From: BD2-11 clade cluster bacterium bin43
GTDB taxonomy: Bacteria > Gemmatimonadota > Gemmatimonadetes > Longimicrobiales > Gaopeijiaceae
Direction: 5' to 3'
Length of the DNA: 64,000 nucleotides
Assembly: GCA_002238605.1 (NCBI GenBank)
Contig: MPMR01000009.1
Span: forward strand, 62,001-126,000
Position 1 is the first letter of the stretch. The number at the start of each line of letters is the position of its first letter. A program made the translations under genes and the position numbers. The notes under the pieces are model-generated. The model saw only the letters and a program-made list of their open reading frames with translations, was not told where the DNA came from and did no database searches. Positions 1-64,000 of the stretch are shown piece by piece.

Positions 1-595
1 ACTTCTCCCGCAGCAGCATGTGCCCGTAGACCAGCGTCGGAACGACGATCAGCGCGATCTTCACCCGCCACTCCCCGAGGACCTCCAGCCCTGCGGACGA
101 AGCCGCCAGCTGATCGAGCCCGAACGCGGCCAGTCCGCCCAGCACGATCCCGCCCGGGAACCAGACGTGGAAGTTGTTCAACTTGACGGTCTTGTTGCCC
201 GGATAGAGCGCCGCCACCAGCGGGTTGCACGCGGCCTCCACCAGCCCGTTCCCCATGGAGATGATCAGCGCGCCCGTGAAGAGATGCGCGAAACTCCCGC
301 CGAGGATGAGCGTGACCGTGCCGATCAGGTGCGCCGCGAACGCCGTGCGCAGCAGGGTGCGGAAGCCCAGCGTGTCGGCCAGCGGCGCGAAGACCACCTG
401 CGAGAGCGCGAACCCCCAGAGGGCCGCGCCCCCGATCCAGCCCACCTGCTCGTTCGTAAGCACGAACTCGTTCTTGAGGTCGAGCATGACGGCGCCCACG
501 GTCGCGAAGGCGACCGATGTGGCGATCAGGGCGACGCAGCTGCCACGGAAGAGGCGCTCGGCGTTTGCGGATGGGCGGGCGTCGGAGGGGGCCAT
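1..595 (-). CDS. MFS sugar transporter, C-terminus cut by window edge
   Basis: Inner-membrane major facilitator superfamily transporter, probably for a sugar. Reading the minus strand from the ATG at 595-593 gives 198 codons with no stop before the window edge, so the C-terminal half lies outside. The visible part has several hydrophobic segments and a segment NPLVAALYPGNKTVKLNNFH followed by VWFPGG, which resembles the FucP/glucose-galactose type of MFS sugar permeases. It is the last visible gene of the minus-strand sugar-oxidation operon, 26 bp after the gluconate 2-dehydrogenase subunit 3 gene. That position suggests it imports the sugar released or oxidised by the upstream enzymes. The substrate itself is inferred. 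Confidence 0.85.
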   Translation of the reverse strand, partial: MAPSDARPSANAERLFRGSCVALIATSVAFATVGAVMLDLKNEFVLTNEQVGWIGGAALWGFALSQVVFAPLADTLGFRTLLRTAFAAHLIGTVTLILGGSFAHLFTGALIISMGNGLVEAACNPLVAALYPGNKTVKLNNFHVWFPGGIVLGGLAAFGLDQLAASSAGLEVLGEWRVKIALIVVPTLVYGHMLLREK

Positions 596-621
596 GGGGT
601 GGTCCTGGTTGGGAGAGCCGG

Positions 622-1449
622 TCAGGCGAGCCCGATGTGGCGGAGGACCTCGGGTGGCGGCGGGTCCCATCGGGTCAGTGGGGTGTTGCCGACGTACTGG
701 ATGTCGTCCATGCCTTCGGCCGTGGTCCAGAAGGCGGTGAGGGTCAGGTAGCGCACCCGGTCGAAAAAGAGGGAAGGGGCTTCGAACGGCCCGCCCTCGG
801 CCCGCTCCGGGTCGCAGATGTCGTCGCAGATGGCGTGCTGCTGCGCGCTCGTGAGGTCGCGGAAGCGGACGCCGGCCGGCGGGGCGCCCCCGCCGAAGCG
901 CGCGTGCGCCTCGCGGTCGAGCCAGACCAGCCCGCCCCGGATCAGCACGCCGCCCGCCTGGAGGGCCTCGTAGGGCGCGCTCACCCATTCGTCGATGAAG
1001 TCGTGGGCGCCCAGCTCGCTCGCGGCCGGAGAGCGGTCGTCGGCGGGCAGGATCACGTCGCAGAGCACCGCGAGCGACTCGAGTTCGTCGGGGTCGAGCG
1101 ACCGCTCCCACGGCACCACGGGGGAGAGGAGGTCCGGATCCCAGAGATCGCCGCGCGCATTGGGGTTGGCGACCTGGCCGGGGGTGCTGTCGCCCGGGAT
1201 ACCGGCAGCCCCGGCAGATGCACCCGCGGCCACGTTTTCGTCACCAGGTCCGGGACCGCAGGATGCGAGTCCGGGCGCGGCGGCGGCCAGCGCCATCACC
1301 TTGAGGGCGTGGCGGCGGTCCATTCCTCGCTCCCCCGGGGCTGCCTCGCGCCCCTCGGCCATCGGCAAGGCCCGTTCGCGCCGATTCCGCGCCGCGATGC
1401 GCTCTTCGCCCCCCACGCGCGCCGGACCGGCCCCTCGCTTGTCGCTCAT
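622..1449 (-). CDS. Gluconate 2-dehydrogenase subunit 3 family protein
   Basis: Small partner subunit of a periplasmic GMC-type flavoprotein dehydrogenase. The ATG at 1449 overlaps the stop of the GMC gene (ATGA), giving 275 aa. A second start at 1323 (MDRRHALKVMALAAAAPGLA, then SCG) follows a GGGGGAG sequence and would put a twin-arginine-like, lipobox-like signal right at the N-terminus; this shorter start is quite possible. The C-terminal part carries features usual for the family: LCDVILPADDRSPAASELGAHDFID early and LTLTAFWTTAEGMDDIQYVGN late. In this family the small subunit carries the export signal and the FAD subunit, which lacks one, travels with it through Tat. That fits here because the GMC neighbour has no signal peptide. 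Confidence 0.88.
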   Translation of the reverse strand: MSDKRGAGPARVGGEERIAARNRRERALPMAEGREAAPGERGMDRRHALKVMALAAAAPGLASCGPGPGDENVAAGASAGAAGIPGDSTPGQVANPNARGDLWDPDLLSPVVPWERSLDPDELESLAVLCDVILPADDRSPAASELGAHDFIDEWVSAPYEALQAGGVLIRGGLVWLDREAHARFGGGAPPAGVRFRDLTSAQQHAICDDICDPERAEGGPFEAPSLFFDRVRYLTLTAFWTTAEGMDDIQYVGNTPLTRWDPPPPEVLRHIGLA

Positions 1450-3230
1450 CACAGGCTCCGGGTGCGCAGCTGTTCCACGATGTAGTCCGACGCGCGCCAC
1501 GCCAGCGCCAGGATCGACAGGGTCGGGTTCTTGTCGGCGTTCGACACGAAGGGGCCCCCGTCGGTCACGAACAGGTTGTCGACCTCCCACGACTGGCAGA
1601 ACTGGTTGAGCACGGAAGCGCTCGGGTCTTCTCCCATCATCACGCCGCCCACTTCGTGAATGATGACGCCGGGGGCGGCGATCGCGCGCGCGCCGTCGTC
1701 GTGGACGTCGCTGGTCACCCGACCGCCCATCGCCTGAATGATCTCGGCGAAGGTGTGCTGCATGTGCCGGGCCTGATTCAGCTCGTGCGAGGACCACTTC
1801 CAGTTGAATCTGAGGGTCGGGATGCCCCAGCGGTCGACGCCCTCGGGATCGATCTCGCACCAGGAATCCTCGTTGGGAATCATCTCGCCGCGCCCGTCGA
1901 ACCAGAGGAACGAGCCGTAGTAGCGGCGGCACTCGTCCTTGAGCCGCTGGCCATAGCTGCCCCCGGTGAGCTCCGCCAGCCCGCCCATGAAGCCGAAGCC
2001 GGGCATGCGCCGGCCTCCGCCGAACTCGATGTGATACCCGCGCGCGAAGTCGAGCCGGCCGCGCGCCTGCTCCCCGTAGAGCCACCAGGGCATGTACAGG
2101 TGCATCGCCGAGGCGCCGTCCGCGTTGTGCGGGGGCATGTTCTCGAGCGCCGGAATCTGGCCCCCGACGCCCGCGCCGACCGTGTCCATGACGTACTTGC
2201 CGACCAGACCGCTCCCGTTGCCAAGCCCATCCGGATGGAGCGAGCTCTTCGAGTTGAGGAGGATGCGCGCCGACTCGCAGGCGCTGGCCGCGAGCACCAC
2301 CACGCGGGCGCTGGCATGTTCGTCCAGGCGCGTGTTCCTGTCGATGTAGTGCACCCCGGTGGCCCGGCCGCGCGCATCGATGGTGACTTCGCGCACCATG
2401 GCGTCGGTGATGATGTCCAGGTTGCCGGTGGCGAGTGCGGGGGGCAGGAGCACCGTCGGGGTCTGGAAGTTGGCCTTGATGGAGCAGCCGCGGCCGCAGG
2501 GGGTCGCGTAGAAGCACGCCGCGCGCGCCGCCATGGACTCCTGGGTGACTCGCTGCGCGAGCGCGTTGCCGGGCCAGAGCGTGCGCGCGATGCGGGCGGC
2601 GTCGAGACGCTGCGTCAGGATCGCGAGGTGGGCGGGGATGACGGGGATGTTCAGGTCGCGGCAGTGGTGTCGGGTCAGCATCTCCTCGGCGCGGGGCGCC
2701 GGAGGGGGAAGGAGCACGCCCGGAGAGGAGTTGGGCGTGTTCTCCAGCCCCTCGTTCGAGCCGTAGACGCCGATCAGGGCTTCGGTCTTGTCGTACCAGG
2801 GGGCGAGATCCTCGTAGGAGAGGGGCCAGTCGAAGCCCAGCCCGTCCCGGGAGTACGGCTTGAAGTCGTACTCGCCCATGCGCAGGGAGATGCGGCCCCA
2901 GTGGTTGGTGCGCCCGCCCAGCATGCGCGCCCGCCACCAGCGGAAGTCGGTCCCCTCCGTGCTGGAGTAGGGCTCCCCCGGCACCTCCCAGCCTCCGTCG
3001 ACGGTCGCGTCGTAGAAGCCGAAGGGCTTGTGGCGGGTGCCGCCCCCGCGCAGCGGCGCGTCCCGCGGAAGGTGGAACATGGGGGTCTCGGTGACCGGAT
3101 CGTAGTGCCGGCCCGCTTCGAGCATCAGCACCCTGAGCCCCGAGCAGGCGAGGACGTAGGCGGTCATGCCGCCCCCCGCCCCCGAGCCCACTACGATGGC
3201 GTCGTAGCCGTCCTGGGTGCGAACCCTCAC
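1449..3230 (-). CDS. GMC family oxidoreductase (FAD-dependent sugar dehydrogenase)
   Basis: Flavoprotein dehydrogenase of the glucose-methanol-choline superfamily, 593 aa, GTG start at 3230. The FAD-binding Rossmann motif VVGSGAGGG lies at residues 13-21 and the ribose-binding EAG at 38-40. A GGRTNHWGRISLRM segment follows near residue 100. The C-terminal GMC domain has IIHEVGGVMMGEDP and later NADKNPTLSILALAWR, placing the conserved His and Asn of the active site. Its partner subunit overlaps its 3' end, a two-gene arrangement like that of gluconate, fructose and LacA/LacC-type 3-ketoglycoside-forming dehydrogenases. No signal peptide is visible, so export by hitch-hiking on the partner is likely. 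Oxidation of C-3 of a sugar is inferred from the DUF1080 protein in the same operon. Confidence 0.93.
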   Translation of the reverse strand: MRVRTQDGYDAIVVGSGAGGGMTAYVLACSGLRVLMLEAGRHYDPVTETPMFHLPRDAPLRGGGTRHKPFGFYDATVDGGWEVPGEPYSSTEGTDFRWWRARMLGGRTNHWGRISLRMGEYDFKPYSRDGLGFDWPLSYEDLAPWYDKTEALIGVYGSNEGLENTPNSSPGVLLPPPAPRAEEMLTRHHCRDLNIPVIPAHLAILTQRLDAARIARTLWPGNALAQRVTQESMAARAACFYATPCGRGCSIKANFQTPTVLLPPALATGNLDIITDAMVREVTIDARGRATGVHYIDRNTRLDEHASARVVVLAASACESARILLNSKSSLHPDGLGNGSGLVGKYVMDTVGAGVGGQIPALENMPPHNADGASAMHLYMPWWLYGEQARGRLDFARGYHIEFGGGRRMPGFGFMGGLAELTGGSYGQRLKDECRRYYGSFLWFDGRGEMIPNEDSWCEIDPEGVDRWGIPTLRFNWKWSSHELNQARHMQHTFAEIIQAMGGRVTSDVHDDGARAIAAPGVIIHEVGGVMMGEDPSASVLNQFCQSWEVDNLFVTDGGPFVSNADKNPTLSILALAWRASDYIVEQLRTRSL

Positions 3231-3323
3231 GTTACGTCAGGGTTGTGGGTTGGGTGGGGCGGAAGGGCGCGGCCGGAAGCCGGCGAATCGTGCCTGCGGG
3301 GATGCACATGGCGTGCACGGGCG

Positions 3324-4325
3324 TCACCGGCCGGTGGACCGCGGGAGCCGGTCGCTGCCCGTGCCTGCGGCCACCACGGCCGCGAGCGCGCGATAGCTGG
3401 CGCGCACGCTCTCGATCGGGTCGCCGGGCTGGTCGTGCTCGACGTACTGGTGGAGGAGTCCCAGTTCGCCGGCGCGCGCCAGCACGGTCCGGAAGTCGAT
3501 CACCCCCGCGCCCACGTCGACCATCTCGCCCGCGGCGGTACGATCCTTCACGTGGACGCTGGTCACCCGGCCGGCGCGCGCGTCCAGCTCGGCCATGGGG
3601 TCGGCGCCGCCGTGCACCGTCCAGAAGATGTCCATCTGCCAGTCGACCAGTTCCGGTTCGGTGCGGTCGAGCAGCAGGTCGATGGGGCGCACCCCGTCCG
3701 TGCCCGGGCGCATCTCCCAGTCGTGGTTGTGGTAGCCGAACCGGAGGCCGGCGGCGCGGGCGGCATCACCAGCCCGGTTGAAGTCGTCCGCAATCCGCCG
3801 CAGCGCCTCCCCGCCGCGCTCGGCGACCGGGATGGACGGCACCACCACCAGGCGCTGGCCGAGCGCGACGGCGGCCTCGAGGGTCGCCGCCCAGCTTCCC
3901 CGCACCTCTTCGACGGAGTGGTGGCTCGACGTGGCCGCCAGCCCGACCGCGTCCAGCCGGGCCTTCATCTCCCGCGCGGACATCCCGTACAGGCCCGCCA
4001 ATTCGACCTCCGCGTAGCCGATCGCGGCGATCGCGGCGAGGGTGCCGTCGGGGTCGCTCGCCATCACCGCGCGAACCGTGTAGAGCTGCACCCCGATGGC
4101 GGAAAGGACCTGGGAAGCGGCCCCCGGCCACACCCGGCCCAGCCCCGGCAACCCGCCGGCCACTACGGCCGCCCCGGGAAGCGCCCCCAGGAAGCTCCGC
4201 CGGTCGATAGTGTTGTCCACGCCGGTCCGGGGTGGACGCCGCTCGCCCGCACTCGTCGGTCCGGGCCCCCGCGACGATCCGGGCGATGACCCTCGATCCA
4301 CGCCCCCCTCGCCCATCCCCCTCAT
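3324..4325 (-). CDS. Tat-exported sugar phosphate isomerase/epimerase-like TIM barrel protein
   Basis: Xylose-isomerase-like (AP endonuclease 2 superfamily) TIM barrel protein, 333 aa. The ATG at 4325 overlaps the stop of the M20 peptidase gene (ATGA). The N-terminal region is long and low-complexity, then comes a twin-arginine signal DRRSFLGALPGAAVVAGG near residues 43-60. Likely metal-binding elements follow in order: HNHDWEM, DWQMDIFW, VHVKD and YVEHDQPGDP. Proteins of this kind are often found beside DUF1080 and Gfo/Idh/MocA proteins and may act on keto-sugars rather than on phosphorylated sugars. It is followed after 93 bp by the GMC dehydrogenase gene. The exact reaction cannot be read from sequence. 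Confidence 0.88.
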   Translation of the reverse strand: MRGMGEGGVDRGSSPGSSRGPGPTSAGERRPPRTGVDNTIDRRSFLGALPGAAVVAGGLPGLGRVWPGAASQVLSAIGVQLYTVRAVMASDPDGTLAAIAAIGYAEVELAGLYGMSAREMKARLDAVGLAATSSHHSVEEVRGSWAATLEAAVALGQRLVVVPSIPVAERGGEALRRIADDFNRAGDAARAAGLRFGYHNHDWEMRPGTDGVRPIDLLLDRTEPELVDWQMDIFWTVHGGADPMAELDARAGRVTSVHVKDRTAAGEMVDVGAGVIDFRTVLARAGELGLLHQYVEHDQPGDPIESVRASYRALAAVVAAGTGSDRLPRSTGR

Positions 4326-5902
4326 GAAACTCCCCTCGGCATGGTCAGCAGCGCGGCGTACAGATCGATCGCGTACCAGAGGTTGGCGATGCGCAGGTTC
4401 TCGTCGGGCGCGTGCTGGTTGTTGTCGTGATTCGCGATGGGCACGTTGACGGCGGGCTTGCCCGCGACGTCGGTGAACAGGTAGAGGGGCAGCGTGCCGC
4501 CCATGCCTGGAGCCAGCACAAGCGATCCGGTCCCGAAGGCGCGGTCCGCGGCGTCGGAGGTCGCTGCGATGATCTCCTGCACGAAGGGGTTGGCCATTTC
4601 CGTCCGCGACGCCGGCGACCCCCCGCCCCCGGTGACCTTGGCGATGCGCGGGTAGCGCAGCCGGGTTTCCATGTCCGGATCCTCGGACACCACGTGAAAG
4701 CCCTGCCCCTCGATGTGGTCCACGATCAGCCGGCGCACGTGGGCGGCGTCGTTCCCCTTCACCAGCCGGATGCCGAGCGCCGCCACCGCCGTGTTGGGAA
4801 TGATGTTGCGGGCCAGGGCCCCGGTGTTGCCGCTCGTGATGCCGCGCACGTTCAGCGCCGGCACCAGCAGCCGCTCGGGCAGCGTCTCGGGCTCGCCCTC
4901 CGTCCACGCCAGCCCCAGCTCCCGCTTCAGGTCCGCCTCGATGTCGGGCATGTTCTCCAGAGCGGCGCGCTCCTCCGGCCCGATGGGGTCGGTGGTGTCG
5001 TACCAGCCCTCGACCAGCACGCGCCCCTCCCTGTCCTTCATCGAAGCGAGCAGGTGCGCCAGGATGTTGCCGGTGTCCGGGGTCCAGTTGCCGTAGTGCC
5101 CGGAGTGCAGGTTGCGGGTGGCGCCGTAGACCGTGACCTCCATTCCCATGGCGCCGCGCACCCCGAAGGTGAGCTGGGGGCGTCCGCTCTGGTGCGCCGG
5201 CCCGTCGAAGAAGAGCCAGATGTCCACCTCGTCGAGCGCCTCGGCCCGCATCTCCATGTACCGTCCCAGGTTGCGCGAGCCCGCCTCCTCCTCGCCGTCG
5301 AAGAGGAAGACCAGGTTCGAGGTGGGCGCGATGCCGGCTTCGCGGAAGGCGTGCAGGACGGGGAGCACCGCGGCGATGGGCCCCTTGTCGTCGCCCGCGG
5401 AGCGCGCGTAGATGCGCCATTCCGGGTCCACCGCGTCACCGGGAGCGGGAAAGGGGATGGGCGTGCCGCCGGCCTCCATCGAGGCCGAGTAGAGCGTGGG
5501 CTCGAAGGGTGGATGGGTCCAGTTCGACGGGTCGACGGGCTGGCCGTCGTAATGGACGTATATGCCGAGGGTGCGGGTTGCGCCCGGGACCATGAGCCTG
5601 CCGTAGACCGCCGGCGCCACCCCGTCGATGGAGAGCAGCTCGGATTCCGCTCCCGCCGCCCGCAGGAGGTCGCGGATGTAGGTGGCGGCGCTGGTCACGT
5701 CCTCGATGTCGCGGGCGCGGTTCGGGTAGGTGAGCAGCTCGCGGAAGTCGTCGATGATCTCGGCCTCGTTGGCTTCCCGCCAGGCGCGCGCCACGTCGGC
5801 GCCGGACTGGGACGCCGCGGGATCGGGAAGCAGCGCAATCGTCCCGAGGAGCGCGGCCGCTCCCAGGCGCGACGCTCGCCGGGACGGGCCCTCGCTCATC
5901 AT
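4322..5902 (-). CDS. Exported M20 family metallopeptidase
   Basis: Zinc-dependent M20/M28-clan peptidase, 526 aa, ATG at 5902 overlapping the stop of the DUF1080 gene (ATGA). Residues 1-31 form a signal peptide ending near LLPDPAASQS. The metal and catalytic residues of the family are present in order: HYDGQP (first His), AGDDKGP (bridging Asp), FDGEEEAGS (catalytic and metal Glu), FFDGPA (Asp), and NHDNNQHAPDE (last His). The segment NLHSGHYGN marks the dimerisation/lid domain. Its activity is probably a di- or carboxypeptidase, or an amidohydrolase on small amides. A peptidase in the middle of a sugar-oxidation operon is unusual and may point to a glycopeptide or amino-sugar conjugate substrate, which is inference. 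Confidence 0.93.
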   Translation of the reverse strand: MMSEGPSRRASRLGAAALLGTIALLPDPAASQSGADVARAWREANEAEIIDDFRELLTYPNRARDIEDVTSAATYIRDLLRAAGAESELLSIDGVAPAVYGRLMVPGATRTLGIYVHYDGQPVDPSNWTHPPFEPTLYSASMEAGGTPIPFPAPGDAVDPEWRIYARSAGDDKGPIAAVLPVLHAFREAGIAPTSNLVFLFDGEEEAGSRNLGRYMEMRAEALDEVDIWLFFDGPAHQSGRPQLTFGVRGAMGMEVTVYGATRNLHSGHYGNWTPDTGNILAHLLASMKDREGRVLVEGWYDTTDPIGPEERAALENMPDIEADLKRELGLAWTEGEPETLPERLLVPALNVRGITSGNTGALARNIIPNTAVAALGIRLVKGNDAAHVRRLIVDHIEGQGFHVVSEDPDMETRLRYPRIAKVTGGGGSPASRTEMANPFVQEIIAATSDAADRAFGTGSLVLAPGMGGTLPLYLFTDVAGKPAVNVPIANHDNNQHAPDENLRIANLWYAIDLYAALLTMPRGVS

Positions 5903-6618
5903 CGAATCTCCCGCAGCTTGATGTTGCGGAACCACACGCGGTTCCCGTGGTCCTGAAGGCCGATGTGCCCCCTGGCCGCCTGGCCGTATTCCGGCCACTC
6001 GACGAATTTGCTCGCCGCCACCCTGGCCTTCCAGTCGTCGCCGCCCAGCTCGTACTCCACCACCTTCTCGTCGTTGAGCCAGTGCTCGACGTGGGTTCCG
6101 CGCACCAGGATCCGGACCTGGTTCCACTCCTCCGCCGGCCGCACGATCCCGCGCGGCACGCCATGCAGACCGTAGTTGGCGCCCGCGCTGGTCAGCGGAC
6201 TGCGCCCGTCGGCGTGCCCTGCGTCGTCCAGCACCTGAAGCTCGGGCGCGCTGTGGAAGATCTCCTCCGCCCCCGGCGCCGCGCGGTAGAAGATGCCCGA
6301 GTTGCCGCCGGGTTCGACCTTCCACTCGAGCGCCAGCTCGAAGTCCTCGAAGACGTCGTCGGTGATGATGGAGCGTCCCCGGCGCACATGTGCGAGGGCC
6401 CCGTCCTCCACGGCCCAGCCCCCCGTCATGGGCTCGCCGTCGTAGCGCCGCCAGCCGTCGAGCGAGCGCCCGTCGAAGAGCAGCCGCCACCCGGCCTCCC
6501 GTTCCGCGGCGGTGAGCGTGTTGTGCTCCTGGGCGGCCAGCGACGCGGGCAAGGCGAAGAGAGCGAGGAGAATGGGGGACACGAGGAATAGCCGGGATAC
6601 AGCCGGGTGCGCTCTCAT
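5899..6618 (-). CDS. DUF1080 domain protein (3-keto-disaccharide hydrolase-like)
   Basis: Exported jelly-roll protein of the DUF1080 family, 239 aa, members of which have been described as 3-keto-disaccharide hydrolases. Residues 1-29 are a Sec signal peptide ending in SLAAQE. The family signature elements are visible: GWRLLFDGRSLDGWRRYDGE near the start, GGWAVEDGAL, FELALEWKVEPGGNSGIFYR, EWNQVRILVRGTHVEHWLN, and GHIGLQDHGNRVWFRNIKLR at the C-terminus. It sits 49 bp downstream of the Gfo/Idh/MocA gene and overlaps the M20 gene by 4 bp. In the proposed pathway it would cleave the glycosidic bond of a sugar already oxidised at C-3. Confidence 0.94.
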   Translation of the reverse strand: MRAHPAVSRLFLVSPILLALFALPASLAAQEHNTLTAAEREAGWRLLFDGRSLDGWRRYDGEPMTGGWAVEDGALAHVRRGRSIITDDVFEDFELALEWKVEPGGNSGIFYRAAPGAEEIFHSAPELQVLDDAGHADGRSPLTSAGANYGLHGVPRGIVRPAEEWNQVRILVRGTHVEHWLNDEKVVEYELGGDDWKARVAASKFVEWPEYGQAARGHIGLQDHGNRVWFRNIKLREIR

Positions 6619-6667
6619 CTCGTGCTCCTCCCGCAGGGGATCCTGCGACCGGCCATGTATCGACGCA

Positions 6668-8155
6668 TCATATGCTCCACCCCTCCCGGTACTCGCGCAC
6701 GAGGTACTGGTTGGCTTTCTCGTGGTTGGTCACGCGCATGCTGGCCGCGTCGTATTCGATGCGCTCTCCCTGGCCCGCGCGCAGCGCGACCAGCCCCAGC
6801 AGCATGGTCTCGGTGAGCGGCGCCGCGTAGAAGAACGGAGAGTTCGCCTCGCCGATTCCCTTGCAGGCGTCGGCCCAGTTCATCTCGTGGGTCCCCTCCA
6901 CGCGCGGATAGGTCGGCGGGACGGCGTCCGCCTCCTCCTGCAGCTCCTCCGGATAGACCTTCGGGTTGCGGCCATAGGTCTCGTGCAGCAGCAGACCGCG
7001 CTCGCCCACGAACAGGACGCCGCCCCCGCGATCCAGCGGCACGTCGTCCGGGAGCCGGGGGTGGCGTCTGGGCATCAGCCCGCCGTCGTACCAGTGCATG
7101 TCGACGGGGGGCAGGAGGCCGCGCCGCCCGAACTCGTAGTGCACCTTGGTGGCGACCGGATACGACACCGGGTCTTCGACGGGACCGCCCCACGGGGTGG
7201 AGGTCGCCTCGATCGCGTGGGGCAGCCCGAGGTCGAGCGCCCAGAACGGGTGGTCGATCAGGTGCGCCCCCATGTCGCCCAGCGCCCCCACCCCGAAGTC
7301 GACCCAGCCGCGCCAGTGGAAGGGGTGGTACATCGGGTGGTACGGCACTTCGCGCGCGATCGGCCCCAGGTACAGGTCCCAGTTGAGGTGCCCGGGCGCC
7401 TTGAAGTCGGCCCACAGCCCCGACGCGACCGCTTCCTGCGCCGATCCGGGCCACCACGAGCGGTCCGGGTCGGTCAGGCTTCCGTCGTCGGGAAGAGGGG
7501 CCGGGCGCGGCAGCCCCTGCATCCAGATCGGCCGGTTGGTCCACACGTGCACTTCGCGCACCACCCCGATCACCCCGGCCTGCACCCACTCGTTGATCAG
7601 GCGAGCCTCGTCGTTCGAGTGGCCCTGGTTGCCCATCTGGGTGACCACCCCGGTCGACTCCGCCAGCCGGCCGAGTTCGCGCGCCTCGTGCACCGACCAG
7701 GTCAGGGGTTTCTGCACGTACACGTGCTTGCCCGCCCGCATGGCGGCTCCGGCGATGACCGCGTGGGTGTGGTCGGGCGTGGCGACGAGCACCGCGTCGA
7801 CTTCGTCCTCCTGCTCCAGCATGACCCGGAAGTCGGTGTACTTGCGGGCCGCTGCGTACTGCTCCTTCCAGCGCACGCCGGGTTCGCGCGGGTTGCCGTC
7901 GCGGTCGACCGAGCGCTCCTCGACCTTGCTCTCCACCAGCCGATGGTCGACGTCGCACACTGCGACGATGCGCTCGCTTCCCAGTTCCTGGGCGTTCTCG
8001 GCGCCCATCCCGCCCGCGCCCACGATGGCGATCGCCAGGGTGTCGCTGGGGGCCTGGTATCCGGGGCCGCCCAGCACGTGGCGGGGGACCACCGTAGCGC
8101 CCATCGCCAGGGCGGCGCTCCCGGATACGAATTCTCTGCGTGTGATCCTGGCCAT
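6668..8155 (-). CDS. Tat-exported Gfo/Idh/MocA family oxidoreductase
   Basis: NAD(P)-dependent oxidoreductase, 495 aa, ATG at 8155. The open frame extends further upstream, but this start places a twin-arginine signal, [19 protein letters not shown], at the N-terminus. The nucleotide-binding motif AIVGAGGMG follows near residue 45. The conserved EKP motif appears as VQKPL, with Gln for the usual Glu. A segment [15 protein letters not shown] provides the second-domain conserved residues. It is the first gene of the minus-strand operon; the 236 bp before the next, divergent gene should hold the promoter. Exported members of this family keep a tightly bound cofactor and can reduce or oxidise keto-sugars. 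The particular sugar is unknown. Confidence 0.92.
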
Positions 8156-8391
8156 CGGGTTGGCTTCCGTCCGTGTAGAGGTGACGGTGTAGTGGTGAAT
8201 CGCCGGTCCGGCAAGATCGTGCGCCGGCCGCCGATCCGCCACTTCCGGCATCCAGCCGGCCCCCTCCGCTCATCCCTTGCACGGCGCGCGCGCATCCTTT
8301 CCCGATGCGGAGCCGGGGCGTCGGGCGAACCGGCTTGCCAATCCGGCGCGCCACCCCGAGGATTCGCGGCAACACCCACAGGAGCCGACGC

Positions 8392-8556
8392 ATGAGCAGC
8401 CAGCCCTCCGCAAAGGACTACCAGCGCATCGCCCGCGAGATCGCCAGCGACGCCAGCCCTGTCGGAATCGATGCGAAGAAGACGCACGTGATGATCCTCT
8501 ACAAGCTGGAGGAGATCGAGCGGCGCCTCTCGGCCCTCGAGGCGCGCGCCAGGTGA
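8392..8556 (+). CDS. Small protein of unknown function (54 aa)
   Basis: Short reading frame starting at the ATG at 8392 with a GGAG at 8381-8384 as ribosome binding site. The product is hydrophilic and ends in a likely coiled-coil helix, ILYKLEEIERRLSALEARAR. Its stop overlaps the GTG start of the DUF2203 gene (GTGA), so the two are almost certainly translated together. I do not recognise the family. The clean ribosome binding site and coupled overlap are the reasons for calling it real. Confidence 0.65.
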   Translation: MSSQPSAKDYQRIAREIASDASPVGIDAKKTHVMILYKLEEIERRLSALEARAR

Positions 8557-9044
8557 AGCCCCCGCGCAAGGCCTTCACCCTCGACGAGGCCAACGCACTC
8601 CTGCCCGCGCTCGAGACCGTCCTCGACGACCTCGCCGGATCGCGCGAAGAGCTGGAGGGCCACGTCGAACAGCTCAAGATCCTCGAGGCGCTCTGGGGGC
8701 GCCTGGTCATGGCCCCGACCAACCCGGATCACAGCGAGTTCATCGAGCATCGCGAGGGCGCGGGGCGTGCCGGCGCGCGCATCCGGCGCTGCATCGAAGA
8801 GGAGATCCTGGGGAGAGGCATCAGGTTCCCGGTGGGGGGACTGGAGCACGGCCTTCTCGACTTTCCGACCACGTTCGAGGGGCGATGGGTGTACCTCTGC
8901 TGGCGCCGCGGGGAGCCACGCATCTCGCAGTGGCACGAGGTGGACGCGGGATTCGCCGGACGCCGTCCGGTCCGGGCCCATGAAGCCGCGCGCATGGGCA
9001 TCGACGATCCCGGCGACGTGGATGACTCGATGCTAGATTTCTGA
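8553..9044 (+). CDS. DUF2203 family protein
   Basis: Cytoplasmic protein of unknown function, 163 aa, GTG start at 8553 overlapping the stop of the upstream small gene. It shows the DUF2203 pattern: FTLDEANALLPALETVLDDL at the N-terminus, a helical middle, then LLDFPTTFEGRWVYLCWRRG and EVDAGFAGRRPV at the C-terminus. The family is common in Gram-positive bacteria and in several other phyla and has no established role. A MATE exporter gene follows 66 bp downstream in the same direction. Confidence 0.85.
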   Translation: MKPPRKAFTLDEANALLPALETVLDDLAGSREELEGHVEQLKILEALWGRLVMAPTNPDHSEFIEHREGAGRAGARIRRCIEEEILGRGIRFPVGGLEHGLLDFPTTFEGRWVYLCWRRGEPRISQWHEVDAGFAGRRPVRAHEAARMGIDDPGDVDDSMLDF

Positions 9045-9110
9045 GGCGCCGCTCCCGCAAGCCTCCCACCGCGTTCCCGATCCGTCGCCGCGCGGACGCC
9101 AGGACTTCCC

Positions 9111-10490
9111 ATGGATCTCGTTCCCCGCCGTGCCAATCTCGCCACCATGGTGAGCCTGGCGCTTCCCATCGTGGGCGTGCAGGTGGGGATGATGCTGATG
9201 GGCGTGGTGGACACGATGATGGTCGGCCGGCTGTCCCCGACCGACCTGGCCGCCGTGGCGCTCGGCAACGTCTATTTCTACACCATCGCCGTCTTCGGCA
9301 ACGGGATGCTGATGGCGCTCGATCCCATCGTCGCCCAGGGAGTGGGGGCGGGGGACGCGGAATCGGTCGCGCGCGGCATCCAGCGCGGCTTCGTGCTCAC
9401 GTTGTTTCTGGCCCTGATCGCGTCGCTGCTCTTCCTGCCCTCCGCCACGGTGTTCGTGTGGCTGCGACAGCCGGAGGACGTGGTGCCCGTCGGGGCGGGC
9501 TACATCTTCGGCTCCATCCCGGGGATGCTTCCCTTCTACGCCTTCGTGGTCCTGCGCCAGAGTCTGCAGGCCATGGGCCGGGTGTCGCCCATCGTGTGGA
9601 CCATCGTCGCCGCCAACCTCCTGAACGTCTTCCTCAACTGGGTGCTCATCTTCGGAAACCTGGGCTTTCCGCAGATGGGCGCGGTGGGATCGGCGTGGGG
9701 GTCGAGCGTGGCCCGCTGGTTCATGGCGGCGCTCCTGCTCGCCCTCTCCTGGCCCGTGGTCAGGCCCTATGTCGCCCGCATCCGGCGCGAGGCTTTCGAC
9801 GTGTTCGCGCTCGGGCGCATGATCCGCCTCGGAACTCCGCTCGGATTCCAGCAGCAGCTCGAGTTCGGGGCCTTCTCCCTCATCGGCGTGATGATGGGCT
9901 GGCTGGGCACCGTGACCATGGCCGGCCACCAGGTGGCGCTCAACCTGGCGGCGCTCGCCTTCATGGTCCCGCTGGGAATCGCGGGCGCGGCGGCGGTGCT
10001 GGTCGGGCGCGCGGTCGGCCGGGAGGACATGGTGGAGGCGCGGCGGGCCGCCGGGGCGGGCATCCTGATGGGTGGGGGGTTCATGGTCCTGACCGCGTGC
10101 GTGTTCCTGGGCGCGCCCGGGTTGCTGGCCCGGGTATACACGGCGGACGCGGGTGTTCTCGCGGTCGCGGTCGCGCTCCTTCCCATCGCGGGCATCTTCC
10201 AGGTCGCCGATGGCCTGCAGGCGGTGGCGGCCGGAGTGCTGCGCGGCGCGGGCGACACCCGTTCGCCCTTTATCTTCAACGCGCTCGGCTTCTGGGTGTT
10301 CGGGGTTCCGGTCAGCGCCGCGCTCGCCTTCGGTGCGGACATGGGCGCGCGCGGCCTCTGGTGGGGCCTGGCCGCGGGGCTGGGGGCGGTCGCCATCCTG
10401 CTCTTCATCCGCGTCCGCCGCCTGCTTGCGCGCGGGGTTGGCCGGGTCCTCATCGACGATCCGCGGGCGCCGCGCAAGCGGGTGGCATGA
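9111..10490 (+). CDS. MATE family efflux transporter
   Basis: Inner-membrane multidrug and toxin extrusion transporter, 459 aa, typical family length. The sequence has about twelve hydrophobic segments in two MatE halves. The first half begins MVSLALPIVGVQVGMMLMGV with the motif VDTMMVGRLSPTDLAAVALG; the second half begins RLGTPLGFQQQLEFGAFSLI and contains MAGHQVALNLAALAFMVPLG. The family exports cationic compounds in exchange for sodium or protons. The stop overlaps the start of the LON-domain gene by 4 bp (ATGA), indicating one transcript. The substrate cannot be predicted. Confidence 0.95.
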   Translation: MDLVPRRANLATMVSLALPIVGVQVGMMLMGVVDTMMVGRLSPTDLAAVALGNVYFYTIAVFGNGMLMALDPIVAQGVGAGDAESVARGIQRGFVLTLFLALIASLLFLPSATVFVWLRQPEDVVPVGAGYIFGSIPGMLPFYAFVVLRQSLQAMGRVSPIVWTIVAANLLNVFLNWVLIFGNLGFPQMGAVGSAWGSSVARWFMAALLLALSWPVVRPYVARIRREAFDVFALGRMIRLGTPLGFQQQLEFGAFSLIGVMMGWLGTVTMAGHQVALNLAALAFMVPLGIAGAAAVLVGRAVGREDMVEARRAAGAGILMGGGFMVLTACVFLGAPGLLARVYTADAGVLAVAVALLPIAGIFQVADGLQAVAAGVLRGAGDTRSPFIFNALGFWVFGVPVSAALAFGADMGARGLWWGLAAGLGAVAILLFIRVRRLLARGVGRVLIDDPRAPRKRVA

Positions 10491-11092
10491 ACCGCCTGCC
10501 CCTCTTCCCGCTCGATGTCGTCCTCTTCCCCGGGGAGTTGCTCCCGCTCCACATCTTCGAGCCCCGCTACCGCCGCATGGTCGCGCGCTGCCTCGAGACC
10601 GACCATCGTTTTGGGCTCATCTATCACGACTCCGATCGCTTCGGCCCGTTTCTCATCGAGGAGGGGCGCGTGGGCGCGCTGGCCGAGATCGAACGGCATC
10701 AGGGGCTCAAGGACGGCCGTTCCTTCATCCTGGTGAAGGGCGTGGGCCGCTTCGCGATTCACGACGGGCTCGAGTCGGGCGAGCCCTACTACGAGGCCGT
10801 GGTCGCGGAGTACGAGGACGAGCCGGCTCCGCAGTCCCGGCTAACGGCGCCGCGCAGGGCTTCCGTAAACCTCTTTCGCGCCGCCGTCTCAGCCCTCCAG
10901 CCCTCATCCCCCGCACCTCCCGATTTCGATGCGGACGACGAGGTGTCGTTTCGTCTGGCCGCGTTCGTGCAGTTGGATCCCGAGTGGCGACAGGATCTCC
11001 TGGAGATGCGCAACGAAGAAGCCCGCCTGACGCGCCTCGACGAGGTCTTCGAGCAGGTGATCGCGCAGCGCGCGCCGAAGCCGGAAGAATGA
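10487..11092 (+). CDS. LON peptidase substrate-binding domain protein
   Basis: Stand-alone Lon N-terminal (LAN/substrate-binding) domain protein, 201 aa, without the AAA+ or protease domains. The start region LPLFPLDVVLFPGELLPLHI followed by FEPRYRRMV is the hallmark of the domain, and GRVGALAEIERHQGLKDGRS followed by FILVKGVGRF matches its second conserved strand pair. The C-terminal helical part ends LTRLDEVFEQVIAQRAPKPE. Such proteins are widespread and thought to bind unfolded substrates, but their role is not settled. It overlaps the MATE gene by 4 bp. Confidence 0.9.
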   Translation: MNRLPLFPLDVVLFPGELLPLHIFEPRYRRMVARCLETDHRFGLIYHDSDRFGPFLIEEGRVGALAEIERHQGLKDGRSFILVKGVGRFAIHDGLESGEPYYEAVVAEYEDEPAPQSRLTAPRRASVNLFRAAVSALQPSSPAPPDFDADDEVSFRLAAFVQLDPEWRQDLLEMRNEEARLTRLDEVFEQVIAQRAPKPEE

Positions 11093-11101
11093 TAGTCGCC
11101 G

Positions 11102-11278
11102 ATGCGGGACATCCTCGCCGAGGCTCTGGCTCGGGATGCGGATGGACAGCTGCCCAGTTGCGCCGAGCTTGCCGGCGATCTCGTCGGGGCGTTCCGAAGC
11201 GGTCGCAAGGACCTGGCGACCAACAAGGAATTGCTTCGGGACGCGATGCTCGCGGATGCGGCCGGCGGTCATCGTTGA
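11102..11278 (+). CDS. Putative antitoxin of a PIN-domain toxin module (58 aa)
   Basis: Small acidic, helical protein starting at the ATG at 11102, with segments LAEALARDADGQL and LATNKELLRDAMLADAAGGH. It overlaps the PIN-domain toxin gene by 23 bp, the usual order and coupling for a type II antitoxin followed by a VapC-like toxin. It has no recognisable AbrB, RHH or Phd DNA-binding motif in its 58 residues, so assignment rests on context and size only. Confidence 0.6.
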   Translation: MRDILAEALARDADGQLPSCAELAGDLVGAFRSGRKDLATNKELLRDAMLADAAGGHR

Positions 11279-11681
11279 CACCGGGCCCATCGTGGCCCTG
11301 CTCGACGCCGATGAAACACATCACCGGTGGGCGCGCGAACAGTTCGAGTCATTGGCGCCTCCGCTGCTCACGTCCGAGTCGGTGTTGTCCGAAGCGTGCT
11401 TCCTGCTCCGGCGCATCGGCGTTGATGCAAGCCTGCCCCTGGCGCTTCTCCGTCGCGGCGTGTTGAGGGTGGTCGACGTCCTCGGAACGGCGGACGATGC
11501 CGACGCCGTGGCCGCCCTGATGCGTCGGAACGCCAACGTGCCGATGTCTCTTGCCGACGCGTGCCTCGTGCGCATCCTCGAGGGGACGGAGAACGGTTCC
11601 ATCATGACGCTGGATTCCGACTTCCACGCTTACCGCCAGGGTCGTCGGAGGACCATTCGGGTGCTGTTTCCGGGGACTTGA
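11256..11681 (+). CDS. PIN domain ribonuclease toxin (VapC-like)
   Basis: Predicted metal-dependent ribonuclease, 141 aa, ATG at 11256 inside the end of the upstream small gene. The four acidic residues of PIN domains are placed as expected: Asp8 in VIVDTGPIVALLDADE, a Glu in VLSEACFLL, an Asp in SLADACLVR, and an Asp in IMTLDSDFHAY. Length and motif spacing match VapC-type toxins, which cleave tRNA or other RNAs when the antitoxin is lost. An esterase gene begins 10 bp after the stop, but the relation is likely only positional. Confidence 0.88.
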   Translation: MRPAVIVDTGPIVALLDADETHHRWAREQFESLAPPLLTSESVLSEACFLLRRIGVDASLPLALLRRGVLRVVDVLGTADDADAVAALMRRNANVPMSLADACLVRILEGTENGSIMTLDSDFHAYRQGRRRTIRVLFPGT

Positions 11682-11690
11682 CGTAGAGTC

Positions 11691-12419
11691 ATGGGGTTAG
11701 CGGCCAGACACCACCTCCGGGTCGCGCGCACGGCCCGCTACTACACGCTGGGAGGCGGGGGCGAAGGGGTCGAGGAAGCCTGGTTCGCGCTTCACGGCTA
11801 CCGGCAGGCGGCCCGCCGTTTTGCGCGGCGTTTCGAGGTCCTGGATGCCCCCGAGCGCATCATCGTGGTCCCCGAGGCGCTCTCGCGCTTCTACGTGGAT
11901 CCGAGCCCGGGCAGGCACGGGCCGGAACACCGCGTGGGCGCCAGCTGGATGACGCGCGAGGACCGGGACAACGAGATCGCGGACTACGTGGCGTATCTGG
12001 ATGCGCTCGCGCGCGAGATGGCCGCCACCGCCGCGCCCGCCGTCCGCCGCCGCGTCGTGCTCGGGTTTTCCCAGGGAGCGCACACGGCATCCCGCTGGGT
12101 GGTGCTGGGGCGCCCGAACGCGCACGAGCTGGTGCTGTGGGGCGCCGGCCTGGCCACCGACCTGAGCCCGGATGCTCTCGCAACGGGACTCGAGGCCGTG
12201 CAGGTCACCTTCGTCCGCGGCGCCGCCGACAAGTTCCGCGACAGGCGGGAGGAGCGGGCCCAGGACGCGCTGCTGGAAGAGTTGGGGGTGCCCTTCCGAG
12301 TCCTCATCCATCCGGGCGGGCACGAGATCGCGCCCGAGCCGCTTCTGGAGATCGCCAGGGCGGAAACCCGGCCAGCACCTCACCCACCCGCCACCTCCAG
12401 CCCTGCGAGCGGCACGTAG
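11691..12419 (+). CDS. Alpha/beta hydrolase (phospholipase/carboxylesterase-like)
   Basis: Serine esterase-like protein, 242 aa. The nucleophile elbow GFSQGAHTASRW is clear, the catalytic His is expected in HPGGHEIAPE, and a likely acidic residue sits in VRGAADKFRD. The oxyanion-side motif ALHGYRQAARRFARRF is near residue 33. This layout matches the phospholipase/carboxylesterase group of cytoplasmic alpha/beta hydrolases. No signal peptide is visible. Its last 40 bp overlap the 3' end of the convergent SprT-like gene. Confidence 0.82.
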   Translation: MGLAARHHLRVARTARYYTLGGGGEGVEEAWFALHGYRQAARRFARRFEVLDAPERIIVVPEALSRFYVDPSPGRHGPEHRVGASWMTREDRDNEIADYVAYLDALAREMAATAAPAVRRRVVLGFSQGAHTASRWVVLGRPNAHELVLWGAGLATDLSPDALATGLEAVQVTFVRGAADKFRDRREERAQDALLEELGVPFRVLIHPGGHEIAPEPLLEIARAETRPAPHPPATSSPASGT

Positions 12420-13174
12420 TACTTCCGGTATCGCCCGCCGTCCGAATACCGTTCGCCCTCCGGGTCCTCGACGAGCACCGTGGCGCGCTTGGTCACGCGG
12501 TTGACCCGGCCGACAAGCGGTTCCCCCTGGTACAGGAAGGCGACCCGGGAACCGACGCGGATGCCACGCTGCGCGGCCCGCTCCGCCCGCGTGATGAGCT
12601 TGTGCGTGTGATTCCGGTGGCGGAACAGGCGGTGGGCGAGCTCCTGAAAGGGACGTGCCCCGCAGTTGCTCTCTCCAGTGCGGAGAAACTCCACCAGGTG
12701 GACGATCTCGTGCTCGAAGATCCGCTGCAGCGCCTCCAGGCGGTTCGCGCACGGAATGCCTGCGACGGTGACCGGGGGATCGCCGTCCGCGAAGCCGTTG
12801 AAGAGAATCTCGGTGGAGACGGCGATTTCATAGTCGGCCCCGCCGTCGGCGCTCACGCGGCGGGTGGTCTGTCCGCCCGAGCGCGTCATCCGCGACGACA
12901 GGCGAAACACGAGGGCTCCGGGGGCAAGCCTCCGACGCGCGAAGTCCCCCAGAAAGCGCCGGTCGTAGGCCCTGAAGAGAAAGGCGAGGTCGTCCGGGTG
13001 GATGGCGGCGAAGTTGGGTTCGCTGATCCGGGAAGACGCGGCGAGCAGGTCGCGGCCGATCTCGCGGGTCCAGGCCCGGATCCGTTGTGCACCAGGATCG
13101 GGAAGCGGCTCGGCGGAAGAGCCCCGTCGCTGTCGCGACCGATTTCCCCGCTCTGTGCTTCTTTTCCTGGGCAT
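12380..13174 (-). CDS. SprT-like family metalloprotein
   Basis: Predicted zinc metalloprotein of 264 aa starting at the ATG at 13174; the frame is open further upstream, but this start avoids an odd arginine-rich extension. The zinc motif is IFEHEIVHLVEFLR (HExxH), followed about 25 residues later by a His-rich segment FRHRNHTHKL that is typical for SprT-like proteins. The C-terminal part has a small beta-rich domain (VGSRVAFLYQGEPLVGRVNR) and ends with a tyrosine-rich stretch. The family includes DNA-protein crosslink proteases, but this member is not close enough to assign that function. It is divergent from the PQQ dehydrogenase gene. Confidence 0.78.
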   Translation of the reverse strand: MPRKRSTERGNRSRQRRGSSAEPLPDPGAQRIRAWTREIGRDLLAASSRISEPNFAAIHPDDLAFLFRAYDRRFLGDFARRRLAPGALVFRLSSRMTRSGGQTTRRVSADGGADYEIAVSTEILFNGFADGDPPVTVAGIPCANRLEALQRIFEHEIVHLVEFLRTGESNCGARPFQELAHRLFRHRNHTHKLITRAERAAQRGIRVGSRVAFLYQGEPLVGRVNRVTKRATVLVEDPEGERYSDGGRYRKYYVPLAGLEVAGG

Positions 13175-13315
13175 CCGGGTCCTTTCTCGAGGCCTCGCGA
13201 TCGACTCCCCGCTCGGGCCGGTTCGACTGAGACTAGGCCTCGGGCGTGAATCGCCCCCGCACGTTACGTTCACGCGAGCAGCCGGAACACCAGCGCACCG
13301 GATACGGAGGCCTCC

Positions 13316-15358
13316 ATGCGCACGAGTCGAGCGAAGGGCACGGGAACGAACCCGCACCGCAGCCGGATGGCGCTCGCCGCCTGCTTCGTCATGACGGCCG
13401 CCTTCCTGGCTTCCTCCTGCGCGGACCGCGGTCCCGGAGGGAATGACCTGCCCGGGGAGAATCCCGGGGGTGCCCCGCCGCCGACGGCCGAATGGACCTA
13501 CTACGGCGGGCAGAACTCCTTCAACCGCTACTCGCCGCTCACCCAGATCAATGCAGAGAATGTCGCGTCGCTGGAGATCCTGTGGAGCAGGCCCGGCGTC
13601 GACCCGCAGCTGCAGGAGGAGTTCCCCGGGCTCGCGTTCAACAACTATCTGCGCGGGACCCCGATTCTCGTCGACGGAACGCTGTACGCGCCCAACGCGG
13701 TGGGTCTGGTGGAGGCATTCGATCCGGGGACCGGGAAGACTCGCTGGGTCCAGCGCGCCGCTTCGCTGGAAGACGCGCGCGGACGCAGCTTCCGCGGCGT
13801 CGCCTTCTGGAACGGGGACGGCGCCCGGGACCTGAGTGCCGACAACGGGCACGCCGGCGCCCGCATTATCTCCGTGCGCGGATCCTGGCTGCACGCGCTC
13901 GACGCCGGGACGGGCAAGCCCGTGGCGTCGTTCGGGGATGGCGGCAGCGTGAACCTCGTGCCCGAGGGCCGCGACCGGTTCAACTGGAGCTCGGGCCCGA
14001 TCGTGGTCGGCGACGTCATCGTGATCGCGGGCACGGTCGACGGGGCGGGCGACTCGGGCACGGAATGGCGCGACAGCGCGCCGGAGGACGTGCGCGGGTT
14101 CGACGCCCGAACCGGCGAGCAGGTCTGGACCTTCCACGTCATCCCCAGGGAAGGGGAGTTCGGCGCGGAAACCTGGGGCGACGGATCCCGTGAACTGTCG
14201 GGGGACGTGGGCTCGTGGTGCTGCCTCAGCGCCGACGACGAACTGGGCATCGTCTACGTACCGCTGGGCGCCCCGACCTCGGCGTACTACGGCGGGCACC
14301 GCCCCGGCGACAACCTGTTCTCCAACAGCCTCGTGGCCCTCGACGCCGCGACCGGCGAGCGCCTCTGGCACTTCCAGATGGTGCACCACGACATCTGGGA
14401 GTACGACACCCTCGGCCCGCCCGTCCTGGGGCGCATCAACGTGGACGGGCGCGCGATCGACGCGGTGATGCAGGCGAGCAAGACGGGCTTCCTGTTCACC
14501 TTCGACCGCCGCACGGGCGAACCCGTCTGGCCCATCGAGGAGAGAGCGGTCCCGCAGTCGAAGGTGCCCGGGGAAGCGACCTCCCCGACCCAGCCCTTCC
14601 CGAGCAGGCCGCCGCCGTTCGACCGCCAGGGAGTCTCCGGGAAGGACCTGATCGACTTCACCCCCGAGATCCATAAGCGGGCTCTCGCCCTCGCGGATTC
14701 ACTGGTACTGGGGCCGCTGTTCACGCCCCCGATGGAGGAAGGCTCGGTCGAGGGGAAGATCGGCACCTACGTCGTTCCGGGCGCGTGGGGCGCGGGCAAC
14801 TGGCACACCGGCGCGTTCGATCCCCGGACGGGGACCTACTATGCCGTGTCCCTCACGCTGCCCAACGTCTGGCGCCTCTCCAGGACGGATGAACCCGGCG
14901 AGATGGAGTTCGGCACTCAGGGAGGGTGGCCCAGCGCGGAAATCGACGGGCTGCCCATCGTGAAACCGCCGTGGGGACGGATCACGGCCATCGACATGAA
15001 CCGGGGCGAGCATCTCTGGATGGCGCCCAACGGCGACGCCCCGAACGATCATCCGCTGCTCGAGGGTCTGGATCTGCCCCCGCTCGGAAACGCGAACCGT
15101 CCCGCGCCGCTGCTCACGGCCGCGCTGCTCTTCATCGGCGAGGGCAGCGACGTGGTCATCGGCACCCCCGATACTCACTGGGGAACCGAGTTCCGGGCGT
15201 ACGACAAGACGACGGGCGAGGTCGTGTGGGAGATGGACCTCCCGTCGGGCACCACCGGCGGGCCCATGACCTACATGCACGAAGGGAAGCAGTACATCGT
15301 GGTCGCGGTCGGCGGCAGCGAGCACCCCGCGGAGTATGTCGCCCTGGGTCTGCCGTAG
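13316..15358 (+). CDS. PQQ-dependent dehydrogenase lipoprotein
   Basis: Quinoprotein dehydrogenase, 680 aa, with an eight-bladed PQQ-binding propeller. The N-terminus carries a lipoprotein signal ending MTAAFLASSCAD, so it is anchored in the periplasm. Propeller landmarks are EWTYYGGQNSFNRYSPLTQI, an adjacent Cys-Cys pair in VGSWCCLSADDELGIVYVPL, GNWHTGAFDPRTGTYY, and VWEMDLPSGTTGGPMTYMHE near the end. The vicinal cysteines resemble the disulfide ring near PQQ in alcohol dehydrogenases. There is no cytochrome c domain (no CxxCH), so electrons must go to a separate acceptor. The sugar or alcohol substrate cannot be told from sequence. Confidence 0.93.
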   Translation: MRTSRAKGTGTNPHRSRMALAACFVMTAAFLASSCADRGPGGNDLPGENPGGAPPPTAEWTYYGGQNSFNRYSPLTQINAENVASLEILWSRPGVDPQLQEEFPGLAFNNYLRGTPILVDGTLYAPNAVGLVEAFDPGTGKTRWVQRAASLEDARGRSFRGVAFWNGDGARDLSADNGHAGARIISVRGSWLHALDAGTGKPVASFGDGGSVNLVPEGRDRFNWSSGPIVVGDVIVIAGTVDGAGDSGTEWRDSAPEDVRGFDARTGEQVWTFHVIPREGEFGAETWGDGSRELSGDVGSWCCLSADDELGIVYVPLGAPTSAYYGGHRPGDNLFSNSLVALDAATGERLWHFQMVHHDIWEYDTLGPPVLGRINVDGRAIDAVMQASKTGFLFTFDRRTGEPVWPIEERAVPQSKVPGEATSPTQPFPSRPPPFDRQGVSGKDLIDFTPEIHKRALALADSLVLGPLFTPPMEEGSVEGKIGTYVVPGAWGAGNWHTGAFDPRTGTYYAVSLTLPNVWRLSRTDEPGEMEFGTQGGWPSAEIDGLPIVKPPWGRITAIDMNRGEHLWMAPNGDAPNDHPLLEGLDLPPLGNANRPAPLLTAALLFIGEGSDVVIGTPDTHWGTEFRAYDKTTGEVVWEMDLPSGTTGGPMTYMHEGKQYIVVAVGGSEHPAEYVALGLP

Positions 15359-15405
15359 GCCGAGCCGCCAGATCCGATGCCTGGACGCGACTTGAGAAGT
15401 CGCTC

Positions 15406-15431
15406 GGACTAAGCTAACAGGACTAAGCTAA
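15406..15431. repeat. Two direct copies of a 12-bp unit
   Basis: GGACTAAGCTAA occurs at 15406-15417 and again at 15420-15431, a 14-bp period, in the 104-bp gap between the convergent PQQ dehydrogenase and murB genes. It is AT-richer than its surroundings. No hairpin with a T-run was seen, so its role is open. Confidence 0.6.
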
Positions 15432-15462
15432 GTCAGGGCTACCGGAAGTCTGCGAACCCGCC

Positions 15463-16401
15463 TCAGAACTCTCCCACGAAGACGATCTCCGGGGTGAGCT
15501 CATAGCCCGTCTCTCGCGCCACCGTCTCCTGCGACAGGTCGATAAGCGCGCGCACCTCGGCGGACGTCGCCCCTCCGAGGTTCACGATGATGTTCGCGTG
15601 CCGGTGGAAGATCTGGGCGCTGCCCTGGGAGTGACCCTTGAGCCCGCACTCGTCGATGAGCCGCCCGGCCCCGATGCCCTCGATCTTCTGGAAGATCGAG
15701 CCCGCGCACGGGTACAGCCACAGGTCCGGATGGCGGTCGTCGCGCCAGCGCAGGTTCTCGCGGATGACCCGCCGCAGCTCGCGCGCCGGCGTGGGCTCGA
15801 GGCGGAAGGTCGCGGTGAGAACGATGTCGTCGCGCTCGTGCAGGATGCTGTAGTCGTAGCCGAACCGGAAGTAGTCCAGGTCTACGCACCTGCGCTCCCC
15901 CTCCTCGGTGAGAATCTCGGCGGAGTCCACGACCTCCTCGAGAAAGACGGTCCGGTCCCGCTCCGGCGCCAGGAAGTGCAGGTTCTGCCACATGGCCCCG
16001 CCGATGGTGCTCGGAATCCCCACGAAGTGATGGAGCCCGCCGAGTCCGCGGTGCACCGTTGCCTGGATGAGGTCCGGGAAGCTGTCCACCCCGGCGCCCG
16101 CGCGCACGCGAACATCGTCGAGGAAATCGATGCCCCCCACCTCCGAGCGGATCACCAGCCCGCGGAAGCCGCCGTCCCCGACGAGAATGTTCGCGCCCCG
16201 GCCCAGCAGGAAGTGCGGAATCCCGAGTTCCCGGGCCGCCATGATGGCGGCCGCGAGCTCGTCGGCGGTGCGCGCCCGCACGAACAGCTCCGCAGGCCCG
16301 CCGATCTTGAAGGTCGTCATGGGACCGAGCGGCACGTCGCGCTCGATCCGGCCCGGCCCGAGACGCCGCTCGAGCTCGCGGCAGATCTCCGTCGTGTCCA
16401 C
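15463..16401 (-). CDS. murB: UDP-N-acetylenolpyruvoylglucosamine reductase MurB
   Basis: FAD enzyme of peptidoglycan synthesis that reduces UDP-GlcNAc-enolpyruvate to UDP-MurNAc in the cytoplasm. I take the GTG at 16401 because AGGGAGCAGC lies just before it and the resulting 312 aa matches normal MurB length; the frame is open to an ATG at 16524, which would add 41 unlikely residues. Motifs: TTFKIGGPAELFVRA, GRGANILVGDGGFRGLVIR, GIPSTIGGAMWQ, CAGSIFQKIEGIGAGRLIDE (catalytic Ser), HRHANIIVNLGGA, and a C-terminal EIVFVGEF. The usual GIPGTVGGA motif is altered to GIPSTIGGA and the usual NAG after it is replaced by WQNLHF. It stands alone, away from the division gene cluster. Confidence 0.95.
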   Translation of the reverse strand: MDTTEICRELERRLGPGRIERDVPLGPMTTFKIGGPAELFVRARTADELAAAIMAARELGIPHFLLGRGANILVGDGGFRGLVIRSEVGGIDFLDDVRVRAGAGVDSFPDLIQATVHRGLGGLHHFVGIPSTIGGAMWQNLHFLAPERDRTVFLEEVVDSAEILTEEGERRCVDLDYFRFGYDYSILHERDDIVLTATFRLEPTPARELRRVIRENLRWRDDRHPDLWLYPCAGSIFQKIEGIGAGRLIDECGLKGHSQGSAQIFHRHANIIVNLGGATSAEVRALIDLSQETVARETGYELTPEIVFVGEF

Positions 16402-16475
16402 GCTGCTCCCTGGCGGCGAATGCGATGCGCTCCGGCGCAAAGATAGCGAATCGAGCCTGGCGGTTGCCGTTTCTG

Positions 16476-18329
16476 TCACTGTTTCGCCCATGGCGGTAGG
16501 TTTCTCCACGACTCGTACCCGCAACCCCGAGGCATATGATCCCGCGCGCGTCCGCCGCCTACACGGTCATCTACGACGGCGACTGCGCCGTATGCCTGCG
16601 CTTCATCGACTACCTTCGGCGGCGCGACCCGGCGAATACGATCGAGATCGTCGCATATCAGGAAGACGGAGTGCCGGCGCGCTTCCCCTGGATCGACTCG
16701 GCGCGCTTCGAAGAGGCGTTGCAGCTGGTGGAACCGGGTTCGGCTCCTCGCGGCACCTGGGAGGGCGCACGGGCCATTGAGCAACTCCTGCGGATACTCC
16801 CACGCGGCCCAAGGCTGGGCTGGGTCTTCCAGCTCCCCCTCGCACGTCCCCTCTTCGCGTGGGGATACCGCAACTTCGCCCGCAACCGCCGCCGCTTCGG
16901 GTGCGGGGAGCACTGTTCGCTGAAGACTGCTGGCGACTGAGCCGGGTTCGAGGCCCGGGACAAGCGAACCCGTCGCCTCGTACGGCCACATGTCGAAGCC
17001 CTGCTCCTCGAAATAGGCGAGGCGGTTGGGAATGGACGTCAGGATGATCCACCGCTCGCCGGGGGTCAGGCTCTCTGGCCGATACCGCACGGCGAAGTAC
17101 ATGATGGCACTCTCGGCGATGTCCTCGCGGACGGGATTGTTCCGGGCATAGTCCGAAATGAACACGCCGTCGGCCGCCTGCGCGGCGCGCCAGCCGTCGG
17201 CTCTTGCGTGAGGCTGATCCAGCGAAGCGTGGGCGGCTTCGTGCAGAAAGATCTCCTCGAGGAAGCCGAAGCGGATGGCGTCCCAGGCCGAGTGCTTGTG
17301 AATCAGCATCATCCCGGCCTCTTCAGTGTCCAGTCCTCCCCCCCAGGCACCTCTGCCGCCATTGATTGTCACGGAGGCGACATTCGAAAGGAAGGCCGCC
17401 GGCAACCGCCCCACGGCGGCGGCGAACCTGTCGACTTCGGTCCTCGCCGCCTCGACGTCGCCAAACTCCGAATTGACCCGGAATTCCACTACGTGTTCGG
17501 CGATGTGTGCGTCGAAGAGGAACGCCTTGGTGCGGATCCAGTCGTCGAACCGCCGGTCAAATACCGTCCGTATCCCGCGGCCGGTGTACATCACGCTTTG
17601 CAGCCGGGTCGAGTCGGGTCCCAGGATGGACGGCGAGATCCACGATGTGGAGCTGAATGGCGTCTCGCCGTCGTGTTCCATTGCGAAGTCCCGGGTCCAG
17701 TCCGCATCCAGGTTCACTTCCGCTGTCTGGCTGACGTAGCTGAACTCCGCATGAGCCGTCACCTGCAGGGTCCCCCCGACGTTCGGGAAGCTGTACCGCC
17801 CATCGGAATCGGTGGTCGTGGTCGTCCGCCTCCACCCTTCCAGGCGCACGTGAATGCCGGGCAGGCCCAGGCTCGGTCGCCGGCCGTCGGTCACCGTGCC
17901 GGACAGGGTGAAGGTCGGTGCGTCCACCCTGATTATCACCGAATCCGAGATCTCGGCGGTGGCCTGCATTCGGCCTCCCCGCAATTCCCAGAGCCGGGTA
18001 TGGGCGACGACCGCCGTCGTGCCATTGCCGACCGCCGTCACCAGCGCCGCCGAGCTGACCTCCGCAACTGTGGGATTCCGGCTGAGCCAGGTCACGCGCG
18101 CATCCGCCATGACGCGTCCGGCTTGGTCCCGTACCTCCGCGGCAAGCCCGACCGTGTCCCCCAGTGTCGTGAACGTCGCGGTTTCGGGCGCCACTGCTAC
18201 CGTCGCAGCGTGGGGAGGATCGTTGAGGGCGGGCTCCGTGCCCCCGTCGCCGCACGCGGAGGACCAGATGGCTGCCGTAACGGATGCGGCCGCGAGGAGC
18301 CGTGTGCGACGATCGCGTATGCTGCGCAT
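16476..18329 (-). CDS. Ig-like/metalloprotease lipoprotein with antisense C-terminal tail
   Basis: Exported lipoprotein, 617 aa, ATG at 18329. The lipoprotein signal ends AAIWSSACGDG. A Big_2-type Ig domain (ATFTTLGDTVGLAAEVRDQA) is followed by a carboxypeptidase-regulatory-like domain (LSGTVTDGRRPSLGLPGIHV) and then a metallopeptidase-like domain with IFLHEAAHASLD, HExxH at residues 363-367. Recognisable sequence ends near residue 460 (GSLVPGLEPGS). The remaining 155 residues are encoded antisense to the DCC gene and look like a read-through tail. Either the true stop has been lost or displaced by a frameshift, or the tail is real. The metal-site third ligand was not located with certainty. 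Confidence 0.72.
   Translation of the reverse strand: MRSIRDRRTRLLAAASVTAAIWSSACGDGGTEPALNDPPHAATVAVAPETATFTTLGDTVGLAAEVRDQAGRVMADARVTWLSRNPTVAEVSSAALVTAVGNGTTAVVAHTRLWELRGGRMQATAEISDSVIIRVDAPTFTLSGTVTDGRRPSLGLPGIHVRLEGWRRTTTTTDSDGRYSFPNVGGTLQVTAHAEFSYVSQTAEVNLDADWTRDFAMEHDGETPFSSTSWISPSILGPDSTRLQSVMYTGRGIRTVFDRRFDDWIRTKAFLFDAHIAEHVVEFRVNSEFGDVEAARTEVDRFAAAVGRLPAAFLSNVASVTINGGRGAWGGGLDTEEAGMMLIHKHSAWDAIRFGFLEEIFLHEAAHASLDQPHARADGWRAAQAADGVFISDYARNNPVREDIAESAIMYFAVRYRPESLTPGERWIILTSIPNRLAYFEEQGFDMWPYEATGSLVPGLEPGSVASSLQRTVLPAPEAAAVAGEVAVSPREEGTCEGELEDPAQPWAAWEYPQELLNGPCALPGAARSRTRFHQLQRLFEARRVDPGEARRHSVFLICDDLDRIRRVAPPKVVDEAQAYGAVAVVDDRVGGGRARDHMPRGCGYESWRNLPPWAKQ
16536..16940 (+). CDS. DCC family thiol-disulfide oxidoreductase
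   Basis: Small thioredoxin-like protein, 134 aa, of the DCC family (named for its DxxCxxC motif), seen here as VIYDGDCAVCLRFIDYL at residues 11-27. The rest matches the family in outline: a variable middle, then ARAIEQLLRILPRG and PLARPLFAWGYRNFARNRRR before a Cys-containing end, FGCGEHCS. It is encoded wholly inside the antisense 3' tail of the metalloprotease-lipoprotein frame on the other strand. It is divergent from murB. The partner substrate of this family is generally unknown. Confidence 0.88.
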   Translation: MIPRASAAYTVIYDGDCAVCLRFIDYLRRRDPANTIEIVAYQEDGVPARFPWIDSARFEEALQLVEPGSAPRGTWEGARAIEQLLRILPRGPRLGWVFQLPLARPLFAWGYRNFARNRRRFGCGEHCSLKTAGD

Positions 18330-18559
18330 GCTCGATGCCCACGTACAGGTTCTGCTCAACGGCTCGCTCCCCGGCCTTCGGGTTCGAGTCCGGCCTGCTC
18401 TTCGACCACGACCCCGGAAGCCGTCGAATCCGGATCGCGAGCATCCCGAGGTGGTAACGCGCCCCGCCACAGTCCTACATTTCGCTGCAAGTTCCGGTCC
18501 ACGCTGCCCGAGCGCCTGCGCGCGACAGATTGATGATCTTGCCTTTCCGGAGTACTGCC

Positions 18560-20533
18560 ATGCGACGACGCACTCAGAACCTGCTCAGCATCCCGCTCCT
18601 CCTCTCCGTTGCCCTGACATCTGCGACGCCCCCGGCGTCGTCGATGGCCCAGGACGCGACCGGACCGCTCCCGGTGGAGACCCTCCTGTCGATCTCGTCC
18701 ACGGCCGGCGGCGAGACCCCGCGCTGGGCTCCCGGCGGGGAGTGGATTCTTCTGGGCGGCTCAAACCTCCGTCTGATCCGTCCCGAGGGCGGCGCGATCA
18801 GCGAGCTGCCGGTCTCGACGGGCGGCAGCGGTCATTTCCTCGCCTCGGCCGAACCCCGCTGGTCGCCGGACGGCCGATGGATCTCCTACGTATCCGACAA
18901 GAGCGGCACGCCCGAAATCTGGCTCTGGTCCCCGCGAGACGGCGAGGAGGTGCGCATCACCGGCAACGGCGGGCGGTTGATCAAGGGCTATTCCTGGTCG
19001 CCGGACGCGAGCCGTATCGCGTTTGCCGGGAATCGCCACGGCCAGTACGACGTGTGGACCGTGGAAATCCCTTCGGGGAAGGCACGCCGGCTGACCGACG
19101 GCCCGGAGCTGGAGGTCTACCCGACCTGGAGCCCCGATTCCCGGTCCGTTCTCTTCGTGAGACTCGATGGCGAATGGATGGACCACACCATAGTGGAAAT
19201 CCCCGCGGACGGAGGGGAAGAGCGCGCAGTTGTAAGGGACGAGGACTTCTTCGACTATGGCGAAGGGGGCACGTTCGGTTATCCGCTGGTCTCGCCGGAC
19301 GGCTCCACGGTGATCTTCCCGTCGTACCGCTCGGGGTGGATCAACTACTGGAGCGTCCCCCGCTCGGGGGGCGAGCCGCGGCCGCTTGCTCCGGCCGACT
19401 CCGACCAGACCGAAGGAGCGTGGTCGCCCGACGGCAACTCGTTCGCGTACGTCGAGAACCACGGAGGCACCTACCAGCTCCGCATCGCGACCGCGCGAGG
19501 CGGCGAATCCCGCGTCGTCGCCGATCCCGAATCCGGGGTCATCGGCGCGCCCCAGTGGTCTCCGGACGGCAGCCGCATCTCCTACACCCTCGAAACTCCG
19601 ACTCGTCCCCGGGACCTGATCGTCCACGCGCTCGATTCCGGGAAGGAGTCGAGGCTGACGGACTCGATGCCGGTGGAGGGGGTCGAGAACCGCCTGATCG
19701 CGCCCACCCGGGTGGAGTATCGCAGCGGGGACGGGCTGACGATTCCCTCGTACCTGTACAGACCGCCCGAAGGCTTGGGCGATGAAGATGGCCGCCATCC
19801 CGCGATCGTGTGGACCCACGGCGGCCCCACGTCGCAATGGGAGGACACCTTCGAACCCGCCGTCCAGTACTTCGCGCAGCGCGGCTACGTCGTCCTTCTT
19901 CCCAACGTGCGCGGCAGCTCCGGCTACGGACGCGACTTCGAGGAGGCCAACGACGGCTGCTGGGGGAAGTGCGACTTCGCGGACGCCGTTGCCGCCGCAG
20001 AGCATCTGCGAACCCTCCCGTACGTCCACCCGGAGCGCATCGGCACCACGGGCACCAGCTACGGAGGCTTCATGTCGTGCGCGGCCGTGAGCTTCGGCGG
20101 CGAGACCTTCCAGGCCGTGGTCGCGGCGTCCGGCTACTGCGACCGGGTCACGTTCTTCGAGGACGGCGAGTTCCGCCATCTGCAGCAGCTGCGCAAGGAG
20201 ATGGGGCGGCTCGAGGAGCACCGGGACCGCTACCTGGCGAACTCCCCCTACTACCACCTCGCCGACGCCCGGGTACCCGTCTTCGTGCTCCACGGCGAGG
20301 GCCGCTATCCGGGCTCACCGCAGATGACGGAGTTCTTCCGGGAGCTGCAGCGCCTCTACAAGCCCGCCCGCTACAAGGCATATCCCGGCGAGAACTTCTA
20401 CGTCCGCGGCTTCGACAACACGCGGGAGATGCTCGCCGACATGCAGGCCTTCTTCGACTACTACCTGCTCGGCAAGGACACCGAGCTGCCCGGCGTCGGC
20501 TACCTGGAGGAGCTGGAGGGGATGAGGTACTGA
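18560..20533 (+). CDS. S9-type prolyl oligopeptidase homologue, triad apparently degenerate
   Basis: Exported protein, 657 aa, with an N-terminal WD40-like (TolB/PD40) beta-propeller and a C-terminal S9 alpha/beta hydrolase domain. I use the ATG at 18560 because GGAG at 18549-18552 precedes it and a signal peptide follows (LLSIPLLLSVALTSATPPAS); an ATG at 18530 lacks such a site. Propeller blades show WSPDGRWISYVSDKSG-type repeats. The nucleophile is present as GTSYGGF, Ser500. The loop that normally supplies the Asp reads LHGEGRYPGSPQM without an Asp, and the usual His loop reads YPGENFYVRGFDN, with Phe where His is expected. It may therefore bind rather than cleave peptides. Confidence 0.85.
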   Translation: MRRRTQNLLSIPLLLSVALTSATPPASSMAQDATGPLPVETLLSISSTAGGETPRWAPGGEWILLGGSNLRLIRPEGGAISELPVSTGGSGHFLASAEPRWSPDGRWISYVSDKSGTPEIWLWSPRDGEEVRITGNGGRLIKGYSWSPDASRIAFAGNRHGQYDVWTVEIPSGKARRLTDGPELEVYPTWSPDSRSVLFVRLDGEWMDHTIVEIPADGGEERAVVRDEDFFDYGEGGTFGYPLVSPDGSTVIFPSYRSGWINYWSVPRSGGEPRPLAPADSDQTEGAWSPDGNSFAYVENHGGTYQLRIATARGGESRVVADPESGVIGAPQWSPDGSRISYTLETPTRPRDLIVHALDSGKESRLTDSMPVEGVENRLIAPTRVEYRSGDGLTIPSYLYRPPEGLGDEDGRHPAIVWTHGGPTSQWEDTFEPAVQYFAQRGYVVLLPNVRGSSGYGRDFEEANDGCWGKCDFADAVAAAEHLRTLPYVHPERIGTTGTSYGGFMSCAAVSFGGETFQAVVAASGYCDRVTFFEDGEFRHLQQLRKEMGRLEEHRDRYLANSPYYHLADARVPVFVLHGEGRYPGSPQMTEFFRELQRLYKPARYKAYPGENFYVRGFDNTREMLADMQAFFDYYLLGKDTELPGVGYLEELEGMRY

Positions 20534-21068
20534 GGGGTCGGGTAACGGCCCCGATAAGGGCCAGGTATGAGAGCCGAAGAGCCGGGCCGCGCAGGCGGAG
20601 TTTTCGCGAAGGAGTGGACGCAACCTTCCAAGATATCCGCCGGAGGTCGGGCTGTGAAGCTCCTGATGGCGCCCAGGCCCGGGGCGCCGTAGTTTCGAAG
20701 TTCCCTGTGTACCGGGAGCCGGGAAGACTGAAATGCTGTACCGGACGATGTCCGTCCGCACCGTCGCGCACGACGGTGACCGCGCCGAGGACCGGCGCTC
20801 CAAGGGTTCCCTGCGGTCTCGCGGCCATGACCTGACGCTTGCCAGGGTCAGGTCATCGGCGTCTGCCACGCTCCTCCGGGCCCGGATTCCTCTCCCTCCC
20901 CTCCGGCGGAATTCCGCCGCTCCGCAGTCGCGGGCCACGCCCGCTTCCTGACCATCCCCATCCAAGGAGGGCCCTGACGCACCATCCGTCGATCAGGCCC
21001 GGGGCCACCCGGCCTGCGTCCCCCACCTCAGTTCGCTCTTGTCCGTCTTCTCACCACCGGGGGGATCC
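20534..21068. other. Intergenic region with three perfect inverted repeats
   Basis: This 535-bp gap before SusC pair 1 shows no convincing gene. It contains three perfect inverted repeats: GGCGCCC/GGGCGCC at 20668-20688, ACCGTCG/CGACGGT at 20760-20777, and ATGACCTGAC/GTCAGGTCAT at 20827-20856 with a 10-nt spacer. None is followed by a T-run. The first two could terminate the S9 transcript or form part of a leader; the third has the symmetry of a regulator site. A pyrimidine-rich stretch lies between about 20870 and 20910. Confidence 0.5.
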
Positions 21069-24000
21069 ATGACGAAACGATGGTCCACTGGCACGAACAC
21101 CCTGACTTCGCGCGGGCGGCGACGCCGCTCCGCAGACCTCCTCACCTTCACCCTTCTTCTTGCTGCCGCAGCTTTCGTCGCGGCAGTCCCCGCAGCCGCC
21201 CAGGAAACGGGCAACATCACCGGCCAGGTCACCGACGCCACCGCGGGCACACCGCTCGGCGAGGTGCAGGTCTACCTGGCGGGCGCCGGTCTCGGCACCC
21301 TCACCCGCCAGGACGGCCGCTACCTGCTCGTGAACGTCCCGGCGGGCACCTACGAGATGCGCGCCGAGCGCATCGGCATGAGCACCGTGAGCACGCAGGT
21401 CAGCGTGACCGCGGGTGAGACCGTGTTGCAGGACTTCACCCTCTCGTCCGAAGCGCTCGGCCTCGACGAGATCATCGTCACCGGCACCGCCGGGGGCCAG
21501 CAGCGCCGGGCGGTCGCGAACGTCGTGGGCACCCTCGAGGTCTCCGCGCAGATCGAGGAGATCGCGCCCGCCAGCCTCCAGCAGCTCCTGGCCGGACAGG
21601 TGGCCGGGGTCCGCGTGCAGATCGGAGGGGGCAACGTCGGCACCGGCGGCAACGTCCTCATCCGCGGCATCGGCACGCTCACGCAGGGATCGAGCACGAG
21701 GCAGGCAAACACGGGGCCGCTGGTCTACGTCGATGGGGTCCGCATCAACGCCGACAACCGGGCCGGGCCGTCGAGCGGTGCGGGCACCTCGCGCCTGAAC
21801 GACATCAATCCCGAGGAGATCGAGCGCATTGAGGTCATCAAGGGCCCCGCCGCCGCGACTCTGTACGGGACCGAGGCGTCCAACGGCGTCATCCAGATCA
21901 TCACCCGCAAGGGCCAGACCGGCCGGCCCGTAGTCAACCTGACCGTCCGTCAGGGCGGAAACTGGTTCAACAACCCGGACGGGCGCATTCCCACCAACTA
22001 CGGCCTGGTCGGCGGGCAGATCATCAGCCAGGACCTGTACGCCGAGGAAGTCGCCGCCGGCCGGAAGATGTTTCGAACCGGCCACCTCCAGAACTACGAC
22101 TTGAGCGTGTCGGGCGGCACCAACGACCTCACCTACTTCCTGTCGGTGGGCCACGACAACGAGCAGGGCTACATGCTCAACAACCAGATCGAGAAGACTT
22201 CGGTGCGCACCAACCTGGGGCTTGCGGTCTCCGAGAGCTTCGACCTCTCCGCGGATCTGGGGGTCATCAGCAGCGACGGAAGGTTCGCTCCGGACGGCCA
22301 GGGCGGCATCTACGGCATGTTCGCCATGTTCCTGTGGGGCACCCCGGCGTCACGCGAAACCGGCTCGCGCGGCTTCATGGTCGGTCCTCCCGAAGCCCAG
22401 AACGACATCGACTTCGCCGAGGAGTTGAACCGGGGTACGGCGTCCATCACCGCGACCCACCGCCCGTTCAACTGGCTCACCCACAGGCTGGTTGCGGGTC
22501 TGGACTTCACCGATGCCAAGGTCTCACGCTTCTGGCCCCGCGTACCATCGGGGGGATTTCTCGCCTACGCCGGGCTCAGCCAGGGACGCAAGGACGTCAT
22601 ATACGACCGCGGACTCCAGTCCACATTCGACTACAATGTCACGGCCAGCTTCGATCTCACTCCGGAGATCACGTCGGCCACGTCCTTCGGGGCCCAGTAC
22701 TTCACCAAGGAGAGCCTCACGCTCCTGTCGCGCGGGGACGAGCTCCCCAACTCCGCTGTCTCCACAGTGGGCGCGGCGGCGCGGACACGGGGCGACGAGG
22801 ACTTCGTCGAGACCAAGAGCGCGGGGCTCTTCATCCAGGAGACGATCGGCTGGCGCGACCAGCTGTACGTGACCGCTGCGCTCCGCGGCGATGCCCACAG
22901 CGCCTTCGGGGAGACATTCAACGCGGTCTACTATCCCAAGCTGAGCACCTCGTGGGTGCTGAGCGACACGGATTTCTGGAACGTCGGCTTCGCCGAGAGC
23001 TTCCGCGTGCGCGCGGCGTGGGGGAAGTCGGGGCTGCAGCCGGACGCCTTCGCGGCGGTGCGCACCTATTCGCCGACCACCGGTCCGGGCGACGAGCCCG
23101 CCCTCCTGCCCGGCAACCTGGGCAATCCCGACCTCAAGCCCGAGGTCGGAACCGAACTCGAACTCGGCTTCGACGCGGGTCTCTTCTCCGACCGCCTGGG
23201 CATCGAGTTCACCTACTACAACCAGACCACCCGCGACGCCATCCTGGCCGATCTGGTCGCGCCCTCGCTCGGTTTTCCCGGCTCCCGCTTCATCAACGTC
23301 GGGGAGGTCAAAAACAAGGGGATCGAGCTCACCCTGAACTCCCAGGTCATCCGTACGCCGAGCATGAGCTTCGACCTGGGCGCCACCGCGGCCTACAACG
23401 ACAACCTGCTGGTTTCTCTCGGCGAGGGCCGGGAGCGCATCCAGGCCGACACCCGGGGCCGCTTCCAGCACCGCGTCGGCTATCCCCTCGGCGGATACTG
23501 GAGCAAGTACATCGCCTCGGCCCGCTGGGACCCCAACAATCCAACGCGGCTGATCGACGTCATGTGCGAGGGGCCGGAACCCTCCCGCACGCCCACGCCA
23601 TGCTCCGACGCCCCCTTCCACTACCTCGGCCCGCCCGGACCCGTCTGGCAGGGATCGTTCACCCAGTCCCTCGCGCTTCCCAACCTCGGGCTCACGCTGA
23701 ACGCGCTCTGGAACTACACGTGGGAGAGCCGGCGCTTCAGCACGACCACCTGGCAGCGCGACCGTAACACCCGCAACACCGAGCGCGCGCAGCTCTACCT
23801 CATGGGTACCCTGGACCCGATCCAGGCCGCGGAAATCCAGACGTTCGACATCGAGCACCCCTGGATGGAGCGGGACGATCACCTCCGCCTGCGCGAAATC
23901 TCCCTTACCTACGAGCTTCCCGGCGACTTCGTCGAAGGGTACGGCGTTTCCCGGGCCGCGATCACCCTGAGCGGGCGAAACATCTGGACCCCGTGGGTCC

Positions 24001-24128
24001 ACGAGAGCTTCAGCCAACCGGGGCTCGACCCCGAGACGCGTCGCACGCGGGACAATCCCTGGGGCTGGCAGCAGACCCAGGCACCGCTCCCGCACAGCTT
24101 TCTCCTGTCCTTCAGGGTCAGGTTCTGA
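21069..24128 (+). CDS. SusC/RagA family TonB-dependent outer-membrane receptor (pair 1)
   Basis: Outer-membrane beta-barrel importer, 1019 aa. The ATG at 21069 follows a G-rich ribosome binding site and gives a signal peptide ending VAAVPAAAQE. Next come a carboxypeptidase-regulatory-like domain (NITGQVTDATAGTPLGEVQV), the linker LDEIIVTGTAGGQQRRAVAN, and the plug domain with IERIEVIKGPAAATLYGTEA followed by SNGVIQIITRKG, the SusC signature. The rest is barrel, ending in the terminal Phe (LLSFRVRF) expected for outer-membrane assembly. It forms an operon with the SusD-like gene 54 bp downstream. No glycoside hydrolase is nearby, so the nutrient is unknown; the S9-like gene upstream hints at peptides. 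Confidence 0.95.
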   Translation: MTKRWSTGTNTLTSRGRRRRSADLLTFTLLLAAAAFVAAVPAAAQETGNITGQVTDATAGTPLGEVQVYLAGAGLGTLTRQDGRYLLVNVPAGTYEMRAERIGMSTVSTQVSVTAGETVLQDFTLSSEALGLDEIIVTGTAGGQQRRAVANVVGTLEVSAQIEEIAPASLQQLLAGQVAGVRVQIGGGNVGTGGNVLIRGIGTLTQGSSTRQANTGPLVYVDGVRINADNRAGPSSGAGTSRLNDINPEEIERIEVIKGPAAATLYGTEASNGVIQIITRKGQTGRPVVNLTVRQGGNWFNNPDGRIPTNYGLVGGQIISQDLYAEEVAAGRKMFRTGHLQNYDLSVSGGTNDLTYFLSVGHDNEQGYMLNNQIEKTSVRTNLGLAVSESFDLSADLGVISSDGRFAPDGQGGIYGMFAMFLWGTPASRETGSRGFMVGPPEAQNDIDFAEELNRGTASITATHRPFNWLTHRLVAGLDFTDAKVSRFWPRVPSGGFLAYAGLSQGRKDVIYDRGLQSTFDYNVTASFDLTPEITSATSFGAQYFTKESLTLLSRGDELPNSAVSTVGAAARTRGDEDFVETKSAGLFIQETIGWRDQLYVTAALRGDAHSAFGETFNAVYYPKLSTSWVLSDTDFWNVGFAESFRVRAAWGKSGLQPDAFAAVRTYSPTTGPGDEPALLPGNLGNPDLKPEVGTELELGFDAGLFSDRLGIEFTYYNQTTRDAILADLVAPSLGFPGSRFINVGEVKNKGIELTLNSQVIRTPSMSFDLGATAAYNDNLLVSLGEGRERIQADTRGRFQHRVGYPLGGYWSKYIASARWDPNNPTRLIDVMCEGPEPSRTPTPCSDAPFHYLGPPGPVWQGSFTQSLALPNLGLTLNALWNYTWESRRFSTTTWQRDRNTRNTERAQLYLMGTLDPIQAAEIQTFDIEHPWMERDDHLRLREISLTYELPGDFVEGYGVSRAAITLSGRNIWTPWVHESFSQPGLDPETRRTRDNPWGWQQTQAPLPHSFLLSFRVRF

Positions 24129-24182
24129 TGCCTGCGGCTCGTGCGAAACTCAACGCTCAATTCGGAAACAAGGGAGGAATAG

Positions 24183-25433
24183 ATGTCAGGCATATTTGAT
24201 AATCGAAAGAAGATGAAGGGACGATTCTCGTTTCTTCTGTTCGCGCCGATGCTCATCCTGGGCGCCTGCGATCTGTCGGTGACGCTCCCCGGAGAGACGC
24301 CCGCGGACGCGCTCGACGATCCCTCGGCCGCTCCATTGCTCACAGTCAGCGCACAGGGAGCCTTCGAGTGCGCCTACACGCAGTACGCCCTGCTCTCCGG
24401 ACTGGTCTCGGGCGAGTTCATGGGTTCACAGACTTTCCTGGGCCAGGTCCCCTATCAGCGCAGAGACGTGAGGCCCCTGGATGCGTCGTTCGCCACCTCC
24501 GGGTGCGGAAGCTCGACTTCGCTGCATACGCCGCTCGCCCAGGCCCGCTTCATCGCCGATGACGCCATCGTCCGCATCAGCGGATTCTCCGACGGCGAAG
24601 TTCCCAACCGATCGTCGCTCCTGGCCCGGAACGCGCTCTACGCAGGCTACAGCTATACGACGTTCGGGGAAGGATGGTGCAGCGCGGCCTTCGACCTGGG
24701 GCCCGAACTGCAGCCGGCTGAAGTCTTCGAACTGGCCAGGGAGCGCTTCAGCATGGCCCTTGAGTCTCCCGACGCCGAGATCCGCAACGCGGCGTACGTC
24801 GGCCGGGCCCGGGCACAGATGAACCTGGGACAGACCGCGGGGGCGCTTGCCGACGCGCGCGCGGTCCCCGAGGGATTCGAATTCCTGGTGACCCGCTCCA
24901 CCGCTGCCGATGTGCGGGAGAACAAGGTCTTCAACCGCAACCACGTCGAGCAGGCCGTCTCGGTGGATCCCGCCTTCTGGGATCTGGAGTGGGCGGGTAT
25001 GCCCGACCCAAGAGTGAACGTTATGGATGCGGAGATTCTGGGGCAGGACGGGCTCACGCCGATGTGGCTCCAGCAGAAGTATACCAGCCGCGACGCCGCC
25101 ATCCGGCTCGCCAGCTACACCGAGGCGCGTCTGATCATCGCCGAGGTGGAGGGAGGCGCGACCGCGGTCGGGATCATCAACGAACTGCTCGAAGCGGCAG
25201 GGCTGCCCGGCAACTTTGCAAGCAGCAACGCGCAGGAGATCCAGGAGCAGGTGCAGGAGCAGCGCCGGCGTGAGCTGTTCGTTGAAGGCCACCGCATGGG
25301 GGTGCTGCGCCGTCTGGGGGCCATCACCCGCTTCACCAGCGGATCGCACCCCTATGTGGGCGACGCCTACGGCGGAATGGAGTGCTTCCCGCTGCCCGAC
25401 ACCGAACGGAACGGGAACCCCAACATCACCTGA
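24183..25433 (+). CDS. SusD/RagB-like nutrient-binding lipoprotein (pair 1)
   Basis: Surface lipoprotein that forms the lid of the SusC transporter, 416 aa. An AGGGAGGAA ribosome binding site precedes the ATG. The signal ends in the lipobox LILGACDLS. The mature protein shows the helical, TPR-like SusD pattern: ARNALYAGYSYTTFGEGWCS, then RNAAYVGRARAQMNLGQTAG, and the C-terminal EQRRRELFVEGHRMGVLRRL that is diagnostic of the family. It is shorter than Bacteroides SusD (about 550 aa) but similar to the other two SusD-like proteins here. It is the second gene of the SusC/SusD operon. Confidence 0.92.
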   Translation: MSGIFDNRKKMKGRFSFLLFAPMLILGACDLSVTLPGETPADALDDPSAAPLLTVSAQGAFECAYTQYALLSGLVSGEFMGSQTFLGQVPYQRRDVRPLDASFATSGCGSSTSLHTPLAQARFIADDAIVRISGFSDGEVPNRSSLLARNALYAGYSYTTFGEGWCSAAFDLGPELQPAEVFELARERFSMALESPDAEIRNAAYVGRARAQMNLGQTAGALADARAVPEGFEFLVTRSTAADVRENKVFNRNHVEQAVSVDPAFWDLEWAGMPDPRVNVMDAEILGQDGLTPMWLQQKYTSRDAAIRLASYTEARLIIAEVEGGATAVGIINELLEAAGLPGNFASSNAQEIQEQVQEQRRRELFVEGHRMGVLRRLGAITRFTSGSHPYVGDAYGGMECFPLPDTERNGNPNIT

Positions 25434-25478
25434 GGTGGAAACCTCCACACCGGCTGCCCCGTAAACCGGACAAGCCGG

Positions 25479-25515
25479 CCGGCGGTCCCGTGGCGTTGCG
25501 TCGCGGGGCCGCCGG
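25479..25515 (+). terminator. Putative hairpin terminator after SusC/SusD pair 1
   Basis: CCGGCGGTCCC at 25479-25489 pairs with GGGGCCGCCGG at 25505-25515 (one G-T pair), around a 15-nt loop that can partly pair with itself. It lies 46 bp after the SusD stop. No T-run follows, so intrinsic termination is only probable. Confidence 0.45.
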
Positions 25516-25750
25516 TCCCTCCGGATCCGTCACCCCGTACTTGTGCCGGTTCATCGGAATCCGAAGGGGGCCTTGCGCCACGTGTCGCGCCGCTTCGCGT
25601 CAGATTGACACCGGTTGGGCGCTTGGCGAGCTTACATAGCTACCCATCCCGCTCGCGGGAAGGAGGCTCGAGGGTTCAGAGGAGGTCCCTCCGGGCGGTA
25701 CGCGAGCCGGGACACACCCGCGAAACCCTCCCGGAGCCAGCGGTGGCACC
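25516..25750 (+). other. Leader/promoter region of secD
   Basis: No gene is seen between the hairpin and secD. The stretch has a partial long-range pairing, GAGGGTT at 25671 with AACCCTC near 25724, and purine-rich AAGGAGG and AGGAGG sequences around 25661-25686. The nearest usable ribosome binding site to the secD ATG is GGAG at 25733-25736, with an unusually long spacing of 14 nt. Confidence 0.35.
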
Positions 25751-27436
25751 ATGCTGAAGTCTCTTCGTGGCCGGATCATCTTCATCGCCGTGATCCTCGG
25801 GATCTGCGGCTACTACATCTACGCCAACGGCCTGAAACTGGGTCTCGATCTGCAGGGTGGCATGCACCTGGTGGTAGAGATCGACGACCCGGACGGCACG
25901 CTCACCGAAGAAGCGCGCGCCGACGCCATCGACCGCGCCGAGACGGTCCTGCGCACCCGCATCGATGAGCTGGGGGTCGAAGAACCGCTCATCCAGAAGG
26001 TGGGCAACGACCGCATCATCGTGGAACTCGCGGGCATCAGCGACGAGAATCAGGCCAAGGACGTCATCCGGCGCGCCGCCTTCCTCGAGTTCAAGCTGGT
26101 GCGCTCGTGGGTGGATTTCGCCCCGGATCTGCCGCGCCTCGACCGGGTCATCGTCGCGACGCTGGGGGCCGATTCGCTGAGCAGCCTGGGGCGCGACGTG
26201 CAGGCTCCGACATCCTCGATCGAAGAACTGCTCTTCGGCGCCGACGCATCCGAGGAAGGGGATTCCGCGGCAGCCGCGGAGGGTGGGGCCGAGGCGGAAG
26301 CGGACGCCGCTGTGGACGCCGAGGTCGAGCAGGTCGCCGGGGAGGAAGCTCCCGAGGCGGAAGCCGAGGAGGACGACTCCGCCGTCCTGAGCCCCTTCAC
26401 CGCGCTCCTGAACCAGGGGAGCGATGACGGCATTTACCTGGTGGCCGAGGAGGATGTTGAGGCCGCGGAGCTGTTCCTGAGCATTCCGGAAGTCCAGCGC
26501 GCCATGCCGCGCGACATCGCCCTTCAGTGGGGCATGGATCCCATCGCCCTCACCGGCAGGATCTATCGCCAGCTGTATGTCCTGCAGGAGGACGCCTTCA
26601 TCACCGGACAGATGCTCGAGAACGCGGTTTCCGCGCGCGATCCCCAGTTCAACACCCCCCAGGTGCAGTTCGAGCTGTCCCGCCGGGGCGGCCGCCGTTT
26701 CGCCGAGGTAACCGGGCAGAACGTCGGCGAATTCCTCGCGATCGTGCTCGACGGGGAGGTGGTGAGCGCGCCCGTCATCCGCGACCGCATCGGCGCCCGC
26801 GGCCAGATCGATCTCGCCGGGTCGACCCTGCAGGAGGCGAGCGACCTGGCGCTGGTGCTGCGTGCCGGCGCCCTGCCCGCCCCGCTGAGCATCATGGAGG
26901 AGCGCACCGTCGGTCCGTCGCTGGGGCAGGACTCCGTGGATCAGGGCCGCGTAGCCGGGATGATCGGCGTCGTGCTGGTGATCCTGATCATGTGCGCCTA
27001 CTACCGCGTCGCGGGCATCCTCTCGGTGTTCGCGCTGGGCGTGTACGTGATGCTGGTGCTGGGCGGGCTGGCCATGTTCGGGGCGACGCTGACTGTTCCG
27101 GGCATCGCGGGGCTCATTCTCTCGGTCGGCATGGCGGTGGATGCCAACGTGCTCATCTTCGAGCGCATCCGGGAAGAGCTGGATGCCGGCAGAGCCGTGC
27201 GCACCGCCGTGGAGGACGGCTTCGGGAACGCCCTGTCGGCGATCGTCGACGCCAACCTCACGACCCTGATCACGGCGCTGATCCTCTTCCAGTTCGGCAC
27301 CGGGCCCGTGCGCGGCTTCGCCGTCACCCTCTCGATCGGGATCCTGGCTTCGTTTTTCACTGCGCTCTACGTGACGCGCAGCTTCTTCTTCATGTACCTG
27401 TCCCGGAAGAGGGCCACGGACCCCATAAGCATCTGA
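25751..27436 (+). CDS. secD: Protein translocase subunit SecD
   Basis: Inner-membrane accessory subunit of the Sec translocon that, with SecF, uses the proton-motive force to drive late export; 561 aa. An N-terminal membrane segment is followed by the conserved GLKLGLDLQGGMHLVVEID. The P1 periplasmic domain (RIDELGVEEPLIQKVGNDRI) carries an unusual acidic, alanine-rich insertion at about residues 165-220, with runs such as AEADAAVDAEVEQVAGEEAP. The C-terminal membrane part has GMAVDANVLIFERIREEL and five further membrane segments. secF follows after 20 bp. yajC is not present just upstream, where it often sits. Confidence 0.96.
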   Translation: MLKSLRGRIIFIAVILGICGYYIYANGLKLGLDLQGGMHLVVEIDDPDGTLTEEARADAIDRAETVLRTRIDELGVEEPLIQKVGNDRIIVELAGISDENQAKDVIRRAAFLEFKLVRSWVDFAPDLPRLDRVIVATLGADSLSSLGRDVQAPTSSIEELLFGADASEEGDSAAAAEGGAEAEADAAVDAEVEQVAGEEAPEAEAEEDDSAVLSPFTALLNQGSDDGIYLVAEEDVEAAELFLSIPEVQRAMPRDIALQWGMDPIALTGRIYRQLYVLQEDAFITGQMLENAVSARDPQFNTPQVQFELSRRGGRRFAEVTGQNVGEFLAIVLDGEVVSAPVIRDRIGARGQIDLAGSTLQEASDLALVLRAGALPAPLSIMEERTVGPSLGQDSVDQGRVAGMIGVVLVILIMCAYYRVAGILSVFALGVYVMLVLGGLAMFGATLTVPGIAGLILSVGMAVDANVLIFERIREELDAGRAVRTAVEDGFGNALSAIVDANLTTLITALILFQFGTGPVRGFAVTLSIGILASFFTALYVTRSFFFMYLSRKRATDPISI

Positions 27437-27456
27437 ATCGCGAGACCATCTGAATC

Positions 27457-28497
27457 ATGAGACTCTTCGGAAACGCGCGATATCGCTTCATCGAAGCGCG
27501 CAGGAAGGCCTACGTCTTCTCGGCCGTGGTGCTCGCCGTCGCGCTGGTGTCGATGGTGTTCAACATCGTGGACATCGGCAGCTGGCAGAACTACGGCGTG
27601 GACTTCACCGGCGGGTCGCTGGTGCAGGTGCGCTTCGAGGAGTCGATGGAGGCGGCGGAGCTGCGAACCGCGCTGGGCGGCGCCGAAGCCCCTCCCATCA
27701 CCAGCATGGGCAACGAAGGAAACGAGTTCGTAATCCGCGCGCCGCTGGCCGAGGACCGGGAAGTTGAGGCGGTCGCGCAGGAGATACGGGGGCAGATCCA
27801 GGGCGCCTTCCCGGGCCGTGACTTCGAGGTGATGCGAACCGAGCTGGTGGGGCCCAAGATCGGCGCGGAGCTCCAGCAGAAGGCGGCGCTCGCGATCATC
27901 TTCTCCTTCGCGCTGACCCTCATCTATCTGGCCATACGCTTCGAGTTCCGCTTCGGCGTGGCGGCCGTCATCGCGACCGTCCACGACAGCATCATCACGC
28001 TCGGCTTCCTGGCTCTTTTCCGGGTAGAGATCGCGCTTCCGACGGTGGCGGCCATCCTGACCATCATCGGGTATTCGCTGAACGACACCATCGTCGTGTT
28101 CGACCGGGTGCGCGAGAACCTGAACGCAAAGGGCGGCCGCCGGGAGAACCCGGTGGCGCTCGTCAACCGGTCGATCAACGAGACGCTGCCGAGGACGGTG
28201 CTCACATCCGGGACGACGCTCGGCGTGCTGCTTGCCCTCCTCATCTTCGGGGGCGCGGTGATCCGCGACTTCACCACCGTGTTGATCCTCGGGGTCCTGG
28301 TGGGGACCTACTCCTCCATCTTCGTCGCTTCGCCGGCGCTGCTGGAGATCCAGAGGCGCTGGGGTTCCAGGGACCTGGTTGAAGCGCAGCGCGGAGTTCC
28401 GGGGCGTCCCGCGCCCAGGACCGCGCCGTCGGGCCGACCGAGAAAGAGGAAGAAGAAGGGCAGGAAGAGGCGGCGAACCGCGGGCGTTTCCACCTGA
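27457..28497 (+). CDS. secF: Protein translocase subunit SecF
   Basis: Partner of SecD in the Sec translocon, 346 aa, with six membrane segments. The first periplasmic motif is NYGVDFTGGSLVQVRFEE, and the membrane core has LIYLAIRFEFRFGVAAVIAT, VHDSIITLGFLALF and SLNDTIVVFDRVRENL, all conserved in SecF. The C-terminal tail is highly basic (RPRKRKKKGRKRRRTAG), which would favour a cytoplasmic location or ribosome contact. It lies 20 bp after secD and is the second gene of a long housekeeping run. Confidence 0.96.
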   Translation: MRLFGNARYRFIEARRKAYVFSAVVLAVALVSMVFNIVDIGSWQNYGVDFTGGSLVQVRFEESMEAAELRTALGGAEAPPITSMGNEGNEFVIRAPLAEDREVEAVAQEIRGQIQGAFPGRDFEVMRTELVGPKIGAELQQKAALAIIFSFALTLIYLAIRFEFRFGVAAVIATVHDSIITLGFLALFRVEIALPTVAAILTIIGYSLNDTIVVFDRVRENLNAKGGRRENPVALVNRSINETLPRTVLTSGTTLGVLLALLIFGGAVIRDFTTVLILGVLVGTYSSIFVASPALLEIQRRWGSRDLVEAQRGVPGRPAPRTAPSGRPRKRKKKGRKRRRTAGVST

Positions 28498-28595
28498 CGT
28501 TGCCTGGCCGGACCGTTCTGATGTTTCCGGCCGCGAGATCCCTGGTTCCCCGCCGTGCCTGAGCCGTTGCCGGGTCCGCCGGGTCCACCACCGCC

Positions 28596-29405
28596 ATGCT
28601 GTTCGAATCCCACTGCCACCTGACCGACCGGCGCTTCGACGCAGACCGGTCCGAGACCATCGAGCGGGCGCACGCCGCCGGCGTGGGGGCGCTGATCTCG
28701 ATCGCGTCGTCGGCGGCCGACGCCGAACGGGTAGCGGCGCTAACCCGGGCTCACCGGGGCGTGTGGGGCACGGCCGGCGTCCATCCCCACGAGGCTGGCC
28801 GGGCCGGGGCGGACGACGTGGAGCGGGTGCGCGAACTGCTGGAGGTTGAGCCGCGCCTGGTCGCCGTCGGCGAGACGGGCCTCGACTACCACTACGACTT
28901 CGGTCCGCGCGACCGGCAGCGCGAGCTGTTCCGCGCCCATGCCCGCCTGGCCGCCGAGACCGGGCTTCCGCTGGTGGTGCACTCCCGTTCCGCGGACGAC
29001 GACACCCGCGCGGTGATCGCGGAGTTCAGGGGCGCGGCGCGCGGGGTGCTCCACTGCTTCACCGGGGGCATGGGGTTGCTCGAGGGAGCGCTCGACGCGG
29101 GGTGGCATATCTCGTTCACGGGGCTCGTGACCTTCAGAAACTTCGACGGACAGGAAGCAGTGCGGGCGGTGCCGCGCGACCGTCTCATGATCGAAACCGA
29201 CTCGCCCTATCTGGCTCCGGTGCCGCACCGGGGCCGGCGCAACGAGCCCGCCTATGTGGCCCGCGTGCGGGACGGGGTGGCGGCGGTGCGCGGCGAGAGC
29301 GCGGAGGAGGTGGAGCGTTACTCGGCCCGCAACGCCTTCCGCTTCTTCGGCCTTGAAGCGGATGAGGCGGGCGGTACCGCCGAGCCTTCACCGGCCGCGC
29401 CGTGA
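28596..29405 (+). CDS. tatD: TatD family metal-dependent DNase
   Basis: Cytoplasmic TIM-barrel metal-dependent hydrolase of the TatD family, 269 aa, normal length. Metal ligands appear in order: FESHCHLTD (HxH), GETGLDYHYDF (Glu), LVVHSRSADDD (His), LHCFTGG (His), and ETDSPYLAPVPHRGRRNEP (Asp). The family has 3'-5' exonuclease activity and roles in DNA repair and fragmentation. Its stop overlaps the GTG start of mutL by 4 bp (GTGA), linking two DNA-metabolism genes. Confidence 0.93.
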   Translation: MLFESHCHLTDRRFDADRSETIERAHAAGVGALISIASSAADAERVAALTRAHRGVWGTAGVHPHEAGRAGADDVERVRELLEVEPRLVAVGETGLDYHYDFGPRDRQRELFRAHARLAAETGLPLVVHSRSADDDTRAVIAEFRGAARGVLHCFTGGMGLLEGALDAGWHISFTGLVTFRNFDGQEAVRAVPRDRLMIETDSPYLAPVPHRGRRNEPAYVARVRDGVAAVRGESAEEVERYSARNAFRFFGLEADEAGGTAEPSPAAP

Positions 29406-31258
29406 CCCCGCACGCCCGGCCGGTCCAGGTGCTGCCGGACTCGGTGGCCAACCAGATCGCCGCGGGCGAGGTGGTCGAGCGCCCGGCGTCCGTCGTAAAG
29501 GAGCTGGTGGAGAACGCCCTGGACGCCGGCGCCACGCACATCCGGGTCGAGGTGGAGCGGGGCGGGCGGCAGCGCATCCGGGTGGTCGACGACGGGGTCG
29601 GCATGGGGCGCCAGGATGCGATCATGTGCCTCGAGCGCCACGCCACCAGCAAGATCACGAGCGCCCGGGAGCTGCGCGGGGTCGCGAGCTTCGGCTTCCG
29701 CGGGGAGGCATTGCCCTCGATCGCGGCCGTTTCGCGGCTGGCCCTCGAGACCTGTGACGAGTCGGGCGCGGGCACCCGCATTCGGGCGACCGGCGGGACC
29801 ATTACCAGCGTCGACGACCACGCGCGCGCCCGCGGCACCACCATCGAGGCGGCCAACCTCTTCTTCAACGCACCCGCCCGGCGGAGCTTTCTCAAGAGCG
29901 GGGCCGCGGAAACCCGGATGGTGGCCGCCGAGCTCACCTCGCTGGCGCTGGCCCACCCCGGCGTCGCGTTCACCCTGACCTCCGATGGCCGCGCGCTCAT
30001 CGACCTGCCCCCCGACCCCGGACCCGCCCGGCGGGTCGGCCGGCTGTGGGGCACCGACGCCCGCGCCTCCATGTTCGCGTTTGAGGGGGAGGACGGCATC
30101 GGCCGGGTGAGCGGCCTCCTGCAGCGCCCCGACCAGGCGCGTCCGGGCCCGCGCCGCACCTACCTCTTCGTGGGCGGCCGGCCGTTCCGGGACAAGGGTC
30201 TGAGGGAAGCCGTGCGCCGGGCGTACCGCACCACCATCCGCGAGACCGTGCGACCGTGGTTCTTCCTCTATCTTGACCTGCCCGGCGGCCAGGTCGACGT
30301 GAATGTGCACCCCGCCAAGCTGGAGGTGCGCTTCCGCGACCGGACCGCGGTGGAGGGCTTCATCGAGCAGGAAATCCGGCGCGCGCTCGCCGGCGTGGAG
30401 AGCGCCGCCACGCTGGAGTCCGCGACCGCCGGGAATGCGAGTGCGGCTTCGAGCACCGGGGACCCTGCAACGGAATCGAGCCCGTCCCGCGCGCCGTCCA
30501 GGGGCGAGGGCCCACCGGCCGACCGGGTGCGCGAGTCGGCGAAATACGCGCCCGGGGGGTCGGGCCGGTCCTCCGATTCGTCCTCCGATCCCGGCAGGGC
30601 GCAGATCGCGCTCTTCGCCAGTGGAGAGCCCGCGGCCGCCGATGCGGGCGTGCCCGTCCCTCCGGCCGAGGAAGTCCCCGTCGAACCGGCGCGCCTCTGG
30701 CAGCTGCACCGGACCTACATCCTCGCGGAGGTGCGCGGGGGGATGATGATGATCGACCAGCACTCGGCCCACGAACGCATCCTCTTCCAGGAGCTGATGG
30801 AAGCCTTCGGCAAGGACGGGCAGCCCGGCCAACGGCTGCTCTTCCCCATCACGCTGACCCTGCCGCCGGCCGAGTATCAGCATGTCGAGCCGCTGTTCGG
30901 CATGCTCGGCCGCGCGGGCTTCGAGGTCGACGGGTTCGGCGGCAACTCGATCATCGTGCACGCGGTGCCCAACCCGCATCCGTATTTCGACGCCGAGCGC
31001 TGCCTGCGTGAGATGATCGGCGAGCTGACCCACGGATCGGAGCTGCTGCGCGCCGCCCGCAACCAGCACGAGCGCATCGCCATGACCTTCGCCTGCAAAG
31101 GCGCCATCAAGGCGGGCCGACAGCTGTCGCAGGAGGAGATGCGGGAGCTGATCGACCGCCTCTTCGCCACCGATCTCCCGCACCACGACGTGCACGGGCG
31201 TCCGACTGCCGTGCGCCTGTCCCTGTCCGAGCTGGGGCGCCGCTTTGGCCGCACCTGA
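29402..31258 (+). CDS. mutL: DNA mismatch repair protein MutL
   Basis: Mismatch repair ATPase, 618 aa, GTG start overlapping the tatD stop. The GHKL ATPase domain has AGEVVERPASVVKELVENAL, VVDDGVGMG, ERHATSKI and GFRGEALPSIAAVSRL. The transducer domain includes DVNVHPAKLEVRF. A variable linker of about 120 residues follows, then the C-terminal dimerisation domain. The metal-binding endonuclease motif starts at Asp452 but reads DQHSAHERILFQE, with Gln at the position of the last Glu. The later CPHGRP motif reads DVHGRP, lacking the Cys. The nicking endonuclease may therefore be weak or absent. No mutS is in the window. Confidence 0.95.
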   Translation: MTPHARPVQVLPDSVANQIAAGEVVERPASVVKELVENALDAGATHIRVEVERGGRQRIRVVDDGVGMGRQDAIMCLERHATSKITSARELRGVASFGFRGEALPSIAAVSRLALETCDESGAGTRIRATGGTITSVDDHARARGTTIEAANLFFNAPARRSFLKSGAAETRMVAAELTSLALAHPGVAFTLTSDGRALIDLPPDPGPARRVGRLWGTDARASMFAFEGEDGIGRVSGLLQRPDQARPGPRRTYLFVGGRPFRDKGLREAVRRAYRTTIRETVRPWFFLYLDLPGGQVDVNVHPAKLEVRFRDRTAVEGFIEQEIRRALAGVESAATLESATAGNASAASSTGDPATESSPSRAPSRGEGPPADRVRESAKYAPGGSGRSSDSSSDPGRAQIALFASGEPAAADAGVPVPPAEEVPVEPARLWQLHRTYILAEVRGGMMMIDQHSAHERILFQELMEAFGKDGQPGQRLLFPITLTLPPAEYQHVEPLFGMLGRAGFEVDGFGGNSIIVHAVPNPHPYFDAERCLREMIGELTHGSELLRAARNQHERIAMTFACKGAIKAGRQLSQEEMRELIDRLFATDLPHHDVHGRPTAVRLSLSELGRRFGRT

Positions 31259-32243
31259 TTTCCTCGCCATCACCGGCGCGACCGCCACGGGCAAGACCAC
31301 GCTCTCGCTCGCGGTGGCCGAGGCGCTGGACGGCGAGGTCATCTCCATGGACTCGCGCCAGATCTACCGCGGCATGGACATCGCCACCGACAAGGTCGCC
31401 GCAGACATCCGCGCCCGGATCCCGCATCACGGCGTCGACATCCGGGATCCGGACGAATCCTACAGCGCCGGCGAATTCGCTCGCGACGCCGCCCGCTGGA
31501 TGAACGGGATTCGAGCGCGCGGCCGTGTGCCGGTACTGGCGGGCGGCACGGGCTTTTTTCTGAAGGCGCTGATGGAACCTCTGTTCGAGGAACCGGCGCT
31601 GGATCCCGGACGGGTGGAGCGCCTGCGCCGATTCCTGGCGCGGCGCGGGATCGAGGAGCTGGAGCGCTGGGTGCGCGTCCTGGATCCGGAACGGGCCCGC
31701 CTCGCGGTCGCGGGCGGGATACAGCGCATCGAGCGCACGCTCGAAGTGACTCTGCTCACGGGCCGTCCGCTGTCGTGGTGGCACCGGACGGGGCAGGGAA
31801 ATGCTCCGGCGGCGGAAGGGATGGTCGTGGTGCTCGAAGTTCCGCGCGACGAGCTCTACCGCCGCATCAACGCGCGGGTGGGCACCATGGCCGAGCGGGG
31901 AGTGATCGAGGAGGTTCGCGTCCTCGCCGCGTGCGGCTATGGCGGGGACGATCCCGGGATGACCGGCACCGGCTATCGGGAAGTCCTCGGGTACCTGGAG
32001 GGGCGCATGAGCCTCGAGGATGCCCTGGACGCGACCCGACGCGCGACCCGGCGCTACGCCCGCCGCCAGCTGACCTGGTTCCGCAACCAGCTGCCCCCCG
32101 ACGCGGTCAGGATCGATGGCCTGCAGCCGCCCGAGGCTCAGTGCGCCGAAGTACTGGAGGCCTGGCGGGCGCGCGGCGGCGATGATCTGCCGCGGGACCG
32201 GAAGCCGGTGAGGTTACAGGACACGGTGAGGGCGGAAGCATGA
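31245..32243 (+). CDS. miaA: tRNA dimethylallyltransferase MiaA
   Basis: Adds the dimethylallyl group to N6 of A37 in tRNAs reading UNN codons; 332 aa. It starts with TTG at 31245 and overlaps the mutL 3' end by 14 bp. The P-loop is ITGATATGKTTLSLAVAEAL, followed by the substrate loop SMDSRQIYRGMDIATDK. The later segments VLAGGTGFFLKALMEPLFE, GTGYREVLGYLEG and RRQLTWFRNQ are the conserved tRNA-binding and catalytic parts. Order mutL-miaA is common in many bacteria. uppP follows 28 bp later. Confidence 0.95.
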   Translation: MAAPDFLAITGATATGKTTLSLAVAEALDGEVISMDSRQIYRGMDIATDKVAADIRARIPHHGVDIRDPDESYSAGEFARDAARWMNGIRARGRVPVLAGGTGFFLKALMEPLFEEPALDPGRVERLRRFLARRGIEELERWVRVLDPERARLAVAGGIQRIERTLEVTLLTGRPLSWWHRTGQGNAPAAEGMVVVLEVPRDELYRRINARVGTMAERGVIEEVRVLAACGYGGDDPGMTGTGYREVLGYLEGRMSLEDALDATRRATRRYARRQLTWFRNQLPPDAVRIDGLQPPEAQCAEVLEAWRARGGDDLPRDRKPVRLQDTVRAEA

Positions 32244-32271
32244 AGATCGGGGTCGGGGAGCCGGTGGTCTC

Positions 32272-33090
32272 GTGACCACCTGGGAGGCCCTCGTACTGGG
32301 TGTGGTCCAGGGGTTTACCGAATTCCTCCCCGTCTCGAGCTCCGGACACCTGGTCGTCGGCCAGGCCCTGCTCGGGATCGAGCTTCCAGGTGTCGCATTC
32401 GAGGTCGCGGTGCACTTCGCAACGCTGGTGTCGGTGCTGGTCGCATACCGGAGGCGCGTGGGCGCGCTGATGCGCGGATCGGTCCGGCTTGATCCCGGGA
32501 CCTGGCGCTACCTCGGGCTCATCGCGCTCGCCAACGTTCCGGCGGCGGCAGCCTATTTCCTCCTTGGCGATGTCGTGGACGCGGCGTTCGAGGCTCCGGC
32601 CGCGGCGGGCGTGGCGTTTCTCGTGACGGGGGGCGTGCTCTGGACCGCGCGCGCGGCGGTGCGCCGGGGGGCGCCGCGGGTGGAACCTGACGCGTCCGGG
32701 CCATTCCCGGGGGTTCGCGGGCTGGGCGTTGTGATGCTCATCGGGGTCGCGCAGGCACTTGCCCTCTTTCCCGGGATCTCGCGCTCGGGTACGACTGTGG
32801 TGGCGGCGCTCTGGCTTCGCGTCGAGTCCGCCGACGCGGCCGAGTTCTCGTTCCTGATGTCCGTGCCCGCCATACTCGGAGCCACCCTTCTCCAGCTCGT
32901 GGACGCCGGGGAGGCTGCACCCGCCCTCGGCACCACGCCGCTCGTCCTTGGAGCGGTGGCGGCCGCGGCGACCGGCCTGCTCGCGATCAGGATCTTCCTG
33001 ACCGTACTGCGCGCCCGCTCGTTCCACCGATTCGCCCCGTATCCGTGGATTCTGGGGCTGCTGTTCCTCGGGTACCTGTGGCTCGGGTAG
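32272..33090 (+). CDS. uppP: Undecaprenyl-diphosphatase UppP
   Basis: Inner-membrane phosphatase that recycles undecaprenyl pyrophosphate, the lipid carrier for cell-wall synthesis; it can also give bacitracin tolerance. 272 aa, GTG start. The first catalytic region is VQGFTEFLPVSSSGHLVVGQ and the second is ALFPGISRSGTTVVAALWLR. About eight membrane segments are visible, a normal count for the family. The 3' end overlaps the likely start of birA by 13 bp. Confidence 0.96.
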   Translation: MTTWEALVLGVVQGFTEFLPVSSSGHLVVGQALLGIELPGVAFEVAVHFATLVSVLVAYRRRVGALMRGSVRLDPGTWRYLGLIALANVPAAAAYFLLGDVVDAAFEAPAAAGVAFLVTGGVLWTARAAVRRGAPRVEPDASGPFPGVRGLGVVMLIGVAQALALFPGISRSGTTVVAALWLRVESADAAEFSFLMSVPAILGATLLQLVDAGEAAPALGTTPLVLGAVAAAATGLLAIRIFLTVLRARSFHRFAPYPWILGLLFLGYLWLG

Positions 33091-33929
33091 GGCGCCGTCC
33101 GGCCTGGGAGGGCGAACCGGTCGCCCGCTGGGCGAAGCGGTGGGGCGTGCCGCTCCTGGAAGTGCATGCTCGTCTCGGCTCCACCAACGACCGCGCCCGC
33201 CGCATCGCCCGTGCGGGCGCGCCCTCCTTCTCGGTGGTCATCGCGGACGAGCAGACCCGCGGCCGGGGCAGGCAAGGGCGGCGCTGGCTGTCCCCGCCCC
33301 GTGCCGGGCTGTGGATGAGCGTGGTGCTCGCCGGACGCCCATCGAGGCATGCCACGGTCCCGCTCCTGACCGGCATCGCGGCGGCCCGCGCCATCGAGGA
33401 CGTCTGCCCGGACTTGCGGGCGGAGATCGAGTGGCCGAACGATCTTGTCGTCGGCGGCCGCAAGGTCGGCGGCATTCTGTGCGAATCCTGGGACAACGGC
33501 GCCGGGAACCGGGGCATGGCGATCGGAACGGGCATCAACATCTCGCAACGCGCGGCGGACTTCCCGCCGGAACTCCGCGGCCGCGCCGCATCCCTGCGCG
33601 CAAAGGGGGCAACCTCCGTGTCGAGGCCTGTCCTGGCCGGTACGCTGCTCGCCCGGATGCGGGAATTGCTCGCCTCGGGACCGGCCCGGCTGGAGGGTGC
33701 AACGCACCGGGAGCTCACCCGGCGCGACGCCCTTATGGACCGCGCCGTCGTGCTCGGGAGCGGCGAGACCGGAACGGCCCGCGGAATCAGCTCCGAAGGC
33801 GCGCTCCTGTTCGAGGAACCCGGAGGCGGAATGCGCGAGATTCGTTCAGGCAGCGTCACCCCGCTACCCTGTCCGCGACCTCATCCGGCCCCCGGCCCCG
33901 GGGAGGCGGCCCGGTCGTCAACGGCCTGA
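33078..33929 (+). CDS. birA: Biotin--[acetyl-CoA-carboxylase] ligase
   Basis: Attaches biotin to the carrier subunit of acetyl-CoA carboxylase. The GTG at 33078 gives 283 aa and overlaps uppP by 13 bp; other in-frame starts upstream lie deeper inside uppP. Motifs: LGSTNDRARRIA, ADEQTRGRGRQGRRWLSP (biotin/ATP loop), EWPNDLVVGGRKVGGILCE, and GTGINISQ. No N-terminal helix-turn-helix domain is present, so this is a monofunctional ligase, not a repressor. The C-terminal SH3-like domain includes RAVVLGSGETGTARGISSEG. coaX follows 45 bp later, giving two cofactor genes in a row. Confidence 0.92.
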   Translation: MARVGRRPAWEGEPVARWAKRWGVPLLEVHARLGSTNDRARRIARAGAPSFSVVIADEQTRGRGRQGRRWLSPPRAGLWMSVVLAGRPSRHATVPLLTGIAAARAIEDVCPDLRAEIEWPNDLVVGGRKVGGILCESWDNGAGNRGMAIGTGINISQRAADFPPELRGRAASLRAKGATSVSRPVLAGTLLARMRELLASGPARLEGATHRELTRRDALMDRAVVLGSGETGTARGISSEGALLFEEPGGGMREIRSGSVTPLPCPRPHPAPGPGEAARSSTA

Positions 33930-33974
33930 ACCGACATCACCAGCCCAGGAAGAAATCACCCGAGGAACCACGAC

Positions 33975-34760
33975 ATGCATCTGGTACTGGATGTGGGCAA
34001 CACCGAAACCGTTCTGGCCCTCTTCGCCCCCGGACGGGAAAGGGTCGCGGGCCGCTGGCGGGTGAGCACCCATGTGCCGCGCACTCCCGACGAGTATGTG
34101 TTGCTGCTCGGCGCGCTGCTCCGCTCGGCCGGCTACGATCCCGATGGCCTCACACGCGTGGTGCTGGGCTCGGTGGTCCCCTCCGCCTCCGACGTGCTGA
34201 GGGAAGCCGCGGCCCGGCTGGGCTCCGCGGAGTTCGTGGTCATCGACGCGTCGACGCCGCTGCCGATCGTTCTCGACGTGGAGGAGCCGCGCACGGTGGG
34301 CGCCGACCGCATCGCCAATACCATGGCGGCCTCCCGCCTTTTCGGGTGCGACTGCATCGTTGTCGATCTGGGCACCGCCACAACCTACGACTGCATCACC
34401 GCCGACGGCCGCTTCCAGGGCGGCGTCATCGCCCCGGGGCTCATGTCCGGCAAGGAGTGGCTCGCAGCCCGGACCGCCAAGCTTCCACCCGTTGAGTTCA
34501 TCCCCCCGCAGCAGGTCATCGGCAAGCGAACCGAAACCTGCATCCACTCAGGCATCTTCTTCACCACGATGGACGCGATCGCGGGGATGATCGAGCGCGT
34601 GCGAAGGGAGTGGGACGTTCCCGACCCCATGGTTGTGGGCACGGGCGGCTTCTCTCCACTGGTCGCGAAGCACGTTCCCGCCTTCGACCGCGTCGACCCG
34701 CTCTTGACGCTGATCGGTCTGGAGCTGGCAGGGGAGTATGTGGTGGAGCATTCGGGGTAG
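33975..34760 (+). CDS. coaX: Type III pantothenate kinase
   Basis: First enzyme of coenzyme A synthesis, 261 aa, ASKHA fold. The phosphate-binding motif LVLDVGNTETVLALF is at residues 3-17. GADRIANTMAASRLFG and VVDLGTATTYDCITADGRFQ follow, with the catalytic Asp in the first and the second phosphate motif in the last. GVIAPGLMSGKEWLA and the C-terminal GTGGFSPLVAKHVPAFD complete the family pattern. Likely the last gene of the secD-to-coaX run, since 130 bp of AT-richer DNA with a T6 tract separates it from the Fic gene. Confidence 0.95.
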   Translation: MHLVLDVGNTETVLALFAPGRERVAGRWRVSTHVPRTPDEYVLLLGALLRSAGYDPDGLTRVVLGSVVPSASDVLREAAARLGSAEFVVIDASTPLPIVLDVEEPRTVGADRIANTMAASRLFGCDCIVVDLGTATTYDCITADGRFQGGVIAPGLMSGKEWLAARTAKLPPVEFIPPQQVIGKRTETCIHSGIFFTTMDAIAGMIERVRREWDVPDPMVVGTGGFSPLVAKHVPAFDRVDPLLTLIGLELAGEYVVEHSG

Positions 34761-34890
34761 GGTCCCCCCTCGCCCCCTCTTTTGTCCGCCACTATTGCTG
34801 TTTTTTGGCTAACCAAAGAGGTTTCGGCAAGGGAATGACATCCGGCCCACGCCTTGGGCGACGCCCACCAACCCGGAGGGACCCGAACCC

Positions 34891-35997
34891 TTGTCGCCGG
34901 TCCACTATCGGAGCGAAGGCTTCCCGCCCGAAGACCGCCTCGACTGGCGCCGCCTGGCACCGCTGATGGGGCCGGCGGCGGCCGCCGTCGCCAGATACGA
35001 CTGCGCGCTCGCCAGGGTACCGACTTCGCGCGCGCTGCTGGCCGGGCTCCGCGTCCGCGAGGCCGTATGGTCGTCGCGTATTGAGGACATCTTCACGAGC
35101 GTGACCGAAGTGCTCGAAATGCGCGCCGGACTGCCGCCGACGAACCCGTATGCGCGCGACGATGCCCACGAGGTCGTTCGCCATCTTGCGGCCGAGCGGC
35201 GGATGAGGAAGATGCTCGACGAGCTGCCGCTCTCGCCGCGCATCATCCGCAAGGCGCATTCCCTTCTCCTCACGGGTCCCCGGGGCTGGAGCAAATCCCC
35301 CGGCGCGTTCCGACGCGCGCCCGTCTGGATCGGCGCACCAGGTTCGACTCTCGAGACCGCCACCTTCGTCCCGGCACCGGCTAACCAGGTCCAGGACGCG
35401 ATGAGCGCGTGGGAGCGCTACATCCACGCCGACGCCCGCGACAGGCTCGTCCAGATCGCCGTCCAGCACGCCCGGTTCGAGGCGATCCACCCTTTCCTGG
35501 ATGGCAACGGGCGGATGGGGCGCATGCTGATCCCCGTTCTCATGCACCAATACGGCCTCATCCGCGCCCCGGTCTTCGGGCTGAGCGCCCGCATCGCCGC
35601 CCGCCGCAGCTTCTACTACGATGGGCTCCTCGGCGTCTCCCGCGACGACGACTGGACGGGGTGGTGCCTGTATGCGCTCGACGCGATGCGGAACCAGGCG
35701 CGGGAGGGAGTGACGGTCGTCGAGGCGATCCTGGCCTTGCGGACGGAGGTAGAGGCTGTGCTGGCGAACCGGGCCCGCGCCCACCATCCGGCCCGGGCGT
35801 TGGACCGCCTCTTCGAGTGCCCCGTCTTCCGGGTCAGCGACTTCGTGTCCGCCGGCGATATCCCGCCGCGCACGGCGCGCCGACTGCTGTGGCAGCTGCG
35901 CGACGCGGAGGTGCTGGAGGAAGCCGCCCCCGCCAGCGGCAGTCGTTCCGCCATACTCGGATTTTCGCGGCTGCTCGAGATTCTGGATGCTCCGTGA
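34891..35997 (+). CDS. Fic family protein
   Basis: Predicted AMP-transferase of the Fic family, 368 aa, TTG start with GGAGGG ten bases upstream. The catalytic motif is HPFLDGNGRMGR near residue 200, matching HPFx(D/E)GNGRxxR. An N-terminal Fic_N domain precedes it and contains WSSRIEDIFTSVTEVLE. The inhibitory motif of class II Fic proteins is [S/T]xxxE[G/N]; here the residue after Glu is Asp, so inhibition may be altered. A winged-helix-like C-terminal part (VSDFVSAGDIPPRTARRLLW) would bind DNA. The target protein is unknown. Confidence 0.92.
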   Translation: MSPVHYRSEGFPPEDRLDWRRLAPLMGPAAAAVARYDCALARVPTSRALLAGLRVREAVWSSRIEDIFTSVTEVLEMRAGLPPTNPYARDDAHEVVRHLAAERRMRKMLDELPLSPRIIRKAHSLLLTGPRGWSKSPGAFRRAPVWIGAPGSTLETATFVPAPANQVQDAMSAWERYIHADARDRLVQIAVQHARFEAIHPFLDGNGRMGRMLIPVLMHQYGLIRAPVFGLSARIAARRSFYYDGLLGVSRDDDWTGWCLYALDAMRNQAREGVTVVEAILALRTEVEAVLANRARAHHPARALDRLFECPVFRVSDFVSAGDIPPRTARRLLWQLRDAEVLEEAAPASGSRSAILGFSRLLEILDAP

Positions 35998-36025
35998 ACG
36001 ATTCCGCGCCGCGCGATCGCGCCGG

Positions 36026-36081
36026 CCGTCCCACGATCCTCGCCGTCCCACGATCCTCGCCGTCCCACGATCCTCGCCGTC
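36026..36081. repeat. Tandem 17-bp repeat, 3.3 copies
   Basis: The unit CCGTCCCACGATCCTCG is present at 36026-36042, 36043-36059 and 36060-36076, with five bases of a fourth copy. The copies are identical, in the gap between the Fic and Big_2 genes. Because 17 is not a multiple of three and no gene is convincing here, it looks like a non-coding minisatellite. Confidence 0.9.
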
Positions 36082-36191
36082 TTCGAGCCCCGTCGGGACC
36101 CGGAGCCGCACCAGGGCCGACTTGCGGGGTTATGCTAATGGAGCGTGAGACCTGTTACCCCAAAGCCAACTCGTGACCAGGGGAGAAGGCC

Positions 36192-37397
36192 ATGAGGAGA
36201 CCTGAGCCGTGGCGGGCCGGACCCGCCCACATCGTTGCGGTGCCCTTCGTGGCGTTGATCCTCATCGTCGGCTGTGGTGGCGATGACGAGGCGGCGCCGA
36301 CCGAGCCTCCGGAGCCTCCCGTCGCCACAACCGTCACCATTTCGCCGGCGTCCGTGGATCTCTCGTCCTTCGGCGAGACGCTCCAGTTGACCGCGGCGGT
36401 CGCCGACCAGAGCGGCCAGGCGATGGCGGGGGCCCCCGTCAGCTGGACCACCAGCGACAATTCGGTCGCGGCCGTGAGCGCCGCGGGACTGGTCACCGCC
36501 GCCCGGAACGGGACCGCCACCGTCACGGCTATATCCGGCAGTGCGGCCGGGACCGCCTCCGTCACCGTCGCTCAGCGGGCGGCGCGCGTGGACGTTTCGC
36601 CGGCGTCCGTGGAAATCTCGTCCCTCGGCGACTCCGTGCAGCTCACCGCTGCGCCCTTCGACGCCAACGACAATGCCGTCGAAGACGCAACCATCACCTG
36701 GTCCTCCGAGGACGACGCCGTCGCGACCGTCGACGACAGCGGCCTGGTCACCGCGGTCGGAAACGGCACCGCGAACATCGGCGCTCAAGCGGGAGCAGCC
36801 ACCGGCGCCGCCGCGGTCACGGTCTCGCAGGTGATCGCCGAGATGGACGTGGTGCCGCCCGCGACGACGCTCTTCTCGCTCGGCGATACCATCCGGCTGG
36901 TTGCCACCGGTGTCGACGCCAACGGCCACCCCGGCTCGGCCCTGGCCGTCATCTGGATGTCCGAAAACGACGCCGTCGTGACCGTGGATTCGGCGGGGCT
37001 GGTCACCGCGGTGCGCACCGGCAGCACGGACGTGTTCGCGACCATCGGCGAACTGCGCGATTCCGCGGGCGTGACGGTCGCGCAGCTTGCAACGGAGGTG
37101 CGCGTGACCCCGGCGGCCGACACCCTCGTGGTCGGCGACACCGTGCGCCTGAGCGCCGTCGCCCTCGACGCGAACGGACATGAGGTCGAGGACACCGACT
37201 ATGTCTGGTCCACGGTCAGCCCGTCGGTGGCGACCGTGGACAACAGCGGCCTGGTCACCGCCGCCGGACGGGGAACGGGAACGATCCAGGTCAAGGCGAC
37301 GCGGGCGGGTGCGAACTACGTCGGCACGGCCACGATCACCGTGCTTGCATCAGCGGGCGCCAGCGGTGCCGCCGCTCCGGGAGGCGGTGACCCTTGA
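36192..37397 (+). CDS. Lipoprotein with four Big_2 (Ig-like) repeats
   Basis: Exported lipoprotein of 401 aa with a signal ending VALILIVGCGGDD and a GGGGAGAAGG ribosome binding site. The mature part is four bacterial Ig-like (Big_2) repeats of about 80 residues. Each begins with a pattern like VTISPASVDLSSFGETLQLT and ends with AVSAAGLVTAARNGTATVTA. Such domains are passive adhesive or spacer modules on the cell surface. There is no catalytic domain. The same Ig domain heads the metalloprotease-lipoprotein at 16476-18329, suggesting a genome-wide surface module. Confidence 0.88.
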   Translation: MRRPEPWRAGPAHIVAVPFVALILIVGCGGDDEAAPTEPPEPPVATTVTISPASVDLSSFGETLQLTAAVADQSGQAMAGAPVSWTTSDNSVAAVSAAGLVTAARNGTATVTAISGSAAGTASVTVAQRAARVDVSPASVEISSLGDSVQLTAAPFDANDNAVEDATITWSSEDDAVATVDDSGLVTAVGNGTANIGAQAGAATGAAAVTVSQVIAEMDVVPPATTLFSLGDTIRLVATGVDANGHPGSALAVIWMSENDAVVTVDSAGLVTAVRTGSTDVFATIGELRDSAGVTVAQLATEVRVTPAADTLVVGDTVRLSAVALDANGHEVEDTDYVWSTVSPSVATVDNSGLVTAAGRGTGTIQVKATRAGANYVGTATITVLASAGASGAAAPGGGDP

Positions 37398-37441
37398 CAA
37401 GGCCGTCCGCGCGAACCAGCCCTTAGCGATGGCCATCATGA

Positions 37442-37459
37442 TACAAGTGAGCATACAGG
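37442..37459. promoter_or_regulatory. Two TACARG motifs just before the AlbA_2 gene
   Basis: TACAAG at 37442-37447 and TACAGG at 37454-37459, each preceded by A (ATACARG), 12 bp apart and 20-37 bp before the GTG start. The same motif recurs six times within the gene. A regulator-binding site is inferred, not shown. Confidence 0.4.
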
Positions 37460-37478
37460 ACGTGATGTCCCCGCGGAC

Positions 37479-39095
37479 GTGCTCGGGACTGCCGGCTTCC
37501 CGTTGACCCATCAGGAGCTCCTCGACCTGATCGCCGAAGGCGAGGGTCCCGGGATCGAGTTCCAGCGCTCGCTCGGGCGAGACTTCGGCCGGGAGTTGTG
37601 CGCGTTCGCGAACGGAGACGGCGGGACCGTCCTGCTCGGCGTGTCCAAGTCCGGGGAGGTGGTCGGCGTCGGCAACCATCGCCGGACCCGCGTCAAGGTG
37701 CTCACCGTTGCCCGGTCCTCGGACCCGCCGATCGTGGTCGAGATCGAGAGCGTGGGCGAGGTGATGTGCGTGACCGTCCCCGCCCAGAAGTACAAGCCCT
37801 ATTCCATCGGATGGCGCGCGTTCGTGCGCGAGGGGAGGGGCAGTCGGCGACTGACCAACGCGGAGATCAAGGATCTCTACTACGCCGTCGGGCGCGCGCA
37901 CTTCGACAAGGAGCCGTGCGAGGCATTCTCGATGGATGCTCATCTCAAGGCCGACGTCTGGGAGCGGTTCATCGGTCGGGCGAGGATTCCCGAAGCCATG
38001 CACGCGATCCTGGCGCTGCGCAACCTCGGCCTGGTCGACACCGAAGACCGGATGACATACGCGGGCGCGTGGCTGCTCGCCCACGACATTCGTCAATTCA
38101 CGGATAGCGCGTATGTATCCTGTGCTCTCTATCGGGGAACCGAGGAGGCGGGAAGCCTCGAGCGGCGTGACTTCCACGGCTCGCTGCCGGAGATCGCGGA
38201 CGAAGCGCTGGCGTGGGTGCTGCACAGAATCAACGTCCAGTTCCCGATCTGGGGTGAAGACGCCGAAGGGCGTCCCGAGCTGCCTGGGGAAGCCTTGCGC
38301 GAAGCGTTTGCGAACGCGATCGCCCACCGTGACTACCGCTCCCGCAACCACGTGCGCGTGCACGTCTTCAAGGACCGCGTCGAGATCACCAGCCCCGGCA
38401 GCCTGCCCGAGGGCATGAACGAGGCCGATCTGGGAACCAAGAGCGTCCCCCGCAATCCGCTGCTGTACGGGATGCTCGCCCGCATGGGCCTGGTGGGCGG
38501 AATCGGTTCAGGCATTCGGCGCATGAAGTCGCTTTGCCGGGAGTACGGGGTCGAGGAACCTCGGATTGAGGTTTCCGGAAGCAAGGTGACCACCAGTTTC
38601 AGGCGCCCCCCTGCCATCCAGCTTCAGCCGTCGACGATTGACGATGACGAGTTCGCTGACATACAGGACAGCCTGTTTGCAGTACAGGATATCGAGGCGG
38701 GAGGGCCTGAAGGACCTGTCGATGAAGGAAATAATACAAGAGAGCGGGCCGCGCCGTACAGGTATCATACAGGGCTAATACAAGTGTGGGAGCGGAAGAC
38801 CACGGTCCAGGTGCGGGAGCTGGTAAGAGTGCTGGATCGCGAGCGATCCAGAGTGCAGATTCTCGAGGCCCTTGGCCTCAGGAACCGAAGCAACCTGGTG
38901 GTCAACTACCTGCGCCCGGCACTTGACGCCGGACTCGTCGAGATGACGATCCCGGACAAGCCCACGAGCGGAAGGCAGAAGTACCGGCTCACGCCCATGG
39001 GGCTCGAGTTGCGGGGGGGGGCGGGCGGGGGGCGGCGGCGGCGCGCCGCGCCCGCCCGCCACGCCGGAGCCTCCGTCTCTCATGGCGCCGGATGA
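37479..39095 (+). CDS. AlbA_2/Schlafen-like ATP-binding putative transcriptional regulator
   Basis: Protein of 538 aa, GTG start at 37479 without a strong ribosome binding site. The N-terminal AlbA_2 domain has GIEFQRSLGRDFGRELCAFA followed by NGDGGTVLLGVSKSG. A GHKL-like ATP-binding C-terminal domain follows, with EALREAFANAIAHRDYRSRN and GSLPEGMNEADLGTKSVPRN, then GLVGGIGSGIRRM. The end is a winged-helix-like segment (LVRVLDRERSRVQILEALGL). The family is annotated as RecG-like or DNA-binding regulators, with unclear roles. The last 30 residues come from a G-rich tract and may be a frame slip. TACARG motifs lie at its promoter and inside its linker. Confidence 0.85.
   Translation: MLGTAGFPLTHQELLDLIAEGEGPGIEFQRSLGRDFGRELCAFANGDGGTVLLGVSKSGEVVGVGNHRRTRVKVLTVARSSDPPIVVEIESVGEVMCVTVPAQKYKPYSIGWRAFVREGRGSRRLTNAEIKDLYYAVGRAHFDKEPCEAFSMDAHLKADVWERFIGRARIPEAMHAILALRNLGLVDTEDRMTYAGAWLLAHDIRQFTDSAYVSCALYRGTEEAGSLERRDFHGSLPEIADEALAWVLHRINVQFPIWGEDAEGRPELPGEALREAFANAIAHRDYRSRNHVRVHVFKDRVEITSPGSLPEGMNEADLGTKSVPRNPLLYGMLARMGLVGGIGSGIRRMKSLCREYGVEEPRIEVSGSKVTTSFRRPPAIQLQPSTIDDDEFADIQDSLFAVQDIEAGGPEGPVDEGNNTRERAAPYRYHTGLIQVWERKTTVQVRELVRVLDRERSRVQILEALGLRNRSNLVVNYLRPALDAGLVEMTIPDKPTSGRQKYRLTPMGLELRGGAGGGRRRRAAPARHAGASVSHGAG
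38662..38784. repeat. Six helically phased TACARG motifs inside the AlbA_2 gene
   Basis: TACAGG or TACAAG occurs starting at 38662, 38683, 38735, 38757, 38768 and 38779. The spacings are 21, 52, 22, 11 and 11 bp, close to whole turns of the DNA helix. The array covers the variable linker between the ATP-binding domain and the C-terminal winged helix and is AT-richer than its surroundings. Five of the six are preceded by A or G. Confidence 0.7.
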
Positions 39096-40305
39096 CGGGA
39101 GGCCCGGGGCGACACTGGCCATCATGCTCATAGCCGCCGCCGTCACGCTGGTCGTCTGGGTCGCCATGGCACTGGTCACCCTGTACAGCTACCGGCATGT
39201 CTTCCGCATTGAAGAGATCGGGATGCCCCGCGACGGCGATCCGCCCTTGCCCCGGCTGTCGGTGGTGGTAGCAGCCCGGAACGAGGAGTACGGGGTGAAG
39301 CAGGCGCTCACCTCGCTGCTCGACCTGGACTACCCGGACTACGAGGTGATCTTCGTCGACGATCGGTCCGACGACCGCACCGGCGACATTGCGGATCGCC
39401 TGAGCGCGGGGAACGACCGCCTGAAGGTGATTCACGTCGAAGAGTTGCCCGATGGATGGTTCGGGAAGAACCACGCGTCCTGGCGCGGCGCCCGGTCGGC
39501 GCGCGGGGACGTGCTCCTCTTTACCGACGGGGACGTGGTGTTCGGGCGCGAAGCAGTGATGCGCGGGGTGCGCCATCTCCTGAGGAACGGCCGGGACCAT
39601 CTCGCCGTCCTGCCCACGTTGGCGATGCGGAGTCCCATGCTGCAGGCCTGCGTGATCGTGTTCCACTGGGGTGCCCACGTCACGGCGAGGCTGTGGCAGG
39701 TTCGCGATCCCGGGAGCACGGCCTCCTTCGGGGTCGGCGCCTACAACCTGTTCCGGGCGGATTCCTACCGCGCCATCGGGGGACACCGGCAGGTGGCCCT
39801 GCGTCCCGACGAGGACTATCAGCTGGGTCGACTGGTGAAGTTGACCGGCCACCGCTCGGACCTGGTCCGGGCCGAATCCAGTGTGCGGTGCGAGTGGTAT
39901 TCGTCGGTCCGGGATCTGGTCCGCGGGATGGAGAAGAATCTCTTCGCGTTCAGGGACTACCGGATTTCGGCCGTTTTCGTGCAGACGGTCGGATTGCTGT
40001 GGACCGGAATCGCGCCGGCGGTGCTGACCGTCGTGCTGGCCCCCGTCGACATGGCGGCCGCCGCATTGTTCGCTGCCTCGACGATGGTGGCCTGGGTGTT
40101 CGCCATATGCATCGCCAGGGTTTCCCGCTTTCGCTGGTGGACGGGGCTGTTGCTTCCGGTGGCCAGTGCGGTCATCGCCTGGACCTGGTGGCGCTCGATG
40201 ATCGTAACGCTCCGGGGACGACTGGCCTGGGGCGGTCCCGCGGTTCCATTGTCGGAGTTGCGCGCGGCGCGGCTGCGGCCGATGGACGATCGCCGGAGCG
40301 CGTGA
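39082..40305 (+). CDS. Membrane glycosyltransferase family 2 protein
   Basis: Inner-membrane GT2 glycosyltransferase, 407 aa. One N-terminal membrane helix (IMLIAAAVTLVVWVAMALVT) anchors the GT-A domain, which has LSVVVAARNEEYGVKQAL, VIFVDDRSDDRTGDIA, GKNHASWRGARSARG and the DxD-like LFTDGDVVF. Further on are a GVGAYNLFRADSYRAIGGHR segment and a QLGRLVK in place of the usual QxxRW. Three or four C-terminal membrane helices follow. It resembles HpnB-type hopanoid glycosyltransferases and related glycolipid enzymes, but no hopanoid genes are nearby. It overlaps the AlbA_2 frame by 14 bp. Confidence 0.88.
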   Translation: MAPDDGRPGATLAIMLIAAAVTLVVWVAMALVTLYSYRHVFRIEEIGMPRDGDPPLPRLSVVVAARNEEYGVKQALTSLLDLDYPDYEVIFVDDRSDDRTGDIADRLSAGNDRLKVIHVEELPDGWFGKNHASWRGARSARGDVLLFTDGDVVFGREAVMRGVRHLLRNGRDHLAVLPTLAMRSPMLQACVIVFHWGAHVTARLWQVRDPGSTASFGVGAYNLFRADSYRAIGGHRQVALRPDEDYQLGRLVKLTGHRSDLVRAESSVRCEWYSSVRDLVRGMEKNLFAFRDYRISAVFVQTVGLLWTGIAPAVLTVVLAPVDMAAAALFAASTMVAWVFAICIARVSRFRWWTGLLLPVASAVIAWTWWRSMIVTLRGRLAWGGPAVPLSELRAARLRPMDDRRSA

Positions 40306-40347
40306 CTATTCTCGAGCCGACGGCTGCTCCGTCCTGGAGGTAACCGG

Positions 40348-42390
40348 GTGCGACGGATCATTGATCAACACGGAGAGAAAACAGTGTCGAAACACTTCTC
40401 AGTCGTAGTCGCGATCGGTTTCGCAGCCGCGGGATTCCCCGTCCTGGCAGGCGCACAGGCGCCGTCCACGGGGGAGCCCGAGGGGACAGTCCAGGTCACG
40501 ATTGCCGAGGGCACCAATGTGGCCGTCGCGCTCTCGCCGGACGAGAGCACGCTCGCGCTCGATCTGTTGGGCCGCATCTGGGTGATGCCCGCGGCCGGAG
40601 GAGCCGCGACGGCGCTCACGGACCCGGTGGGCGACGCGCGGCAGCCCGCCTGGTCGCCGGACGGGAGCCGCATCGCCTTCCAGGCGTACTGGGACGGCAA
40701 CTATCACATCTGGAGCGTGGGCGCGGACGGGACGAGTCTGCGCCAGCACACGCGCGGCCGGTTCGACCATCGTGAACCCCATTGGTCGCCGGACGGGGCT
40801 CGTCTTGCGTTTTCTTCGGACCGGGGCGGGAGCTACGACATCTGGGTTACGGGGATGGACGAGGGAGACCCCGAGCGGTTGACGGACTGGCCGGGCGACG
40901 AGTACGGGCCCGCGTTTTCCCCGGATGGCCGGGAGGTCGCCTTCGCGGCGGATGGAGACCGGTCCGGGATCTGGCTGACCGGGAGCGCCGGGCTTCCGGC
41001 TTCGACCGGGGGCTCGCAGCCGCGGAGGGTTACGGAAGGGGATGGGGGCCAGCTGAACGCGCCTTCGTGGAGCGCGGACGGAACGACTCTCTCGTTTAAC
41101 TCCATTGGGGAAGGGCGCTCGCGCCTGCACGCGGTGGCTGTGAGCGGAGGAGAGCCGCGCACGCTCACCGGAGAGGAGGAGGACGTCTTTCCCTTCCGCG
41201 CGTCCTGGACGGCCGACGGCGACCTGTTTCATACGGGCGATGGAGTGGTGCGGTGGTGCCGGAGCGACGGAAGCGGCCGGCGGGACGTGGCGTTCTCGGC
41301 GACGGTGACGCTCGACCGGACCGACTACCAGCGGCGGCCGCGTGATCTGCGGGCCCCCGGCCCGTTCCCGGTGCGCGGCATCGTCTCGCCGGCGGTCTCG
41401 CCCGACGGAACGCGGGTGGCGTTTTCGGCGCTGGGCGACCTCTGGCTGCACACCATCGGCGGGGATGCGGAGCGCCTCACCGACGACCCCTGGGTCGAGG
41501 CCGACCCCGCCTGGTCGCCCGATGGCGGCCGCCTGGCGTTCGCTTCCGACCGGGACGGGTCGATCGACCTGTACGTGCGCGACCTGGGGACCGGGAGCAC
41601 CCGCCGGGTAACCGAAGGGGTCGCCGCCACCGCGCCGACCTGGTCGCCGGACGGGAGCCGCATCGCCTTCGTGGGATCGGCGGACGGGACGGCGGTGCAG
41701 GTGGTCGACCTGGCGACCGGGGTGGTGGAGACCCTGCGCGCCGGGCTGAACGGGGCGGGGCGGCCTTCCTGGTCGCCCGACGGCACATCCGTGCTGGTCT
41801 CCGCCCTCTCGCCCTATTCGGGGCGTTTCCGCGAGGGCGTGAACCGCGCGCTGGTGGTGCCTGCCCGCCCCCTGCGCACCGCCGACGCAGCAACGCTCAC
41901 CGGAGCGGATGCCCGTCCCGCTCCGCCCGCGGGGTCGCGCCCGGCCACCGCGAACGGACCGTCCCGGGCCGCCGGAGGCGCGTCGCGCCCGGCCGGGGCG
42001 CCCGCGCCCCGCCCCCGCCCCCCCCCCCCGCGGGGACGCCCCGGGCCGCCGGGACCGGACCGCCCCGGGCGGCGGGAGGCGCGTCGCGCCCGGCCGGGGC
42101 GCCAGCGCCCGCCCGCCCCGCCCCCCGCGGCCACGGCCACACCCACGACCTCCCCGCCTGGGCGGGCTGGGACCCCGCGCCCGGGCCGTCCGCGCCGCCC
42201 CTCGCGCCGGGCGACCCCGCCACCGCGCCGTCCGCGTCGCCCACAACCCCCCTCCAGACCGCCGACCGCTACCTCGACCTGCCCCTGCACGGGTCGGTCG
42301 GCAGCCGCGCCAACGACGGCCCCGCGTGGTCGCCGGACGGCCGCCAGGTGGCCTACATCTCCGACGGCGTGCTCTGGACGGTCGCCATGA
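40348..42390 (+). CDS. TolB-like beta-propeller part of a frameshifted amidohydrolase
   Basis: N-terminal portion of a secreted two-part protein. The GTG at 40348 has GGAGG seven bases upstream; a second GTG at 40384 (MSKHFSVVVAIGFAAAGFP) after GGAGAG would put the signal peptide right at the start. The mature part is a PD40/TolB-like propeller with blades such as QPAWSPDGSRIAFQAYWDGN and PTWSPDGSRIAFVGSADGTA. True coding seems to end near 42018, at a C12 tract; from there to the stop at 42390 the frame reads low-complexity Pro/Arg/Ala. Blade-like sequence resumes in the next frame, see 42030-43769. Either an inactivated gene, a phase-variable one, or an assembly error. Confidence 0.8.
   Translation: MRRIIDQHGEKTVSKHFSVVVAIGFAAAGFPVLAGAQAPSTGEPEGTVQVTIAEGTNVAVALSPDESTLALDLLGRIWVMPAAGGAATALTDPVGDARQPAWSPDGSRIAFQAYWDGNYHIWSVGADGTSLRQHTRGRFDHREPHWSPDGARLAFSSDRGGSYDIWVTGMDEGDPERLTDWPGDEYGPAFSPDGREVAFAADGDRSGIWLTGSAGLPASTGGSQPRRVTEGDGGQLNAPSWSADGTTLSFNSIGEGRSRLHAVAVSGGEPRTLTGEEEDVFPFRASWTADGDLFHTGDGVVRWCRSDGSGRRDVAFSATVTLDRTDYQRRPRDLRAPGPFPVRGIVSPAVSPDGTRVAFSALGDLWLHTIGGDAERLTDDPWVEADPAWSPDGGRLAFASDRDGSIDLYVRDLGTGSTRRVTEGVAATAPTWSPDGSRIAFVGSADGTAVQVVDLATGVVETLRAGLNGAGRPSWSPDGTSVLVSALSPYSGRFREGVNRALVVPARPLRTADAATLTGADARPAPPAGSRPATANGPSRAAGGASRPAGAPAPRPRPPPPRGRPGPPGPDRPGRREARRARPGRQRPPAPPPAATATPTTSPPGRAGTPRPGRPRRPSRRATPPPRRPRRPQPPSRPPTATSTCPCTGRSAAAPTTAPRGRRTAARWPTSPTACSGRSP
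41974..42103. repeat. 29-bp direct repeat flanking the C12 tract
   Basis: An identical 29-bp GC-rich sequence lies at 41974-42002 and 42075-42103, 101 bp apart, starting GGAGGCGCGTCGCGCCCGG. It encodes the same peptide, GGASRPAGAP, in both copies, though in different frames relative to the window because the C12 tract lies between. The repeat could promote slippage or misassembly. Confidence 0.85.
42018..42029. repeat. C12 homopolymer tract at the frameshift
   Basis: Twelve consecutive C residues. The upstream propeller frame and the downstream propeller/amidohydrolase frame differ by one base here. Gain of one base or loss of two would join them into one open frame of about 1140 codons. Confidence 0.9.
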
Positions 42391-43769
42391 CCCCCGAGGG
42401 CGAGACCGCCGACGTCCCCCGCCGCCTCACCAACGAGGCGGCCGACGACCCCGGCTGGACCGGGGACTCGCGCTTCATCGTCTACCTGAGCGACGACCGC
42501 CTGCGCCGCGTCGACGCCCTCACCGGCGCCGCCGAGGACATCACGCCCACCCTCTCCTGGACGCGGGCGGCGCCTCCCGCATCGGTGCTGGTGCGCGCCG
42601 GCGCCCTCTTCGACGGGCGCTCCGAAACGCTTCGCCGCAACGTGGACATCATCATCGAAAACGGTCTCGTCACCGAGGTGGCCGACCGCGATCCCGCGCG
42701 CACCGCCGACCAGGTCGTGGACGCCTCCGGCCAGGTAGTGATGCCCGGCCTGATCGAGATGCACACCCACGGCGGCCTGGCGGATGGCGAATCCATGGGG
42801 CGCCTCTGGCTCTCCTACGGGGTGACCGCGACCCGCTGCCCCGCCTGCGACGGCTACGAACTCACCGAGGCGAAGGAGGCCGGCGAGTCCGGCCGCCGCA
42901 TCGCGCCACGCACCTTCGGCACCGGCGGCACCATCGACGGCAGCCGCATCTACTACCCCAACGCCCCCGCCCTGGGCGCGAGCGCGCAGGTGGAGCTGCA
43001 GATGGGGCGCGCCGCCGCCCTCGGCCACGACATGATCAAGACCTACGTGCGCCTCTCCGACCCGATGCAGCGCCGGGCCATCGCCGAAGCGCACGCCCTC
43101 GGGATCCCCGTCAGCTCGCACGAGCTCTATCCCGCGGTCGCGTACGGCGGCGACGGCGTGGAGCATGTGCGGGGCACCAGTCGGCGCGGCTACTCCACCA
43201 AGGTCTCCGAGACCAACGGCATCTACGCCGACGCGGTCGATCTGCTGGCGGCCTCCGGCATGACCCTCACGCCCACGGTCGGCATCTACGGTGGCTACGG
43301 CCTGCTCGCCGCCGAAACGCCCGACCTCTTCGACGACCCGCGCGTGGACGCCTTCTTTCCCGCCGCCGCCGCCGGCGCGCGCATCCCCCCCGACCTGGAG
43401 CTGGCGCGCCGCATGGTCGAGCGGATGTCCTCTCTCCCGCGCCGGGTGCACGAGGGCGGAGGCCGGGTCATCATGGGCACCGACTCGCCCATCATCCCCC
43501 GCGGCCTCAGCCTGCACGCGGAGATGGAGATCCTGGTCCGCTACGGCCGCATGCGCCCCGTCGACGTCCTGCGCGCCACCACCTCGGCGTCCGGCGAGGC
43601 GCTCGGGTACGAGGGACTCCTCGGAGTGGTCGCCCCGGGCGCGCTCGCCGATCTGATCGTCCTCGACGAGGATCCCCTGCAGGACATCGCCGCGACCCGC
43701 TCGGTGCGCACGGTCATCCTGGGAGGTGCGGTGTACACGACGGAGGAGCTGCTCCGGCGTCCCGAATAG
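42030..43769 (+). CDS. Amidohydrolase part of the frameshifted propeller protein
   Basis: Downstream portion in the shifted frame; its own start codon is uncertain (first ATG at 42348), so it is given from just after the C12 tract. It opens with low-complexity Ala/Pro/Gly, a short GHGHTHD, then two propeller blades (PAWSPDGRQVAYISDGVLWT). The metal-dependent amidohydrolase domain has IEMHTHGGLADGE (HxH), HDMIKTYVRL (Lys that may be carbamylated), VSSHELYP, GVEHVRGTS and IMGTDSPIIP (Asp). The C-terminal ADLIVLDEDPLQDIAATRSV is typical. Propeller-amidohydrolase fusions of this kind are known as exported proteins of unclear substrate, perhaps cyclic dipeptides or amides. Confidence 0.85.
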   Translation, partial: AGTPRAAGTGPPRAAGGASRPAGAPAPARPAPRGHGHTHDLPAWAGWDPAPGPSAPPLAPGDPATAPSASPTTPLQTADRYLDLPLHGSVGSRANDGPAWSPDGRQVAYISDGVLWTVAMTPEGETADVPRRLTNEAADDPGWTGDSRFIVYLSDDRLRRVDALTGAAEDITPTLSWTRAAPPASVLVRAGALFDGRSETLRRNVDIIIENGLVTEVADRDPARTADQVVDASGQVVMPGLIEMHTHGGLADGESMGRLWLSYGVTATRCPACDGYELTEAKEAGESGRRIAPRTFGTGGTIDGSRIYYPNAPALGASAQVELQMGRAAALGHDMIKTYVRLSDPMQRRAIAEAHALGIPVSSHELYPAVAYGGDGVEHVRGTSRRGYSTKVSETNGIYADAVDLLAASGMTLTPTVGIYGGYGLLAAETPDLFDDPRVDAFFPAAAAGARIPPDLELARRMVERMSSLPRRVHEGGGRVIMGTDSPIIPRGLSLHAEMEILVRYGRMRPVDVLRATTSASGEALGYEGLLGVVAPGALADLIVLDEDPLQDIAATRSVRTVILGGAVYTTEELLRRPE

Positions 43770-43890
43770 CGCTTCCTCGCCGCGGCTCCCCCCCTGACCC
43801 GGGCGAGCTTCTACAGGACGGCGGCCGGTGCCGAGATGGATCCCGTCCTGGAACTGCCCGCTTTCCGGCGTCCCCGGGCTCGCCAAAGGG

Positions 43891-43918
43891 TTGACATCCA
43901 TTTTTCCCGGGATACCTT
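43891..43918 (+). promoter_or_regulatory. Probable sigma-70-type promoter of groES-groEL
   Basis: A perfect -35 hexamer TTGACA at 43891-43896 and a weak -10, TACCTT, at 43913-43918 (16-bp spacer). The CIRCE element begins ten bases later, so the repressor would cover the transcription start. Confidence 0.6.
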
Positions 43919-43927
43919 TTCTGGCTG

Positions 43928-43954
43928 TTAGCACTCCTTGGCGTCGAGTGCTAA
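43928..43954 (+). promoter_or_regulatory. CIRCE element (HrcA operator)
   Basis: TTAGCACTC, nine bases, GAGTGCTAA: an exact match to the CIRCE consensus inverted repeat. It lies 73 bp before groES. In bacteria with this element the repressor HrcA binds it and releases it on heat shock, when GroEL is titrated by unfolded protein. hrcA is not in the window. Confidence 0.97.
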
Positions 43955-44026
43955 CAAGCGCTCGCGCCGGAGATCCGGCTCGTAAGCCAACTGTATTCGG
44001 ACCACCATCCACAGGAGAACCCACGC

Positions 44027-44338
44027 ATGGCAACGAGTGCAGCGAACAGAATCAAGCCGCTCGCCGACCGCGTCGTCGTTCAGGCGGCCGAGGAGACCGA
44101 GCAGACCCGCGGCGGCCTCTACATCCCGGACACGGCCCAGAAGGAGAAGCCCCAGCAGGGCACCGTGCTCGCGGTCGGCCCCGGAAAGCAGTCCGACGAC
44201 GGCACCCGCATCGACCCCGACGTGTCCGTCGGCGACACCGTTCTGTACGGCAAGTACAGCGGCACCGAGGTCACGGTGGACGACGAGGAACTGCTGATCC
44301 TCCGCGAGTCGGACATCCTGGCCATCATCACCGGCTAG
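44027..44338 (+). CDS. groES: Co-chaperonin GroES
   Basis: Seven-fold co-chaperonin lid of the GroEL chamber, 103 aa. Start region [20 protein letters not shown] followed by [20 protein letters not shown] contains the mobile loop that binds GroEL. The C-terminal [20 protein letters not shown] is also typical. An AGGAGA site precedes the ATG. It is the first gene of the CIRCE-controlled groES-groEL operon. Confidence 0.98.
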
Positions 44339-44429
44339 CGGTTCCACCCCCGAGAAACCGAACGGCAACACGACGAGCAGGTGGGCGGCCGGATGCCGCC
44401 CTCGGCTCTAAACAGAGGAGAAAGAAAGC

Positions 44430-46076
<1,647 letters not shown>

Positions 46077-46408
46077 CCCTCGCGGCATGCGACAGTCCTG
46101 ACCTCGCGGGACCGGGCGCCGCCCCGGCCCACGCGGGACACCCTGGAGCCCGGGCGCCGAGTCGTCCGGGCTTCCCTGGCGTTTGTGCTTCTCGCCGTTC
46201 AGCCTTCCGCGGTTCGTGCCTGCTGGCGCCGCATCGTGGTGAGGCCCGCCCTGACGCGTCTGTGGACCCGTTGCACCGAGTGCATGGTAGCAGCGCGGTC
46301 GATCGACACCGTGCTACGCCGTCGCGGCGATGCGCACAATTCGCGCGCCACCGTGTATCTTCCGCGTCGATGCCTCGAACACCTTGAACCCCGCAACCCC
46401 GAAGACCG
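46077..46408. other. Intergenic region between groEL and thrS
   Basis: No gene is seen in these 332 bp. A short GC hairpin, CCGGG/CCCGG, lies around 46111-46126 and may end the groEL transcript, without a T-run. A thrS leader element was looked for but no T-box was recognised. Confidence 0.4.
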
Positions 46409-48331
46409 ATGGCTGACGAATCCATGCAGGTGCGGCTCCCCGACGGAAGCTCCGTCGAGGCGCCGCGCGGAAGCAGCGCCGCCGACATCGCGGCTGGCAT
46501 CGGACCCGGGCTGGCCCGGGCGGCGCTGGCGGCCGTCGCCGACGACGAGGTGGTCGACCTGGCCCGGCCGGTATCGCCGGGCGCCGAAGTGCGCATTCTC
46601 ACCAGCCGGGACGAGGACGCGCTCCCCGTGCTGCGTCACTCGGCCGCGCATGTGCTGGCCACTGCGGTGCGCGAGCTGCACCCGACCGCGGGCATCGGCT
46701 TCGGCCCCCCGATCGAGGACGGCTTCTACTACGACTTCGAGGTCGACAAACCCTTCACCCCCGAAGACCTGGAGGCCTTCGAGGCGCGCATGCGCGACAT
46801 CGTCGCCGCCGACCATCCCTTCGAGCGGCGCCGCATCAGCAAGGAGGAGGGCAGGGAGCTCTTCGCCGACGATCCCCTCAAGCTCGAGCGGCTGGAGGAA
46901 CTCGAGGACGACGAGGTGATCACGGTCTACCGGGACGGCCCTTTCCTGGACCTGTGCCGCGGGCCGCACGTGCCCACCACCGGGAAGGTGAAGCACTTCA
47001 AGCTGCTCTCCACGGCGGGCGCGTACTGGAGGGGCGACGAGAACCGGCAGATGCTCCAGCGCATCTACGGCACCGCCTTTTTCAGCAGGAAGGCGCTGAA
47101 CCAGCACCTGGAGCGGCTCGCGGAGGCGCGCCGGCGCGATCACCGCGTGCTCGGCAAGGAGCTGGACCTGTTCAGCGTCCAGGAGGAAGTGGGGGCCGGG
47201 TTCATCCTCTGGCACCCGAACGGGGGTCTGGTGCGGCACACGGTCGAGGAGTTCCTCAAGAGGACCCTGCTCGAACACGGGTACGACCTGGTGTACAGCC
47301 CGCACGTCGCGCGCGAGCAGCTGTACGAGACGTCGGGGCACCTGGAAGTCTTCAGCGAAGACATGTTTCCCGCGATGGACGACGAGGGGAACCGGTTCCG
47401 CATGAAGCCCATGAACTGTCCGCATCATTTCATGATCTACCGGTCGGGCAGCCGGTCGTACCGGGATCTGCCGCTGCGTTACGCGGAACTCGGCACCTGC
47501 TACCGCTACGAGCGCGCGGGCGCCCTGCATGGAATGCTCCGTGTGCGGGGCTTCACGCAGGATGACGCCCATATCTTCGTGCGCGAGGACCAGATCAGCG
47601 GCGAATACCATCGCATGCTGGATCTGCTGGAGTACCTGCTGGGCGTCTTCGGCTACGAGTTCGAGGTGGCGCTCTCGACGCGTCCCGAGAAGGCGATCGG
47701 CGACCCCGCGGTCTACGACGACGCGGTGGGCACGCTCGCCGCCGTGCTCGAGGAGCGCGGGCAGGACTACGAGGTCGACGAGGGCGGAGGCGCGTTCTAT
47801 GGTCCCAAGGTGGACATCCTGCTCGTGGACGCGCTCGGGCGGAAGTGGCAGGGCCCGACCTTCCAGCTCGACTTTCTGATGCCGCAGCGCTTCGGCCTCG
47901 ACTACGTGGGCAGCGACAACCAGCGCCACAACGTGGTGGTGATCCACCGCACCATGCTGGGGTCGATGGAGCGCTTCATCGGCGGGCTGGTGGAGCATTA
48001 CGCGGGCGCCTTCCCGGTGTGGCTGGCGCCGGAGCAGGTGCGCGTCCTTCCCGTCTCCGAGGTGTGGAGCGAGAGCGCCCGCGAGCTGGTCGATCAGCTG
48101 CGGGCGAAGGGGGTGCGCGCCCGCCTGCACGATCAGGACACCCTCGGGTACCGCATCCGTGACGCGGAGGTGAAGAAGGTGCCCTACATGGGGGTGGTGG
48201 GGAAGCGCGAAGCCGAGGCGGGAACGGTGGCGGTCCGCCGGCGGGGCGCAGGAAAGAAGCAGGTGGTCATGGAACGCGAGGCGTTCGCCGCGCAGGTCGC
48301 CGAAGACATCCGCACGCGAACGCGCTGGTAG
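46409..48331 (+). CDS. thrS: Threonine--tRNA ligase
   Basis: Class II aminoacyl-tRNA synthetase, 640 aa, usual length. Domains in order: TGS domain (residues 1-60), the editing domain with LRHSAAHVLATAV and the later GPPIEDGFYYDF, the catalytic core with RMKPMNCPHHFMIYRSGSRS (zinc Cys), motif 2 CYRYERAGALHGMLRVRGFT, and motif 3 with GSMERFIGGLVEHY, then the anticodon-binding domain with VLPVSEVWSESARELVDQLR. No paralogue is in the window. It stands alone between the groE operon and SusC/SusD pair 2. Confidence 0.98.
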   Translation: MADESMQVRLPDGSSVEAPRGSSAADIAAGIGPGLARAALAAVADDEVVDLARPVSPGAEVRILTSRDEDALPVLRHSAAHVLATAVRELHPTAGIGFGPPIEDGFYYDFEVDKPFTPEDLEAFEARMRDIVAADHPFERRRISKEEGRELFADDPLKLERLEELEDDEVITVYRDGPFLDLCRGPHVPTTGKVKHFKLLSTAGAYWRGDENRQMLQRIYGTAFFSRKALNQHLERLAEARRRDHRVLGKELDLFSVQEEVGAGFILWHPNGGLVRHTVEEFLKRTLLEHGYDLVYSPHVAREQLYETSGHLEVFSEDMFPAMDDEGNRFRMKPMNCPHHFMIYRSGSRSYRDLPLRYAELGTCYRYERAGALHGMLRVRGFTQDDAHIFVREDQISGEYHRMLDLLEYLLGVFGYEFEVALSTRPEKAIGDPAVYDDAVGTLAAVLEERGQDYEVDEGGGAFYGPKVDILLVDALGRKWQGPTFQLDFLMPQRFGLDYVGSDNQRHNVVVIHRTMLGSMERFIGGLVEHYAGAFPVWLAPEQVRVLPVSEVWSESARELVDQLRAKGVRARLHDQDTLGYRIRDAEVKKVPYMGVVGKREAEAGTVAVRRRGAGKKQVVMEREAFAAQVAEDIRTRTRW

Positions 48332-48551
48332 GGCGTTCGCCCATCTTCCGAGCCTGTGGTGGCCGGCTGACGGGCCGGGCACGCTGACAGGCCACGACGG
48401 TCCTCCGAGAGCACATCCGTTCGACCGGCGCGGCCCCGACCGCCAGCACAATCGTGGTCCGGGGTGTCGATTAATGGCCCTATCGATCACCTCCGAGGTG
48501 TTCGAGTCCCCGCCGGAGGTGTCTGTCCCACCTCTGTCCGGAGGACTGCTC

Positions 48552-51530
48552 ATGGGCTCTCGTATCGTTGTATTCCAACCCCCAGGCGCGGCTGTCGCGC
48601 TCCTTGCCCTCCTGTTCGCCCCCGCCGCCGGGGTCGCCGCGCAGGGAACCGGCACGGTCACCGGAACGGTGGTCGACGGCCGCACCCTGCAACGGATGTC
48701 CGTCGTCCAGGTGGACATCCCGACGCTGGAGATCGGGGGGCTGACCCAGGCCAACGGTCAGTTCCTGCTCCTCAACGTTCCGGCCGGCACGCACCAGTTG
48801 CGGGCGACGCGGATCGGGTTCCGCACCGCCACCGTGCAGATCGAGGTGACCGGCGGCCAGACGACCCAGATCGAGGTCAACCTCACGGCCGAAGCCCTCG
48901 CTCTCGACGAGGTGGTGGTCACGGGCACCGCGGGCGGCACCCGGCAGCGCGCGCTCGGCAACGCCATGGCCCGCGTGGAGGCCGCCGACGTGGCGGAAGT
49001 CGCGCCGATCAACACCATGCAGGACCTGCTGCAGGGACGCGAGGCGGGCGTTGGTTTCAAGCGCGTGTCGGGCAACGTCGGCACCGGATCGCCCATCCGC
49101 ATCCGCGGATATACCAGCCTGAACGTCGGCAACAACCCGCTCATCTACGTGGACGGCATCCGGGTCGACAACGAGACCCAGGCCGGGCCGAGCCTGCGCG
49201 ACGGCCGCCAGGTGAGCAAGCTCGACGACATCAACCCCGAGGACATCGAGCGCATCGAGGTCATCAAGGGCCCGTCGGCCGCGACCCTGTACGGCACCGA
49301 GGCCTCCAACGGCGTCATCAACATCATCACCAAGCGCGGCGTCGAAGGCGCGCCCCAGTTCGACCTGACCATCAAGCAGGGCGCCACCTGGCTGCCCAAC
49401 GCGCGGGATCAGGTCAACACGGCCTACGGCAAGGACGCCTCGGGCAACATCATCTCCTTCAACATCTGGGATCAGGAAAGGGACGCCGGCCGCCAGTTCT
49501 TCACCACGGGCCACTCCCAGGGTTATGCGCTCAGCATGAGGGGCGGCACGGAACGGGTGCGCTACTATCTGGCGACCGACTGGGACGACCAGACCGGCAT
49601 CGTCCACTACAACTGGAACAAGGTCTTCAACACGCGCGCGAACGTCTCCGTGGTGCCGCACGAGTCGCTCCAGATCGACATGAGCACGGGCTACGTGAAC
49701 GGCACCACCAGCTTCATGCAGCAGAGGACCTCGTGGGGCGTCTGGGAGCAGGCGCAGTGGTCGACCCCGGAGGGGGTGGACACCCGCCTGAGGGGCTTCC
49801 TGCGCGCCCGCCCGGAGTCCATCGAGGAGGTCGAAGCGACGCGCGACAACTCGCGCTTCATCGGCAGCCTCACCCTCAACCACACCCCCTTCGACTGGCT
49901 GACCCACCGGGCCGTGATCGGGCTGGACCAGGCCCACGAGGAGAACCGCAGGCTCTTCCCGCGCCACCCGACCGGAGCGCAGCACGACTTCGGCGGCCTG
50001 TCCCTGGGCGACGTGGTCGTCGAGCGGCCGTACACCCGCTACATCACCTTCGACTATGCTGCGACCGGAACGGTCAACGTAAGCGACTTCGCTCTGAAGA
50101 CTTCGGTGGGGGCACAGTACTATGCCAAGCAGCTGGAGACCGTGATCAGCACCGGCAAGACCTTTCCGGCCCCTGCAATCACCTCGCTTGCCGGCGCGGC
50201 CAGCACGACCGCGACCGAGGATTTTGTCCAGAACAAGACCATGGGCGCCTACGTTCAGCAGGAGATCGGCTACCAGGACCGCATCTTCGTCACCGGCGCC
50301 ATCCGGGGCGACGACAACTCCGCCTTCGGCGCCGACTTCGACGCCGCCATCTATCCGAAGCTCTCCGGCACCTGGGTACTCAGTGAAGAGGAGTTTTTCG
50401 ATGTCGACTGGGTGACCTCGCTCAGGCTGCGGAGCGCATGGGGCAAGGCAGGCCAGCAGCCCGACGTGTTCGCCGCGGTGCGGCTCTATGAGCCGGCGGT
50501 CGGCCCGGCCTCCCAGGCCGCGGTCACCCCGGACGAAGTGGGCAACCCGGAACTGGGCCCCGAAGTCAGCACGGAGATCGAGGCCGGATTCGACGCCGGT
50601 CTGTTCGACGATCGTCTGCTGGCGCAGATCACCTACTACCAGCAGGACATCCGGGATGCGCTGGTGTCCCTGCCCGTGGCGCCCAGCCGCGGCTTCCCCG
50701 GCTCCCAGTCCGTGAACCTGGGGCACCTGAAGAACTGGGGCTGGGAGGTCAACCTCAACGGGCGCATCCTCGACGGCGACGCCTTCGCCGTGGACCTGGG
50801 CGCGAACCTGTCGCACAACCAGAACCGCGTGGAGGACGTCGGCGACCTGCCACCGACCAACACGCTGCGTGAAGGCTTCCCCTTCCCGGCCATCTTCGAC
50901 GAGCTGGCGGTGGGCGCCCAGATCGACCCCGCCACTGGACGGCTCATCAAGTCGTCGATCATGTGCGACAGCGGCACCGGCACCAACGGCTGGGAGCAGG
51001 GAGGGCCGCCGGCGCCGTGCAACAGCCGCATGGAAGTCTTCTACGGACCTCTGCAGATGCCGTGGGAGATGGGCTACAACATGACCTTCACCTTCTTCAA
51101 CAACCTCAGGCTCTATGCCCTGGTCGAGCACCGGATCGGGGGCTACGCGACATCGACGGACGTCTCCTGCAAACACACCTGTTTCCAGACCTCGCTCGCG
51201 GCCAATGAGCGGACCAATCCGCTCTTCCTGGCGCACGCCGACGAGAACTTCGGGACCGGGGCCATTTACAACGGAGGCTTTGCCCGGCTGCGCGAGATCA
51301 GCGCCAACTACCGGCTGCCCCAGTCGCTGGTGGAACGCTCGGGAGCCACGCGGGCGTCGCTGAGCGTGGGAGCGCGCAACCTGGCGGTGCTCTGGGTGGC
51401 CCAACCGGACATCTGGGGTGAGCCGATCCACGATCCGGAGGCCCGACGCAGCGCGGACACCAACACCGGCTCCAACTCGAACGTGCCGCCCACCGCGTCG
51501 TTCAACCTGACCATGCGGGTCACGTTCTGA
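48552..51530 (+). CDS. SusC/RagA family TonB-dependent outer-membrane receptor (pair 2)
   Basis: Outer-membrane importer, 992 aa. The ATG at 48552 has GGAGG eight bases upstream and gives a signal peptide ending AAGVAAQGT; the frame is open 26 codons further. A carboxypeptidase-regulatory-like domain (GTVTGTVVDGRTLQRMSVVQ) comes first, then LDEVVVTGTAGGTRQRALGN, then the plug with IERIEVIKGPSAATLYGTEA and SNGVINIITKRG. The barrel ends with Phe (LTMRVTF). It is closely related to the receptor at 54996 through these segments. The SusD-like gene starts 20 bp after its stop. The substrate is not known. Confidence 0.95.
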   Translation: MGSRIVVFQPPGAAVALLALLFAPAAGVAAQGTGTVTGTVVDGRTLQRMSVVQVDIPTLEIGGLTQANGQFLLLNVPAGTHQLRATRIGFRTATVQIEVTGGQTTQIEVNLTAEALALDEVVVTGTAGGTRQRALGNAMARVEAADVAEVAPINTMQDLLQGREAGVGFKRVSGNVGTGSPIRIRGYTSLNVGNNPLIYVDGIRVDNETQAGPSLRDGRQVSKLDDINPEDIERIEVIKGPSAATLYGTEASNGVINIITKRGVEGAPQFDLTIKQGATWLPNARDQVNTAYGKDASGNIISFNIWDQERDAGRQFFTTGHSQGYALSMRGGTERVRYYLATDWDDQTGIVHYNWNKVFNTRANVSVVPHESLQIDMSTGYVNGTTSFMQQRTSWGVWEQAQWSTPEGVDTRLRGFLRARPESIEEVEATRDNSRFIGSLTLNHTPFDWLTHRAVIGLDQAHEENRRLFPRHPTGAQHDFGGLSLGDVVVERPYTRYITFDYAATGTVNVSDFALKTSVGAQYYAKQLETVISTGKTFPAPAITSLAGAASTTATEDFVQNKTMGAYVQQEIGYQDRIFVTGAIRGDDNSAFGADFDAAIYPKLSGTWVLSEEEFFDVDWVTSLRLRSAWGKAGQQPDVFAAVRLYEPAVGPASQAAVTPDEVGNPELGPEVSTEIEAGFDAGLFDDRLLAQITYYQQDIRDALVSLPVAPSRGFPGSQSVNLGHLKNWGWEVNLNGRILDGDAFAVDLGANLSHNQNRVEDVGDLPPTNTLREGFPFPAIFDELAVGAQIDPATGRLIKSSIMCDSGTGTNGWEQGGPPAPCNSRMEVFYGPLQMPWEMGYNMTFTFFNNLRLYALVEHRIGGYATSTDVSCKHTCFQTSLAANERTNPLFLAHADENFGTGAIYNGGFARLREISANYRLPQSLVERSGATRASLSVGARNLAVLWVAQPDIWGEPIHDPEARRSADTNTGSNSNVPPTASFNLTMRVTF

Positions 51531-51550
51531 TGGGCAAGGGAGAAAGAGCC

Positions 51551-52888
51551 ATGAAGACAATCAGGAATAGAAAGCGTGTCGCCCGCGGGCGGTTCATGAA
51601 GATTTCAGTGCTGGTTCTGGCGGCAACGGCGGCCGGGGCCTGCGACAGCCTCCTGCAGGTGGAGCTTCCCGGAAACCTCACCGAGGACGGGCTCCTCATC
51701 CCGGACATGGCCAATACCATGGTCGTGTCGGCGATCGCCGACTTCGAATGCTCCTACTCGGACTTTTCCGTGTCCATCGGAGGCCTTGAGGACGCCTACT
51801 GGGAGTCCACCGGCTGGTTCACCCGGGCCTGGTCCGAATACCGTATCACTTCCACCAGCGGCAACTGCGGCCAAAGCAACACCAACGCCGGCTTCGCCAC
51901 CTCCTTCCAGAAGGCCCGCTTCCAGGCGGAGCAGGCCTACAGTTCCATCAGCGGATTCGAGGAATCCGTGGCGGACCAGGAGCGGCTGCTTGCGACTGCG
52001 GCGCTCTACGCCGGGCTCGTCTACACCGTGTTCGGCGAGCACTGGTGCGAGAACACCGTGGACGTGGGGCCGCTCATGACGCCGTCCCAGCTGCTGGCCG
52101 GCGGCGAAGAGTGGCTCGGTACTGCGATCGGCCACATCAGCGGCGACTTCGACATCACCGCGGTGACCTCGAGCGCACGCCAGCTGGCGTACCTGGCCAG
52201 GGCCCGCAACCGGCTTTCGCAGGGGAATCTCGCGGGCGCGGCGGCGGATGCGGCCCAGGTTACCGACCCGAACTTCATCGCCTGGGTCACGCGCGACAAC
52301 TCGGTGCGCAAGCGGTGGAAACAGGTCTACCACATGCTGAACGAGAACAAGTACGGCACCATCACTCCTCCGGTGATGGTGGACGGAGTCGAGGTGGCGC
52401 CCGGATTCCGCAACCTGACCATTGCCGCCGACGGGACTCAGACGGTGGATGACGGCATGCCCGATCCCCGGGTCCCGGTGGAGAACACCGGTCAGGTGGG
52501 CCAGGACGGTGTTACCCCCCACTGGGTCCAGACCAAGTACCGCGACCAGGGGTACGACATTCCGCTCGCCGACTGGGCCGAGGCGCAGTTGATCCTGGCG
52601 GAGGCCGAGTTCCAGGGCGGAGACGCGGCGTCGGCCCTGGGCCGGATCAATGCTTTGCGCGACCGGCACGGCCTGCCCCATGCTTCAACCGTGGACATGG
52701 ATGTCATCGTCGAGGAGCGGCGCCGCGAGATGTTCCTCGAGGGACGCCACCATGCCGACAAGCTGCGCTACGGGCTGTGGTTCCCGCGTGGCCAGAACTT
52801 CAACCACAAGGGAGTGGCCTACGGGCCGACCACGTGCCTGCCGATCGACGAAACCGAGCTCGAGCTGAACCCCAACACGAGCGGATGA
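51551..52888 (+). CDS. SusD/RagB-like lipoprotein (pair 2)
   Basis: Nutrient-binding surface lipoprotein, 445 aa. The ATG at 51551 follows AAGGGAGAAAG with good spacing; an in-frame ATG at 51530 overlaps the SusC stop. The signal ends LAATAAGACDS. The body has the repeated helices of the family (ATAALYAGLVYTVFGEHWCE; RQLAYLARARNRLSQGNLAG) and the diagnostic C-terminal segment VIVEERRREMFLEGRHHADK followed by LRYGLWFPRG. Its stop overlaps the plug-only lipoprotein gene by 4 bp (ATGA), so the three genes form one operon. Confidence 0.93.
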   Translation: MKTIRNRKRVARGRFMKISVLVLAATAAGACDSLLQVELPGNLTEDGLLIPDMANTMVVSAIADFECSYSDFSVSIGGLEDAYWESTGWFTRAWSEYRITSTSGNCGQSNTNAGFATSFQKARFQAEQAYSSISGFEESVADQERLLATAALYAGLVYTVFGEHWCENTVDVGPLMTPSQLLAGGEEWLGTAIGHISGDFDITAVTSSARQLAYLARARNRLSQGNLAGAAADAAQVTDPNFIAWVTRDNSVRKRWKQVYHMLNENKYGTITPPVMVDGVEVAPGFRNLTIAADGTQTVDDGMPDPRVPVENTGQVGQDGVTPHWVQTKYRDQGYDIPLADWAEAQLILAEAEFQGGDAASALGRINALRDRHGLPHASTVDMDVIVEERRREMFLEGRHHADKLRYGLWFPRGQNFNHKGVAYGPTTCLPIDETELELNPNTSG

Positions 52889-53373
52889 CGCCGGCGTTCA
52901 GCGCCGGGCGCCCGTCCGGGGAGGTCCCGAAAGGGATCTCTCCGGGCGGGGGCGGGAGAGGTGTGCCCCGGTGGGCGTTGACCGTGGCGCTTGCAGGCCT
53001 CTTCTGCCTCGGTGCGTGTGGGAGAGGTTCGGGTACCGCGGGAGACGGTCCCGCCCCGGTCCGCGGCACCGGCGACATCACCAGGGAGGAACTCGACCAG
53101 GAGGTCTACACCAGCGCGCACCACGCCATCGAGCGGCTTCGGCGCAGCTGGTTGCGGCGCCGTGGTGCCCGCACCCCGAACAATCCCGATAACCGGCCTT
53201 CGGTCTATGTGGACGGTGTGCGGGTCGGGGCAATCGAGGAGCTGTTCGGCATCAGCGCCGAATACGTCGAGAGGATCTCTCTCCTCTCGCCCACCGACGC
53301 CACCACCCGGTTCGGCACCGGTCACGCATCGGGGGCGATCGTAATCACCACCCGCAGAGGTCCTCCGGACTAG
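52885..53373 (+). CDS. Plug-only (TonB plug-like) lipoprotein, copy A
   Basis: Small lipoprotein, 162 aa, ATG overlapping the SusD stop. The lipobox is LFCLGACGRG after a long basic N-terminus. The mature part has a helix DITREELDQEVYTSAHHAIE followed by RLRRSWLRRR, then SVYVDGVRVGAIEELFGISA, YVERISLLSPTDATTRFGTG and GAIVITTRRG. These last segments match the end of the TonB-receptor plug domain (VYVDG, IERIEVIKG, ATLYGTEASNGVIQIITR), without any barrel. A paralogue is encoded convergently at 53345-53833. Its function is unknown; it may be a periplasmic binder or decoy for a TonB-linked system. The family is not one I can name. Confidence 0.75.
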   Translation: MTPAFSAGRPSGEVPKGISPGGGGRGVPRWALTVALAGLFCLGACGRGSGTAGDGPAPVRGTGDITREELDQEVYTSAHHAIERLRRSWLRRRGARTPNNPDNRPSVYVDGVRVGAIEELFGISAEYVERISLLSPTDATTRFGTGHASGAIVITTRRGPPD

Positions 53374-53833
53374 CCCCCGGCCGCCGGCTGACCACCACGA
53401 TCGCACCCCACATGTGGCCGGTGCCGTACACCGTGGTCGCGTCCCGGGCGGAAAGGAACCGGATGAGTTCGACGTCCTGCACGGGAATGGTGCGCAGATC
53501 GTCCAGCGACAGGAGCTTCGCCTGGTCGATGTACACGGCCGGCTCCGGATTCGCGTTCACCAGGGTGGGCGTGCGCCGGTAGAAGAGCCAGGAGGGCCGG
53601 AGCTGCTCGACGGCTTCGTAGGCGCTCTCGGAGAGGACCTGATCCAGTTCGGGGCGCTGGATGTCGCCCTGCGAGCGTCCACCGCGGGACGGTCCCACGT
53701 TGCCGACGACGCACGCGGAAGTGAGCGCCACCAGGATCAATGGAACGTGGCGCCACCAGTACCGGATTCTCTTCACGTTGCCTGCGGCCATGGCCCGCGC
53801 GACGAGTCCCGCTCCTGCCTGTAGGGGTCGCAC
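53345..53833 (-). CDS. Plug-only (TonB plug-like) lipoprotein, copy B
   Basis: Paralogue of copy A, 162 aa. I use the GTG at 53833 because GGAGGAGG lies about nine bases upstream and the cyclophilin stop is only 2 bp away; an ATG at 53791 lacks such a site. The lipobox is LVALTSACVVG. Shared segments with copy A are DIQRPELDQVLSESAYEAVE and QLRPSWLFYRR, then AVYIDQAKLLSLDDLRTIPV, VELIRFLSARDATTVYGTGH and GAIVVVSRR. Its 3' end overlaps that of copy A by 29 bp in convergent orientation. It would be the distal gene of the cyclophilin operon. Confidence 0.75.
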   Translation of the reverse strand: MRPLQAGAGLVARAMAAGNVKRIRYWWRHVPLILVALTSACVVGNVGPSRGGRSQGDIQRPELDQVLSESAYEAVEQLRPSWLFYRRTPTLVNANPEPAVYIDQAKLLSLDDLRTIPVQDVELIRFLSARDATTVYGTGHMWGAIVVVSRRPGASPEDLCGW

Positions 53834-53835
53834 TG

Positions 53836-54642
53836 CTAGTGTCCTCCTCCGGGCTCGACCGTGGCTTTCGTCAGGCGGTCGAGCATCGGAAACTCGCGGT
53901 CGAGATAGTCGTTGCCACCCGCCACGATCGCGCTCTGGTCACCGCGCCGCAGCCCGCCCCCGGAGTTCTCGCCGTACCCCGTGTAGATGCGGTCCACAAT
54001 CTCCATCCCCTCCACCACCCGGCCGAAGGGCGGGAAGCCCTGTGCGTCCAGGCGGCTGTTGTCCACCAGGTTGATGTACACCTGTGTGGTGCGGGTGTGC
54101 GGCTCGGTGAAGGCGAAGGCGATGGTTCCGCGCACGTTGCTGGCCACCACCGCTTCGTCGTCAGAGATCGTCTCGCCGATCCAGGCGGCCGTGACCTCGG
54201 GGTCGCCGGCCAGCCCCCACTGGACGATGAAGTCCGGCACGGTGCGGTGGAAGCGCGCGTCGTCGTAGTAGCCGTGGCGGACCAGGTTGTAGAAGCGATC
54301 CGCCCCGATGGGCGCCCAGGCCCGCACCACCTCGATGGCGAAGTCGCCCGCGCTGGTCTCGAAGCGGGCGCGGAAGGTGTCGGGGGCGGTTTCGCTCCAC
54401 ACCGGCAGCGTCGGGTCGAGGAGGATCTCGCGGGGGGAGGCGTTGCCCGCGGCACGGGGTTCATCGCCGGTGGCGAGTGCTTCTCCGGGACCAGCAGGGA
54501 TGTCGGCCGGAACGCTGGTGGGCTCGTCCGGGTCCTGTTCGCCCCCAGGCGTGTCCCCCGGCGCGCAGGCCACGGCCAGAAGCCCCGCCAGCGCTGCCGC
54601 GCCCCGGACTCGGCCGAGTCTGCGTCCAGCTGCTGCAGCCAC
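53836..54642 (-). CDS. Cyclophilin-type peptidyl-prolyl isomerase lipoprotein
   Basis: Periplasmic proline isomerase, 268 aa. The GTG at 54642 follows GGGAGG with six-base spacing and gives a compact lipoprotein signal ending AGLLAVACAPG; an ATG at 54717 would add 25 basic residues. The cyclophilin domain has FETSAGDFAIEVVRAWAPIG, FYNLVRHGYYDDARFHRTVP followed by DFIVQWGLAGDP, VRGTIAFAFTEPHTRTTQVY and FPPFGRVVEGMEIVDRIYTG, all typical. It helps fold periplasmic or outer-membrane proteins. It is divergent from SusC pair 3, and the plug-only copy B gene follows directly. Confidence 0.93.
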   Translation of the reverse strand: MAAAAGRRLGRVRGAAALAGLLAVACAPGDTPGGEQDPDEPTSVPADIPAGPGEALATGDEPRAAGNASPREILLDPTLPVWSETAPDTFRARFETSAGDFAIEVVRAWAPIGADRFYNLVRHGYYDDARFHRTVPDFIVQWGLAGDPEVTAAWIGETISDDEAVVASNVRGTIAFAFTEPHTRTTQVYINLVDNSRLDAQGFPPFGRVVEGMEIVDRIYTGYGENSGGGLRRGDQSAIVAGGNDYLDREFPMLDRLTKATVEPGGGH

Positions 54643-54995
54643 CGGCCACCTCCCGGGTCGGCGTGAATGGGCAGGCGGCAGCCACCCACGACCGCCTTTC
54701 TCATTCTGACCACGCATGACGGGCGTGTCCAATCGGGGCAGGCCGCACTCGTCGCAGTGTCCGGCCCGGCCGGAGGGCTGGCCGCGGCCGCCTGAGCGAC
54801 CGGATACGGGACGACGATCCGCCCGGCTGCAGGGGGCCTGCTGGCCGCCGGCTGACCCGGATCGTAGAATCATGGTGGAGGCACGCAGGTTTTCTCATGT
54901 ACCCCCGCCCGGCAGCTGTTCCCCGCGATCCGTCCCACCGACGGGTCCACCTCCCGGCGGTTCATCCAGCAGCACCCGCCTCCAGAGGAGTACCC
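54643..54995. other. Divergent promoter region between cyclophilin and SusC pair 3
   Basis: A 353-bp gap with no convincing gene. It should hold promoters for both directions. I could not pick a clear -35/-10 pair. The SusC start is set by AGAGGAG at 54985-54991. Confidence 0.4.
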
Positions 54996-57900
54996 ATGGG
55001 TAAGTTTCGTCCGTCCGTACCGGCGCTTGCCTGCCTGGCCGGAGCATTGGCAGTGGTCCTTGCCTCCGGCACACCCGCCGCCGCCCAAACGGGGAATCTC
55101 GTCGGCCAGGTAGTCAACGCCGCAACCCTCCAACCCCTTGCCGGAGTCCAGGTCTACGTTTCGGGTCTCGACCTGGGCACCGCCACCAGCCAGAACGGGC
55201 GCTACATCCTGAGCGTCCCGGCCGGAAGCCACGAGGTCACCTTCGAAAGCCTCGGCTACGGCACCGAAACCCGCACCGTCACCATCACCGCCGACCAGGC
55301 GACCGAGATCGAGGTTGCCCTGCGCGAGGAGGCGCTCGCGCTCGACGAGATCGTGGTCACCGGCACGGCGGGAGGCACGCAGCGACGGGCGATCGGCAAC
55401 GTGGTGGAGACGGTGGACGCGGCCGCCATCCTCGAGGTCGCCCCGGTCACCAACGTCCAGACCCTCCTGGCCCAGCGCACCGCCGGAATGATCATGCTGC
55501 CGTCCGCGGGCCAAGTCGGCACCGGGTCGCCCATCCGCATCCGCGGCACCACCAGCATGTCGCTCGGCAACGATCCCATCGTCTACATCGACGGCATCCG
55601 CATGGACTCGAACCCGCGCGGCGGGCCCGGCGTGCGCGGCGGAGCCCGGGTGAGTCGCCTCAACGACCTGAGCGCCGAGGACATCGAGAGCATCGAGATC
55701 ATCAAGGGGCCGTCCGCAGCTACCCTCTACGGAACCGAAGCCTCCAACGGCGTGATCCAGATCATCACCAAGCGCGGAGCGGTGGGCGCCCCGCAGTTCG
55801 ACATCAGCGTGCGCAGCGGGGCCAACTGGCTCCAGAACCCGGCGGCGCGCGCAGGCGGGGATCCGACCTCCTGCTACAACAACCCGGCATCGCTGGATGC
55901 CCTGGCGTGCGCCAATGGTCTCCAGTGGCGCCGAAACGCCGGCACGGGGCAGCTCGAGGGCTTCAACCTGGTCCAGCAGGAGATCGACGCGGGGCGGCCG
56001 CCCATCTTCCGCACCGGCCTCCAGCAGGGCTACAACCTGGGCCTGAGGGGAGGCACCGAGGACGTGCGCTATTACACGTCGCTCTCCTGGGACGACGACG
56101 AGGGCATCGTCGGCTACGACTACGCCACCCGTCTCAACGCCCGGGTCAACCTGGATCTGGTGCTTTCCGACGATGTGTCGCTCAAGACCAGCACCGGCTA
56201 CATGCAGAACCGGGTCCGGCTCGCCCAGAACCGCGGCGGCTTCGGCGCGGAGCCCTTCAGCGGCATCATCTGGGGCTTCCCGAGCACCATCGAAACGCCC
56301 CAGCGCGGCTTCATGGTGGCGCCGCCGGAGGAGTGGTCGAAGCACACCACCCGGGCCGACAACGACCGCATCACCACCAGCCTGGAGCTGGGTTACAATC
56401 CGGCGGACTGGACCACGCACCGCCTCTCCGTCGGGATGGACCGGGGCGAGGCCGTCGACTGGGTGCTCATCCCGCGCCAGCCCGAGGGCCGTTCCCATTT
56501 CTGGGGACGACGCGGTCTTGGCGTAAAGGACGTGGCACGCATCACGAACCGATTCACCACCCTGGACTACAGCGGATCGGCGTTTCTTGACGTGGCCCCC
56601 GGGGTCCGGCTGACCAGTTCGGTGGGAGTGCAGTACTACCAGCGCCAGACCTCGATCATCGAGGCCGAGGGATCGGAGTTCCCGGCCGTGCCCATCACGA
56701 CCGTGAGCGGCGGCGCCGACCGTGACAGCGGCGAGAACTTCACCGAGAACATCACGCTGGGCGCCTACCTCCAGCAGCAGCTGGACTGGAACAACCGCGT
56801 CTTCCTGACGGCGGCCGTGCGCGGCGACGACAACAGCGCCTTCGGGGCCGACTTCGACGCCGCCGTCTACCCCAAGTTCAGCGCCACCTGGGTCGTGAGC
56901 GAGGAGGATTTCTTCGACGTGGGGTGGATCGAACAGCTGCGGCTGCGCTCGGCCTGGGGTGCCGCCGGACAGCAGCCCGGCACCTTCGACGCGGCGCGCC
57001 TCTACGTCCCGGGCGTCGGCTTCGGCGACCAGCCCGGCCTTCTCCCCGGCTCTTTCGGCAACCCGCAGCTAAAGCCGGAGCGCGGCGAGGAGCTGGAATA
57101 CGGCTTCGACCTGAGCCTGCTGGGCGGACGGCTGGAACTCATCTTCAGCCGCTACGACCGCACCATCAAGGACGCCATCGTCCAGCGCCCGGTCCCCACC
57201 TCTACCGGCTTCTCCGGGAGCCAGATCGTGAACCTGGCCGAGGTGAAGGCCTGGGGGAACGAGCTCGGCATCGACTTCAGAGCCGTCGAATCCTCGGTCT
57301 TCAACTGGGACATCAGCGGCCAGTTCGCCACCATGAACAACGAGATCCAGGATCTCGGCGGGCTCTCCTTCGTGCCGGCCGGCGGCCAGCAGTCCCACTA
57401 CGAGGGCTACTCCATCGGCGCCTTCTTCGCCAAGCGGGTGCTCTCCGCGCAGATCGACGCCGGCGGCTTCGTGACTTCGGCGATGTGCGACGGCGGAACC
57501 GGCGTCGGAGGCATCGACTCGGGCGGCGCGGGGGTGGACTGTGGCGGCGCGCCCGACGTGCACTGGGCCCCGTCGACGCCCACCTGGCAGGTCGGCATCA
57601 CCAACACCATCAGCATCAACAACCTGCGTCTCTACGCGCGTGTCGAAGGCAACGGCGGCCACTGGAACTTCAATTCCGAGCTGCGGGCCGCCCACAACAT
57701 CGGCGTGACCGAGGCCGTGATCTGCCGCTGCATTCCCGAGGTACAGGCCAGGCGCCAGTACGAGAACAACACCATGGGCTTCCACGAGGGCGGATATCTG
57801 CGCCTTCGCGAGGTCGGGGCGAGCCACACCATCCCCGGGGACCTGCTCACCCACATAGGAGCTTCCCGCGGTGTCATCAGCGTGTCCGCGCGCAACATGG

Positions 57901-58088
57901 CGATGCTCTGGACCAAGGCCCACGGATGGGGCACCTGGCGCGACGGCCGGGTGATGCCTCCGGCGGGATTCGGAGGAAGATGGTCCTGGGATGCGGAGCT
58001 CCGCAGCACCGGCAACATCCGCGCGGATCAGCAGACCGTCATGCCGCCGTTCGCCAGCTTCACGGCGAACGTGCGCCTGAGCTTCTGA
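54996..58088 (+). CDS. SusC/RagA family TonB-dependent outer-membrane receptor (pair 3)
   Basis: Outer-membrane importer, 1030 aa, ATG at 54996 with AGAGGAG five bases upstream; the open frame begins 33 codons earlier without such a site. The signal ends ASGTPAAAQTG. The carboxypeptidase-regulatory-like domain starts NLVGQVVNAATLQPLAGVQV. LDEIVVTGTAGGTQRRAIGN precedes the plug, which has IESIEIIKGPSAATLYGTEA and SNGVIQIITKRG. The barrel ends FTANVRLSF. The receptor heads an operon with a SusD-like protein (12 bp later) and an amidohydrolase lipoprotein, which points to an amide or peptide-like substrate. Confidence 0.95.
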   Translation: MGKFRPSVPALACLAGALAVVLASGTPAAAQTGNLVGQVVNAATLQPLAGVQVYVSGLDLGTATSQNGRYILSVPAGSHEVTFESLGYGTETRTVTITADQATEIEVALREEALALDEIVVTGTAGGTQRRAIGNVVETVDAAAILEVAPVTNVQTLLAQRTAGMIMLPSAGQVGTGSPIRIRGTTSMSLGNDPIVYIDGIRMDSNPRGGPGVRGGARVSRLNDLSAEDIESIEIIKGPSAATLYGTEASNGVIQIITKRGAVGAPQFDISVRSGANWLQNPAARAGGDPTSCYNNPASLDALACANGLQWRRNAGTGQLEGFNLVQQEIDAGRPPIFRTGLQQGYNLGLRGGTEDVRYYTSLSWDDDEGIVGYDYATRLNARVNLDLVLSDDVSLKTSTGYMQNRVRLAQNRGGFGAEPFSGIIWGFPSTIETPQRGFMVAPPEEWSKHTTRADNDRITTSLELGYNPADWTTHRLSVGMDRGEAVDWVLIPRQPEGRSHFWGRRGLGVKDVARITNRFTTLDYSGSAFLDVAPGVRLTSSVGVQYYQRQTSIIEAEGSEFPAVPITTVSGGADRDSGENFTENITLGAYLQQQLDWNNRVFLTAAVRGDDNSAFGADFDAAVYPKFSATWVVSEEDFFDVGWIEQLRLRSAWGAAGQQPGTFDAARLYVPGVGFGDQPGLLPGSFGNPQLKPERGEELEYGFDLSLLGGRLELIFSRYDRTIKDAIVQRPVPTSTGFSGSQIVNLAEVKAWGNELGIDFRAVESSVFNWDISGQFATMNNEIQDLGGLSFVPAGGQQSHYEGYSIGAFFAKRVLSAQIDAGGFVTSAMCDGGTGVGGIDSGGAGVDCGGAPDVHWAPSTPTWQVGITNTISINNLRLYARVEGNGGHWNFNSELRAAHNIGVTEAVICRCIPEVQARRQYENNTMGFHEGGYLRLREVGASHTIPGDLLTHIGASRGVISVSARNMAMLWTKAHGWGTWRDGRVMPPAGFGGRWSWDAELRSTGNIRADQQTVMPPFASFTANVRLSF

Positions 58089-58100
58089 GGAGGTGGAACG

Positions 58101-59438
58101 ATGATCGACCTTCGAAGCAGCGAATCCAATCCGCAGGGGCACGAGGTGAGGCAAATGAGACGGTACAGCGAATACGTCGGACGACGGCGCCGGGCTCGCC
58201 GGCAGGGAAGGGGTTCCCGCGCGATCGCGATCCTGAGCGGCATTCTGCTCGCGGGCACGGTTGCCTGTGAGTCCCTTCTGGAGGTGGAGATCCCCGGGCA
58301 GGTCGAGGACGCGGCGCTCGACGATCCCGCGCTGGCCGGCACCATGATGGTCAGCGCCCTGGGCGAGTTCGAGTGCGCCCTCAACACCCTGGTCCCCACC
58401 AACGCCTTTCTCACGGGCGAGTTCATCGCCTCCAACTTCTTCCTGAGCTCCAACGTCTGGGGCTGGCGCGGGGAGACCGAAATCCGGGCCACCTCGGGCG
58501 CCTGCTCGACCTCCCGGGCGGCCACCAACTACGGCTACTACACGCCCTTCCAGCGGGCGCGCTTCCTGGCGGAGGACGCCGTGCGCCGCATCACCGAATT
58601 CAGCGACGCGGACGTTCCCGACAAGTCCAACGTGCTGGGCACGCTGAACGCGTACGCGGGCTACAGCCTGGTGCACCTGGGCGAGAACTATTGCGAGATG
58701 GCGCTCGACAATGGACCGCTCATGCAGCCGCGCGAGGTGCTGGCGCTCGCCGCGGAGCGTTTCACCACCGCGATCAGCCAGGCCTCGGATCCGTCGATCG
58801 TCAACATGGCCCGCGTGGGGCGGGCGCGCGTAAACCTGGATCTGGGGAATCTGTCGGAAGCCGCCGCGGACGCGGAGCAGGTCCCCGAGGGGTTCGTGCG
58901 CAACGCCGAGTACTCCACGGCGCAGATTCGGCGCGAGAACTCGACCTACAACCGCACCGAAACCGACTACCTGTCGGTGGGCGTCGCCTGGCGCAACCTG
59001 GAGGTCGCGGGTATGCCCGATCCGCGCGTGCCGGTGGTGAACACCGGGCGCAAGGGCCAGGACGGCGAAACCGACCAGTGGGACCAGCTCAAGTACACGG
59101 CGCGCGACCATCCCATCCCCATCGCATCATGGCGCGAGGCGCAGTTCATCATCGCCGAGGCGCGCATGGGACAGGCCGCACTCGACGCGCTCAACCGGGT
59201 GCGCGACGTCTACGGGATTCCACATCTGCAGATGAGCGAGGTCGACGACATGCTGGAGACCATCCTGGAGGAGCGGAAGCGCACCTTCTTCCTCGAGGGC
59301 CACTGGCACAGCGACATGATCCGCCACAACATCCAGTTCCCGCAGGGAGTGAACCACAAGGGCAACAGCTTCCAGCCCTACAGCTGCATGCCGCTGCCCG
59401 ACATCGAGGTGAACAACAACGTCAACATCTCGGGCTAG
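58101..59438 (+). CDS. SusD/RagB-like lipoprotein (pair 3)
   Basis: Nutrient-binding surface lipoprotein, 445 aa, with a GAGGAGGT ribosome binding site. A long basic N-terminus precedes the signal, which ends SGILLAGTVACESL. The body shows LGTLNAYAGYSLVHLGENYC and MARVGRARVNLDLGNLSEAA, and the family-typical C-terminal ILEERKRTFFLEGHWHSDMI. It lies 12 bp after its SusC and 28 bp before the amidohydrolase gene. Confidence 0.93.
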   Translation: MIDLRSSESNPQGHEVRQMRRYSEYVGRRRRARRQGRGSRAIAILSGILLAGTVACESLLEVEIPGQVEDAALDDPALAGTMMVSALGEFECALNTLVPTNAFLTGEFIASNFFLSSNVWGWRGETEIRATSGACSTSRAATNYGYYTPFQRARFLAEDAVRRITEFSDADVPDKSNVLGTLNAYAGYSLVHLGENYCEMALDNGPLMQPREVLALAAERFTTAISQASDPSIVNMARVGRARVNLDLGNLSEAAADAEQVPEGFVRNAEYSTAQIRRENSTYNRTETDYLSVGVAWRNLEVAGMPDPRVPVVNTGRKGQDGETDQWDQLKYTARDHPIPIASWREAQFIIAEARMGQAALDALNRVRDVYGIPHLQMSEVDDMLETILEERKRTFFLEGHWHSDMIRHNIQFPQGVNHKGNSFQPYSCMPLPDIEVNNNVNISG

Positions 59439-59466
59439 GTCGAAACAGTCTTCAGGAGCACGCATC

Positions 59467-61020
59467 ATGATCGAGTTCAGGGCCCGTCGCATCACAGCAG
59501 GCCGCGCGAGACGCACGCGCGCCAGCCGATCCCAGTGCTGTCCAGCCCCGGCGCGCTTCAGGGTCGCCGCGGGTCGCGCGCTCGCGGCCCTCGCCGTCCT
59601 CGTCTTCGCGGCATGCTCGCCGGCGGGCGAAGCGGGGGCGCCCGCATCTTCGGGTGTGACGGTCGTCTGGGGGGGCGGCCTGTTCGACGGGACCGGGGAC
59701 GACGTGGTGCCCAACCCGGGGATCGTGATGGCGGAGGGGCGCTTCGGGGCCGTGGACGCCGTGGCTGCGTCAGAGGCGGTCGCGGCCGGGGCCACCGTGG
59801 TGGAGGTCGGCGAGGGGGAGGTCATCCTCCCCGGCCTGCTCGACCTGCACGCCCACTTCCACCTCGATTTGCTGGGGGAGGGCCGCGTCGACGAGACGAC
59901 CGTCTACCCCGCGCTCTTCCTGGCCAACGGGGTGACCAGCACCTTCCCGAACGGGGAGGCCAGCCCGCAAAAGATGCGCGCCTTGCAGGAGCGCCTGCGT
60001 TCGGGCGAGCAGGTGGGCGCCCGGCTCCTCCGATCCGGGCCCTACTTCGGCACGGCGCGGGTGGGATGGGACCCCGATTTCACCACCGAGGACATCCATC
60101 GCCAGGTGGACGCCCTGGTCGAGGAGGGGGTGGCGGGCCTGAAGGCCAAGACCATCACGGCCCCGCATCTCGAGGCGCTGATCGAGCGGGCCCATCACCA
60201 CGGCCTCAGCGTGACCGGCCACCTGGGTTCCGGCTTCCGGGGCTTGGTCAACCCGCGCGACGCCATCCACATGGGGATCGACCGCATCGAGCACTTCATG
60301 GGCGGCGACGCGATGCCGGCGGAGCGCTCCGCCTACGACTCGTTCGAGGAGATGACGCCCGACATGCCCGAGTTCGAGCGCATCGTCCAGCTCTACCTGG
60401 ACGCGGGCGTCAACTACGACGCCACCATGAGCGCGTACGGATACTCGGGCGGGCGCGACCCCGACATCTTCGAGCCCTTCGCCGACGAGATGAGCTACCT
60501 GACCCCGTACGCCCGCGAGCTCATTGAAGAGCGCCTCGCCGCGGAGCCCAGGCGGGTGAGCGAGCAGTTCGAGCGCATCTACAATGTCAAGCAGCAGCTC
60601 GTCAAGCGCTTCTATGACATGGGGGGCGGGCACCTGATCACGATGGGAACCGACCACCCCTCCACGGGCGAGTTCTTCTCCCCCTTCTCGGTGCACCGGG
60701 AGCTGGCGCTGTTCGTGAAATCCGGGATCCCGGAGGCGGCAGTGCTAAGGTTCGCGACCATCAACGCGGCCACGGCCCTGCGCCTGGAGGACGACCTGGG
60801 CACCATCGAAGCGGGCAAGATCGCCGACCTGGTCATCCTGGAAGGAGACCCGCTGGAGGACATCCGCAACACCCGCAACGTGCGCATGGTGTTCAAGGGC
60901 GGGGTGGCCTACGATCCGGTCGAGCTGCTCGAGTCCTCGAAGGGCCGGATCGGTCCCCGCGGGCCGGAGGACCTGCCGGACTTCGCCGCCGTGGAGGTGC
61001 CGCCGCCGGGAGGGGAGTGA
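59467..61020 (+). CDS. Amidohydrolase family lipoprotein
   Basis: Exported metal-dependent hydrolase, 517 aa. A long basic N-terminus leads to a lipobox, LVFAACSPAG. The metal site is complete: LLDLHAHFHLDLL (HxH), GLKAKTITAP (Lys), LSVTGHLGSGF (His), IDRIEHFMGG (His) and MGTDHPSTGEFFSP (Asp). The C-terminal composite beta-sandwich element reads LGTIEAGKIADLVILEGDPL. It resembles imidazolonepropionase/prolidase-like amidohydrolases and the fused amidohydrolase at 42030-43769. As the third gene of the SusC/SusD operon it probably processes the imported ligand, at or near the cell surface. Confidence 0.92.
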   Translation: MIEFRARRITAGRARRTRASRSQCCPAPARFRVAAGRALAALAVLVFAACSPAGEAGAPASSGVTVVWGGGLFDGTGDDVVPNPGIVMAEGRFGAVDAVAASEAVAAGATVVEVGEGEVILPGLLDLHAHFHLDLLGEGRVDETTVYPALFLANGVTSTFPNGEASPQKMRALQERLRSGEQVGARLLRSGPYFGTARVGWDPDFTTEDIHRQVDALVEEGVAGLKAKTITAPHLEALIERAHHHGLSVTGHLGSGFRGLVNPRDAIHMGIDRIEHFMGGDAMPAERSAYDSFEEMTPDMPEFERIVQLYLDAGVNYDATMSAYGYSGGRDPDIFEPFADEMSYLTPYARELIEERLAAEPRRVSEQFERIYNVKQQLVKRFYDMGGGHLITMGTDHPSTGEFFSPFSVHRELALFVKSGIPEAAVLRFATINAATALRLEDDLGTIEAGKIADLVILEGDPLEDIRNTRNVRMVFKGGVAYDPVELLESSKGRIGPRGPEDLPDFAAVEVPPPGGE

Positions 61021-61024
61021 GCAA

Positions 61025-61065
61025 ACCCACTACCGGTAGCAGGCTACCCCCTACCGGTAGTGGGT
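61025..61065. terminator. Perfect 15-bp hairpin between convergent genes
   Basis: ACCCACTACCGGTAG at 61025-61039 and its exact reverse complement at 61051-61065, with an 11-nt loop. It starts 5 bp after the amidohydrolase stop and precedes the convergent DUF3500 stop at 61137. It most likely ends transcription from the left; the T-rich tract TCTGTTGTTG follows. Each arm contains the palindrome CTACCGGTAG. Confidence 0.75.
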
Positions 61066-61136
61066 CTGTTGTTGACGGCGCAGGCTGTGCCCGCCGCGCG
61101 GTTTTCCGTCTGTGTGCGCTCGAGATCCGGCTCCCG

Positions 61137-62216
61137 TTACCGGTGCGGATGATCGTGCGGCGCCTCGTGATTGTGATGCGGGGCCTGCTCGTAGTGCGCC
61201 CGCAGCACGTCTCCACCGAAGTCGTCCCGCAGATCGCGCCACACCGAGTGCACGTGGTTGGCGTCGTTCTGGGTGTTGTCGTACTCGATGAGGAATTCGG
61301 GCGAGTGGACGCGGTAGTAGTGGCCTTCGCCCGCTTCGGTCGGGCCCGCCCACGCGAAGTAGAGCTCGTCGTCGGATCCGGCGGCGATGCGCTCCATCCA
61401 GCGGTGCGCGGATTCATCGTCCATGTTGTGCACGTACTCGCCGATAAGCCGGTCGAGCTGGCCCCGCTGGGCCTCGTCCAGCGCCGAGGCCCGGATCCCC
61501 TCGTACGCAAGATCCACGGTGCGCTCGGCGCCGGTGATGATGTCGTCGTAGGCCTCGCTGGCGATGACCGCCGATCCGCGCTGGCTCGATGAGAGCATCG
61601 TCACCAGCTCGCGGGCCAGATCTTCCTCGGAGGCCAGCACGCGCAACCCGGCCTTGGGGCCCGAGGGCACGATGTGCGGGTTGCTTCCCATGAATGCGGG
61701 ACCCGTGATGAGGTTGTCATCCCCCGCGGACGAAAAACTCATCGAGATATGGTGCCCCTCGAAGCGCCAGGCCCACGCGCCGTCCGCGGCTGGTGATCCG
61801 AAGATGGCGAAGTAGTAGTCCTCCGGATCGCGTCGCTCCTCGCGTCCCTCCATGATCCCGAGAACGCGTTCGAGTTCGATGATGCCGTTGGCCTTGAGAT
61901 ACCCCTGGGAACTCAGCGCCGACTTCAGCAGTTGATGGGCGGCCGTGCGCTGTGCGAGCGTCATCGCCTTCAGCGGAAGCCCGTTGCGCTCTCTCGGGAC
62001 GAAGTGCCAGTTGAACTGCTCCGCGTCGCCGAGCGGGAACATGGCGCGGTCGCGGCTCTCGGCGTCGAGGGTGGCGACGAAGCTGGAGGCGGCGCTCGCG
62101 ACCTCGTCGGTGGTGCTGGATACACCGGCCAGCACCACTCCGCCCAGCGCCGACGTCGCGGCGAGGATGAGCACCGGAAGCGCGAAGGCGCGCCAGGATA
62201 TGGTCGGATTCTTCAT
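61137..62216 (-). CDS. DUF3500 family protein with His-rich C-terminus
   Basis: Exported protein of 359 aa. The ATG at 62216 has AGGAG eight bases upstream; the open frame extends further without a site. A signal/anchor segment, AFALPVLILAATSALGGVVL, is at residues 10-29. The DUF3500 pattern is clear: FNWHFVPRERNGLPLKAMTL, HQLLKSALSSQGYLKANGII, YYFAIFGSPAADGAWAWRFE, then GHHISMSFS, and FLIEYDNTQNDANHVHSVWR. The end is very His-rich (HHNHEAPHDHPHR), which would bind metal. DUF3500 proteins are common in exported proteins of marine and soil bacteria; the function is not established. Confidence 0.9.
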   Translation of the reverse strand: MKNPTISWRAFALPVLILAATSALGGVVLAGVSSTTDEVASAASSFVATLDAESRDRAMFPLGDAEQFNWHFVPRERNGLPLKAMTLAQRTAAHQLLKSALSSQGYLKANGIIELERVLGIMEGREERRDPEDYYFAIFGSPAADGAWAWRFEGHHISMSFSSAGDDNLITGPAFMGSNPHIVPSGPKAGLRVLASEEDLARELVTMLSSSQRGSAVIASEAYDDIITGAERTVDLAYEGIRASALDEAQRGQLDRLIGEYVHNMDDESAHRWMERIAAGSDDELYFAWAGPTEAGEGHYYRVHSPEFLIEYDNTQNDANHVHSVWRDLRDDFGGDVLRAHYEQAPHHNHEAPHDHPHR

Positions 62217-62428
62217 GATAGGGCTCCTTTCTCGGGGACTGCGGGTCTGGATTGTACCTGTCAACTTGCCCGGGATTTCGGGGGTCCCGCAAGTACGGAG
62301 CGGCTGACATGCATCGGGCTCCTTGGCGAGGTTTTCGGCGCCGGAGGCCCTGCGGCTCGAGACCCGTGCTCGGCACCGGTCGTGGCTGGCTGCTTGACCG
62401 TCCCCGCCGGATCGGCTGACCTTATTCA

Positions 62429-63277
62429 ATGATCATTCCGCGCCGCCGCATCAACCGCCTCCGGGTCACGCGCCTGCACGAGGGGAGCCGGAGTACGCGC
62501 CAGGACGTCGTGGCCGTCGAGGAGCCCCTCGAGATCCGTGTGCGCTTTGCGGATGGGGACGCGTGGCGGACGCGCAGCGTTTCGGTCACGATGCGCACGC
62601 CCGGCGACGATTTCGAGCTCGCGGCCGGATTCCTGTTCGCCGAGGGGCTGTTGTCCGATCGGCGCGACATCCAGGACATCAGCTACTGCTCGGGCGACGA
62701 GCAGCAGGAGTACAACCTGCTCGAGGTGCGCCTGACACCGTCCGCCTCCTTCGATGCGGGCCTGCTGAACCGCAACTTCTACATGACCTCCAGCTGCGGC
62801 GTGTGCGGGAAGGCGTCGCTCGACGCCATCGAGGTGCAGGGATGCAGCCCCATCGCCGACGGGACCCTGACGGTGCCGTCGGAGGTGCTGACGGGACTGC
62901 CGGATGCGCTGCGGGCCGCACAGCCCGTCTTCGAGAAGACCGGGGGCATCCATGCGAGCGCGCTGTTCGACGTGGAGGGGCGGCTTCTCGGGCTGCGCGA
63001 GGACGTGGGGCGGCACAACGCGCTGGACAAGCTGATCGGGCGCGAATTCCTGGCTGGACGGCTGCCCCTGGCCGACCGCATCGTGCTGGTGAGCGGCCGG
63101 ACTTCCTTCGAGCTCCTGCAGAAGGCCACCATGGCCGGCGTGCCGGTGGTGGCGGCGGTGGGCGCGCCCTCCTCGCTCGCCGTGGACCTGGCGCGCCGCT
63201 TCAACGTCACCCTGGTGGGGTTCACGCGCGCGACCGGCTTCAACGTGTACGCGGGGCGCGCCCGGGTGCGGACCTGA
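62429..63277 (+). CDS. fdhD: Formate dehydrogenase accessory sulfurtransferase FdhD
   Basis: Cytoplasmic sulfurtransferase that supplies sulfur to the molybdenum cofactor of formate dehydrogenases, 282 aa. The active CxxC is in MTSSCGVCGKASLDAI. Other conserved parts are VEEPLEIRVRF, TPGDDFELAAGFLFAEGLL, REDVGRHNALDKLIG, SGRTSFELLQKATMAGVPVV and AAVGAPSSLAVDLA. No formate dehydrogenase is in the window. The mobA gene follows about 130 bp later, linking two steps of molybdenum enzyme maturation. Confidence 0.96.
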   Translation: MIIPRRRINRLRVTRLHEGSRSTRQDVVAVEEPLEIRVRFADGDAWRTRSVSVTMRTPGDDFELAAGFLFAEGLLSDRRDIQDISYCSGDEQQEYNLLEVRLTPSASFDAGLLNRNFYMTSSCGVCGKASLDAIEVQGCSPIADGTLTVPSEVLTGLPDALRAAQPVFEKTGGIHASALFDVEGRLLGLREDVGRHNALDKLIGREFLAGRLPLADRIVLVSGRTSFELLQKATMAGVPVVAAVGAPSSLAVDLARRFNVTLVGFTRATGFNVYAGRARVRT

Positions 63278-63405
63278 GCCGCCGTGGGCGCGGACAGCGC
63301 GCGGGCGGTGGCGCACCTTTGGGCGCGGCCGCTCGTCAAGGGCGTCGGTCGCGCGCCGGCGGGGCATTAAGCGGGGAGGATCGGTCCCGCCCGCGACTCT
63401 TCGGG

Positions 63406-64000
63406 GTGGTGCTGGCGGGGGGGCGGAGCCGCCGCTACGGCAAACCCAAGGCGCGGGCGCGGCTGGCCGGGCTGACGTTGCTGGAGCGCGCGCTGGCCAT
63501 CCTGCAGGCCGCCGGTCTGGAGACCGGGGTGATCGCCAACCGGGCCGATGATCTGCCGGTCGGCCTAACCCCCGCGGCGGTGCCCGTCCGCCCCGACCTG
63601 ACGCCCGGCGCCGGCCCCCTTGGCGGGCTGCACGCGGGGCTCACGTGGGCGCGGGAGCGGGGCGATGCGGGGGTCTTCCTGCTCGGGTGCGACCTGCCCC
63701 TGGTGCCGCCCGCCCTGGTGGCGCGCCTTGCCATCGGCTTCGACGCCGCGCGCCCGGCCGTTCCGGCCAGCCCGGGCCCGCTGGGCATCGAGCCGCTCTG
63801 CGCGTGTTATCCCGCCAGCCTGGTGACCGCCGCGGAGCGGTGGCTGGCGGCGGGCCGGTTCGGCATGGGAAAATTCGTGCGCGCGCACGACCCGGTGGTG
63901 GTGGCCCGCGACCAGTTCGCATCCGTTGCAGGCGCGCAGTGCGCTTTCCTGAACGTGAACACCCCCGCCGACCTGGAGCGCGCGGCCGAGCTTGCAGCTC
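63406..64000 (+). CDS. mobA: Molybdenum cofactor guanylyltransferase MobA, C-terminus cut by window edge
   Basis: Adds GMP to molybdopterin to make the guanine dinucleotide cofactor. The frame runs to the window edge with no stop. The nucleotide-binding motif VVLAGGRSRRYGKPK is at the start, followed by LLERALAIL, GAGPLGGLHAGL, FLLGCDLPLVPP (metal Asp), and LGIEPLCACYPASLV; near the edge it has FLNVNTPADLERA, so little is missing. The start is uncertain: GTG at 63406 is the best in-frame choice but has no close ribosome binding site, and a TTG at 63319 is an alternative. Confidence 0.9.
   Translation, partial: MVLAGGRSRRYGKPKARARLAGLTLLERALAILQAAGLETGVIANRADDLPVGLTPAAVPVRPDLTPGAGPLGGLHAGLTWARERGDAGVFLLGCDLPLVPPALVARLAIGFDAARPAVPASPGPLGIEPLCACYPASLVTAAERWLAAGRFGMGKFVRAHDPVVVARDQFASVAGAQCAFLNVNTPADLERAAELAA

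Follow-up and report, generated by a model that had tools for sequence, protein, structure and literature searches.

The TonB-receptor plug is usually regarded as inseparable from its barrel. In the window, the whole 64,000-nucleotide stretch of DNA analysed here, two small lipoprotein genes at a SusC/SusD locus each encode a plug with no barrel. What are these proteins, and what could a plug do by itself? Our results indicate that both belong to a family, here called mini-plugs, found across the Gemmatimonadota, in which a shortened plug seems to hold its fold alone. The window comes from a metagenome-assembled genome of 4.47 Mb that is 97% complete.

Organization of the locus

The + strand carries SusC1 (48474..51530), which has its own complete plug and barrel, then SusD1 (51530..52888) and PLUG1. 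The − strand carries PLUG2 and a cyclophilin-type peptidyl-prolyl isomerase (53836..54873) that is itself lipoprotein-like (LLAVAC), and SusC2 and SusD2 follow on the + strand. This gene order agrees with an earlier sequence-only reading, which had placed PLUG1 as the third gene after SusC1-SusD1 and PLUG2 after the cyclophilin gene. The two plug-only paralogous lipoproteins that it had recognized here are also confirmed. Identity between the two proteins is 39% across 148 residues (E 1e-27), and each N-terminus has a hydrophobic signal ending in a lipobox-like Cys. Both reading frames stop after the plug and neither matches a barrel. The shared helix xELDQxxxxSAxxAxExLRxSWL and the end motif are present in both, as it had described.

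The longest PLUG1 frame (52885-53373, + strand) opens at ATG 52885, which overlaps the stop of SusD1. All six relatives read have CTG instead, which makes GTG 52963 the likelier start. The GTG lies 78 bases 3' of the ATG, directly after GGGAGAGGT, and is ATG in at least one relative. The probable gene (52963..53373, + strand) would thus encode 136 aa. The predicted lipobox Cys codon (LGAC, Cys45) is at 53017..53019, and the plug-fold domain spans 53074..53358, residues 64-158 of the long frame. For PLUG2, the longest frame (53345-53833, − strand) opens at GTG 53833, while ATG 53791 is the probable start of a 148-aa protein (53345..53791, − strand). Its predicted lipobox Cys codon (TSAC, Cys41) is at 53711..53713 and its plug-fold domain spans 53381..53665, residues 57-151 of the long frame.

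The 3' ends of PLUG1 and PLUG2 share 29 bp (53345-53373). The convergent overlap is real in the window but it is not conserved: relatives with both genes keep genes for a HhH lipoprotein and a PepSY_TM protein, about 2.1 kb, between them, and the overlap is therefore incidental. In the window's genome this block of about 2 kb is found on another contig (G000:C16, L162) with 86% DNA identity, and the junction left by its absence lies at 53373..53376. The junction reflects a rearrangement in this genome or, possibly, a misassembly. Among the genomes read, the window's alone has the overlap, and for this reason we rejected the idea that the convergent genes form a functional unit.

A predicted complete but shortened plug fold

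Pfam Plug PF07715 covers part of PLUG1 at 22.4 bits, under its curated cut-off of 23.9, and gives no match in a scan of PLUG2. It matches 28 of 71 mini-plug family members at E up to 0.01, and the mini-plugs have no dedicated Pfam family. Ordinary annotation would miss them, because most members fall under the Pfam threshold. The relationship to plugs is much clearer in profile comparison: by hhalign, an alignment of 71 relatives matches 25 SusC plugs with a probability of 98.2% and E 4e-14. Compared with SusC, the mini-plugs are missing about 14 residues preceding the IRG-like segment and about 13 following VDG, two regions that we take to bear ligand-facing loops in receptors.

The AlphaFold models have mean pLDDT values of 77.6 (PLUG1) and 76.9 (PLUG2). 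In Foldseek searches of the PDB, the meaningful matches are all TonB-dependent receptors, both for PLUG1 (among the best 50 of 116) and for PLUG2 (42 matches). The E-values are modest, with best values of 2.5e-3 for PLUG1 and 3e-2 for PLUG2, and query TM-scores reach 0.58. The mini-plug is thus strongly predicted to be a whole but shortened plug fold. The earlier description of a TonB plug-like end was right about the plug, which the match of the models to receptor plugs bears out, but too narrow in extent, as the domain comprises the entire shortened fold.

The mini-plug family

We searched 121 genomes drawn across the Gemmatimonadota at a match threshold of E at most 1e-9. Mini-plugs are present in 79 of them, with 1–9 copies each, and 42 give no match, despite many plug-like candidates in those genomes. 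The window's own genome holds at least six, and PLUG1 and PLUG2 are not sisters in the mini-plug tree; the two are therefore not the special pair they had been taken for. Family members share the signature LRPxWLxxRG ... VYxDG ... DATTRxGTGHxxGAI. A signal-peptide Cys is found in 97 of 97 distinct members (80 by a strict pattern and 17 by eye; all 97 by a looser pattern), at a median of 17 residues upstream of the domain. A protein that begins with a CarboxypepD_reg domain and finishes with two mini-plugs in tandem, with Pro-rich linkers, is encoded in two genomes (L154:1005-2999 and L155:1136-3001, − strand). The mini-plug domain is therefore a self-sufficient module. One further mini-plug (L062:7257-7568) lies on a contig titled Ignavibacteriales, reflecting either spread beyond the phylum or a mis-binned contig.

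Gene linkage

PLUG1 accompanies SusC1-SusD1 in all five informative congeners that have the pair and is absent from all four that lack it (the contig of a sixth carrier ends just after SusD1, so it is uninformative). PLUG1 is thus gained and lost together with the SusC1-SusD1 cassette. PLUG2 behaves differently: it follows the cyclophilin gene in 9/9 relatives, whether the SusC1 cassette is present or not.

Across the family, linkage is only partial. Sixteen of 69 non-redundant mini-plugs lie within 4 kb of a SusC gene, against about 11% expected (p 0.0035, for members that are not independent). In 5/69, the mini-plug lies no more than 350 bp behind a SusD gene of the same strand, against about 0.4 expected. 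Three arrangements occur (after SusD, before SusC and tail-to-tail with SusD), and they are spread over different mini-plug lineages. SusC/SusD adjacency is therefore a feature of a minority of mini-plugs, but it is above chance and found in several lineages. The idea of a family near SusC genes holds as to the family; the proximity applies to that minority. The neighbours of most other mini-plugs are unrelated, and when 31 neighbours in the same orientation were scanned with Pfam, no family recurred. A constant operon partner was accordingly rejected.

Membrane anchor and proposed orientation

Acidic residues at positions +2 to +6 after the Cys are found in 6 of 97 mini-plugs versus 27 of 27 SusDs. 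In Bacteroidota, acidic residues after the lipoprotein Cys direct export to the surface (PMC5080379). By this rule, which is that of Bacteroidota and may not hold in this phylum, mini-plugs would face the periplasm, since the residues are mostly missing. The acidic residues of SusD may also be kept for reasons other than surface export.

Possible functions

We propose that mini-plugs are lipid-anchored periplasmic docking modules at outer-membrane barrels, with PLUG1 acting on SusC1-SusD1, and give this reading a probability of about 0.4. A TonB-receptor plug would have been turned into an independent outer-membrane lipoprotein unit, keeping its sheet-and-helix core and losing the barrel, the TonB box and the two ligand-facing loop regions. 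The lipid anchor, about 17 residues upstream of the domain, would tie it to the membrane. The domain would then face the periplasm and dock on outer-membrane assemblies instead of forming part of a TonB-driven transporter. The SusC1-SusD1 complex is the likely partner of PLUG1, because the PLUG1 gene follows theirs and is gained and lost with them. PLUG2 might be a client of the adjoining cyclophilin, which is a guess. Regulation of receptors, one of the roles earlier suggested for detached plugs, is possible, as is docking on them. Against the docking reading, most mini-plugs are located away from SusC/SusD and no constant partner was found; the 42 genomes with no match and the modest Foldseek E-values also count against it.

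The same distribution makes it a serious possibility that the plug fold has been taken over for general binding in the periplasm, with peptidoglycan, a small ligand or another lipoprotein as its target, and that proximity to SusC/SusD reflects descent or chance. Varied neighbours, with only 16 of 69 members close to SusC, would be expected in that case, and so would tandem mini-plugs in non-receptor proteins and the 42 genomes that have no mini-plug match in spite of their plug-like candidates. A role unrelated to barrels does not readily explain why SusC/SusD linkage, in three arrangements and several lineages, exceeds chance, nor why PLUG1 comes and goes with its cassette.

A more specific proposal, which we consider unlikely, is that mini-plugs work in trans, docking reversibly inside or beneath a barrel of the outer membrane (SusC or SprA) and gating or closing it from the periplasm, like the separate Plug of SprA in the type 9 secretion system. 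The window's genome encodes a SprA homologue (G000:C37:132768-136529; 477.9 bits, cut-off 200), and 26 of 29 genomes from the family also yield a SprA match. In F. johnsoniae, Plug and a peptidyl-prolyl isomerase came along when SprA was isolated (PMC7463736), and an isomerase gene adjoins PLUG2 in 9/9 congeners, which is weak evidence. Nearly all receptor barrels, however, already have a plug of their own. In genome G136, mini-plugs occur but SprA has no match, which weakens a SprA-specific role, and the SprA-Plug complex (6H3J) is absent among the 42 PDB matches of the PLUG2 model. For these two reasons the SprA parallel stays an analogy. If gating in trans did occur, it would add a previously undescribed level of control over nutrient import or secretion. 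A split receptor, in which a mini-plug is supplied to a plug-less barrel, was rejected: the barrels found in the window's genome all have their own plug, except for one 322-aa frame.

Two further roles are less probable still. As periplasmic ligand carriers, mini-plugs would take substrate from a receptor. Plug apices do touch substrate in receptors, and the plug of FepA on its own shows weak binding of ferric enterobactin (PMC11658791). The loop regions bearing those apices are missing from mini-plugs, so that substrate binding, including the periplasmic ligand binding suggested earlier, is very improbable. Slightly weaker still is the proposal that they are TonB decoys or regulators competing with receptors for TonB. 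A TonB box normally precedes plug domains, but a search of the linkers of 97 mini-plugs found a TonB-box-like motif in 0/97, which argues against competition and against the shielding of TonB that had been suggested.

Selection on both genes is informative about decay. Within the genus, the median dN/dS of the mature region is 0.14 for PLUG1 and 0.06 for PLUG2, values that point to purifying and not relaxed selection in both genes. The window's own PLUG2 shows higher dN/dS against its relatives (0.23–0.31), and its final residues GASPEDLCGW are found in the window's genome alone. PLUG1 and PLUG2 are short and consist of a plug alone, as fragments of decayed receptors would, but with low dN/dS, their own signal peptides, a common non-receptor signature and a family spread over 79 of 121 genomes it is scarcely credible that they are receptor remains.

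Comparison with known systems

Stand-alone plug lipoproteins have no description that we found in the open-access literature, and one may exist elsewhere; mini-plugs apparently constitute an undescribed separate use of a known domain. In isolation, the plug of FepA showed the behaviour of an unfolded protein (Usher et al. 2001, as cited in a review, PMC11658791). Mini-plugs could give structural studies a soluble plug that occurs naturally, and they prompt one to ask whether plug-like partners act in trans on outer-membrane barrels.

A parallel, by analogy, is the type 9 secretion Plug (SprA-Plug-PPI, 6H3J), which is made as its own polypeptide and is reported to seal a barrel on the periplasmic side, with the isomerase in the complex (PMC7463736). 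That structure is not among the 42 PDB matches of the PLUG2 model, and mini-plugs also occur in the absence of a SprA match. The genome has further barrel-less plugs (L009, L013, L019, L005 and L008), comprising CarboxypepD_reg plus plug proteins, some with a hydrophobic C-terminal part, and larger lipo-plugs. These resemble mini-plugs in having a plug and no barrel; they have a normal-sized plug or extra domains, whereas mini-plugs are shortened and have their own signature.

Sus loci have third-gene lipoproteins of the SusE/SusF-like kind. PLUG1 is similar as a lipoprotein gene in third position after SusC-SusD, but it differs in its predicted plug fold and in lacking acidic residues of the surface type downstream of the Cys. 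A further close relative is the TonB receptor plug PF07715 of the SusC/RagA subfamily, with which mini-plugs share the predicted fold, the IRG-like and VDG segments and the A-T-x-YG...G-I end motif. Unlike this plug, mini-plugs have no barrel, TonB box or two loop regions; they carry instead their own lipid anchor and the specific signature LRPxWLxxRG plus DATTRxGTGH.
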